The notes under the pieces: model-generated | Databases searched by the model: none | Seen by the model: only the letters and a program-made list of their open reading frames with translations | What the model was told of the DNA's origin: nothing | Part shown: piece by piece, positions 1 to 34,381 of the stretch | Position numbering within the stretch: the stretch's first letter is position 1 | Layout of the letters: each line of letters begins with the position of its first letter | Made by a program: the position numbers and the translations under genes | Virus record (IMG/VR): IMGVR_UViG_3300042112_000707 | Location: 1 to 34,381 of that record | DNA from: a virus | Strand: one strand, 5' to 3' | DNA length: 34,381 bases

Positions 1-32
1 GGCGGCGTCGCGCGGGCGCCGGTGGGTGGGCG

Positions 33-395
33 ATGGCCGAATCGAAGAGCAAAAGCGACCCGTTCGCGGCGCTGACGGGAGCGGTGACGTCCCCGAGCAC
101 CTCTGCCCCGGCGGCGCACAAGCTGATCGCGAACCAGCTGCGGGAAGTGTCGCAAGCGACGACGCCGTCCAAGGAGAAGCTTCGCGACCTGTTGATGAAA
201 GTGTCGATCATCGGCTTGGCGCAGGCGATCGACGAGCAGGCGGAGAAGTCGATGCTGGACTGGTCGAAGCTGCTTTCGGCGCAGACGGGGTTGACGAAAA
301 CGCCGGGTGACGCGGGGAGCGGCGGCGAAGAGGACGAGACGCTGCGGCGCGAGCTCGAGGAGGCGGCGCGGCGGCAGAACGAGGCGACGCGGTGA
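33..395 (+). CDS. Candidate small terminase subunit (TerS)
   Basis: A 120-aa protein directly upstream of the large terminase, with its stop codon inside the GTG start of that gene (GTGA overlap). The central part (about residues 30-90) looks helical; the C-terminus (about 95-120) is highly charged and rich in Glu and Arg. The assignment as the DNA-recognition subunit of the packaging motor rests on position, size and tight coupling to TerL; no clear helix-turn-helix motif could be seen. The start is the ATG at 33, preceded by a G-rich stretch (GGTGGG) that could serve as a ribosome site. It is the first gene of the window, so anything upstream is cut off. It could instead be another small packaging or head protein. 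That it is a real gene is fairly sure; the function is not. Confidence 0.6.
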   Translation: MAESKSKSDPFAALTGAVTSPSTSAPAAHKLIANQLREVSQATTPSKEKLRDLLMKVSIIGLAQAIDEQAEKSMLDWSKLLSAQTGLTKTPGDAGSGGEEDETLRRELEEAARRQNEATR

Positions 396-2056
396 CGATC
401 GCGGCGCCCGGGCTGAGCCCGCAGGCGGGGCGCGCGCCGGACTGGCGGCCGGTCCGCAAGGCGGCGGTGGCCAGTTTCCCGTTCTTCATCGAGCACATTA
501 TTCGCGACTTCTACGGTCGCGAGTTGGCGATCAATTCGCGGTACGGGTTCCACCGCGACATGGCGGGTTTCATTTCGCGGCCGCGGTCGGAGCGGAAGGA
601 CGTGGCGCTCGTGATGGCGCCGCGCGGCTACCTGAAATCGACCATCTGCACGAACCTGCATTCGCTGTGGTCGTTGCTCGTCGATCCCGACGAAACGATC
701 ATGATTATGCACGGCGTCGAGCGCATGGCGCAGTCGTACTTCGAGGAGATCGAGCGCATCATTTTTCGCTGCGGGTGGCTGCGGTGGATCGCCAAGGACA
801 TCTTCGGCGCGGACCCGGCGAAGGACTTGGAGAGCAAGGACTACACGCTGCGGGTGAACTGCCGCCGCGGCGACAAGGTGCCGTCGCTGTCGTGCTACGG
901 CATGAACTCGGCGACGGCTGGCCATCACTACTCGCTTTACAAGCTCGACGACTTGGTCAACGACTCGAACTACGACACGCCGGAGGGCATCGAAAAACCG
1001 ATCAAGAAATTCTGCGCGGTGATGAACACGATGCGCGGGACGCGGTCGCGGGTGGACGTGATGGACACGGTCTACGCGAACGACGACTTGACGCAGTTTT
1101 TGCAAGACCCGAAGGGCCAGTGGTCGACGTCGATCGACGTGTTTCACCGGCGCTGGTACGTGGAAAGCAACGTCGCTTGGGGGCCGCGCCGCTTGAAGCC
1201 GGACGGGACGGAATTCGCGCCCGGCGAGGAAAGCTGGTGGCCCGAGGTCAAGCCGCGGGAGTGGATCGAGGGACGGAAGCGCATCGGCCCGGTGGCGTTC
1301 GCGCAGCAGTTTTTGTGCGAACCGGCGGTGGACGGGGCGCGGCTGTTCCGCAAGGAGTGGCTGCCGCGCTACCCGCTGTCGGTGGACGAACACGACAACG
1401 TGGTCTTGCCGGGGTCGGAGTGGGACGAGAGCGGCGCGGAGCGGCGCACGTGGCGCATCGACATGGCGCTCGACGGCGTGGCCAAGGAGAAGGCGTCGCA
1501 GTCGAAAGACGTCGCCTGCATCCTCGTCGGCGCGCGCAACGACGAGGGCGAGCTTTACCTGTTGGACGTCTTCTACCAGCGCCCGAACGAGGAAGACTGG
1601 TACGAAACGGTGCATCGTTTCTTCTGCAAATGGCGCCCGAAGCGCATGCCGATGGAAGACGTCGGCGTCTCGGCGGTGCTCTACCGCGCGTTGGAGCAGG
1701 ACGGCAAGCGGCGGGGGGTGAAGTACCCGCTGTACCCGTCCCGGCGCGACGGCAGCGGGGTGTCGGCGTCGTCGAAGCTGAAACGAGCGCAAGCGCTGCA
1801 GGGGTTCTTGCAGCGCGGCGAGTGCAAGATTCCGGAGGGCGAACTGTGGGAAGGCCCGATCCGCGAGCTCGTCTCGTACCAGTACGGGATCAAGGAGCAG
1901 CGGGACGACTTCTTGGATTGCCTCTTCGATCTGTGGGACTTGCCGACGCCGCCGTCGCCGTCGCGGGTGGCGGCGACCGAGGCGGCGTGGTCGAGCGGGG
2001 TGGCGTGGCATCCCCGGATGCGGCGGTGGGGATCGAAACGGGAAGTGGCGCGTTGA
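392..2056 (+). CDS. terL: Terminase large subunit (packaging ATPase/nuclease)
   Basis: A 554-aa motor protein that would pump phage DNA into the prohead and cut the concatemer. A Walker A-like loop APRGYLKST lies at residues 76-84 and a Walker B-like segment LYKLDD at 182-187. The phrase VAFAQQFLCEP (301-311) matches the linker region common to phage terminases. The C-terminal RNase H-fold nuclease is marked by RIDMALDG (355-362, Asp357), the acidic pair near MEDVG (421-425) and RDDFLD (504-509). Length is normal for the family. The gene starts with GTG at 392, overlapping the previous stop. After residue 510 the tail becomes rich in Pro and Ala. It is followed 25 bp later by the portal gene, the usual packaging order. 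Confidence 0.93.
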   Translation: MTIAAPGLSPQAGRAPDWRPVRKAAVASFPFFIEHIIRDFYGRELAINSRYGFHRDMAGFISRPRSERKDVALVMAPRGYLKSTICTNLHSLWSLLVDPDETIMIMHGVERMAQSYFEEIERIIFRCGWLRWIAKDIFGADPAKDLESKDYTLRVNCRRGDKVPSLSCYGMNSATAGHHYSLYKLDDLVNDSNYDTPEGIEKPIKKFCAVMNTMRGTRSRVDVMDTVYANDDLTQFLQDPKGQWSTSIDVFHRRWYVESNVAWGPRRLKPDGTEFAPGEESWWPEVKPREWIEGRKRIGPVAFAQQFLCEPAVDGARLFRKEWLPRYPLSVDEHDNVVLPGSEWDESGAERRTWRIDMALDGVAKEKASQSKDVACILVGARNDEGELYLLDVFYQRPNEEDWYETVHRFFCKWRPKRMPMEDVGVSAVLYRALEQDGKRRGVKYPLYPSRRDGSGVSASSKLKRAQALQGFLQRGECKIPEGELWEGPIRELVSYQYGIKEQRDDFLDCLFDLWDLPTPPSPSRVAATEAAWSSGVAWHPRMRRWGSKREVAR

Positions 2057-2081
2057 CGGCGCCGTTGTAGACTACGACCCG

Positions 2082-3941
2082 ATGCGCCTGCGATCCTCCA
2101 AGCGAACCGAGCGGCGTCCGATTCCGGACTCCGATTCTCCGGCGTACTGCGAGCTGTTGCGGCAGGCGTTCGAGGAGGCGCGCGGCAAGACGGTCGATGC
2201 GTGGTGGACCGCGATCGACGACTTGCTGACGCGGCGCGTTTTCGACGACAACCGGATCGACCCGGACGACATCGCGAATCAGTGCGTCGAGCCTCCGCGC
2301 GCGCACCAGTTGGTCAATCAAGTGGTGTCGACGGTGCTCAGCGGTCTGCCGAAATTCCACGTGCAACCGCGCACGCCGTTTTATCAGGACTTCGCGGAAT
2401 TCTCGGAGGTCGCGGCGAACAACGATTGGCAGTCGGACTACAGCCCGATGCGGCAGGTTCGCCTGTGCGCAAAGGACTGCGCGGCGAAGGGCATCGGCAT
2501 CATGTATACGATCCCCGAAATGGACTTCGGGGAGGCGACGCGCGAGCGCCGCAAGCGCATCAAGTTGGCGGAGAAACTGAACGCCGACGTGCGCGCCGGG
2601 CTCGCGGACTTGGCCGACGAAGAGACGATGGCGCCGTCGCTCGAGTACGCGGAAACGGGCGTGGAAAACCACGACCTTTCGCGCGTGGGTCGGATCGGAT
2701 CGCGGCGCATCGACCCGTGGCGGTACGGGTTCGATTGGACGGCCGAATCCGAACACGACATGCGCTTTCAGTGGCGCTGGTACTACGCGACGCGGGAGTC
2801 GCTGGAAGCGCAAAAGCACTGGAACCAAGCGGCGATCCGCAAACTCAACTTCGGTTCGCGGAACTCGGAACTGTTCTCGCACACGATCGAAGGCGATCCG
2901 TGCGAGTACGTCCGCGTTTTTGAAGGGTGGTTCAAAGATCCCGGCGGCAAGTGGAACTTGCGGGTGTGGTTCGAGGGCGCCGGAGAAGAGGACGAGTTTC
3001 TGTATCAGGCGGACAATCCGCTGATTCACGGACACCCGTTCCGCCTTCTGCGTTGGGGCGAAACCGGCAACACGATCTGGTGCGCCTCGGACTTGCTGCA
3101 CGTCTACCAGTCGCTCGTGATGGAGCGACACGTACAGACGCGGATGTACGACCAGATGATGCGGCAGGCCGTGGACGTGACGATCGTGGACGCTGCGGCG
3201 ACGACCGAGGATGAACTGCATCCCGTCGAAGTGGACGGCATCGGAACGCTGCTGCGACTCGACCTTGGGGGCAAGCGTCCCGACGAGGTTTTCAAGCGAC
3301 TCCAACGCGATCCGGTGTCCACCGAGTTGCTGGCCTACTTGCAGCTGTTGCAGCGGCAAATCGAGGACGGCGTCGCTCTGGACGCCAACCAAATCGGGCG
3401 CTTCGGCAAGTCTGAGACGTCGGCCACCGAGATCATGCGCATGGACAAGGCGGCGAGGTCTCGCAACGCCTTGCGGTTCGTGGCGGTGGACGAATTCGTG
3501 GCCGGAATCGCGCACGACCGGCTGCGCATGCACGTGCAATACAGCCCGTCGGAAATGATCCGCGCGCTAGCCGGCCCGAAGGCGGCGGCGTTGTTCTCCC
3601 TCAACACGTTCACGGACGGAGACGTGCAATTTGGCCTGCACGTTTCGGTGATTCCGGGCACGTTGCAGCCGGTGTCGGACGAGTCCAAGGCGGCGTCGCT
3701 GCAAGAGGTCCTGCTGCTGCTGCTGCAAGGAAACCCCACGGCTACGGCGATGGTCAACGCCCCGGCGCTGTTCCTCGAGTGGCTGAAAACGAAGGGCATT
3801 CACGAGGGCTCAAATCTCCTCATGCCCGGGATCGACGGCCAAGCCGTGCAAGCGCTGGCGATGCAGATGGCGATGGCCGGAAAACAAGGCGGTTCTCCCG
3901 CGGCCGCGGCGGGTCAAAGCAACGCGGCGACGGTGGCATGA
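2082..3941 (+). CDS. Portal protein
   Basis: A 619-aa protein in the canonical place after TerL. Portal proteins form the dodecameric DNA entry ring at one capsid vertex. The most telling stretch is TSATEIMRMDKAARSR at residues 446-461, which matches the conserved portal phrase with Thr-x-Thr-Glu-(Ile/Val) followed by a basic helix. An N-terminal part (about 60-145) carries PPRAHQLVNQVVSTVLSG, also typical of podovirus portals. The C-terminus (about 590-619) is Gln/Met/Ala-rich and helical, as expected for a barrel or crown extension. The start is ATG 2082. The stop overlaps the next start as ATGA at 3938-3941. No truncation or frameshift was noticed. Confidence 0.85.
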   Translation: MRLRSSKRTERRPIPDSDSPAYCELLRQAFEEARGKTVDAWWTAIDDLLTRRVFDDNRIDPDDIANQCVEPPRAHQLVNQVVSTVLSGLPKFHVQPRTPFYQDFAEFSEVAANNDWQSDYSPMRQVRLCAKDCAAKGIGIMYTIPEMDFGEATRERRKRIKLAEKLNADVRAGLADLADEETMAPSLEYAETGVENHDLSRVGRIGSRRIDPWRYGFDWTAESEHDMRFQWRWYYATRESLEAQKHWNQAAIRKLNFGSRNSELFSHTIEGDPCEYVRVFEGWFKDPGGKWNLRVWFEGAGEEDEFLYQADNPLIHGHPFRLLRWGETGNTIWCASDLLHVYQSLVMERHVQTRMYDQMMRQAVDVTIVDAAATTEDELHPVEVDGIGTLLRLDLGGKRPDEVFKRLQRDPVSTELLAYLQLLQRQIEDGVALDANQIGRFGKSETSATEIMRMDKAARSRNALRFVAVDEFVAGIAHDRLRMHVQYSPSEMIRALAGPKAAALFSLNTFTDGDVQFGLHVSVIPGTLQPVSDESKAASLQEVLLLLLQGNPTATAMVNAPALFLEWLKTKGIHEGSNLLMPGIDGQAVQALAMQMAMAGKQGGSPAAAAGQSNAATVA

Positions 3942-4357
3942 AACTTCTCGAGCGGAAAAAAATCGGCGACGGCAAGGTCTTCGTTCGCGTCCTGAACGAC
4001 GACGGCAACGAACAGGGTTGGGTGACATCGGAGGGGTCCGACTCCGACATCCAGCTGCGGCCGCATCGTCACGGGGCGCACGCCGGACGCCGTTTCGAGT
4101 CGCATATCGAGGAGTACAACGTCAAGCGGCGGGGCATGAAAGAGGGCTCGCTGCGGTCCAAAATCTGCCAAGAATTGCACGAGCGTTCCGGAAAGACGGA
4201 GGCGGCTTGGCGCGAGCGCGGCGGAAACTATGGTAGGATGACCGACCAACGGGGCACCGTGATCGCGGGGCCGATTTTCCGTTCCGACCGGGAACGGAGC
4301 TCCTACATCCAGCTCCACAACTCGCTGCATCCTCGGATGCAGTTTCACGAGGCATGA
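3938..4357 (+). CDS. Hypothetical head-region protein, 139 aa
   Basis: The protein starts MKLLERKKIGDG at an ATG overlapping the portal stop (ATGA). It is strongly charged. It begins with an apparent beta-rich part (residues 1-45, including VFVRVLNDDGNEQGWV) and continues with a basic Arg/Lys/His-rich middle (about 45-100). I do not recognise a family. Its place between portal and scaffold suggests a head-assembly or minor virion role, but that is inference only. A longer reading from an upstream ATG at 3779 would run deep inside the portal gene and is not needed. The next small gene starts inside its stop codon region at 4354. Confidence 0.75.
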   Translation: MKLLERKKIGDGKVFVRVLNDDGNEQGWVTSEGSDSDIQLRPHRHGAHAGRRFESHIEEYNVKRRGMKEGSLRSKICQELHERSGKTEAAWRERGGNYGRMTDQRGTVIAGPIFRSDRERSSYIQLHNSLHPRMQFHEA

Positions 4358-4527
4358 CCATGAAGCCCAAGGCACTCGGCAACGGCCGCGCCGTCGCGCT
4401 CGGCGGCACGATGGGACCGATCAAGTCCTTCAACCAAGGCGCGCCCAAGCCGGGCGTGTCGGCGTGGGAAGGCAAGCACAAGGCCGGAGGCAAGATGACC
4501 TTCAAGGCCAAGAAGGGCGGCGCGTGA
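4354..4527 (+). CDS. Small basic protein, 57 aa
   Basis: A short open frame (MTMKPKALGNGRAVALGG..., ending KAKKGGA) joined on both sides by 4-bp overlaps: ATGA at 4354-4357 with the gene before and GTGA at 4524-4527 with the scaffold gene after. It is rich in Gly, Lys and Ala with few acidic residues. This double coupling is the main evidence that it is translated. A second in-frame ATG lies at 4360. No family was recognised. Small basic proteins beside portal and scaffold genes are common in podoviruses, but a role in head assembly is only a guess. Confidence 0.6.
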   Translation: MTMKPKALGNGRAVALGGTMGPIKSFNQGAPKPGVSAWEGKHKAGGKMTFKAKKGGA

Positions 4528-5432
4528 AGATCGGCGGTCAACGGCAAGGCCCGGCCGCTGGCGAGCCCGATCCCGCCGATGCGCCGTTGGAAGACGGCGC
4601 TCCGGCGATCGACGACGTCGATCCGAGCGAAGGCGATCCCCAACCGGCGCAAGAGCCCGCGGCGCCCCCGGCGGCTCCGAGCGCTCCTTTGGGAGTCGAT
4701 CCGGGGCAGCTCGACGCCGTCCGGCGCGCGGTGATGCGCGTGGCGGCGGCGCGGACGCCCGAAGAGCGCGAAGCGGCGCAACGCGACTTGCGGCAGGTGT
4801 TCAATCTGGACGCCACGCAGGCGGCGGAGCCCGACGCGCCCGATGTCGAAGTGTTGCGGCTCGAAGCCGAAATGCTCGACACGATGCAGGGCGAAACGCC
4901 CGAAGAACGGCGCAAGAATTTGGCCGCCTATCACAAGATGGGCGACTTGCAGTTTGCGCGCAACGCGAAGCGCGTGGCGGAAATGGCCGCGCGGGAAGCG
5001 AAGACGGCGGTGCAATCGGCGCTGTCCAGTCTCGGCTTGACGCCCGACGACGTGCAGGGGCTCTTGGAGCTCCGGCGAAATCAGGAGTGGGAGCCGCACA
5101 TTCAAAAACTCGGAGCGGGAGCGTCGTCCTACGTCAAGGACGCGCGAGCGCTGCGAGAGAAACTTGCTCGAGCGGGAGAGGAACTCTCGCACGAGGAGGC
5201 GCTGCAATTGGTGATGCAGCGTCAGAAGAAAACGACGGCGCCCGCGGGCGAACCTGCGCCGCGTCGTCAGGCTCCCCCGGTGACGAGCGCGGAGGCTGGC
5301 CCTTCTCTGCGCCCCGGAAACCAAGGGCGTCTCGGCACGTTGACCAACGAAGAAATCCTCGCGTCGTTCCGCGCGTCCCAAAAGGGCGGCGGGAGCGGCG
5401 GCGGGGGTCTTCCGGGCTTCCGCGCCCGGTAA
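4524..5432 (+). CDS. Scaffolding protein candidate, 302 aa
   Basis: The protein lies directly before the coat gene, the standard place for the scaffold that shapes the procapsid and leaves before maturation. It has an acidic, Pro/Ala-rich, probably disordered N-terminus (about residues 10-65), a long charged helical centre (about 70-215, many Glu-Arg-Ala repeats) and a flexible Gly-rich C-terminus (GGGSGGGG near 285-297). There is no Cys-rich or catalytic motif. The GTG at 4524 is chosen because it overlaps the previous stop (GTGA); an upstream in-frame start at 4464 would overlap the small gene heavily. The call rests on composition and position, not on a sequence motif. Confidence 0.72.
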   Translation: MKIGGQRQGPAAGEPDPADAPLEDGAPAIDDVDPSEGDPQPAQEPAAPPAAPSAPLGVDPGQLDAVRRAVMRVAAARTPEEREAAQRDLRQVFNLDATQAAEPDAPDVEVLRLEAEMLDTMQGETPEERRKNLAAYHKMGDLQFARNAKRVAEMAAREAKTAVQSALSSLGLTPDDVQGLLELRRNQEWEPHIQKLGAGASSYVKDARALREKLARAGEELSHEEALQLVMQRQKKTTAPAGEPAPRRQAPPVTSAEAGPSLRPGNQGRLGTLTNEEILASFRASQKGGGSGGGGLPGFRAR

Positions 5433-5441
5433 GGAGAAGCA

Positions 5442-6599
5442 ATGCCTCCGCTGACTGCGACGCGACCGGGGAATGGCCAGTACCACCCGATCTTCGTCCA
5501 CACGGTCGAGAAGCGCATCGCGGAGGTCGCCGACCTTCGCGCAAAGCGCGTCCCGATCATTTCGATGCTGGAAAGCCTCGGCCTGCTGATGCAGGAAGAC
5601 GGCGGCTACAGCAAGCTCCAACCGATCCTGACGGAGAACAACACTCCCGTCACGCCCTACGGGTCCGGCGTCACGCCGCCGATCTTCATGGGCGGCTACG
5701 CGGGCACGATGCGCACGGAGTACGCCTCGTACCTCGCCCCGGTGGGTTGGGAGTACCAAGACGAGCTCAACCGCATCACGTCGGAAGCGGCGGCCGTCAA
5801 CGTCGCCACCGTCCGCACCTACAACGCCTTGAAGGCGATGGGCGAGACGATGGAGGCGGACATCGTCGGCGGCAATGCGTCCAACGCCTTGCGCATGACG
5901 GGCCTCGAGCAGCTGATCCACGCGACCACGCACTTGGCCGCGACGGACACGCTCGCCGAGATTCTGAACGCGGACGATTGGAACTTCCGTCAGTGCGCGA
6001 ACACGGTGCAGGGCATCGCGCGCACGGCGATGTCCGGGCCGAACTCCGGCGGACCGCGGCTCATGAACAACATGTGCATCGCGTTCGACGACATCGGCGT
6101 CAGCTCCGGCTCTCGCGCGTTCGGCTTGTCTTCGGGCGAGTTGAACGACGTCTGCAAGATTTTCGAGCACTTCTACTTGCTGTCGTGCTCGGGATCGGAA
6201 TACCCCGACCTCATCTGGTCGACGCAGCGCCCCATGTCGGACGCGCGGCGGTGCGGTCAGGCGTTCGTGTCGTTCCAAGTCACGGACAAGGAATCGCCGC
6301 AGGCCAACATCGGCCCGGGCGGCCTGCGCTACGGCGCGGCGACGTGGTACGCGATGCCGACGCTCCGGGCGACCGGACTGAACGGCGGCGCGGCGGTCGC
6401 GGGCGACGACATGATCTACCTGATCAACTCGGCGCACATCGGCTTCGAGCTCGACGCGGACCATGCGTTCGAGCCGGTTTTTGAAGATTGGCAATGGTCG
6501 CACTCCCCGCTCGGACGCTTCCAGCACTACGAGCTTCGGGGGCAACTGCTGTCGGACATGCCCGGCATGCACAGCGTCGTGGCGCGCTACGGCACCTGA
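5442..6599 (+). CDS. Major capsid (coat) protein
   Basis: A 385-aa protein preceded by a strong ribosome site (AAGGAG at 5431-5436, 5 bp before the ATG at 5442), as expected for the most abundant virion protein. The N-terminal part contains a charged helix (about residues 20-50). The C-terminal part holds a block resembling that of other podoviral coats: INSAHIGFELDADHAFEP near 327-344, then ELRGQLLSDMPGMHSVV near 365-381. It follows the scaffold candidate and precedes a second well-expressed gene. An HK97-type fold is expected but cannot be proven by eye. There is no N-terminal cleavage motif, and the length suits an uncleaved coat working with a separate scaffold. Confidence 0.82.
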   Translation: MPPLTATRPGNGQYHPIFVHTVEKRIAEVADLRAKRVPIISMLESLGLLMQEDGGYSKLQPILTENNTPVTPYGSGVTPPIFMGGYAGTMRTEYASYLAPVGWEYQDELNRITSEAAAVNVATVRTYNALKAMGETMEADIVGGNASNALRMTGLEQLIHATTHLAATDTLAEILNADDWNFRQCANTVQGIARTAMSGPNSGGPRLMNNMCIAFDDIGVSSGSRAFGLSSGELNDVCKIFEHFYLLSCSGSEYPDLIWSTQRPMSDARRCGQAFVSFQVTDKESPQANIGPGGLRYGAATWYAMPTLRATGLNGGAAVAGDDMIYLINSAHIGFELDADHAFEPVFEDWQWSHSPLGRFQHYELRGQLLSDMPGMHSVVARYGT

Positions 6600-6617
6600 G
6601 CCGAAAGGGGAACAATC

Positions 6618-7391
6618 ATGGCTCTCTTCTACAACAACGGCTCTCCGGCCGCGTCGTTCTCGCCGCTCACCGCGGCGGGAACCGTCTCGTACAACGAGGT
6701 GTCGGAGCCCGCGCATCAGGTCGCGTGGTACCGCCTCGGCGGCGCCAATCACATCTCGATGGGCCTCGGCCTGATGATCGACACCGCGGAGCCCCGTTCG
6801 GGGTTCGGCGGCGGCGGATCGGCGGGCACGGCTAAGGCGCCGTCCACGTCCGGCTTCCTCGACGGCAACAGCCGCCCCGACTACTGGGGTCGCCAAGTCG
6901 TCGTGTGCGACTCGGACGTCATCGCCAACATCACGGCGACCTACACCAAGTGGGTCGGCGTGTTTACCGGCTTGGTCGCGATGGCGGGCGGTGGCTACGG
7001 CTACAACTTCGTCGGCGACGCGGCGGTCGGTTCGGCGACGACGCCTTTCGGCACCAGCGACGCTTCCGATCGCGTGAGCAACGGTTTCACCTACTTGGGT
7101 GCGACCTCGGCTCCGTGCGTCGATCCGCTCAACGGCGGCCGTTCCTACGCGAAGTTCGGCGACATCATCGCCGTGCGGCGCACGGGTCCGGCGGTCGCGT
7201 GGGTGTCCGACGTCAACGCGACGGCGGCCAACGACATCATCAGCATGGGCGGCGTGAACGCTCCGGTGGACGGCACGTTGAGCGTCGTCGCGGCGGCCTC
7301 GGCGGCCTTCGCGGTCGGCGTCGTGCTGGTCAACCCGACCACGTTCGACGCGGACGGCACCGGTATGGGTTGCCACGTCTGGCTCAAGTGA
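6618..7391 (+). CDS. Putative second head/virion protein, 257 aa
   Basis: The gene sits 18 bp after the coat gene with its own good ribosome site (AAAGGGG at 6604-6610). It is rich in Gly, Ala, Ser and Thr with short hydrophobic stretches, a composition typical of beta-rich virion proteins. A flexible GFGGGGSAG segment lies near residues 60-68. Position and strong translation signals suggest a decoration or head-completion protein made in quantity, but no family was recognised. The stop codon overlaps the GTG of the next gene (GTGA at 7388-7391). Confidence 0.7.
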   Translation: MALFYNNGSPAASFSPLTAAGTVSYNEVSEPAHQVAWYRLGGANHISMGLGLMIDTAEPRSGFGGGGSAGTAKAPSTSGFLDGNSRPDYWGRQVVVCDSDVIANITATYTKWVGVFTGLVAMAGGGYGYNFVGDAAVGSATTPFGTSDASDRVSNGFTYLGATSAPCVDPLNGGRSYAKFGDIIAVRRTGPAVAWVSDVNATAANDIISMGGVNAPVDGTLSVVAAASAAFAVGVVLVNPTTFDADGTGMGCHVWLK

Positions 7392-7651
7392 GCGATCCGA
7401 TCCCACTCCAAGAGATCGCGAATCTCGTTGAAGCCAGCGAGATTTGGAACATCTTGGAGTGCGGCATCTGCGGGAAACCGGACCGGGAGGATTTCTGCAT
7501 GCGGCGGGTGAAGGAACGAGACTTCGCCTGCAAGCATTGCAAGAACCCCGGTCTGGGCCTGCTGACCTTCAACGAGCCTCGCCGATCGAGGCACGCGATT
7601 CCGACGATGATTCGAGCGGGACACTTCAACCGCTACGAAGCGTTCGCATGA
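7388..7651 (+). CDS. Small zinc-ribbon-like protein, 87 aa
   Basis: The start is GTG at 7388 (GTGA overlap with the previous stop) and the stop overlaps the next ATG (ATGA at 7648-7651). The centre holds two Cys-x2-Cys knuckles, CGIC near residues 26-29 and CKHC near 49-52, with one more Cys between them (FCMRR). This is a plausible zinc ribbon. The C-terminus is Arg-rich. A zinc-binding protein inside the head-gene block is unusual. It might bind nucleic acid or stabilise a virion part, but no family was recognised. Confidence 0.68.
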   Translation: MSDPIPLQEIANLVEASEIWNILECGICGKPDREDFCMRRVKERDFACKHCKNPGLGLLTFNEPRRSRHAIPTMIRAGHFNRYEAFA

Positions 7652-8214
7652 TTCACGAAAGGCCCAACGTGAGCCAAGACGTCGCCGAAAAGCCCGCCGC
7701 GTTCGTTCCCGAATACACGGCTTCCCGCCCGTGGGATAACCCGTTCGCCAAAGACAACGGCATCCCGTGGGAGGACCGCAAGTACGTCTTCAATCCGACG
7801 ATCGGCCGCATCACCGTGGCGCCGTGCGGCGACGGCTTGGCCTCACACGGCGGCTGGACGGTCGAAGTCGAGACGGACGCGAAGACGGGCAAGCAGCGCA
7901 CGAAGCGCTGCGAAGCCGACGAGGACGCCTACCAAGAGCAGAACCGCAACGGCTACCCGATGCTGACCTACAAGCAGGTCTGCGAAGTGTTCGCCATCGC
8001 GGAAAAGCACGCGCTTTGCCTGCGCGATGCGCTGTTCAAGACGATCGACCTCGATGAACTCGGGCTGAACGAGGCGCAAAAGCTCGCGTGCGCCGGCTCG
8101 CGCGAAGTCTTCCCGGTGGCGCGACCGGAACTCAAGAAGGCGTCGGACGAGAAGAAGCGCGCCCGCGAGAACCTCGACCGATTGACGGGCGCTCCGTCGC
8201 GCAAGAAGGGCTGA
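7648..8214 (+). CDS. Hypothetical virion-region protein, 188 aa
   Basis: The protein starts MIHERPNVSQD at the ATG overlapping the previous stop (ATGA). A GTG at 7669 with AAAGG six bases upstream is a credible alternative start, making it 7 residues shorter. The first half (to about residue 95) looks compact and beta-rich (WEDRKYVFNPTIGRITVAPCG near 40-60). The second half is helical and ends in a Lys/Arg-rich tail (KKASDEKKRARENLDRL). No family was recognised. It lies immediately before the adaptor gene, so a head-completion role is possible but unproven. Confidence 0.7.
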   Translation: MIHERPNVSQDVAEKPAAFVPEYTASRPWDNPFAKDNGIPWEDRKYVFNPTIGRITVAPCGDGLASHGGWTVEVETDAKTGKQRTKRCEADEDAYQEQNRNGYPMLTYKQVCEVFAIAEKHALCLRDALFKTIDLDELGLNEAQKLACAGSREVFPVARPELKKASDEKKRARENLDRLTGAPSRKKG

Positions 8215-8217
8215 GCA

Positions 8218-8967
8218 ATGGCGCCGCCGGTAAAAACCGTCGGTTCGTTGGTCAGTGACATCGCGGAGATCGTCGCTAACACGGCGTCGCCGCAGACGTC
8301 CTACGCGAACCAGATCAAGGCGGCGGCGCAATTTGCGCTGATGGAACTGGTCAACAAGACGCGCCCGTCTTGGTTGCACCGCGAATCGGGGACGCCGATC
8401 ACGACGGCGGACGGAACCTCGGATTACACGCTTGCCGACGACTTCTTCATGATGGTCGACACGGCGGGCGTCTGGTGTACGGCGGCGCCCTTCGCGGTGT
8501 TGCAGTACATGACGATGCAGGATTGGGTCGCCAACCGAGGACATGACACGTCGCGGAAGTCCGACCCTCCGACGCACTACTGCCTGCCGCATTCGGACGT
8601 CTCGACGGGGGCGCAGATCATTCGGCTCTACCCGACGCCGTCCACCGTGCGCACGCTCAAATACCGCTACATCGCGACGCCTGCGGCGATCGACGCCGCG
8701 GCCGACTCGACGAATCTGGACGTCCGCATTCCGCCGTCCATGCACCACGTGCTTGTGTGGGGCGCCGTGGCGAACCTCCCGGGCCTGATGAACGATCCGC
8801 AACGGCTGGCGCTCTACGAGTCTCGCTGGCGCTCGGCGTTGTCGGACACGAAGGCGGCTTCCAATCGGATCATCGGGGCGCAACGGCAGCGAGCCCGCTA
8901 CGACGCGGGGCGCGGCATTTCGCGTCTTGATCCGGCTCCGACGATCGACGGGACGGCGGCGCCCTAA
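8218..8967 (+). CDS. Head-to-tail adaptor protein
   Basis: A 249-aa protein matching the pattern of podoviral adaptor (gp4- or gp11-like) proteins. An N-terminal helical part (to about 55) is followed by a beta part with SDYTLADDFFMMVD (near 64-77). Next come IRLYPTPSTVRTLKYRY near 139-155 and IPPSMHHVLVWGA near 172-184, the motif order seen in this family. Adaptors form a ring below the portal and receive the tail nozzle. The start is ATG 8218, three bases after the previous stop. The stop TAA shares one base with the next ATG. The tail-nozzle gene directly downstream supports the call. Confidence 0.72.
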   Translation: MAPPVKTVGSLVSDIAEIVANTASPQTSYANQIKAAAQFALMELVNKTRPSWLHRESGTPITTADGTSDYTLADDFFMMVDTAGVWCTAAPFAVLQYMTMQDWVANRGHDTSRKSDPPTHYCLPHSDVSTGAQIIRLYPTPSTVRTLKYRYIATPAAIDAAADSTNLDVRIPPSMHHVLVWGAVANLPGLMNDPQRLALYESRWRSALSDTKAASNRIIGAQRQRARYDAGRGISRLDPAPTIDGTAAP

Positions 8968-11900
8968 TGGGCCGGATCGTTTCAGAGCGGATCGAGCGCG
9001 GCTCGCGTCCGTTCAAGGGGTTGTCCGACAAGAGCCGCCCGGATGCGCTGACGGTCGGCGAGTGCTGCGAGCTCATCAACTCCGACTTTTTCGAGGACGG
9101 CGCCAAGCGCCGCGGCGGAACGGTGCGGATCGCAGGGCCGCTGCGCAACGGCTCGACGCGGCTCGACGGCCGCAACGACCACTTGGTCATCAAGAACCAA
9201 GCGGGCTACCAGCCGACGAATTCCAACTTCTATTTCGGGATCGGCTTGGTGCTGCGGCGTCGTCCGGCGGCCGCGGTGACGCTGGTGTCGTGGGGCTTCG
9301 GCGCGGCAGGCAATCTGTTCTTCGACATCCGGTACGACCCCGCGGCGGGCACCGGAGCGCTTGGCGCATGGGTGCTGCGCGTGCGCGACGCTACTGCGGG
9401 AGCCACGCGAACGCTGACGCTCGATGACGGCGACGGCACGACGCGGCCGGTCGGCGCGTATCGGTTCATCGAGTTCTCTGCGGCGTTGCTCGATTTCGGT
9501 TTTCGCATGTGGGATGAAAGCGGAAACGCGACGTCGGTGTCGTTTGGCGGCGGCATCGCCGCATTCAACTGGACGGCGGCGCAGGACATCTACCTCGGCG
9601 TCGGTACCACCGCATTGAACACGATCGGGACCGACTTCATCGACGCGACCATTTGCGAACCGCGTCTTGGCGCTTCGTTGGCGGGCGGCCCTGCGTCGTT
9701 CGACTTCTACCCGACGACCGCGAACAAGTACTACATTCGCGAGTTGCCCGCGTCGCACGCGGCGGCGCTCGACGGCTACTGGAAGCTCAACGACGGAGAC
9801 GACGCGGGCATCAAGCGCGACTTCGTCGGCACGAACCACGCGCTGATTCCCAACAACCCGCCGCCGTGGGAGCGTCAGTCGGACAACGTCCGCGTGCTCG
9901 GGCAGTCCGCCGTGCGGTTCAAGGGCGGCAACCAGTTCATCGACCTGCGCGACACGACGAGCGGCACGACGACGATTGCGTCGGTGTTCACCGTCGCGGC
10001 GGGAAATTGCGCGCACTGGACGGTGCGGATCATCTACGAGCCGGAGATGCCTCCCGGAGCGACCGCCGTTCCCAACGGCACGATCTTGTGGATGGGAGCC
10101 GACGCGGCGATTCCGGCCCCGGTGGCAATTCGCGTGGTGTCGGATCGCTTGCAGTTCGACTATCGAGACGGCGGTGTCACGGCGACGATGACGGCGGGCG
10201 CTCCCGTGCCGACGATGTCGTCGTTGGTCGGCAAGCGGCTGCGCATTTCGGTGCTGCGAACCGGATCGGTGAACGGTTCGTGGGGCTATCAGATCGCGAT
10301 TGACGACGGGAATCCGCTCGTCTTCGGCACCAACTTCTTCACGAACCTCACGGCGTGCGGCGCGCTGAACCCCGGCGTGACTTCGCAGGACTTGGCGATC
10401 GGGAATCACGTCACGAACTTCGCATCATCGCGCCTTGGCACGATGGTGTTCGGCGCGTCCGGTGCGCTGTGGGGCATGGTCGACGATTTCCAAATCGTCT
10501 CGACCGACGCGAATTCCGGGCTCGTGTTCGTCGGCGTGGGCGGCATCTTCCAAACGGGGTTGCCTTACGGACCGTTCGCCGAAGTGGACAACTGGAACGC
10601 CTCGACGAGCGGCGGCGTTCATCGCATCGCGTGCTACCTCAAACTGAACGAGGGAGCCGGAACCGGGCCGCTTTCGGTGCTCGGGTTCCAGCCGGTCACG
10701 AACGGTGGCTGGCAGGCGTACTTGCGGCCGCTGGCGGATTCGGGGTGCTCCTCCGACGTCGGCTTGGTGGACCCGCAAGAGCCGGTGCGCGCGACGCTCT
10801 TTCGCGCCTACGACCGATTCGTCAACGACCGCAAGACGCGACGAGAGGCGATCGTTTTCGCTGGCACGACGGCCTATGCGCTCAACGTGCTCACGGCCGA
10901 CTTGCGAATCATCGGAGCGCTTCCGGCGGCGGCCGATGCGTGGACGTCGGCGCAGTACGGGCAGCGGTTCCTTGCCGCAGGGGCTCCCGGGCGTCGTCCG
11001 ATTTGGACCAACGGCGACGGCGTTTTCGGGCTCGGAATCGAACCACCCGAAGCGGCGGCCATTCCGACGTTCGGGACGACCGGCTCTTTCACCGCGGGCT
11101 CGTACTACCTGTACGTTCGATTCCGAAACCGCGACACCGGCGAAGAGTCGAATCCCGGCCCGGGCACGCTCATCACCTTTGTGGCTCCGGACGACCAGAT
11201 CGCGACGCTGACGATCCCGGTTTCGTCCGATTCGCAGGTCAACCAGCGCCGCGTGTTCATGACGGCGTTGGGCGGCGCTGACGGCGACGTCGCCTACTTG
11301 GTCGCCGAGATCAACGACAACACGACGACGGTTTACTCGACGACGATTGACAGCGTCTCGACGTCGTCCGAGGCGATGACGGACTACTTTGGGCAGGCCG
11401 CCGCCCCCAAGGGCACGATCATCGCGCAGTTCAAGGATTACACGCTCGTCGGCGGTTCGCAGGAATTCCCGACTCGGCTTTACTTCTCGCAGCCGGGAGT
11501 CCCGGGCTACTGGCTCCCCGACGACGGGCTGCTTGGCGGCGACTACAAAGACCTCGACTTGGATTCGGGGCGCCCGATCACGGCGATCACGTCGCTCATC
11601 AACTCGGCGGCGGTCGATTTCTCGGACGGCCGCGCGGTGCTGACGACGACCGGCGATCCGGACGATCCGCTGGCGTTTCAGTTTACGGAGCGATCTTCCG
11701 GCGCGGTCGGTCCGCAGGCGATCGTCGGCGTCGGCAACACCGCGTACTTCATCGGCGAAGACGGCATCTGGTTCACTAACGGATTCGACCAATCGAATCT
11801 GTCCGGACCGGGAGAGCGCACGCTTGATGCTCCGAAGTTCTTGCAGGAAGCGGAGCGTCCGTCGATTTCGCGCACGATGCTGCGCAAGGTTCGCGGCGAG

Positions 11901-12749
11901 AATCGGCGTCGATTCGTCGCAACGCGGAACCGCTCCAAATCGCAGATCGTTTTCGCGGTCAACCTCTCGGCGTCGGCTTCGTCGAACGACACGCTTTTGA
12001 TCTTCGACACGGAGCGGCGCGTGTGGTCGAAGTGGGACGTGTCGCTCGACTGCGGCGACCAGATCGACGACGAGAACGGCTCGGCGTCGCTGTGGGGCGT
12101 CAGCGGCGGCTACATCTGCAAACTGGACGTCGAAGACCAGTTGGCGGACGGCTTCTCCGGCGTGACCGCGGTGGGCACGGTGTCGTCGGTGTCTGGCAAA
12201 ACGATCACCGTTTCGGGCGCGCTCGGCCCGGTGTCCGAGCTTCGCTTTCAGCGGTGTTACGTGCTCATCGCGGCGACCGGGCAGGCGGCGGAATTCACGC
12301 TGCGCGACAACCCGGACGCGACGACGTTGATTGCGGCCGATGACGCCGACCTCACCGGGATCGCCAACGGCGACGTGTTCATCGTCGGCGGCATTCAGAG
12401 CTACCTTGAGCTCGTTTTCCGGTTCGGGTCCGCCCTCGACAAGAAGCGCATGAAGTGGCTGCGCTTCTACGGAGAATCGACGGTTGACCCGCTGTACCTG
12501 CGCGTCGCCTACAAGCTCGACGAAAACCGCTACGACCAGTCGATCGCTGGTTGGGCGAACGAAATCCGCCAGTGGCCGGTGGGCACGTCAGCGCTTGAAA
12601 TCAACATCGGAGGCATCGGCGGCTTGCTGCGCGTGCGCATCGGCGAGCAGGCCCTTGCGACCGGCACGCCGACGATGTGGATGCCGAGCGTCGGAGCGAT
12701 CAAGATTTCCGCCATCGAAGCGATTGCGGAGATGATTGCGGCGCTCTGA
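8967..12749 (+). CDS. Tail nozzle/hub protein with LamG-like insertions, 1260 aa
   Basis: The N-terminus (residues 1-60, ending in INSDFFEDGAKRRGGT near 37-52) and the C-terminal two thirds resemble the beta-propeller nozzle of short-tailed phages (P22 gp10 / T7 gp12 type). Typical phrases are LYFSQPGVPGYW near 838, IGEDGIWFTNG near 928 and VWSKWDVSLDCG near 1012. Between them, about residues 65-600 carry two or three concanavalin/LamG-like segments, recognisable from the repeated opening GYWKLNDG (near 270) and CYLKLNEG (near 556) and from SAVRFKGGNQFIDL. Family members are usually well under 900 aa, so these domains look inserted and could bind host glycans. The start ATG overlaps the previous TAA. 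Confidence 0.75.
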   Translation: MGRIVSERIERGSRPFKGLSDKSRPDALTVGECCELINSDFFEDGAKRRGGTVRIAGPLRNGSTRLDGRNDHLVIKNQAGYQPTNSNFYFGIGLVLRRRPAAAVTLVSWGFGAAGNLFFDIRYDPAAGTGALGAWVLRVRDATAGATRTLTLDDGDGTTRPVGAYRFIEFSAALLDFGFRMWDESGNATSVSFGGGIAAFNWTAAQDIYLGVGTTALNTIGTDFIDATICEPRLGASLAGGPASFDFYPTTANKYYIRELPASHAAALDGYWKLNDGDDAGIKRDFVGTNHALIPNNPPPWERQSDNVRVLGQSAVRFKGGNQFIDLRDTTSGTTTIASVFTVAAGNCAHWTVRIIYEPEMPPGATAVPNGTILWMGADAAIPAPVAIRVVSDRLQFDYRDGGVTATMTAGAPVPTMSSLVGKRLRISVLRTGSVNGSWGYQIAIDDGNPLVFGTNFFTNLTACGALNPGVTSQDLAIGNHVTNFASSRLGTMVFGASGALWGMVDDFQIVSTDANSGLVFVGVGGIFQTGLPYGPFAEVDNWNASTSGGVHRIACYLKLNEGAGTGPLSVLGFQPVTNGGWQAYLRPLADSGCSSDVGLVDPQEPVRATLFRAYDRFVNDRKTRREAIVFAGTTAYALNVLTADLRIIGALPAAADAWTSAQYGQRFLAAGAPGRRPIWTNGDGVFGLGIEPPEAAAIPTFGTTGSFTAGSYYLYVRFRNRDTGEESNPGPGTLITFVAPDDQIATLTIPVSSDSQVNQRRVFMTALGGADGDVAYLVAEINDNTTTVYSTTIDSVSTSSEAMTDYFGQAAAPKGTIIAQFKDYTLVGGSQEFPTRLYFSQPGVPGYWLPDDGLLGGDYKDLDLDSGRPITAITSLINSAAVDFSDGRAVLTTTGDPDDPLAFQFTERSSGAVGPQAIVGVGNTAYFIGEDGIWFTNGFDQSNLSGPGERTLDAPKFLQEAERPSISRTMLRKVRGENRRRFVATRNRSKSQIVFAVNLSASASSNDTLLIFDTERRVWSKWDVSLDCGDQIDDENGSASLWGVSGGYICKLDVEDQLADGFSGVTAVGTVSSVSGKTITVSGALGPVSELRFQRCYVLIAATGQAAEFTLRDNPDATTLIAADDADLTGIANGDVFIVGGIQSYLELVFRFGSALDKKRMKWLRFYGESTVDPLYLRVAYKLDENRYDQSIAGWANEIRQWPVGTSALEINIGGIGGLLRVRIGEQALATGTPTMWMPSVGAIKISAIEAIAEMIAAL

Positions 12750-13687
12750 TGCCCAAGCTCACGTGGCAGGGCGGAGAGCCCCCGGAGTTCCCCCGCGACC
12801 TTACGGGGCTCGCTCCGTTTCGTCAGCGGTGGCACACCTTCATGTCGTGGATGTCGGACACGCTGCGGCGCGTGTTCTTGCGTCAGAACAACCACGACGA
12901 CCGTATCGAAGCGCTCGAGTCGGCGATCCCCTCGCTTCCGGTGAGCATCGCCAACGGCGGCACGGGGCAGACCAGCAAGACGCCCGCTTTCGACGCGCTG
13001 GCGCCGGGCACGACCAAGGGCGACCTCATTGCGCACGACGGGACCGACCACGTGCGCGTAGGTGTCGGGACGAACGGCTTTCCTCTGATCGCCGCTTCCT
13101 CCGCGGCGGCCGGAGTCGCTTGGGCGACGACCAAAGAGACGATCACGTGGTGGTACGAATTCGACCGACGCCCGATCGTTGGAACGGCGGCCGTGTCGCC
13201 CCCCACGTTGGCGGTGGCGGACGGGTCCATCAATGACACGACGGACGGCGACGGGCACTTTGTCGGCCGCGACGCCACGGACGCGAACGTCACGTGGTGG
13301 CACTTCCAGTTTCCGATCCCTGACGAACTCGACCTAACCGAAGCGGTGGACGCCAAGGTGTTTTTCCGCCTCGCGTCTAACGCCGGTGCTGGCAATCAGG
13401 TGCAGCTATCTACCAGCGTGCGATCCGTCGCGCGCGACGAGCTCCTGTTGAGCGGCGGGACGCTGCGGGAAGTGTCGGGAACGATCGTCTTGACGGGGTA
13501 CTCGGCGGGCGACCTCGCGACGTGTTCGATCACCGGAGTCTTGGCCGCCAACGACGCGGAGGCGGACGACTTCGTCAAGGGCGTGATTCAGCGCGACGCG
13601 ACGGCCGGAAACGCCAACGACACCTATGCGGCGACGATCCGCGTCACGTGCATCAAATTCACCGGGAAGCGGAAGGTGCGGACGTAG
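12749..13687 (+). CDS. Tail fibre-like protein, 312 aa
   Basis: The start is the ATG at 12749, which shares a base with the previous TGA (TGATG). The N-terminal 60 residues look helical. Residues 66-122 carry a very common phage fibre module with IANGGTGQT near 67-75, then LAPGTTKGDLIAHDGT, then VGTNGFPLIAASSAAAGVAW. The remaining part (about 130-312) looks beta-rich and could be the tip or a trimerising domain. The fibre would follow the nozzle and serve in host contact. The precise receptor role is inferred only from the module and the position. Confidence 0.75.
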   Translation: MPKLTWQGGEPPEFPRDLTGLAPFRQRWHTFMSWMSDTLRRVFLRQNNHDDRIEALESAIPSLPVSIANGGTGQTSKTPAFDALAPGTTKGDLIAHDGTDHVRVGVGTNGFPLIAASSAAAGVAWATTKETITWWYEFDRRPIVGTAAVSPPTLAVADGSINDTTDGDGHFVGRDATDANVTWWHFQFPIPDELDLTEAVDAKVFFRLASNAGAGNQVQLSTSVRSVARDELLLSGGTLREVSGTIVLTGYSAGDLATCSITGVLAANDAEADDFVKGVIQRDATAGNANDTYAATIRVTCIKFTGKRKVRT

Positions 13688-13707
13688 GGGTCGGGTATCA
13701 TCCGGAC

Positions 13708-14130
13708 ATGCTCCCCATCGGCTACAGCCACGCGATTGACGTGCTCGAAATCGAGCTCGCGCGCGCGCCGCAGGTGGAGTGTCCCACGTCGCACCATTTC
13801 GTCGGCGGCGTCTACATTCGCGAAACGAGCGCCCCGGCCGGAACGCTGGTCACGACCAAGATTCACCTGACGGAGCATCCGTTCATGGTGCTCAAGGGCC
13901 GCGTGCGGGTGTTCACCGAAGACGACGGCGTGGTCGAGATCGCGGCGCCGTTCTGCGGCGTGACGAAGCCCGGGACGCGCCGCGCGTGCTACGTCGTCGA
14001 AGATGTGGTGTGGGTGACGATCCATCAGACGAGCGACACGGACGTCGAGCGCATCGAAAAGACGCTGTTTCTGGACTACGACCACGGCGGGTTGGAGTTG
14101 GAAAAGCGGTTGACGGAGGCGATCCAATGA
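13708..14130 (+). CDS. Cupin-fold protein, 140 aa
   Basis: A short protein whose centre reads like a single cupin barrel. It has THKI-type strands with His53 and His57 (KIHLTEHPFMVLKG), a turn PGT at 88-90 (VTKPGTRRACYVVED) and a later strand with His106 (VWVTIHQT). The usual Glu of cupin motif 1 is not evident, so metal catalysis is uncertain. Similar small cupins occur in tail regions of phages with unknown role. The gene is separated from the fibre by 20 bp and ends in an ATGA overlap with the next gene. The start is ATG 13708; the ribosome site is weak (CCGGA). Confidence 0.68.
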   Translation: MLPIGYSHAIDVLEIELARAPQVECPTSHHFVGGVYIRETSAPAGTLVTTKIHLTEHPFMVLKGRVRVFTEDDGVVEIAAPFCGVTKPGTRRACYVVEDVVWVTIHQTSDTDVERIEKTLFLDYDHGGLELEKRLTEAIQ

Positions 14131-14834
14131 GCGGCCTTATCACCGCGGCGGCCATCACGACGGCGGGGGCCGTGGGCGGCAACCTTCTCGCGGCGGACGC
14201 GGCATCGAAGCGTCAAGACGCCGGATTTGCCCGTCAGGACCAAGGCATTCGTCGGCTTGAAGGCTTGGCGGCAGGGCAGGCCGAAGACCCGCGGCTGCGG
14301 CTTCTGTCGCAGTTGGTCGAGCGTCGGCTAATCAACCCGTCCGCGCTGGACCCGCGCACCGTGGAATTGCTCAAGGCGCGCGGTGCGGCCGACATCAACA
14401 CGGCTTCGCAGTCGGCGCTAAACGCGATCCGTTCGCGCGCGGGCGCGTCCGGCAGCATCCGGTCCGGCACGACCGGCAAGTCCGAGGGCGGCGTCGCCCG
14501 GTCGCTCGGCACGGGCATCGCGCAGTTGAATCGCGACATCGACATCCGGGCCGCCGAGTCGCAGTTGGCGGGCGAAGAGCAGGCGGCGCGCATGCTGGCC
14601 GCTTTGCTCGGGATCGAGCAGCAGCCGACGCGCGACCTAGCCAACGCCTACCTCGGTCAAGGGGCGGCGATCGCATCGACGCCCGATCCGTGGGCGGGCT
14701 TCTTCGAGAAGTCCGGCACGGCGTTGGCCGGCGCGGGCTCCAACGTCATGACGCTCCTCGAGCAGCGGCGTCGTGAGGCGGAGCAAAAAGCGCAGTTCGA
14801 TCAGATTTTGACGCAGATCATGGGGCCGAAGTGA
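14127..14834 (+). CDS. Internal virion (ejection) protein candidate, 235 aa
   Basis: The start is the ATG that overlaps the cupin stop. The first 25 residues (MSGLITAAAITTAGAVGGN) form a hydrophobic, Gly/Ala-rich helix. The rest is Ala/Gln/Arg-rich and largely helical, ending with a charged Glu-Gln-Arg stretch (LEQRRREAEQKAQFDQ). A small Ala-rich protein with an N-terminal membrane-active helix, placed before two large helical virion genes, fits the ejection proteins of podoviruses (P22 gp7/gp14, T7 gp14 type). The match is by layout and composition, not by sequence identity. Confidence 0.65.
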   Translation: MSGLITAAAITTAGAVGGNLLAADAASKRQDAGFARQDQGIRRLEGLAAGQAEDPRLRLLSQLVERRLINPSALDPRTVELLKARGAADINTASQSALNAIRSRAGASGSIRSGTTGKSEGGVARSLGTGIAQLNRDIDIRAAESQLAGEEQAARMLAALLGIEQQPTRDLANAYLGQGAAIASTPDPWAGFFEKSGTALAGAGSNVMTLLEQRRREAEQKAQFDQILTQIMGPK

Positions 14835-16117
14835 TGCCTCCCTCCGACACGAGCGCCCCGCCGCCCGCCTTCGACGGCATCCTGCAAGCGATTGCGATGG
14901 GATTCGCCGCCGGTTTCGGCGGGAAAAGCGTCGCCGATATGCAGGCGGAGCAGCGCCGCATGTCGTGGGAGGCGTGGCAGCGCGAGCAAGACGCGAAACT
15001 GCGCCGTGAGGAAATGGACCGCAGCGATCGGCGGTTCCAGCAGCAACTCGACATGCAGCGGACGCAGCTCGAAATCGAGCAATCCCGGTACGAGCGGGAG
15101 GACGCGCGCCGCTTTGCCGAAGACCTGAGCCGCGGCCAAGCGCTCGGCATGTTGGCCCCGGTCGGGGAAGCGGAGTTCACCGCGGCAATGGCTCGCGAGG
15201 GCCGCGCCGCAGACGAAGCGAGCCGGGCCGAAGCGCGCGCCGCGGACCAAGCGCAACGAGACAAGGAAGCGGCGGACGCGGCGGCGTTCGGCGTTCAAGA
15301 AGGGCTTTTGCCGCAGGGCACCACGAGCTTTTCCCCGACGATTCTTCCGGCGCTGGTCAACAGTGCCGAACGGAAGTCGGCGCAGGAGGATCGCAAGGCG
15401 GCGCGATACGACGCCAACAAGGCGCGCGAAGAGCAGATGGCCTTCGATATCTGGCGGACTTTGCGCCAAGAGGACCAGAACATCGAGCAGTTGGACAGCA
15501 CGTTTCGGCAAGCCGCCGTGTCCGCCGCGCGAGACGACCTTATCAACGGGCGCACGACGTCGTTCGAGGGGTCGGTCGAAGCGTACATGCGACTCTTCGG
15601 CAAGGGCAAGGCGGCGTCCGCCAGCTCCTCCGACGTCGCCAAGATCATGGCGCAGATTCGCGGCGGCGACGTGGCGGCGGTGACCGCGCTGCAGAACGCG
15701 ATGCCCGCTGCGGAGTCGCGGCCGGTGGCGGAGTCGAGGCCTGCGGCTGAATCGCGTCCGGTGGCTCCCGCCGCGGCCGACACGCGGCCTGCCGCGGGCA
15801 CGATCCCGCCGGTCGGCAAGAAGCCGTCCGTGGTGTTGCGGGAGAAGGCGGATTCCAAAGTAAAAGCGCAGAAAACCGCACAGCAAGAGGAGCGCGCCGG
15901 TTGGGTGCGAAAGTTCCTCTATAGCGAAGTTCCGCAAGAAGTTTTGGTGGCGATCGAAAACCGCCTTGGCGACAAGGCCGACGAACAGGCGGTGATTGAT
16001 GCGATTCTGAGCAATTGGGACGCCGCTTCGCGCCGTGCCAACCAGTCGCGCTCGCGTTCGTCGGCGGGACCGGCCACGATCGTTTTGGAAGCGGCCAAGG
16101 CCGCGGCTGGTAAGTGA
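14834..16117 (+). CDS. Internal virion/ejection protein candidate, 427 aa, coiled-coil
   Basis: A long helical protein. Residues about 40-110 are a dense Gln/Arg/Glu coiled coil (QREQDAKLRREEMDRSD), and about 125-150 are Ala/Glu/Arg-rich. A Pro-rich linker near 292-325 contains three copies of a six-residue unit (AESRPV/A). The C-terminus has WVRKFLYSEVPQEVLVAIENR near 357-377. The ATG at 14834 shares a base with the previous TGA; the GTG at 14831 would add one residue. The gene lies between another internal-protein candidate and the giant gene, matching the cluster of three ejection proteins in P22-like phages. No enzymatic motif was seen. Confidence 0.65.
   Translation: MPPSDTSAPPPAFDGILQAIAMGFAAGFGGKSVADMQAEQRRMSWEAWQREQDAKLRREEMDRSDRRFQQQLDMQRTQLEIEQSRYEREDARRFAEDLSRGQALGMLAPVGEAEFTAAMAREGRAADEASRAEARAADQAQRDKEAADAAAFGVQEGLLPQGTTSFSPTILPALVNSAERKSAQEDRKAARYDANKAREEQMAFDIWRTLRQEDQNIEQLDSTFRQAAVSAARDDLINGRTTSFEGSVEAYMRLFGKGKAASASSSDVAKIMAQIRGGDVAAVTALQNAMPAAESRPVAESRPAAESRPVAPAAADTRPAAGTIPPVGKKPSVVLREKADSKVKAQKTAQQEERAGWVRKFLYSEVPQEVLVAIENRLGDKADEQAVIDAILSNWDAASRRANQSRSRSSAGPATIVLEAAKAAAGK
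15710..15763 (+). repeat. Three 18-bp tandem units coding AESRPV/A
   Basis: Three imperfect 18-bp units (15710-15727, 15728-15745, 15746-15763) encode AESRPV, AESRPA and AESRPV inside the internal-virion candidate. Synonymous differences (TCG CGG, TCG AGG, TCG CGT) show that the peptide is kept while the DNA has drifted. It probably forms a flexible Pro-containing spacer. Confidence 0.75.
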
Positions 16118-19100
16118 TGCCAGACCCCTTCAAACTTCCCGCTCTCGGCGGATTCACGACGCGCCAAGACGCGCTGGACGGATACCGTCCGTCTGAGCTC
16201 GAAGTCCGCGCGGAGTTGGAGCAGCGAAAGAAGGACCAAGAGGACGGGCTGTTTACGACGATCCTCAAGACGCCGGAAACGCTCCTCGGGGCGCACGCGA
16301 TTCGCGGATCGGTGCGCGGCATCGGAGAGCAGGGCACGTTCGAGGGGTTCGTCGAGGGCTTCTATCGCGGCCTGCCGACCACCAAATTGACGGACTGGCT
16401 CGGCATCACCGAGGACCATTTTCGCGAGACGTATACCGCGGACATTCGCCGTGCGTTCGGAGACACCGACCAAAGCGGGATGGGCAATTTCGTGCTCAAC
16501 CTCGCCGGGGACATCCTGACCGATCCGTCGTCGTTCGTGACGGCCTTCGGAAAGACGGCCAAGGGCGTTGCGGCGGGCATGGACATCGCGGCAGGCGTGG
16601 CGCAGGGGATCAAGAACGGCGAGCGCGCGGCGCTGGTCTTCAAGTTCCCTTGGATGGAGCGCATCGCGTTCGGGCTGCCCGTGCTCGATGCGTCGTTCCG
16701 AAAGATGGGCTTCCAGTCGCTTTCGCTGAACATCGCGGAAGGGCTCGATTCGTGGGCCGGATGGATGCGCACCGGCCCCCTCAACGGCATCACGCGCGCG
16801 CTGACGTCCCAAGCGATCGGCATTTCCGATCCGGAGCAAGCCCGGGCGATTAAGCGTCTCGGCGAGCAGTTGCGAGGCACTCGCGCGGGCGTCGAGTCGG
16901 CGTTCCTCCAAGTCTTTGCGCAGACGCCTAAGGAGGCGCAAGAGTTCCTGCTGAGTTCGCCCGCGGCGCAGCGCGTCGTGCTGGAAATGCGCGAGCGAGG
17001 GCTGGCGTCGTTCGACGACATCCACCAGCTGAAAGCGATCCTCGAGCAACCGGCGATGGTTCCGATTACGCCCGATTGGGTGCAGATCGCGGATCGCACC
17101 GCCGGGGTCGGCGACATTGCGACGCCGCTCGAGAAGGCGCGCGCCGACGTCGCTTCCTCGGTGGCGATGCAAGAGGCGCGCACGATCGAAGGCGCTCGCG
17201 AGTCGGTTCTACGCGACGTCGACGAAGTCATGGCGGCGATCGACGCTTCGCAGGCGGGCGGCGGGAAACTTCGCGAAGGGCTCGACAAGTACCTCGTGAA
17301 CGCCGTCGGCTTCATGCGGAAGCTCGGCGACAAGGAAGTAGCCGAAGGCATCCTGAACGGGATGTTTGAACACTACGTTCCGCGGCACGTGACGGACGAA
17401 GCGCGCAAGCTCATCAACGCGCGGTTCGATGCGGCGATTCAAGGGGCCGGATCGGGGCTCAATCGCATCGAAGCGTTCATGCGCGGTCGCAAGTTCACGG
17501 ACCTCACTACGGTGGAAGCGAACGCCGTGGTGCGCGAGCTCGGCACGCGCGCGACCGGCTACGTCCCGCTCGACGACATCGCCAAACTGGCGGAGCAAGA
17601 AGCCGGGTTCTTCACCAAGATTTTCGACGCGGATTTCGTCAAGCAGTTGCGCAAGGTCGACGACGACGCGGCCGACTTCTTCAACGTCAACCCGATTTTC
17701 GCGGACCTCTTGCGGGCGCGCGCTTCGGGGCAGGCGCTCGGCTCGGCGAACTTCCGCCGCAACGCTCTTCGCGCGATCTCGAAGGGCGACTTCGCCGCGC
17801 GAGATTTGGCGGCGCGGGCGCAAGAAATCCAGCAGTTGAGCGACAAGGGCTACGTGGCCGTCGTCGAGGGCAAGGGCGGCCGCCTCGAGCGCGTTGCGGA
17901 AGACACCTTCGTCGCGGAGCAATTCGGTCGCGACGGAAATTCGCGGTTCTTGCTCCATCGCGATCGCCTGCGCGATCACGTGGACGGACTCATCGACGCC
18001 GAAGGCGCGGACTTCGACAAAACGGTCGCCGGTCTGGAAAAGGCCCGCGACATCGGGCACGTCGCGGGCGCCCCGACGAAGCCGAAGCGCGCGGGCCTGC
18101 TACCGAAGGGCACGCGCCGCCCGATGTCGGAAGAGGAGTTGCTGAACGCCGACCTGCGCGTTTACGACAACGACGACGCCGCCACGGTGATGATGAAGCA
18201 GGCGCTCGTCGATCAACGGCTGGCGATTCAAGAGCGGAACCTGTTGCGGCAGGCTCGCGAGCTCAATGCGTCCGGCGAGACGGCCTTTGTCGGCACGAAG
18301 GGCGGCGGGGCGCAGCGGAATTTCACGGCCGATACGGTCGTGCGCGATGCGCGGCAGCGCGCGGCGGCGCGACTCGAATCGGCCAAGACCGCCGAGGCCG
18401 AACTCGAGGCGGTGCGGCAGTCGATCGTCGGAATCGACGATGAATTAGCCGCGCTCGCGGAGGCGGACCGCAAGGCCACCGAGGCGGCCAAGGCCGCCTT
18501 CGTGGGCGGCGAAAAGGTCCGCAAGACGGCAGCCCGGGCGGAGCGGTCCGGCCAAGCCGCGGATCGCGCCTTCGGCGCCGCGGACGTCCGGCAGACCGAA
18601 GCCGCCGACCTCGCGGCCGAGCGGGCCGGTCGGAATTTTCAGTTCTACTCGCGGCAGGCCGACGAAGCCTCTGGCGCGATTCCTGAGCTCGCGGGACGGG
18701 TCGATGCGGCAGAACTCGCGGCATCGTCCGCGGCCGAACGAGCGGCCGTCCTGCGGGCGGAGCGGGCCGCCTTGGAAAAGGACGCGGCCATTCTCGCGTC
18801 CTTCAAGGACGACTTAGCGATTGCGAAGAATCCGAAGGCCATCGAAACGCTGGTCGAGCGCGAGTTGCGCGAGCGCGCCGCAGACGTCCGGGAGCGCCTG
18901 TCGCGGGCCAAGCTCAACACGCAAAGCACGCGCGCGGCGATTCAGTCGCAGATCGACGAACTCTCCGATGAATTCCGAGAGTACGCGACGTCGGTTTACG
19001 GCGACCTGCGCGCCGCTGAAAAGCATCTTGCACACCTGAAAAAGCTCGGCACGCACGGAAGCGTCGCCGCGCGCCAAATTCGTGAGTACCGCCGCGCCGC

Positions 19101-20787
19101 GCGCGAGGGCCTGATTCCGTTCCAAGCGCTTGACCCCAAGCAGCAGGCGGCGATTGTGCGGCGCTCTCCGGACGCGCGGGTGCACTTCGTGGACCAGCGC
19201 GACCTGAACGCGGTCACCGAGTACCACCGCGACCTCACGCGGCCCGACCCGCTGCGCAAGTATGCCGTGGTGCGCGGGCTCGATTCGGTCACGTCGCTCT
19301 GGAAGGCATGGACGGTCGGCAACATCGCGTTCTTCAACGGCCGCGTGCGCGACGCCATCACGGGCTTCGCGACCCTGTCCATCGGCCGCGGCGCGCCGGT
19401 GTCGCGCTCGGCCGTGTGGGACGCGCAGGCGACCGCCCGGGCCTTCAAGCGCGTCATGGCGGGGCACGGGACGATTGAAGAGCTCGGAGCCAAGGTTGCG
19501 ATCAAGGGCGTTCCGGCGGAGTTCTCGACCGCCGATCGCGTGCTGACGTTCCTGTCCGACAACGGCGTGCTCGATTCCGGGCTCATTCGCGACGCCGTCA
19601 TGGAATCGTCGGCGACCGCGGTGCGGGCGGGCGGCGCGACGCCGTGGACCGACTTTTTCTCCCGCAAGATTTTCTCGCCGTCTCCGACCACCAATCCGTT
19701 GACGCGGAAGGGCTACGAGGTCGCCAATTTCGGGGACAATTGGGTCAAAATCACGGGATTCATCGACGGCTTGAAGCGCGGCGAGACGCCGCAACAAGCG
19801 CTCGATTTCGTGCGGCGCAACACCTACACGCCCCGCGCCAACGCCACCACGTTCATGAAGTCCAAGGTGGCGCGCGCGTTCCCGTTCGGGGAGTTTGCGT
19901 CGTGGGCGATGGCCACCACGGTGCGGCAGTTCATCGAGAAGCCCGGCACCGTTTCGTGGATCGAGAAGATGCAGCGCAACGCGGCGACGTCCGTGGGCGT
20001 CTCCGATGACATGGAGCGCATCCTTCCCGACTTCGTCAAGGACGGGCTCGGGGTGCCGTACAAGAAGACGCCCGCCGGTCCGGCCTACTTCCTCTTCGGC
20101 GGATACCTTCCCGCGGCCGAACTTTCCAAGCTCGCCTCGGCGCTCGAGTCGATCGGGAAGCCGGTCGAGGAGGGGAAGGCGGGGCCGGTCTACCGCTACT
20201 TGGTCGGCCAGCTCAACCCGATCGCGAAACTCTCGATCGAGCTCTTGGTCAACAGCGACTCGTTTTCGGGAGCGGAGATCGAAGCCTACGAGGGGCAGGC
20301 CAAGGAGATGTTCGGCGTCGCCGTTCCGGCCAAGGTCTACCAGACGTTCCGGCAAATCCGGCTTCTTTCGGAGCTTGATCGCCTGAACGTCATCAACTTG
20401 GACCAAGCCAGGCTGATGGTCAACGCCGTCGAGCGTGGCCAGAAACTCGGATCGCGCGAGGAATTGCCGATCGCGGAGCGGTTGGCGAGTTCGGCTTTCG
20501 GCGTGCTTCCGAAGCAGTACCAGATCGACGCCGCGGAGCAGGTCCGCGAGGCGCGGCGCCACGACCAGAACCGACGTTCTGCGGCCGCCGCGCGGCTTCG
20601 TGGGCAACTGGAGAACGCGCCACCCGGGGCGAAGCGCGACGCCAACATCGAGGCGCTGCGGAAAGAGCTCATCGAGGGCGCCGCCGACGCCGCACAGACG
20701 GAAGCCGCCGCCCGGGAATACGGAGCGGAGCAGAAGATTCAAAGCCGATCGCGGGCCACCTTGGGGTTCGGACGCATCGGTCGCTGA
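16117..20787 (+). CDS. Giant internal virion/ejection protein, 1556 aa
   Basis: The largest gene of the window, starting at the ATG that shares a base with the previous TGA (GTG 16114 would add one residue). The N-terminal third is mostly helical with hydrophobic patches. About residues 745-1010 are a very Ala/Glu/Arg-rich coiled region. The C-terminal part (about 1060-1400) holds phrases typical of very large phage virion proteins: WKAWTVGNIAFFNGRVRDA near 1066-1084, NPLTRKGYEVANFGDNWVK near 1193-1211 and FPFGEFASWAMATTV near 1256-1270. They recall the large polyvalent-protein-associated segments. No transglycosylase (Glu-Ser-Gly) or polymerase motif was seen. The role inferred is transfer into the host together with DNA. 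Confidence 0.7.
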   Translation: MPDPFKLPALGGFTTRQDALDGYRPSELEVRAELEQRKKDQEDGLFTTILKTPETLLGAHAIRGSVRGIGEQGTFEGFVEGFYRGLPTTKLTDWLGITEDHFRETYTADIRRAFGDTDQSGMGNFVLNLAGDILTDPSSFVTAFGKTAKGVAAGMDIAAGVAQGIKNGERAALVFKFPWMERIAFGLPVLDASFRKMGFQSLSLNIAEGLDSWAGWMRTGPLNGITRALTSQAIGISDPEQARAIKRLGEQLRGTRAGVESAFLQVFAQTPKEAQEFLLSSPAAQRVVLEMRERGLASFDDIHQLKAILEQPAMVPITPDWVQIADRTAGVGDIATPLEKARADVASSVAMQEARTIEGARESVLRDVDEVMAAIDASQAGGGKLREGLDKYLVNAVGFMRKLGDKEVAEGILNGMFEHYVPRHVTDEARKLINARFDAAIQGAGSGLNRIEAFMRGRKFTDLTTVEANAVVRELGTRATGYVPLDDIAKLAEQEAGFFTKIFDADFVKQLRKVDDDAADFFNVNPIFADLLRARASGQALGSANFRRNALRAISKGDFAARDLAARAQEIQQLSDKGYVAVVEGKGGRLERVAEDTFVAEQFGRDGNSRFLLHRDRLRDHVDGLIDAEGADFDKTVAGLEKARDIGHVAGAPTKPKRAGLLPKGTRRPMSEEELLNADLRVYDNDDAATVMMKQALVDQRLAIQERNLLRQARELNASGETAFVGTKGGGAQRNFTADTVVRDARQRAAARLESAKTAEAELEAVRQSIVGIDDELAALAEADRKATEAAKAAFVGGEKVRKTAARAERSGQAADRAFGAADVRQTEAADLAAERAGRNFQFYSRQADEASGAIPELAGRVDAAELAASSAAERAAVLRAERAALEKDAAILASFKDDLAIAKNPKAIETLVERELRERAADVRERLSRAKLNTQSTRAAIQSQIDELSDEFREYATSVYGDLRAAEKHLAHLKKLGTHGSVAARQIREYRRAAREGLIPFQALDPKQQAAIVRRSPDARVHFVDQRDLNAVTEYHRDLTRPDPLRKYAVVRGLDSVTSLWKAWTVGNIAFFNGRVRDAITGFATLSIGRGAPVSRSAVWDAQATARAFKRVMAGHGTIEELGAKVAIKGVPAEFSTADRVLTFLSDNGVLDSGLIRDAVMESSATAVRAGGATPWTDFFSRKIFSPSPTTNPLTRKGYEVANFGDNWVKITGFIDGLKRGETPQQALDFVRRNTYTPRANATTFMKSKVARAFPFGEFASWAMATTVRQFIEKPGTVSWIEKMQRNAATSVGVSDDMERILPDFVKDGLGVPYKKTPAGPAYFLFGGYLPAAELSKLASALESIGKPVEEGKAGPVYRYLVGQLNPIAKLSIELLVNSDSFSGAEIEAYEGQAKEMFGVAVPAKVYQTFRQIRLLSELDRLNVINLDQARLMVNAVERGQKLGSREELPIAERLASSAFGVLPKQYQIDAAEQVREARRHDQNRRSAAAARLRGQLENAPPGAKRDANIEALRKELIEGAADAAQTEAAAREYGAEQKIQSRSRATLGFGRIGR

Positions 20788-20799
20788 TACCATGCCGAC

Positions 20800-20852
20800 G
20801 CGGCCCGTGCGCTCGGTCGGCTGAGGGCCGGTCGATCGGGAGCACGGGCCGC
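20800..20852 (+). other. Perfect 11-bp inverted repeat between virion genes
   Basis: GCGGCCCGTGC at 20800-20810 is exactly complementary to GCACGGGCCGC at 20842-20852, with a 31-nt G-rich loop. It fills the only sizeable gap (84 bp) in the late block. No T-run follows, so an intrinsic terminator is unlikely; RNA processing, pausing or partial Rho-linked termination are options. A 10-codon frame (20792-20824, MPTRPVRSVG) covers the left arm. Confidence 0.55.
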
Positions 20853-20871
20853 GAAGGCGCTTGGAGTCGTC

Positions 20872-21225
20872 ATGAGCATTCGGTCGAAGTCCGGAAACCC
20901 GTGGACCTCCCGGTTTAGCCTCGCGGGTACTACCGCCGCGTCGCTGACCTACTCGGAGGCGACCGGGGACGGATATGCGGGCGTCAACACGGTGATTCTG
21001 ACCTCGGACACCGACGTCGAAATCACCGCCAAGTGGGGCGCCGCCGCGCCGACCACGGATGGCACGGCCGCCACCCCGGTGGCGGGCTACTCCTACTGGA
21101 TCGGCCCGTCGCACGGTCCAGCGGTCATCGCCTGCGAAGACCGCCAAACGTCGCTCGGGGTTTACAACCTCTCTGCGTCGACCGCGATCATTCACGCGAT
21201 CGGCCTGTACGCCTCGGTCGGCTGA
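20872..21225 (+). CDS. Small virion-region protein, 117 aa
   Basis: The protein starts MSIRSKSGNPW at 20872 with a moderate ribosome site (TTGGAG at 20861-20866). It looks like a single compact beta-rich domain: many Thr/Ala/Gly, alternating hydrophobics, and strands such as YAGVNTVILTSDTDVEIT near 32-49. No family was recognised. It sits 3 bp before the tailspike, so it may be a virion adaptor, tip or decoration protein. The preceding hairpin suggests its expression is set apart from the giant gene. Confidence 0.65.
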   Translation: MSIRSKSGNPWTSRFSLAGTTAASLTYSEATGDGYAGVNTVILTSDTDVEITAKWGAAAPTTDGTAATPVAGYSYWIGPSHGPAVIACEDRQTSLGVYNLSASTAIIHAIGLYASVG

Positions 21226-21228
21226 GCA

Positions 21229-22671
21229 ATGGCGACCTACTACGTCTCGACGACGGGCAGCGATGCCGCGAACGGGTCGGAGGCGACGCCGTGGGCGACC
21301 GTTGCTCACGCTTGCGCTACGGCGTCCGCCAACGACACGATCATCGTTTCGGAAGGGACGTACACGGATGCGGTTGCCATCGCGGTTTCCGGCTTGACGG
21401 TTCGCGGTGCGACGGGGCAAGCGAAGCCGATCATTTACGGCGGCGCGGCGGTGGCCGGATCGTGGGTCAATCACGCCGGTAACGTGTGGAAGATCACTTC
21501 CTACGCCAGCGATCCGCAAGCGTTGATCTTCCGGCCTACGTCAACGACGTGGGTTAAGGGCGATCGGCGCGATTCCGTCTTGGAACTCGACGCGGAATAC
21601 AAGTGGTACTACGATTCGGGAGCGACGACGCTTTACGTCTACGCGGCGACGACTCCCGCGACGCGGTACTACCGGGTGGACAACACTTCGCAGACCGGAA
21701 CCTCAGGGTTGTACGCCAACAGCGGCGGCGTTTACTTGCTGACGGCTGACGACGTGACTTTGGAAGGGCTGGCCGTCTATGGGTGGGACGGAAACGGCGT
21801 CCTTGGCGACGATTGCGACAGCCTGACGATTCGCGACTGCGACCTTTCCTACAACTCGGAAGACGGTTGCGGCGGATACAACCTGCCCAGTTTCACGGTG
21901 TTCCGCTCGCGGTGCTGCTGGAACGGGACGCGCAAAGCGCGATCGTTGCCGGAGCTACTGACGGACGGCGACGGGGTATCGACGCACAAGGGCGGAGCGA
22001 TGGGGGCCGGGGCTCCGAACTTCTTGGTTTCCAAGTGCTATTTCGAGGGGAATACCAAGAGCGCGGTGCAGAACATCAACAACTCCGCCGGGGTCGTTGA
22101 GCGGTGCTTGTCCGTCTCGTGCAATCTCAACTTCGTCATCAACGCGGTAGACGCCGGTAGCGAGCAAACGGTGCGATCGTGCAAGGTGGTTTGCAACGCG
22201 AGCGACCTTGGCGGCATCGGCGCGTCAACGTCGGATCGCGGCAACTTCTACGGATGCACCGTCTACGGCGCCGCCGCTTCCGGGGTGGCCGGGTTCTTCG
22301 TGCTGAGCGGCACGGTTTACTTGGTGAACTGCATCATCACGAACTTCGATGTGGGGGTGTCGGTGTTGGCGGGCACGCTGAACCACACCTACAACTGCTT
22401 CGGCGGCAACACCTCGGTAGGCGTCGTGCTGTCTACCGGCGAAATCACCACCAACCCTGCGCTGTCCGGCACCAGCAACGGGCAGTTCGGAATCCTCCGC
22501 ACGTCGCCGTGCTTCAACACGGGGACCGATCTTTCCGGCTCCGGCGTCACGCATGACTTTTCCGGCAAGCGCAAGAGCGCGACCGCGAAGTCGATGGGTG
22601 CGATGGAGCCTTCGCGGGCCGGTGGATCGTTGCTCTTGTCCGCTCTCTTTGCCGAAATGGACATCCTATGA
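21229..22671 (+). CDS. Tailspike-like right-handed beta-helix protein, 480 aa
   Basis: The start YYVSTTGSDAANGSEATPW (near residues 4-22) is the common opening of pectate-lyase-like/DUF1565 beta-helix proteins. The body (about 35-450) shows repeated short strands with Asn/Gly/Asp turns: VTLEGLAVYGW, SLTIRDCDLSYNSEDG, FLVSKCYFEGNTKSAVQNINNS, VYLVNCIITNFDVG. This is the pattern of a parallel beta-helix. Such proteins serve as tailspikes that bind or cut surface polysaccharides. Catalytic residues cannot be assigned by eye. The last 30 residues contain a hydrophobic stretch (SLLLSALFAEMDIL). Many Cys (near 205-380) line the coils. The stop overlaps the next ATG. Confidence 0.8.
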   Translation: MATYYVSTTGSDAANGSEATPWATVAHACATASANDTIIVSEGTYTDAVAIAVSGLTVRGATGQAKPIIYGGAAVAGSWVNHAGNVWKITSYASDPQALIFRPTSTTWVKGDRRDSVLELDAEYKWYYDSGATTLYVYAATTPATRYYRVDNTSQTGTSGLYANSGGVYLLTADDVTLEGLAVYGWDGNGVLGDDCDSLTIRDCDLSYNSEDGCGGYNLPSFTVFRSRCCWNGTRKARSLPELLTDGDGVSTHKGGAMGAGAPNFLVSKCYFEGNTKSAVQNINNSAGVVERCLSVSCNLNFVINAVDAGSEQTVRSCKVVCNASDLGGIGASTSDRGNFYGCTVYGAAASGVAGFFVLSGTVYLVNCIITNFDVGVSVLAGTLNHTYNCFGGNTSVGVVLSTGEITTNPALSGTSNGQFGILRTSPCFNTGTDLSGSGVTHDFSGKRKSATAKSMGAMEPSRAGGSLLLSALFAEMDIL

Positions 22672-22910
22672 TGGCTCCGGACACGGTCGTGCCTGACGAC
22701 CCAAGCATCAAGTGGATGCTCGGGACTCTGATCGTGATTCTCGGCGCCCTCTTGGCCTACGTGGTCAAGGCGGTCGTCGATCGCATCGGTCCCGGGCAAG
22801 AGAAGGTCGTCGACGGATTGAAAGACTTGGTCGCCGCGGTGAAGGAAAACACCGGGGTTTTGAAAGACCTCAACGAAACCGCACGAGATCGGGACCGAGC
22901 GCGCGTATGA
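22668..22910 (+). CDS. Putative holin-type membrane protein, 80 aa
   Basis: A short protein with one clear membrane segment at residues about 16-37 (WMLGTLIVILGALLAYVVKAVV), a short acidic N-terminus and a charged helical C-terminus. It starts at an ATG overlapping the tailspike stop; a second ATG follows directly (22671). Size, topology and its place right after the last virion gene suggest a small holin or other lysis membrane protein, but one-TM phage proteins have several roles. The family was not identified. It is followed by a second one-TM gene and an exported protein, which supports a lysis cassette. Confidence 0.6.
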   Translation: MMAPDTVVPDDPSIKWMLGTLIVILGALLAYVVKAVVDRIGPGQEKVVDGLKDLVAAVKENTGVLKDLNETARDRDRARV

Positions 22911-22920
22911 TCCCGCCCGC

Positions 22921-23202
22921 ATGGAATGGGCAGGTGTCGCGATTCTAACCGCAATCGTCGCATACCTTTCGCTTCGCGTTCGTCGCCTTGAGCGCGACCT
23001 GCGAAGTCTTCATTTGCGGTGGCACGATGCGGCCAGCCGCGCGATGCGGCGGCATCGACGCGAGCGGTACTTTCGGCGGCAAGTGGACGGGATTCTGCGC
23101 ATCGTCTGCCGAGAAACGCTGCCGGGGCTCGACGTGCCAGACTTGCTGGAAGGACCGCCGGACGATCCCGACACGCCCACCGGCGATTCCGACATGCTAT
23201 AA
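22921..23202 (+). CDS. Small N-terminally anchored membrane protein, 93 aa
   Basis: Residues about 2-19 (EWAGVAILTAIVAYLSLRV) form one membrane helix, followed by a very Arg/His-rich helix (about 20-55) and an acidic Pro/Asp tail ending in GDSDML. The start is ATG 22921, 10 bp after the previous stop, with no obvious ribosome site. Such a shape could be an inner-membrane spanin subunit or a holin/antiholin partner. The exported protein gene downstream would then be the outer-membrane partner, which is inference only. The last codons overlap the TATAAT of the promoter candidate at 23195-23203. Confidence 0.55.
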   Translation: MEWAGVAILTAIVAYLSLRVRRLERDLRSLHLRWHDAASRAMRRHRRERYFRRQVDGILRIVCRETLPGLDVPDLLEGPPDDPDTPTGDSDML

Positions 23203-23203
23203 T
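23195..23203 (+). promoter_or_regulatory. Extended -10 promoter candidate (TGCTATAAT)
   Basis: TGCTATAAT is a perfect extended -10 element (TGn plus the sigma70 consensus hexamer at 23198-23203). The -35 position (about 23175-23180, GCCCAC) is poor, which extended -10 promoters tolerate. A transcript would begin near 23210, giving a leader of about 70 nt before the exported-protein gene. AT-rich hexamers of this quality are rare in this high-GC sequence. Confidence 0.5.
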
Positions 23204-23281
23204 CTGCCCGCCGAGTCGCGCGACCGCCAAATGAACTCCGGGCGGCAAGGTGAGACTTGGGCGCGGCTCGGCCCTCAAACC

Positions 23282-23875
23282 ATGAAAACCACCATTCTGT
23301 TCGTGTGCCTCCTGATGGGAGGATCGTGCGCCTCGGAGTACGCCTTGGTCGCCGCGCAGCACAACGCGCAACTGACCAGCGCGCGCAACGCGGAGTTCCG
23401 CGATTTCGTGCTTGCCGTCGATGCCCGACAACGCACGTCACTCGAGCGCGAGCTCGACCTGATCGTGCAGATCGGCGAAGCGGCGATCGAAGCGAAGTTC
23501 GCCCGCGATCTCGCGGACGCCTCGGCCGTCGTGGCGCCGGCTGGCGGAGCCGGTTCGCCCTCGGCGGGCGCGTCGCGACCGTCCGGGCAACTCGACGACG
23601 GCGCGCCCGCGTTGCGCGTGGTCGAGGTCGGAACCGTCTCGCGCCTCGTCGCGCAACAGAACGCCGACCGCGCCGCGACCCGCGCGGCCGTCGCAGCCAA
23701 GCGCCGGGAAATCACAGCTCAGCTTGATCGCGAGCTCCGCGCGTGGCTTGACGATCCGAAGGGGCGACAGCAGGACCGCATCGCCGCGGCGATGGAGGTC
23801 TACGCGCGGCAGGAATCCGAGTTCGCGCGCTTCATGAAGGACACCGGCGCCAAGATCGGGGTGAACATCCAATGA
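23282..23875 (+). CDS. Exported, possibly lipoprotein, coiled protein, 197 aa (lysis candidate)
   Basis: The protein starts MKTTILFVCLLMGGSCAS, a signal peptide with a Cys at residue 16. The lipobox is weak because position -3 is Gly, so lipidation is uncertain. The mature part is Ala/Arg/Gln/Glu-rich helix (about 20-85), then an Ala/Gly/Pro/Ser linker (about 87-110), then more helix. The start at 23282 is chosen because it gives the signal peptide; an in-frame ATG at 23231 would bury it. A long helical envelope protein behind small membrane genes suggests an outer spanin-like or other lysis role in a diderm host. It is not a recognised family. The stop overlaps the next ATG (ATGA). Confidence 0.62.
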   Translation: MKTTILFVCLLMGGSCASEYALVAAQHNAQLTSARNAEFRDFVLAVDARQRTSLERELDLIVQIGEAAIEAKFARDLADASAVVAPAGGAGSPSAGASRPSGQLDDGAPALRVVEVGTVSRLVAQQNADRAATRAAVAAKRREITAQLDRELRAWLDDPKGRQQDRIAAAMEVYARQESEFARFMKDTGAKIGVNIQ

Positions 23876-24147
23876 CCTACAGCGACGACGAAGTGCTCAA
23901 GGCGGCCCGGGTTTTGTTGACGGCGCGGCTCGAGCGGGGGCCGGTCGGAGAGGTTCCGGACGCCGTCTCCGCGGCGCTCGGCCTCGTCACGCTGCCGCAG
24001 GACGACGCGATCGCGCGCGGGCCGCGGTCCGTGCTGACGGACGAAGAAGTCGCCAAGAACTTGGCGGCGCTCGCGCAAGACGTCCAGCGCGCCGATTTGA
24101 AGCTCGGTCTGGTGCGCAAGGCGTTTAGCCTCTTCGGGCTGGCGTGA
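23872..24147 (+). CDS. Hypothetical protein, 91 aa
   Basis: The protein starts MTYSDDEVLKAARVLL at an ATG overlapping the previous stop, and ends in a GTGA overlap with a 32-codon frame. It appears fully helical, with two amphipathic helices near residues 3-22 and 56-90. No family was recognised. By position it could accompany the lysis set, but nothing in its sequence shows this. Confidence 0.6.
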   Translation: MTYSDDEVLKAARVLLTARLERGPVGEVPDAVSAALGLVTLPQDDAIARGPRSVLTDEEVAKNLAALAQDVQRADLKLGLVRKAFSLFGLA

Positions 24148-24242
24148 GCGGGCCGCTGACGGACGAGCGGGGCAACCCCTACCTGGAGTCGCCGCCGCCG
24201 TCCGAGCGGCTGGCGGGGCCGCCTGAGCAGACTATTCGTTGA
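24144..24242 (+). CDS. Very small Pro-rich protein, 32 aa
   Basis: A GTG-initiated frame joined to the previous gene by GTGA. It encodes VSGPLTDERGNPYLESPPP and a short tail. It is the last plus-strand frame before the convergent minus-strand operon and overlaps that operon's last gene by 11 bp. The overlap type matches the rest of this genome, which is the only support. It may be a chance frame. Confidence 0.35.
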   Translation: MSGPLTDERGNPYLESPPPSERLAGPPEQTIR

Positions 24243-24249
24243 CCTGCTC
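24225..24249. repeat. Inverted repeat at convergent gene ends
   Basis: GAGCAG (24225-24230) and CTGCTC (24244-24249) form a 6-bp perfect stem around a 13-nt loop. It sits exactly where the plus-strand block (stop 24240-24242) and the minus-strand operon (stop 24232-24234) meet. There is no T-run on either side. It could be a weak two-way terminator. Confidence 0.3.
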
Positions 24250-24405
24250 TGCGCATCTTCCAGCCCACTGTGCAAGGAAGACCAGCAGCTTAACGGCATC
24301 GGATACCGTCAAAGTGACGTGCTGCTCCTGCTCAAGACCTACGTCAACCGATAGGAACTCGAAGCAGTCCTTGACGCTGAGCGTGTCCGAAAGGATGTGG
24401 CGCAT
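24232..24405 (-). CDS. Hypothetical protein, 57 aa
   Basis: Starts MRHILSDTLSVKDCFEFL at an ATG that shares a base with the stop of the gene before (TAATG on the minus strand). Residues 38-47 (VKLLVFLAQW) form a hydrophobic helix, short for a membrane span. It is the last gene of the leftward operon. No family was recognised. Longer readings starting upstream are Arg-rich shadow sequence inside the previous gene and are not preferred. Confidence 0.55.
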   Translation of the reverse strand: MRHILSDTLSVKDCFEFLSVDVGLEQEQHVTLTVSDAVKLLVFLAQWAGRCAEQVNE

Positions 24406-24752
24406 TAGGTGCCTTCGTGCGTGCCTTCGACGCCTTGAGCCGTGCGCCTCGCGGTGCGCGCCTGCAAGGCGTCCATGGCGATCTTGAGCCCGCGCAGGGC
24501 TTCGTGGTTCTCCTCGCACGCGAAGCCCGCAGCGTTGTAGAACTCGATGCGCTTCTGCGCGATGTAGATCAAGTCTTCCACGAACGCTCCGTTGCGGCCC
24601 TTGGCATCCTTGATGGGGCCTTCTTGAAAGTCCGCTCGGGCAACGATCGAATGTCCCTGCCCGAACGGGATGTTCACGAAGGCCGTCCCACCAGCCGGTT
24701 TGCCGTTCTCGTCGAGTTGGTTGCGGATGGTGATCTTGCTTGGGTCGAACAT
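24405..24752 (-). CDS. Tad1/Acb2-like small protein (candidate anti-defence nucleotide sponge)
   Basis: A 115-aa protein starting MFDPSKITIRNQLDENG. The second half carries FQEGPIKDAKGRNG near residues 42-55, EDLIYIAQKRIEFY near 59-72, FACEENHEALRGLKIAMDAL near 77-96, then RTARRTAQGVEGTHEG at the C-terminus. From memory, this order (GPI..NG, helix, F.C.EN.AL..L..AL, RT..R..GVEGTH) is that of small phage proteins given an Acb2/Tad1 hairpin domain. Known members bind cyclic nucleotide signals of CBASS or Thoeris immunity. No search was possible, so the match is tentative. The ATG at 24752 has GGAG nine bases upstream; a GTG at 24758 overlaps the previous stop (GTGA) and is the alternative. Confidence 0.55.
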   Translation of the reverse strand: MFDPSKITIRNQLDENGKPAGGTAFVNIPFGQGHSIVARADFQEGPIKDAKGRNGAFVEDLIYIAQKRIEFYNAAGFACEENHEALRGLKIAMDALQARTARRTAQGVEGTHEGT

Positions 24753-24754
24753 GG

Positions 24755-24877
24755 TCACTTTCTCCCCGCGACCGGCGGGGGCGGTAGGTGCTGGTCGTTC
24801 AGATGGACGACGTAAGCCGCCGCGACCATCGCGGCGTAGAGGACGGCGACGAGCAGGACGGAGGCGAGGCGCTTCAT
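24755..24877 (-). CDS. Small membrane protein, 40 aa
   Basis: MKRLASVLLVAVLYAAMVAAAYVV is a single hydrophobic helix (about residues 4-24) after two basic residues, followed by a short hydrophilic tail with PPPP. It could be an inner-membrane protein or a secreted peptide with a signal sequence. The start ATG (24877) lies 13 bp past the stop of the HNH gene. The stop lies three bases before the ATG of the Tad1/Acb2-like gene (overlapping its alternative GTG). No family was recognised. Confidence 0.5.
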   Translation of the reverse strand: MKRLASVLLVAVLYAAMVAAAYVVHLNDQHLPPPPVAGRK

Positions 24878-24890
24878 GTCATCAGTTCCA

Positions 24891-25256
24891 TCACGCGCCG
24901 CCCGACGACTTCCGCGACGCCTGTTCCCTGCGACCGTCCGCACGCATCTTTGCGGCGCATGGGTCGCCGCAGCACTTGTTTCGCAAACGCTTGCGCGGAT
25001 TTACCGTGAATGGCGATCCGCAAACGACGCACTTCTTTATGTCTGGGTAGGACTGCTTGTGCAGTCTCATGTGTGCCGCGCTCAAGAGAACGACAAGATT
25101 TTCTTCGCGGTTGTCCAATGGGTTTCCGTTGATGTGGTGGACATGCTCCGAAGCAAGTAGCTTTCGCCCGAGCTTCTGCTCCATGATCCAGCGATGAGCG
25201 CGGACTTTTTTCCCATCCCGCCATATCAACCGCGTCCGAGTGTTTGGGCTTGTCAT
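24891..25256 (-). CDS. HNH endonuclease with zinc knuckle, 121 aa
   Basis: Residues 21-66 form an HNH core: RWIMEQKLGRKL (22-33), then EHVHHINGNPLDNREENLV (37-55) with the His and Asn residues of the metal site, then AHMRLH (61-66). A second module has CVVC at 76-79 and CCGDPC at 95-100, a zinc knuckle. This is the arrangement of free-standing HNH homing-type nucleases of phages. The start ATG lies three bases after the stop of the C5-methyltransferase gene. A nuclease paired with a methyltransferase may be chance insertion or a functional pair. An overlapping frame in another register (from 25263) is judged a shadow. Confidence 0.85.
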   Translation of the reverse strand: MTSPNTRTRLIWRDGKKVRAHRWIMEQKLGRKLLASEHVHHINGNPLDNREENLVVLLSAAHMRLHKQSYPDIKKCVVCGSPFTVNPRKRLRNKCCGDPCAAKMRADGRREQASRKSSGGA

Positions 25257-25259
25257 GCA

Positions 25260-26204
25260 TCATGGTAACGCAATGCGTTTCCTGATTTCAAGCAAGCGAC
25301 GGCCGGCCACCTCGGCAACGGCAGGAACTACGGCGTTTCCGAGGCACTTAAGCCTGTCCACCCGAGAGGGAACCCCATGAGCCACTCGACCCACGGAGGG
25401 TTCAGGTGTCCACCCACGGTCGCGTTGAGCCCCGACGATCGCGCCCCACCCGGCGTCGTCGATACTCCGCCGCGGCTGTCCTCTTTGGTCGGCGTCGGCC
25501 AAAGCCGTACCGCTCTCGCAAGCGTCGGATTGTCGCCAGCAAACTGCGAGTCCTGATCCGGTCTTCCCGCTTTCGGCGTCGGCCACATTCGCACGGCCTG
25601 TCCGAGCGTGTCCGATACGAGCCTCCCGGTCACCTTGTCGTAAAGCCGCTGATTCGGATGCCTCGGTGGATTCCCGCTCGCATCCACAATTCGATCTATT
25701 CTTAGTCCGCATTCCGACGTTGTTGGCGTCGGCCATAATTCCGATGATGAAGACCCGATCCCTACGGTGATGGGCGCCGACGGCGGACGCCGGAATGCAA
25801 TCCCACTCCGCATCGTACCCGCTCTCGGAAAGCTCTCCGAGTACGTCGCCCATTCCCCGTCCAAGCAACGCTGCGACGTTTTCCAGCACGACGAAGCGCG
25901 GTCGAACCAAGCGAACGACTCGCATGAGTTCGTAGAACAGTCCGCTTCGTGCGCCTTCGATTCCGGCTCGTTTTCCGGCATTGGAAATGTCCTGACACGG
26001 GAACCCTCCGCAGATCAGATCGACCGGCGGAACGTCGTGCATCTTCGTGATGTCGTCAAACCGTTGAGCATCCGGCCAGTGCTTCGCAAGAACGGCCCGC
26101 GCATAGGGGTCGATTTCGCATTGCCAAACGGTGCGACCGCAACCGGCTCTTTCGAGTCCGAGTTCAAGGCCGCCGATGCCGCTGAAAAGCGAGCCGATTT
26201 TCAC
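25260..26204 (-). CDS. dcm: DNA (cytosine-5) methyltransferase
   Basis: A 314-aa protein with all core motifs of the C5 class: motif I FSGIGG (residues 7-12), motif IV GGFPCQDIS (66-74) with catalytic Cys70, motif VI ENV (108-110), motif VIII HRRDRVF (146-152) and motif X LGNAVVP (288-294). The target-recognition part (about 155-275) contains the repeated phrase ADA(N/E/D), often seen in phage members. It would methylate cytosines in phage DNA, most likely as protection from host restriction. It starts with GTG at 26204, overlapping the previous stop (GTGA). No partner restriction enzyme is obvious, apart from the adjacent HNH gene. Confidence 0.93.
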   Translation of the reverse strand: MKIGSLFSGIGGLELGLERAGCGRTVWQCEIDPYARAVLAKHWPDAQRFDDITKMHDVPPVDLICGGFPCQDISNAGKRAGIEGARSGLFYELMRVVRLVRPRFVVLENVAALLGRGMGDVLGELSESGYDAEWDCIPASAVGAHHRRDRVFIIGIMADANNVGMRTKNRSNCGCERESTEASESAALRQGDREARIGHARTGRANVADAESGKTGSGLAVCWRQSDACESGTALADADQRGQPRRSIDDAGWGAIVGAQRDRGWTPEPSVGRVAHGVPSRVDRLKCLGNAVVPAVAEVAGRRLLEIRKRIALP

Positions 26205-26509
26205 GCTTCGCCTTTCTCGATGGCGGAGGCGCGGGAGCGGAGATCGTCGGCAAACTCATCCCAGTGACTCATAGTGCCGGGATTGCGTTCGTAGATCTTG
26301 GCAATCTCCCTGAGCGCCTTCGCGGCGGCTTTGCGCTCGCGGGCTTGGCATCGCGCTTCGTAGGCGGCGTTGATCGCGGCGGCACGATCATTAGCATCGC
26401 GCTCCGACGTTTCTCCGACGTAAACATCGGCGTCTCGCGTAGGCGAACCGACGTACCAAACGTCGCCGCTCCACTGATAAGCCTCCGCAAACGGCTTCTC
26501 GTCGCTCAT
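26201..26509 (-). CDS. Hypothetical early protein, 102 aa
   Basis: The protein starts MSDEKPFAEAYQWSG. An N-terminal beta part (about residues 10-32, with WYVGSPTRDADVYVG) is followed by a long charged helix rich in Ala, Arg and Glu (about 38-75). It resembles the mosaic small proteins of early regions of temperate phages (Ead/Ea22 surroundings) but is not assignable. The stop overlaps the GTG of the C5-methyltransferase. The start lies 6 bp after the stop of the upstream gene. Confidence 0.68.
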   Translation of the reverse strand: MSDEKPFAEAYQWSGDVWYVGSPTRDADVYVGETSERDANDRAAAINAAYEARCQARERKAAAKALREIAKIYERNPGTMSHWDEFADDLRSRASAIEKGEA

Positions 26510-26515
26510 GTCGGC

Positions 26516-26698
26516 TCATTTTGCCAGCTTCGCCAGTGCTTCCGCCGCGCGGTGCAACCGCTCGGCCGTCTCAATCATCAGTCGGCGGGCCTCATCGTTG
26601 TATCCGCCGAGTCCAAAGTTATTTCGGTACTCGAAGTCACTGATGCGCTCGCGCAAGGCGAACACCGCGTCTATCGCCGTGGTGATTTCCCCGCTCAC
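26516..26698 (-). CDS. Small helical protein, 60 aa
   Basis: The GTG at 26698 overlaps the stop of the upstream gene (GTGA). The product, with GEITTAIDAVFALRERI near the start and AERLHRAAEALAKLAK at the end, appears to be two amphipathic helices. An upstream ATG at 26833 would create a long overlap and Arg-rich sequence and is rejected. Function unknown. Confidence 0.6.
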   Translation of the reverse strand: MSGEITTAIDAVFALRERISDFEYRNNFGLGGYNDEARRLMIETAERLHRAAEALAKLAK

Positions 26699-27210
26699 GT
26701 CGTCCCCTTCTCCGCCGCGCGGCGGGCGCGGTGATGGTCCCATGCGCGCCAATAGGTTTCGGCGTCGATCTTCTCCGTCGTTCCGAAGATGGAGTTGTGC
26801 GTCTTGGTTCCGGCCGAGTAGAAGCCGTCGCACGCCTTCCGCTCCGCGTCGCGTTCCTTCATCGTCGAGTGCAGAAGGTTGCGCATGGCCAGCACGTTGT
26901 CCACAACGCCTTCAACCGTGAGGCTATGGTCGTCTGGGTCGTTCTCGGGGGAGACGATGTTGAGGATCGCGTCGAGCGCCGCGCGCAGCCGCTCGACTTC
27001 GGCCACGAGGGCGGGAATGTCGTTGCGGGAGTGCTGAACGAAGTCGGCGTTCGCGTCCAACGTGACGTATGCGATGTGCAACAGGTCTTTCGTGACGATT
27101 TCCCAGATGTGTCGTCCCGCCATGCGCATCCGCCAGATGCTTCCGTCGCGGTACGGCTCGCTGGTCGTCGCCTTCTCCGCCCGCTCCTTGATCTTCCCGA
27201 TGTCAAGCAT
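26695..27210 (-). CDS. Ead/Ea22-like protein, 171 aa
   Basis: It opens MLDIGKIKERAEKATTSEPYRDG. The middle holds ANADFVQHSRNDIPALVAE followed by VERLRAALDAIL (near residues 53-83). This Asn-Ala-Asp-Phe...Asp-Ile-Pro-Ala-Leu...Glu-Val-Glu-Arg-Leu phrase is the hallmark of the Ead/Ea22-like family in early operons of temperate phages, whose biochemical role is unknown. The C-terminus is mosaic (SAGTKTHNSIFG, then an Ala/Arg tail). The start overlaps the upstream alanine-rich gene by 8 bp. Confidence 0.7.
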   Translation of the reverse strand: MLDIGKIKERAEKATTSEPYRDGSIWRMRMAGRHIWEIVTKDLLHIAYVTLDANADFVQHSRNDIPALVAEVERLRAALDAILNIVSPENDPDDHSLTVEGVVDNVLAMRNLLHSTMKERDAERKACDGFYSAGTKTHNSIFGTTEKIDAETYWRAWDHHRARRAAEKGTT

Positions 27211-27751
27211 GGTCGGACTCCTTCAACGGCCACGTCGGATAGTGCCGTCGCACAACGTCGGCGCACTCGCTTAGGACGCGCGAACAGGCGGCGTCGTAGG
27301 CGGCGGCGTAGGCGGCGGCGTAGGCGGCGGCGTCGGCGGCGTAGGCGGCGGCGGCGGCGGCGTCGGCGGCGTAGGCGGCGCGGGCGGCGGCGCGGGCGGC
27401 GGCGCGGGCGGCGGCGTAGGCGGCGTCGTAGGCGGCGGCGCGTATATCGGACATAGATACATCATCGCCCCGCGCGAAGCGGTCGCACAGATCCAACGTC
27501 GCACGCACTCGCCCGTCTCCCGGTCGGCGATGCTCAAAGATCGGGAGCGCCAAACGCGCGCACTCGGCGGCGGCTCCGACAAGTCGGCGGCGTCCTTCCG
27601 ACATAGGCGGCCCCGCGAGCTTTCCGCAGAGCCAAAGCATCCAGTCTCCGCGTTCACAAGCCGCCCAAATGGTCGGGCCGTCCTTGTCGGAAGCCCAATC
27701 CAACGCCTCGCGGCACGCCCCCATCGCACTCAGTTTGTCTTGGACGGTCAT
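27203..27751 (-). CDS. Alanine-rich repeat protein, Imm-5-like (paralogue A), 182 aa
   Basis: The folded N-terminal part has GACREALDWASDKDGPTIW (residues 11-29), ACERGDWMLWL (31-41) and an Arg/Ala helix ending LALPIFEHRRPGDGRVR (near 68-84). A low-complexity run (about 103-155) follows in which Tyr, Asp or Arg recurs roughly every four residues among alanines. The C-terminus CSRVLSECADVVRRHYP (156-172) closes the domain. This set matches proteins usually annotated as putative immunity protein (Imm-5) in phages and bacteria; their function is not established. The start ATG overlaps the previous stop (ATGA). A homologue lies at 33986 on the other strand. Confidence 0.75.
   Translation of the reverse strand: MTVQDKLSAMGACREALDWASDKDGPTIWAACERGDWMLWLCGKLAGPPMSEGRRRLVGAAAECARLALPIFEHRRPGDGRVRATLDLCDRFARGDDVSMSDIRAAAYDAAYAAARAAARAAARAAYAADAAAAAAYAADAAAYAAAYAAAYDAACSRVLSECADVVRRHYPTWPLKESDHA
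27287..27452 (-). repeat. Low-complexity GCC-rich array coding AAAY/D/R
   Basis: On the minus strand, GCC codons alternate with TAC, GAC and CGC roughly every fourth codon. The unit is about 12 bp with a few slips. It encodes the Ala/Tyr/Asp/Arg helix of paralogue A. The array invites replication slippage and produces arginine-rich shadow frames on the plus strand. Confidence 0.8.
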
Positions 27752-28443
27752 TGGTTGGCCTCCGCTTCCGCCGCGTCGATCGACAGCGCCAAATCGATCA
27801 TGGCGTCGAGGTGGCGGGTTCGTGGCAAGTATGCGGCGTTTTCGATGGCGGCGGCGGCGGCGTCGGCGGCCAAGGCGGCGTAGGCGGCGTAGGCGGCGTC
27901 GGCGGCGGCGGCGTAGGCGGCGGCGGCGTCGGCGGCGTAGGCGGCGGCGGCGGCGGCGGCGTAGGCGGCGGCGGCGACGTAGGCGGAGGCGTCGGCGTCG
28001 GCGGCGGCGTCGGCGGCGTCGGCAGCGTCTCGCATCTCCCCCATCGTCGCCGTTGGCGGCAACGACGCCAGCCGGTCGGCTTGATCCGTCATCCCAGCGG
28101 CTCGCAACGCCTCCGCCGCGATCACCGTGACGGCGTACCGTGCGACCGCTTCCGCGCGTCGTCTCGTCGTCTCGTCGTCGCGCCGCGAACCGATGATCCG
28201 GTCGATCATCGGCAATGCCCATTGTTTGCGAAGCTCGCCGTCCATCGGCAAGTCGTTCCGCGCGATCGCCAGCCTGCGAACGACGGGGCACGCGCAGTCC
28301 AGTACGTCGGTCGCCTCACCAAGAGGCTCGCCGCGCGAGACGCGCAGCTTCGCGACGGCGGCAGACATGATGCACGCGGTGCCTTTGGCGGGATTGCCCG
28401 CACCGATCACGAAGGTAAGCGTAGACGGGTCGAAGGTGGTCAT
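27748..28443 (-). CDS. Alanine-rich repeat protein (paralogue B type), 231 aa
   Basis: The start ATG at 28443 has AAGGA nine bases upstream. The N-terminal part reads TFDPSTLTFVIGAGNPAKG (2-20) and CIMSAAVAKLRVSRGEPLG (23-41). It continues with DCACPVVRRLAIARNDLP (near 48-65), then IDRIIGSRRDDETTRRRAE (near 78-96). I recall this order from phage proteins that share the alanine-rich tails of Imm-5-like proteins. Residues about 142-205 are an Ala-rich run with Tyr and Asp, and the C-terminus AAYLPRTRHLDAMIDLALS is ordered. The stop overlaps the start of paralogue A, so the two are translated together. Function is unknown; a shared role is likely from the common repeat and coupling. Confidence 0.72.
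   Translation of the reverse strand: MTTFDPSTLTFVIGAGNPAKGTACIMSAAVAKLRVSRGEPLGEATDVLDCACPVVRRLAIARNDLPMDGELRKQWALPMIDRIIGSRRDDETTRRRAEAVARYAVTVIAAEALRAAGMTDQADRLASLPPTATMGEMRDAADAADAAADADASAYVAAAAYAAAAAAAYAADAAAAYAAAADAAYAAYAALAADAAAAAIENAAYLPRTRHLDAMIDLALSIDAAEAEANQ
27846..28027 (-). repeat. Low-complexity GCC-rich array coding Ala/Tyr/Asp
   Basis: This is a second GCC-dominated array on the minus strand. Units of GCC, TAC and GAC codons encode the Ala/Tyr/Asp run of the upstream alanine-rich gene. It is less regular than the array at 34280, with runs of up to seven alanines. Confidence 0.8.
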
Positions 28444-28724
28444 TGGAGTTCCTTTTCCGCCGCGTCGAGGGCGGCGTCGATGGGTGCGTAGGAGCAAGTC
28501 TCGCCGTGCTTTTCGTAATGGCCGCATCCGTAGCACTGCCACTGGAAACCGATCGACGGAGGAACGCGCCGCCACGGCCTTTCCACCGCCGCCCGCACGA
28601 TGGCGATCAGCACGGGCGCGGCGTTCACAGCGGCGATATGGCCTTCGCTCGGCTTCATCAGATCCGGCGTCGCCTTCGCCGCCTTCGCGTCGAGGTCGTC
28701 GAGCCACGCCTTAAGCGCGCTCAC
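28440..28724 (-). CDS. Small protein with Cys knuckle, 94 aa
   Basis: The protein begins with GTG overlapping the previous stop (GTGA at 28724-28721): SALKAWLDDLDAKAAKATP. Residues about 64-78 have CYGCGHYEKHGETC, a short Cys/His cluster able to bind one zinc ion. The C-terminus is helical (PIDAALDAAEKELQ). The start MSALKAWLDDL...P plus AAPVLIAIVRAAVE resembles Ead-type modules of early operons. Function unknown. The stop overlaps the next ATG (ATGA). Confidence 0.65.
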   Translation of the reverse strand: MSALKAWLDDLDAKAAKATPDLMKPSEGHIAAVNAAPVLIAIVRAAVERPWRRVPPSIGFQWQCYGCGHYEKHGETCSYAPIDAALDAAEKELQ

Positions 28725-29023
28725 TTCGCACCGCCTTTGCCGTCGAGGCGGGAGAGGAAGGCGCGGGCGTCAGCGACAATCTCGAAAAACGAGCGGTTGG
28801 TTTGAACTTCGTGCCACGCCAAAAACTCTCGCAGCAGCGCCACCGCCTCGCCGTCATCCTTCGCGGGATCGGCCTTCCACGGCGCGACTCCGGCGGCTTC
28901 GAGGGCGTCGGCGTCCTTATTGGCACGATCAATCGCGTCGCGGAACGGAACGCACAGCGCGCGATGCGTCGTCATTTTGTCGTACTTTTCCGCGCGATGA
29001 AGAACCCACTTATTCCTAGTCAT
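28721..29023 (-). CDS. Hypothetical early protein, 100 aa
   Basis: The protein starts MTRNKWVLHRAEKYDK with a ribosome site GAGGACGAG just upstream. It is first after a 142-bp gap, so it may head a transcription unit of its own. The C-terminal part ALLREFLAWHEVQTNRSFFE then IVADARAFLSRLDGKG is a phrase common to small phage early proteins of unknown role. The preceding gap holds a hairpin and an 11-bp inverted repeat. The stop overlaps the next GTG. Confidence 0.65.
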   Translation of the reverse strand: MTRNKWVLHRAEKYDKMTTHRALCVPFRDAIDRANKDADALEAAGVAPWKADPAKDDGEAVALLREFLAWHEVQTNRSFFEIVADARAFLSRLDGKGGAK

Positions 29024-29043
29024 CTCGTCCTCGATCTAAAAGC

Positions 29044-29105
29044 GCCGCCGCGGCTCGCGGTGTGCGACGTAGAAACGCAAAAGGAAGGTCGCGCGCCGCG
29101 GCGGC
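29044..29105. repeat. 11-bp inverted repeat, 40-bp spacer (operator candidate)
   Basis: GCCGCCGCGGC at 29044-29054 is the exact reverse complement of GCCGCGGCGGC at 29095-29105. Each arm is itself nearly palindromic (GCCGCGGC), a shape suited to dimeric regulators. It lies upstream of the gene starting at 29023, where an operon-internal promoter could be. No convincing -35/-10 pair was found. High GC makes chance matches easier. Confidence 0.4.
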
Positions 29106-29117
29106 ATTGATTGAAAT

Positions 29118-29145
29118 GGCCCCCTACAAACGCAACTCGGGGGCC
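29118..29145 (-). terminator. Hairpin, possible weak terminator
   Basis: GGCCCCC (29118-29124) and GGGGGCC (29139-29145) form a 7-bp all-GC stem with a 14-nt loop. Read leftward, the stem is followed by ATTTCAATC, a short T-containing tract. It lies 20 bp after the stop of the gene at 29166, so it could partly end transcription of the recombination genes. Confidence 0.42.
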
Positions 29146-29165
29146 GCCCCGGAAACGCTCCGAGG

Positions 29166-29663
29166 CTATTCGTCTTGCCCGGGCTCGCGCTCGGGCGGAA
29201 TCTCCTCGTCGGGCGTAGGCTCCTCGGTCGCAGCCGCTTCGGGCGCGTCGTCGATCGGAGCTTTGAGCTTGCCGATCGGCGTCGCGGGATCGAGCGCCTT
29301 GGCCCGAATGCGCACGGCGCACACGGTCTTGTTGCCGAACTTGACCTTGGTGTCCACGAACAGCGCGACCTTCTTTCCGTACCAGTCCGCCGTGCTGCTG
29401 CCGTAGGCGGCGATGAGCGAACGCAGGTTGGTCGCGTTCAACACCAATTCGCGATCGACGTTCTTGAACTTGAGGGAACCGACGTCCGATTTGACGTCTT
29501 TCAGCTTAGTCCCGGGGCGCGCGAACTCCACGCGCTTGCGGTACCGAACTTCCTCGATTTCGACGACGATGTCGGAATCGAGGGACAGCATTTCAAACGT
29601 GATCCACGGCGTCGACCGCAGGCGGCCCGCCACGCCGGTGAACTTCTGAAACGACTCGGTCAT
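29166..29663 (-). CDS. Conserved phage protein next to RecE-like nuclease, 165 aa
   Basis: The protein starts MTESFQKFTGVAGRL at an ATG overlapping the previous stop (ATGA). The core contains KNVDRELVLNATNLRSLIAA, then YGSSTADWYGKKVALFVDT, then CAVRIRAKA, a phrase set shared by many phage proteins encoded beside recombination nucleases (LNxTN...L...G..T..W.GK...L). The C-terminus (about 130-165) is an acidic Pro/Glu-rich tail like that of single-strand-binding proteins. A DNA-binding or recombination-accessory role is inferred from neighbours; no enzymatic motif is seen. Confidence 0.7.
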   Translation of the reverse strand: MTESFQKFTGVAGRLRSTPWITFEMLSLDSDIVVEIEEVRYRKRVEFARPGTKLKDVKSDVGSLKFKNVDRELVLNATNLRSLIAAYGSSTADWYGKKVALFVDTKVKFGNKTVCAVRIRAKALDPATPIGKLKAPIDDAPEAAATEEPTPDEEIPPEREPGQDE

Positions 29664-30481
29664 GCGTTCTCGCTTTCGTCCACGAGGGACAGCAGATCGG
29701 AAGACGCGGGCATGTCGATGACTTGCCACTCGTCCGGGGTGCCCGGCCAAACTCCGCTTCGCTGGCACTCCAGCAAGCGATCCAGCGTCCGTTGGTTCTC
29801 GCACGCGAGCACGTCCAAGTCGTTCTCTTTGAGCTCGACGAGCCACACGTGATGCGGCGGCTTCGGATGCACGACGACGAGCCGCGCCCCGGCGACGCGC
29901 AAGCCGCACGTTTGCAGGCCCGTGCGATAGTGCGCGGCTTGGTGCATCCAGCCCTCCGCCCACGCTCGGAACGGCACGGACCGTTCGCACGCGAAGCGGC
30001 TGACCTTCAAGTCGTAGATGTAGTCGTCGGCGAAGAAGTCGAGGCGGCCCTTGCAGACCGCGCCGTGTTGCGACCACAGCACCGACAGCTCGACCGTTTG
30101 CGCTTCCGTCGCTTTCGCAAGCGCCTCGGCCGCCGCGCGCTTGGCAAGGAACGCCCCGGCCACGCCGCGAACGATCTCGGCTTGCGTCGCCGAAAGAATC
30201 TCGAACTCGGCGTGCTCAAGTTTCCACGCCTTGCCCTCTTTCGTGGCGAAGCTCATGCCGTCCGGCTTGAAGCGGTAGCGCTCGGCGAAGCGCTGCGGCT
30301 CGAGGATCGCCATGTGGCACGCCGTGCCGAGTTGCATCGCGTCGGTGGGCTCGTCGTTCTGCGCGCGGCGCCACGGCACCAAGGCCGGGGGGCCTTCGCG
30401 CATCGCCTTCAAGTCCGACGATCCCCACGCGGGCAGGGCGTGATACTCCGCCGCGGCGTAGTTTTTGAGAATCTGATTCAC
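29660..30481 (-). CDS. RecE-like PD-(D/E)XK exonuclease, 273 aa
   Basis: The motif order is that of the RecE/YqaJ-type nucleases of phage recombination: LGTACHMAILEPQRF (51-65), Glu131 in VELSVLW, GRLDFF with Asp148 (145-150), YDLKVS with Asp157 and Lys159 (156-161), and QAAHYRTGL (181-189) with the conserved Gln and Tyr. The enzyme would resect double-stranded ends to make 3' tails. It starts with GTG at 30481 overlapping the ATPase stop (GTGA). Usually such a nuclease is paired with an annealing protein, but none was recognised nearby. It ends in an acidic stretch (SLVDESENA). Confidence 0.82.
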   Translation of the reverse strand: MNQILKNYAAAEYHALPAWGSSDLKAMREGPPALVPWRRAQNDEPTDAMQLGTACHMAILEPQRFAERYRFKPDGMSFATKEGKAWKLEHAEFEILSATQAEIVRGVAGAFLAKRAAAEALAKATEAQTVELSVLWSQHGAVCKGRLDFFADDYIYDLKVSRFACERSVPFRAWAEGWMHQAAHYRTGLQTCGLRVAGARLVVVHPKPPHHVWLVELKENDLDVLACENQRTLDRLLECQRSGVWPGTPDEWQVIDMPASSDLLSLVDESENA

Positions 30482-31674
30482 GCTTGCGGCTCCTGCACGC
30501 GGCCGTCCTCGATGATGATGGAGCACTCCTCGCCGTGGCCGACCCGTTCGATCCACAGCTGCGCCGCGCCGTCCTTCACCTGCGTCGCGAGCAGCTTGAG
30601 GCTTTCGTCGTCGAGCAGCGAGCCGTCGCGAATGAGCATCACGCGAAGGGTCGGATTCATCGCGAGCCCCATCGCGACGCTGACGCGCAACTTCTCCGCC
30701 GCGCTCGCCTGCGAGAACGGGACGCCGCGGTAGGTGACGCCGTCCTCGGACAGCGACAGGCCCTCCACGGGCATCTTGGCCCGGGCGATCATGTCCGCCT
30801 TCTCGCGGTCGATCGCCTCGATTTCGGCGGTGAGCTCGTCCGACACCTTCTGCTGCCGCTGCGCCGCGTCGGTCGCGGTGCGGTGCGAGTAGTTCTGCCG
30901 AATGAGCTTGTTGGTCGCCTGCGCGTTGGCGATCTCGGAAGCCAGCGAGGAAACGTCCGGCACTTCGGCCGCCGCGGTCGGCTCGAGCGTGATGATTTGT
31001 TGCTCGGCGGCGGCGATCTTCTCGCGCCACTCCGCGATCGAACGCCGAAGGTTGGCGATGACCGTGCGCGCCGCGTTGGTCTCCCGCGCGCGCTCCATCA
31101 TTTGATCGCGGCGATCGACCAAGTCTTGCAAGACGATCTCTTGCTCGGGCAAGTCGGGCGTGAACGTCGCCGAAGCGGCCTGCGCGCGCAAGCGATCCCG
31201 CTCGCGGTTCACTTCCGTGCGTCGCGCGTAGGTCTTTTCGCGCCGCTCGTTGAGCATCGTGAAGTCGAGTCCGACGACGCGCCGCAGCATTTCGATTTGC
31301 GACGAGTGCTTGGCGCGCGAGAACTCAAGCGGATCGAACGTCAGCGAGCCCGTGATCTTGTCGAGCAGCGCTTGCGGCGACGAGAACCGCTCGCCTTCGC
31401 GCCCCTTCACGACGAGCTTTTCCCCGCGTCCGAACGTGCGTTCGACCACGTACTTGCCGAGGTCGACCGTGATGGTCGCTTGATCCTCCCCGTGCCGGAT
31501 CGGCTCTTCGGGAGCCGCGTCACGCCCGCCCAATGCGGCCATGATCGCATCGAGCACCGAGGATTTTCCCTGCGCGTTGCGGCCGCCGATGACCACCATC
31601 CCCGATTCGTCGGGCGTGATCTCGACCGCTTCGAGGCGCTTGAAGTTTTGCGCCGAGAGCTTCACTACTTGCAT
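30478..31674 (-). CDS. SMC/Rad50-like AAA ATPase, 398 aa
   Basis: The Walker A GGRNAQGKSS lies at residues 30-39. A central coiled coil (about 135-300) separates it from a signature SQASAAEKLRVS (321-332) and a Walker B-like LRVMLIRDGSLLD (343-355). The ABC/SMC head is thus split around a short arm with no zinc hook. The usual Asp-Glu pair is Asp-Gly here, as I recall for related phage ATPases. Partnered with the RecE-like nuclease it may act in double-strand-break processing. The ATG at 31674 has GGAG six bases upstream and is preferred to the upstream GTG-type reading. It is the first gene of the leftward operon. Confidence 0.85.
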   Translation of the reverse strand: MQVVKLSAQNFKRLEAVEITPDESGMVVIGGRNAQGKSSVLDAIMAALGGRDAAPEEPIRHGEDQATITVDLGKYVVERTFGRGEKLVVKGREGERFSSPQALLDKITGSLTFDPLEFSRAKHSSQIEMLRRVVGLDFTMLNERREKTYARRTEVNRERDRLRAQAASATFTPDLPEQEIVLQDLVDRRDQMMERARETNAARTVIANLRRSIAEWREKIAAAEQQIITLEPTAAAEVPDVSSLASEIANAQATNKLIRQNYSHRTATDAAQRQQKVSDELTAEIEAIDREKADMIARAKMPVEGLSLSEDGVTYRGVPFSQASAAEKLRVSVAMGLAMNPTLRVMLIRDGSLLDDESLKLLATQVKDGAAQLWIERVGHGEECSIIIEDGRVQEPQA

Positions 31675-31710
31675 GCGTTTCTCCGCGACGCGCCGGCGCC
31701 GCACGCGCTC

Positions 31711-31739
31711 TTTATACAGCGTCGGAAATCTTTGTGCAA
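31711..31739 (-). promoter_or_regulatory. Leftward sigma70 promoter (early operon)
   Basis: On the minus strand, TTGCAC (31739-31734) and TATAAA (31716-31711) are separated by exactly 17 bp. A start near 31704 leaves a leader of about 30 nt with GGAG before the ATPase ATG at 31674. The -35 is four of six and the -10 five of six to consensus. Confidence 0.75.
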
Positions 31740-31745
31740 GCCCCG

Positions 31746-31774
31746 TTGCGTTTTCTTTTCCGTCGCTCTATACT
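31746..31774 (+). promoter_or_regulatory. Rightward sigma70 promoter with start at the ATG (leaderless)
   Basis: TTGCGT (31746-31751) and TATACT (31769-31774) are separated by 17 bp. Transcription would begin near 31780-31782, at the A of the ATG of the HTH gene, and no ribosome site is present. The two divergent -35 boxes are 6 bp apart and include the inverted pair GCAA...TTGC (31736-31739, 31746-31749), a possible operator. Confidence 0.72.
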
Positions 31775-31781
31775 CTCGCCC

Positions 31782-31991
31782 ATGACCCACTGGTTAACGG
31801 TCGTGCAAGCTGCGCAACGGAAGGGCGTGACCGAACGCACCGTGCGCAACTGGATCAGAGACGGCGTACTGCGCGCCACCCTGCGCACGCCCGAAGACAT
31901 CGAGCCCGTCTTGCACGTCGATCGAGACTTGCTCGATCGAGTTCCCAAGCTGGCGGTCGGCGTGAAAAGAGGAGCGAAGCGTGTCCGATAA
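31782..31991 (+). CDS. Helix-turn-helix regulator (excisionase/MerR-like), 69 aa
   Basis: The protein is short. Residues 5-30 (LTVVQAAQRKG, VTERTVRNWIRDGVLRA) form a helix-turn-helix of the excisionase/MerR type. A basic tail (KRGAKRVR) follows. It faces the early operon across a divergent promoter pair and is probably the regulator of that switch. Excisionase-like function cannot be excluded, although no integrase is seen. The start is ATG 31782, with no ribosome site, matching a leaderless message. The next gene starts 11 bp before its end. Confidence 0.78.
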   Translation: MTHWLTVVQAAQRKGVTERTVRNWIRDGVLRATLRTPEDIEPVLHVDRDLLDRVPKLAVGVKRGAKRVR

Positions 31992-32241
31992 CGAGGAATC
32001 CCTGCGTCGCGAATCCGTGAAGGCGCGTCAGCAGCGCGTGTGCTTCTACCTGATGCGCGCCGGAACGGCGTTGGGGGCGGCCATACGCGATTTGCAGAAG
32101 GCGATGGACCTGCACGGAGCGGCGCTGCAGATGGACGGCATGATGCCTTCCGAGGAGGATTGCCGAGCGATCGCCACGCTTATCATTAACGAGGAGCGCG
32201 CCGCCGCGGGAGCTCCGCCCAAGCCGAGGATCATCACGTGA
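31981..32241 (+). CDS. Hypothetical helical protein, 86 aa
   Basis: The GTG start at 31981 has GAGGAG upstream and overlaps the HTH gene by 11 bp. The protein is helical, with SLRRESVKARQQRVCFYLMR near residues 7-26 and a segment with two Met-rich turns (ALQMDGMMP near 48-56). It ends in PPKPRIIT. No family was recognised. The tight overlap places it in the regulator's operon. Confidence 0.65.
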   Translation: MSDNEESLRRESVKARQQRVCFYLMRAGTALGAAIRDLQKAMDLHGAALQMDGMMPSEEDCRAIATLIINEERAAAGAPPKPRIIT

Positions 32242-32393
32242 AATTCGTCGGCGGCGAACTGGACGGCTACGACGTGCCGGTCGAACTGGTCGAAGTAACC
32301 GACCACGTGTTTTCGATCGACCGGGCGCGGTGCTGGTTGCTCGTGCGTCGCGACGACGGCGTCCTCGTATTCGAGATTTTCAATGCTCCTTGA
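32238..32393 (+). CDS. Small hypothetical protein, 51 aa
   Basis: A GTG-initiated frame overlapping the previous stop (GTGA). It encodes [19 protein letters not shown] and [19 protein letters not shown], a compact, strand-rich sequence. It overlaps the methyltransferase gene by 11 bp. The balanced composition and double overlap support a real gene. Function unknown. Confidence 0.55.
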
Positions 32394-33165
32394 ACGAGTC
32401 GAGATCGGGCCGCACGTGCTCTATCGCGCGGACTGCCGCGACGTGCTGCCGCTCGCCGACGCCGACGTGTGCGTCACCGACCCGCCCTACGGCGAAACGT
32501 CGTTGGCTTGGGATCGGCGCGTCGACGGGTGGCTCGACGCGCTTCGCACCGTGCAACTTTGGTGCTTCGGCTCGTTGTCGATGTTCATGGAGCGGTCCGC
32601 AGACTTCTTGCGGTTCGGCACGAAGGCCCAAGAAATCGTGTGGGAAAAGCACAACGGATCGAACTTCCACGCCGATCGCTTTCGGCGCGTTCACGAATTG
32701 TTCGTGCATTTCTATCGCGGGGCGTGGTCCGACTTGTACCGCTCCGTACAGACGACGCCCGACGCCGTCCGGCGCGTCGTTCGCCTCAAACGCAAGGCGC
32801 CGCATCACACCGGCGCGATCGAGCCCGCGCCCTACTCTTCGGAAGACGGCGGGCCGCGGCTCGCCCGCTCCGTGATGCGCGTGGCTTCGGCGCACGGCTA
32901 TGCCGAGCATCCCACCCAAAAGCCGGTCGCGATCATCACACCCGCCGTCGCCTACTCGTGCCCGGCGGGTGGCGTCGTGCTCGACCCTTTTATGGGCAGC
33001 GGCTCTACCGGAGTTGCGTGCGCACGGCTCGGCCGCCGCTTTATCGGAATCGAAATCGACGAAACGTACTTCCGCATCGCGTGCCGTCGCATCGCCGACG
33101 CCGTGAACGGAGGAGTACAACCTAATTTGTTCGACTCGGAGGCATTCACCCAAGGAGGGGATTGA
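32383..33165 (+). CDS. DNA N6-adenine/N4-cytosine methyltransferase (DPPY class)
   Basis: A 260-aa enzyme with the catalytic motif DPPYG at 33-37. Its C-terminal part has HPTQKP (176-181), [10 protein letters not shown] (201-210) and IGIEID (221-226). The order catalytic motif then SAM-binding motif marks the beta class. The ATG at 32383 overlaps the previous gene. Methylation of phage DNA would shield it from host restriction or tune gene expression. No cognate nuclease is adjacent, so it is probably an orphan. The C-terminus ends in [14 protein letters not shown]. It is the last clear gene before the terminator region. Confidence 0.9.
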
Positions 33166-33334
33166 TCGTCCCTCATGCAGTCCGCCGTCATCGGGGCGCG
33201 CACCTGCGAGTTCGACTGCTCACGTTCTCAGCGACGGATCGGTCGTTGCAAAGCGCGCAACTTTCTCACACGCCGGGAGCCGTGTTGCAACGGCGGAAGC
33301 TCCCATCAGATTCTCTCGAGCCGGGTGGTTCGGG
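33166..33334 (+). ncRNA. Structured leader or small RNA candidate
   Basis: This stretch between the methyltransferase and the terminator has several potential stems. GTTGC (33245-33249) faces GCAAC (33257-33261). GGGAG (33276-33280) faces CTCCC (33300-33304), enclosing CCGT/ACGG. Together with the terminator it could form a leader controlling the gene at 33400, or a small RNA ending in the T-run. No promoter was seen at its 5' side, so it would be made by readthrough or processing. A 61-codon frame occupies most of it (separate entry). Confidence 0.4.
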
Positions 33335-33360
33335 GCCGCCTGCGCCGCATTCGTGGCTAA
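33175..33360 (+). CDS. Possible small Cys/Arg-rich protein, 61 aa
   Basis: ATG 33175 opens a frame MQSAVIGARTCEFDCSRSQR with five Cys in all (CEFDC, RC, CC). It ends in the loop of the terminator hairpin, so its last residues (GRLRRIRG) come from the stem sequence. The GGAGGGG upstream is 13 bp away, too far for a good ribosome site. The Cys spacing could bind a metal, but the frame may be accidental. Confidence 0.28.
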   Translation: MQSAVIGARTCEFDCSRSQRRIGRCKARNFLTRREPCCNGGSSHQILSSRVVRGRLRRIRG

Positions 33361-33386
33361 AAAGCGTGCGGCGCGGGCGGTTTTTT
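33335..33386 (+). terminator. Strong Rho-independent terminator
   Basis: CCGCCTGCGCCGCA (33336-33349) pairs with TGCGGCGCGGGCGG (33367-33380), a 14-bp stem with a single G-U pair and a 17-nt loop, followed directly by TTTTTT (33381-33386). This is the clearest terminator in the window. It lies 14 bp before the start of the next gene, between the methyltransferase operon and the secreted protein. That fits either plain termination or attenuation. Confidence 0.85.
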
Positions 33387-33399
33387 CTTCGGAGGCAAC

Positions 33400-33702
33400 A
33401 TGAAAACTCTCCTCGTCCTCGCCGCGCTCGCCGCGGCCGCGTCCGGCCAGATCGCTTGGCGGCGCGTCGACTACCCTTGCGATCCCGTGCCCTTCGCCAT
33501 TTCCGTCATGGTCGAGCGGTGCCCCGGCGGAGAAGTCATCTGGGCGCGTTCCTTCGCGCCGCCCGAGCCGTGCGTCGGATACGTCAACGTCCCCGTCAAC
33601 ATCGCGGACGCTCCCGCCCGCTGGCGCGTCATCACCTACACGCTCACGGCGAACGGCCCGATGCCGACCTCTTGGACGGAATGGGGGATCGGATGCCCGT
33701 GA
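33400..33702 (+). CDS. Secreted protein, 100 aa
   Basis: The protein starts with a clear signal peptide (MKTLLVLAALAAAASG, likely cut before Gln17), preceded by a ribosome site GGAGG. The mature part of about 84 residues is beta-rich with four Cys (near residues 27, 41, 58 and 99) that may form two disulfides. It has strands such as EVIWARSFAP and ARWRVITYTLTANGPM. An immunoglobulin- or fibronectin-like fold is suggested but not sure. An exported small phage protein in an accessory position could block superinfection or change the host surface. No family was recognised. Confidence 0.7.
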   Translation: MKTLLVLAALAAAASGQIAWRRVDYPCDPVPFAISVMVERCPGGEVIWARSFAPPEPCVGYVNVPVNIADAPARWRVITYTLTANGPMPTSWTEWGIGCP

Positions 33703-33989
33703 CCTACCAACACGGAGAGGCACCGGCGGATGCGCCGGTGACGTGGCAAGAAAACAGCGAAGCCTTTGACATCGGAGGCCATGAAGGATCTCCGGTTTGG
33801 GTATTCCTCGACAAAAATACGCACGTTGTGAGCGACGCCGACTCAATCTGCCGCGCCTTCCACTTGGCGAAGCTTGCGAAGGATGCTGCCCCGTGCGTTC
33901 AACGCGCCGCCGACGACGAAGACTTTGAACGCGCGCAACCGGCCGCCGACTGGCTCCGCCGCTTCCGCGCGGCGAAGGGGGACGCGTGA
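33693..33989 (+). CDS. Hypothetical protein, 98 aa
   Basis: ATG 33693 (MPVTYQHGEAPADAPVTW) has GGGGGA five bases upstream and overlaps the secreted-protein gene by 10 bp; ATG 33681 is a possible alternative adding four residues. A beta-rich first half contains GSPVWVFLDKNTHVVSDADS. A helical second half is rich in Ala and Asp (RAADDEDFERAQPAADWLRRF). No family was recognised. The stop overlaps the next GTG (GTGA). Confidence 0.6.
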   Translation: MPVTYQHGEAPADAPVTWQENSEAFDIGGHEGSPVWVFLDKNTHVVSDADSICRAFHLAKLAKDAAPCVQRAADDEDFERAQPAADWLRRFRAAKGDA

Positions 33990-34381
33990 GTATCCATAGC
34001 GACCTGATCCGACTCGGCGCGTGCGAAAAAGCTCGCATTTGGGCCGATGACAAAGACGAAGCCGTGATCTGGGCGACCTGTCCGCACACCGAATGGATGT
34101 TCTGGTGGATCGGCGCTACGAAACCGGACGGCTACGAGCGAGACTTGCGGTGTATTGCCGCCGACATCGCGGAGATGGTGCTGCCGATTTACGAAATCGA
34201 CTATCCCGGCGATGATCGACCGCGCAAGGCCATCGCGGCGGCGCGTGACTACGCGCACGGACGTATCGACGCCTCCGCACGGGCCGCCGCAGGGGCCGCC
34301 GCAGGGGCCGCCGCATGGGACGCCGCAGGGGACGCCGCATGGGCCGCCGCACGGGCCGCCGCACGGGCCGCCGCAGGGGAC
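33986..34381 (+). CDS. Alanine-rich repeat protein, Imm-5-like (paralogue C), cut by window end
   Basis: The GTG at 33986 overlaps the previous stop (GTGA). The folded part is clearly homologous to the gene at 27203: GACEKARIWADDKDEAVIW (residues 11-29), ATC (30-32), TEWMFWWIGA (36-45), then MVLPIYEIDYPGDDRPRKA (near 66-84). It then enters a repeat of the unit [Arg/Gly/Trp]-[Ala/Asp]-Ala-Ala in which the gene runs off the window; the expected C-terminal CADVVR block is missing. The type is usually annotated as putative immunity protein, Imm-5. The Trp-containing repeat differs from the Tyr/Asp repeats of the other two. Confidence 0.72.
   Translation, partial: MSIHSDLIRLGACEKARIWADDKDEAVIWATCPHTEWMFWWIGATKPDGYERDLRCIAADIAEMVLPIYEIDYPGDDRPRKAIAAARDYAHGRIDASARAAAGAAAGAAAWDAAGDAAWAAARAAARAAAGD
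34280..34381 (+). repeat. 8.5 copies of a 12-bp tandem repeat
   Basis: Eight exact-length units starting at 34280, 34292, 34304, 34316, 34328, 34340, 34352 and 34364, plus half a unit to the end. All are of the form [CGT]GGG[CA]CGCCGCA. Only bases 1 and 5 vary, switching Arg/Gly/Trp and Ala/Asp. Regular length with point variation at two coding positions suggests selected diversity or recent slippage. Confidence 0.88.

Follow-up and report, generated by a model that had tools for sequence, protein, structure and literature searches.

A divergent Tad1-family protein, probably a sponge for nucleotide alarm signals, encoded on the minus strand of a virus contig

A minus-strand gene of a 34,381-base virus contig, the whole stretch of DNA analysed here and called the window in the following, encodes a protein that is, as judged by its sequence, predicted fold and conserved residues, a divergent member of the Tad1 family. 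That the product of this gene is a divergent sponge of the Tad1 family, whose oligomeric state, ligand and anti-defence action we infer, is given a probability of roughly 85%. The preliminary description of this DNA had noted a likeness to Acb2/Tad1 proteins; homology to Tad1 was confirmed in sequence and predicted fold, and the protein is of the Tad1 rather than the Acb2 type.

Comparison of the single protein sequence with solved chains yielded E-values of 2.4e-8 for CmTad1 (8kbb) and 9.2e-5 for CbTad1 (7uav), and of 4.1e-8 for phiKZ gp184; CmTad1 and CbTad1 are represented by PDB entries 8kbb-8kbf, 7uav/7uaw and 8smd. With a family profile of 82 relatives the values were 1.4e-26 for CmTad1, 1.3e-20 for CbTad1 and 3.8e-13 for gp184. 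A profile-profile comparison of 20 members of the branch described below with 12 canonical Tad1-type sequences gave a probability of 99.8% over 76 columns at 39% identity. An HMM of these 12 canonical sequences scored the window protein at 71.8 bits and the best of 20,000 shuffles at 14.6 bits, and residues 1-41 of the window protein alone gave no match to this HMM. Relatives were present in 112 records of the phage collection at E<=1 (best 2e-15), with two annotated Tad1 proteins among the 60 matches listed. The single-sequence scan of viral_contigs returned 12 loci with relatives, the alignment-guided scan of IMG/VR 115 relatives among 250 pattern-matched stretches (80 kept), and the scan of genome_contigs two among 48 stretches. 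Some canonical-type Tad1 homologues (L010-L013) carry a long lysine-, alanine- and proline-rich N-terminal extension ahead of the Tad1 part.

The window protein gave no match to the Pfam model PF24729 (Acb2_Tad1_hairpin; cut-off 27 bits) even at E<=1, nothing was returned for it by NCBIfam and PADLOC, and its PHROGs matches, including that to phrog_2428 at 2.9e-20, were all to families of unknown function. PF24729 consists of 58 positions and covers the hairpin alone. At E<=0.1 it matched 23 of the 82 alignment members. Among ten homologues scanned, two clade mates (L054, 33.7 bits; L026, 31.2 bits) and two annotated Tad1s passed the cut-off, the canonical-type L007 stayed below it at 23.2 bits, and the model was unreported for the five others, including the homologues of Phabio and OLIVR5. 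Since profile, PDB and structure searches recover Tad1, the Pfam miss is a sensitivity limit of the 58-position model, which serves for detection and does not define the family. The hairpin-domain profile search proposed in the preliminary description thus had a divided outcome, with no match from PF24729 and matches from other Tad1 profiles, and the refutation of a Tad1 identity that the silence of Pfam, NCBIfam and PADLOC might have suggested was overturned by the profile, PDB and structure searches.

The open reading frame was found on the minus strand at the position described before, and the four motifs quoted for it (FQEGPIKD, EDLI, FACEENHEAL and GVEGTHEG) are all contained in the translation (Table 1). 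Its ATG is preceded by GGAG with a spacing of 9 nt; an alternative in-frame GTG at 24758 would add two residues. The GC content by codon position is 61, 43 and 81% in a genome of 65% GC. The reading frame is a true coding gene, given the GGAG before the ATG and the 81% GC at third compared with 43% at second positions. That it is spurious, or that its likeness to Tad1 arose by chance, is hardly credible: Pfam does not recognise the protein and a 132-aa plus-strand reading frame overlaps the gene, but homology, shuffles, third-position GC, the GGAG before the start and the fold are in agreement, and the shuffle control together with the independent homologues ruled this explanation out. A 57-aa reading frame (24232-24405, minus strand) begins within the stop codon of the tad1-like gene (TAATG) and may be translationally coupled to it; no counterpart turned up in the phage collection, and among the other loci only copies of the same virus gave a match with a meaningful E-value.

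Table 1. Positions of the tad1-like gene, its parts and other genes in the window
Feature	Position	Strand	Details and basis
tad1-like gene	24405..24752	-	115 aa; ATG at 24752, stop TAA at 24407-24405; ORF and translation, Tad1 homology, third-position GC
GGAG, putative ribosome binding site	24762..24765	-	read from the sequence; inferred assignment
Predicted antiparallel beta strands (residues 7-42)	24627..24734	-	strands 7-13, 19-30 and 33-42; AlphaFold2
P-x-G-G motif, branch marker (residues 19-22)	24687..24698	-	alignment, motif script
Hairpin helix alpha1 (residues 58-77; R68, Y72)	24522..24581	-	AlphaFold2, column counts
Hairpin helix alpha2 (residues 80-105; N82, R99, R103)	24438..24515	-	AlphaFold2, column counts
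Conserved C-terminal tail QGVEGTHEGT	24408..24437	-	E109 in 93/98 and G110 in 95/98 rows
HNH_3 protein	24891-25256	-	domain match
C5 cytosine methyltransferase	25260-26204	-	domain match
Imm5-like protein	27203-28291	-	domain match
Exonuclease VIII-like protein	29660-31030	-	minus-strand ORF
AAA/SbcC-like ATPase	30478-31704	-	minus-strand ORF
N6/N4 DNA methyltransferase, second besides the C5 enzyme	32383-33165	+	PF01555, 5.3e-29
1557-aa ORF, in the genome's plus-strand half	16114-20787	+	ORF

The monomer was predicted with AlphaFold2 from an 82-row alignment including canonical relatives (mean pLDDT 92.4, pTM 0.81) and contains the two-helix hairpin that the preliminary description had anticipated. 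In the predicted model two long C-terminal helices follow an antiparallel beta sheet at the N-terminus, the arrangement distinctive of Tad1. In structural comparison with VIA-align, CbTad1 and CmTad1 ranked at the top with Z 10.4 over 109-111 residues, nearly the whole model, at an rmsd of 2.8-3.0, so that model and Tad1 agree no closer than about 3 A; the next unrelated fold reached Z 6.9 and covered the hairpin only. All 20 Foldseek matches in the PDB at E<=0.001 were Tad1 chains, and the top match in BFVD was a protein of Vibrio phage VP-1 designated 'Acb2/Tad1 hairpin domain-containing protein' (TM 0.80, 43% identity). The Acb2 protein Vs.4 of phage T4 was aligned over the hairpin only, at a Z of 5.7 that lies in the uninformative range of the tool. 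Acb2 proteins (T4 Vs.4 and those of Pseudomonas phages) have in common with the window protein the two-helix hairpin and the same general sponge strategy, but they are described, in PMC12043709, as consisting of one short and two long helices with no beta sheet. An Acb2-type identity was rejected and the protein classed as Tad1-like because of its N-terminal beta sheet and its match to Tad1 over the whole length.

Across the 98 rows of the family alignment, conservation is nearly complete at G45 (98), N54 (97), G55 (98), E59 (96), R68 (96), N82 (97), A85 (97), R99 (98) and R103 (98), and position 72 is aromatic in 96 rows (Y in 61, F in 35). A 17-row alignment that included the window protein has 13 invariant columns, all of them kept in it. 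F82 and N92 of CbTad1, which we take to be ligand-pocket residues, align to Y72 and N82, and R109 of CbTad1 matches R99. By manual count this numbering (F82/N92/R109) fits the PDB-derived alignment; the three labels were not found in the Tad1 literature searched, which consisted of texts dealing with cA3 and Thoeris. Conservation of Y72 and N82 is consistent with the sequestering of gcADPR or cyclic oligonucleotides. According to PMC12043709, the ligand pocket of Tad1 is formed by loops, the C-terminal tail and alpha1-alpha2, and the hexamer is a trimer of dimers with six pockets for gcADPR or CDNs and two sites for cyclic trinucleotides. Since the window protein keeps hairpin and tail and has a changed N-terminal part, which in Tad1 takes part in forming the pocket, it is likely to sequester such signals, with uncertainty as to the exact ligand.

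This change is not confined to the window protein. In most of its IMG/VR relatives the canonical KYT.V.HE...NAPHHF...FQEGPIKE.G.NGV.NEDLI is replaced by D..GNPAGG...G.G..I.WQNGPLGRG..R.EPNGAFVEDVI, and the canonical N-terminal motif KYT.V.HE...NAPHHF is absent from the window protein itself. P19, G21 and G22 are invariant across 20 branch members. The loose pattern of the motif script assigned P.GG to 73 of the 98 family rows, a count in which L103 was wrongly included and L083 (GNPTGG) missed, and L084 has NPSSG. A tree was calculated from the region from FQ.G onwards (76 columns for 98 rows) after four near-duplicates and L023 had been dropped. It placed 72 of the 73 P.GG rows on one side, together with three rows scored without the motif, and the Tad1 of SBSphiJ7, CmTad1, CbTad1 and phiKZ gp184 on the other, with weak support for the split (59/86); 'branch' is therefore used as a working label for a weakly supported split on few columns. 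As far as the collected sequences indicate, the GNPAGG branch is large, consists mainly of phages of environmental metagenomes and is often invisible to Pfam. Its nearest relatives from isolated phages, among the matches listed and on the tree, are those of Vibrio phages. No account of the branch was found in the literature on phrog_2428 and Tad1 homologs, most subscription papers being outside this search.

CmTad1 and CbTad1 are similar to the window protein in sequence and, over the whole length, in the predicted beta sheet and helical hairpin, and have in common with it G55, R68, the aromatic residue 72, N82, R99, R103 and G110-T111 of the tail; N54 and E109 are found in CmTad1 only, CbTad1 having His and Leu. 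In contrast, identity in the structural alignments is 20-29%, and both have KYT.V.HE...NAPHHF N-terminally where the window protein has a motif of the D..GNPAGG type. The Tad1 proteins of the Bacillus phages SBSphiJ7 and SPG24 match residues 37-113 in tblastn (6e-7 and 9e-8, respectively) and have the tail GVEGTHE in common with the window protein, whereas their N-terminal half differs. The Vibrio phages 1.244.A, VP-1, BX-1 and VAP7 encode proteins that are 43-49% identical to the query and cover 85-94% of it, and the two that were aligned (1.244.A and BX-1) contain the DG.P.GG motif. In the phage collection the Vibrio phage relatives are recorded as 'hypothetical protein' or without annotation, and for one pair 'TMhelix containing protein' also stands under the match.

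A modified N-terminal half raises the question of whether the sponge binds a signal other than those of Tad1 or has lost part of the Tad1 range. This is somewhat unlikely. The N-terminal half is unlike canonical Tad1 across the whole branch while the hairpin and tail residues are kept, and no characterised protein on the tree falls inside the branch, the split itself being weakly supported; on the other hand, the counterparts of CbTad1 F82/N92 are conserved as Y72/N82 and the model in its entirety can be superposed on Tad1 with bound ligand, which makes ordinary binding the simpler assumption. The more specific idea, that the GNPAGG branch is a class of sponges with a signal specificity of its own, possibly towards a nucleotide signal so far untied to Tad1, is speculative and judged unlikely. 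If it were true, the branch signature could point to alarm molecules that are important in uncultured bacteria.

The gene lies in a minus-strand block with the other minus-strand genes given in Table 1, and the weak matches to head and tail proteins are located on the plus strand of the window; the 1557-aa reading frame on that strand had no match in Pfam at E<=0.01 or in PHROGs at E<=0.001. This layout bears on the possibility that the Tad1 fold has been kept for another job, for instance in a virion or injected protein with a primarily structural role. Relatives in Lactococcus phage 1706, the Bacillus phages P59 and CM1 and Klebsiella phage Eowyn are annotated 'structural protein', and phiKZ gp184 enters with the injected genome (PMC10449902). 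This jumbo phage Tad1 (PDB 8y6v) matches residues 44-114 and has the FACEEN stretch and the aromatic Y in common with the window protein, but it is a chain of 230 residues with a long N-terminal extension. The window protein, by contrast, is a bare 115-aa domain encoded together with HNH, methyltransferase and exonuclease genes, and the head and tail matches fall in the plus-strand structural block instead. Moreover, phiKZ Tad1 is reported to block both CBASS and Thoeris and to be injected and anti-defence at once (PMC13282480), so packaging is compatible with a sponge. A primarily structural role is consequently regarded as very improbable, and the sponge is retained as the preferred function.

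Conservation of the neighbourhood was assessed by comparing all reading frames within 6 kb of the gene against each other at 83 loci, matches of at least 95% identity being left out of the clustering; among the loci are the window and L023 (both the same virus) and four near-duplicate pairs, and many contigs end within the flank. No conserved neighbour was detected at these 83 loci, the largest cluster, when the gene itself and antisense reading frames are excluded, comprising eight of them; by reading of its sequence this cluster appears to be terminase-like. The C5 methyltransferase cluster was present at five loci, the window and its copy L023 being one virus. Three other clusters, those ranking second and third in size (38 and 16 loci) and a small one (four loci), overlap the position of the gene on the other strand and are read as antisense reading frames. 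Cytosine methyltransferase, HNH and Imm5-like genes are indeed nearby, as had been noted, and none of them is a conserved neighbour of the family; a counter-defence cassette, as had been proposed, finds no support at the 83 loci, and the tad1-like gene behaves like an individually mobile gene rather than like part of a fixed cassette. At 27203-28707 on the minus strand two long reading frames with alanine/tyrosine runs (AAYAA-like repeats) overlap, one of which matches PF21805 (Imm5_like) at 6.1e-9 over residues 234-331, partly within the repeats.

A second record, IMGVR_UViG_3300042199_000477 (48,036 bases; L002 and L106-L108), represents the same virus as the window, with 100% identity over the first 10,345 bases compared and 99.7-100% in further pieces, and contains about 10.5 kb that are missing from the window. 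Both of its ends correspond to window positions 14482 to about 17571. Because they overlap in this way, the record appears to be a complete, circularly permuted genome of about 45 kb, and the window would make up about three quarters of it.

According to the proposed mechanism, the sponge would be produced from the minus-strand gene block of the phage after infection, would most likely assemble in the fashion of Tad1 as a trimer of dimers, and would bind nucleotide alarm signals of the host without cutting them. Candidate signals are the glycocyclic ADP-ribose of Thoeris and/or the cyclic di- and trinucleotides of CBASS. With the signal bound, the effector would never be activated and cell suicide would not follow. 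Expression of CbTad1 in E. coli triggers the Panoptes guard system (PMC12657218), and a host with Panoptes might therefore exploit a protein of this type to the disadvantage of the phage.

Phage sponges show which alarm molecules their hosts employ, and a sizeable share of Tad1 family members from metagenomic phages escapes the current Pfam model. The profile and the branch signature are a practical means to find such proteins and provide a small set for ligand screening. The window protein, a member of the Tad1 family, is a good sponge candidate; it leaves the picture of sponge action unchanged and does not represent a new kind of system.

Follow-up and report, generated by a model that had tools for sequence, protein, structure and literature searches.

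A candidate divergent early control region in a phage: mirror-image promoters, a box shared with a third promoter, and a predicted leaderless HTH regulator

Introduction

What is controlled by two promoter-like sequences that face away from one another, when a small helix-turn-helix (HTH) protein is encoded immediately beyond one of them and a DNA-metabolism operon beyond the other? This question is raised by the intergenic region at 31675–31781 of a 34,381-base virus record, the whole of which we refer to as the window. The initial annotation of the region answered it with a lysis/lysogeny-like switch, likening the regulator to leaderless lambda cI. Here we consider in turn the genome in which the region lies, the promoters, the sequence that they share, the start of the HTH gene, the proteins that may act on the promoters, and the known systems with which the arrangement can be compared.

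Genome Map and Gene Neighborhood

A relative in IMG/VR, the 48,036-b contig G001, is 99.9% identical to the window over 26,782–34,379, continues past the end of the window and re-enters at its start, so that the joined map is a circle of 44,946 bp; the two ends of this contig overlap each other at 98.9% identity, which marks a strain variant. Map coordinates above 34,381 are read from G001, and those given for L131 equal the map coordinate minus 36,980. The genome is probably that of a podovirus-like phage of ~45 kb. Alanine-rich, highly repetitive protein tails are encoded on both genome arms (window 27203–28448, minus strand, and 33986–34381, plus strand), and as the window ends inside such a repeat, the assembly probably broke there.

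The leftward operon begins with a 398-aa SbcC/RecN-like ATPase (phrog_1499; 30478–31674, minus strand) and includes an exonuclease VIII-like gene (DUF3799, PD-(D/E)XK; 29660–30481, minus strand), a C5 DNA methylase and an HNH endonuclease. The ATPase gene is leadered, with a Shine-Dalgarno sequence (GGAG; 31681–31684, minus strand) 6 nt before its ATG and a leader of ~30 nt. On the plus strand, the rightward run consists of the HTH gene (31782–31991), an 86-aa ORF (31981–32241) that overlaps the HTH stop and has the Shine-Dalgarno sequence AGAGGAG, a 51-aa ORF (32238–32393), and a 260-aa DNA N6/N4 methyltransferase (32383–33165; PF01555, E = 5e-29; 48% to Mx8 Mox), with a helicase further downstream; the two small ORFs have no family match above cutoff. 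Relatives of the methyltransferase (Mx8, Chloroflexi and proteobacterial) are not decisive for the host. Rfam gave zero matches within the window, and a search for a T7-type RNA polymerase was uninformative, its controls giving no match.

Two Back-to-Back Promoters

The rightward promoter, P_right (31746–31774, plus strand), consists of a -35 box TTGCGT (31746–31751), a 17-bp spacer and a -10 box TATACT (31769–31774). The leftward one, P_left (31711–31739, minus strand), has TTGCAC (31739–31734) and TATAAA (31716–31711), again 17 bp apart. They are near mirror images pointing away from each other, with 6 bp (GCCCCG, 31740–31745) between the -35 boxes; the minus-strand CGGGGCTTGC block at this linker recurs at a third promoter, P3. 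Each -35 box matches the consensus TTGACA at only three of six positions, and both promoters therefore escape a generic promoter scan that requires at least 4/6.

How readily such a pair arises by chance was gauged in 20,000 dinucleotide shuffles of the 107-bp intergenic region, filtered for a TTG-type -35 with a 5/6 -10. A single promoter of this kind appeared in 0.95% of the shuffles, and a pair on opposite strands in none of the 20,000. When the filter (TTG plus 5/6 -10, spacing 16–18) was applied to the ~44.9-kb map, three sites passed genome-wide—P_right, P_left and P3—all within or at intergenic regions. The sequence itself, the genome scan and the shuffles support a real back-to-back pair from which a host sigma70-type RNA polymerase would transcribe in both directions, and here the initial annotation, which had described two sigma70-type promoters with exact 17-bp spacers and 6 bp between their -35 boxes, was accurate.

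A Spacer Box Shared by Three Promoters

P3 (map 40,943–40,915, minus strand) is read from G001 and lies outside the window; it adjoins a second HTH_17 gene (HTH2) and is upstream of a gene run that includes a DUF932 gene. The three promoters were chosen by their hexamers alone, and all have in common the in-register pattern TTGC-N7-TTTCCG-N6-TATAMT with 0–1 mismatches each. The TTTCCG box, a candidate operator half, is at 31757–31762 in P_right (plus strand) and at 31723–31728 in P_left (minus strand; CGGAAA on the plus strand). At ≤1 mismatch, this pattern (defined from the very sites on which it was tested) was observed at 3 sites vs. 0 in 300 order-2 Markov genomes, and at ≤3 mismatches at 4 sites vs. 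0.14 expected. TTTCCG by itself is frequent (45 copies); a six-base in-register run common to three random spacers has P of about 7e-6. Since the box occupies the same place in all three spacers, the three promoters would form one regulon, and the P3 copy suggests one shared early-gene control switch rather than a lysogeny switch.

Where, then, would a control element for both directions lie? An inverted GCAA...TTGC pair had been proposed as a single operator. This pair does span both -35 boxes, but its 4-bp arms are merely those boxes, without extension, and we rejected the dyad as an independent operator. The symmetry reaches beyond the -35 boxes: CGGAAA (31723–31728) and TTTCCG (31757–31762), with flanking AGCG/CGCT and then TATA, share the same centre, and the arms paired outward from it read TTGC, TTTCCG, CGCT and TATA, with diverged stretches in between. 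The idea of one element serving both promoters survives in the shared TTTCCG boxes, a candidate better placed in the spacers than at -35.

The three promoters could also be alike by duplication, serving as constitutive early promoters for the host RNA polymerase with no shared regulator; CGGGGCTTGC-N6-ATTTCCGA, common to P_left and P3, could in that case reflect descent. However, the conserved blocks are interrupted by fully diverged segments, as selection on the blocks predicts, and P_right kept the box despite being inverted relative to P_left. We therefore consider common descent without regulation improbable. In a scan of all viral contigs for GGGGCTTGC-N6-ATTTCCG, the matches outside this phage were unrelated (one has TATAAG at N5) and none had a well-placed -10, so that we attribute them to chance.

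Two further sites in the map resemble these promoters. A possible fourth, weaker copy of the motif with 3 mismatches (L131 7285–7257, minus strand; map 44265) falls within the beginning of the gene at map 44246, aimed at a primase-like gene. TATAAT without a mismatch occurs just once in the ~45-kb map (window 23198–23203, plus strand), where it overlaps the stop of a 93-aa gene, has ATTCCG at a spacing equal to that of the TTTCCG box, and is a possible promoter for the genes downstream.

A Predicted Leaderless Start

The P_right -10 is followed by 7 nt and then by the ATG at 31782, the A of which is the earliest purine within the usual range of start distances. No Shine-Dalgarno sequence was found upstream of 31782, where the anti-Shine-Dalgarno duplex is +1.0 kcal/mol; the median over the other genes is about -6. 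In Actinobacteria and Deinococcus-Thermus, leaderless genes have TANNNT about 10–12 nt before the start codon and no Shine-Dalgarno sequence (PMC3160421), and the HTH gene shows the same features (TATACT N7 ATG).

This arrangement extends beyond a single gene. Among 54 gene starts surveyed for TANNNT-to-start distance, TANNNT lies 5–9 nt before the start in seven (window 2082, 22921, 25256 on the minus strand, and 31782; map 41176 on the minus strand, 41849 and 44246). Counted as sites, 8 fall in the five distances 5–9 vs. 4 in the 50 others (P = 1.6e-6), and the excess holds for purely mechanical longest-ORF starts, with which the HTH gene drops out (6 vs. 5; P = 1.7e-4). The genes with TANNNT starts also have weaker Shine-Dalgarno pairing than the remaining genes (one-sided P = 9e-4). 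Leaderless initiation of the HTH gene is thus likely, judged from these spacings, and its mRNA would be translated without a leader; the missing Shine-Dalgarno sequence and the TANNNT peak agree with the earlier prediction that the rightward transcript begins at the HTH ATG without a ribosome site. More broadly, TANNNT-to-start distance lets leaderless starts be inferred from one phage genome, and their presence in the phage hints at a host with leaderless genes.

The HTH gene might instead begin at GTG 31734 (giving 85 aa) under an unseen promoter further left, in which case the leaderless promoter would be fortuitous. While the frame is open from this GTG and a weak GGAA lies upstream, the genome scan contains no plus-strand promoter-like site upstream of it, the added stretch, which would cross the -35 boxes, has codon usage only at the 5th percentile of genuine coding pieces, and residue 4 of the 69-aa form is already the first of the HTH_17 domain. 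We find the longer form scarcely credible.

Candidate Regulators of the Box

The 69-aa protein matches Pfam HTH_17 at 27.7 bits, just above the cutoff of 27, and its PHROG matches are MerR-like and excisionase. An AlphaFold model of low confidence (pLDDT 64), made without an alignment, has a helix-turn-helix and a beta wing. Its best PDB match, mycobacteriophage Pukovnik Xis (4j2n; 34% identity over 47 columns), is weak (E 0.23, prob 0.54), so the structure search is only suggestive of an Xis-like protein, and the present phage differs from the Pukovnik case in that no integrase was found.

The box is probably bound by this 69-aa excisionase/MerR-like protein, which would repress the divergent early promoters. 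Specifically, the reading that we favor, with a confidence somewhat above even, is a divergent early control region in which the TTTCCG box is shared by three promoters and the leaderless HTH protein most likely binds it and represses all three. The leftward transcript would then deliver recombination/replication genes behind an ordinary leader with a Shine-Dalgarno sequence, and the rightward transcript, starting at the first base of the HTH ATG, would deliver the HTH regulator, the two small genes and the DNA methyltransferase. As the first product of P_right, the HTH protein would bind TTTCCG and, on accumulating, shut down P_right, P_left and P3.

We infer the sign of this regulation from the spacers. 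MerR activators work on overlong spacers of 19–20 bp; here the spacers are already at the optimal 17 bp, which favors repression over activation of the MerR type. The likeness to MerR-type promoters lies in the position of the (candidate) regulator site between -35 and -10 and in a MerR/excisionase-like HTH; the differences lie in spacer length and in the effector domain, which is absent here. Each spacer contains a single TTTCCG box, with no dyad seen within it, and 17-bp spacers of this kind do not fit a MerR-type promoter.

Alternatively, the protein that recognizes the box could be HTH2 or a transcription factor of the host; the promoters would then share their control, but their regulator would not be the product of the leaderless gene. 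HTH2 is a second 69-aa HTH_17 protein (L131 3987–4196, minus strand; 30.3 bits; TAGACT N6 ATG) whose gene ends about 24 nt before P3. The box could belong to either HTH protein, HTH2 being an equal candidate for its binding. Weighing on the other side, the HTH gene begins right at P_right, and regulators encoded first in a divergent early region often autoregulate. A host factor or HTH2 acting in place of the leaderless protein is possible but, in our judgment, doubtful.

Under the favored reading of an autoregulating HTH protein, three elements would add up to a small control module that lends itself to testing: the mirror-image pair of promoters with the box in their spacers, an excisionase-like regulator with a predicted leaderless start, and a further promoter copy from which a regulon is predicted. 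The phage lineage has no close relative beyond G001 in the searched collections.

Lysis or Lysogeny

A true lysis/lysogeny-like switch, with the HTH protein as prophage repressor in the manner of leaderless lambda cI, would account for the divergent geometry and the leaderless regulator. It has a parallel in PY54, whose cI and cro mRNAs are both leaderless and come from divergent promoters (PMC4488713); a perfect parS in G001 could serve an extrachromosomal prophage. In the lambda switch one operator set serves two divergent promoters, and the TTTCCG boxes present in both promoters here might or might not act as one. Speaking against such a switch, searches for tyrosine integrases (PF00589), serine integrases (PF00239) and HTH_3 proteins of the CI/Cro type (PF01381) gave no match in the window record or in G001, although they matched 14/14, 10/14 and 14/14 control genomes, respectively. 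Left and right operons alike carry DNA-metabolism genes, and no second repressor lies opposite the HTH gene. Furthermore, HTH_17 is a different family from that of CI, and as leaderless starts are a genome-wide habit of this phage, they put no cI-specific mark on the HTH gene. We thus depart from the initial annotation in both respects, the switch and the likeness to lambda cI, and hold a lysogeny switch to be very unlikely.

We give a similarly slim chance to a phage without integrase in which the three-promoter early regulon is under a leaderless HTH_17 autoregulator that also chooses between lysis and ParB/parS-held extrachromosomal maintenance. The host's ParB would in this case hold the element via the perfect parS beside a putative origin.

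The parS itself, a perfect 16-bp bacterial chromosomal site (TGTTTCACGTGAAACA; L131 4244–4259, map 41224–41239), is in G001, outside the window, and lies in a noncoding region of 673 bp. Viral contigs contain at least 120 stretches with exactly this sequence. In the same noncoding region, at L131 4602–4851, iteron-like repeats (three exact 12-bp copies of GGTGTGGGTACGG or its inverse) and a 26-nt inverted repeat (AAAACGTCCCGAAGG...) together are a candidate replication origin.

Comparison With Known Systems

The nearest mapped precedent is the telomere phage PY54, in which the leaderless cI and cro mRNAs from divergent promoters were RACE-mapped to the AUG (PMC4488713). Both phages have divergent promoters at a regulator region and a leaderless regulator (predicted from sequence here, RACE-mapped there), yet PY54 sets two opposing repressors, CI and Cro, against each other, whereas here one regulator of another family, HTH_17, stands opposite a DNA-metabolism ATPase. 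With lambda cI and PRM the region shares a regulator mRNA predicted to begin at the AUG; it differs in that no CI/Cro-type protein or integrase was found and in that leaderless starts extend well beyond the regulator in this phage.

Controller (C) proteins of restriction-modification systems offer another comparison, the AhdI C gene being leaderless and EcoRV having divergent overlapping promoters (PMC5333194). Here too a small HTH regulator is tied to a DNA methyltransferase, with a leaderless start as in AhdI and divergent promoters as in EcoRV, but the methyltransferase is downstream of the HTH gene rather than divergent from it. Only the M gene is present, no restriction gene being recognised among the scanned proteins. 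C proteins are of the HTH_3 type. With an HTH_17 regulator and no recognised R gene, we rejected C-protein-controlled restriction-modification. As the defining features of the lambda switch, the C-protein systems and the MerR promoters are not all present, we assign the region to none of them; it appears to behave as a set of divergent early promoters that have a candidate operator in common.

Relatives and Strain Variation

Searches of IMG/VR by the HTH, capsid and portal proteins returned the one 99.9% identical genome and two distant HTH matches, and the divergent arrangement is absent from these two. As the searched collections hold no sufficiently divergent relative, no phylogenetic footprint of the box is possible. 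The ATPase has relatives at 79 loci (about 30% identity); by inspection, none of the 43 with upstream genes listed has a divergent HTH_17 gene beside it, and at one locus (L006) the upstream genes include an HTH-like one in the same orientation. Between the window and G001, eight of the nine differences over 7.6 kb fall inside 31276–31534, a 260-bp stretch of the ATPase gene that looks like a recombination tract.
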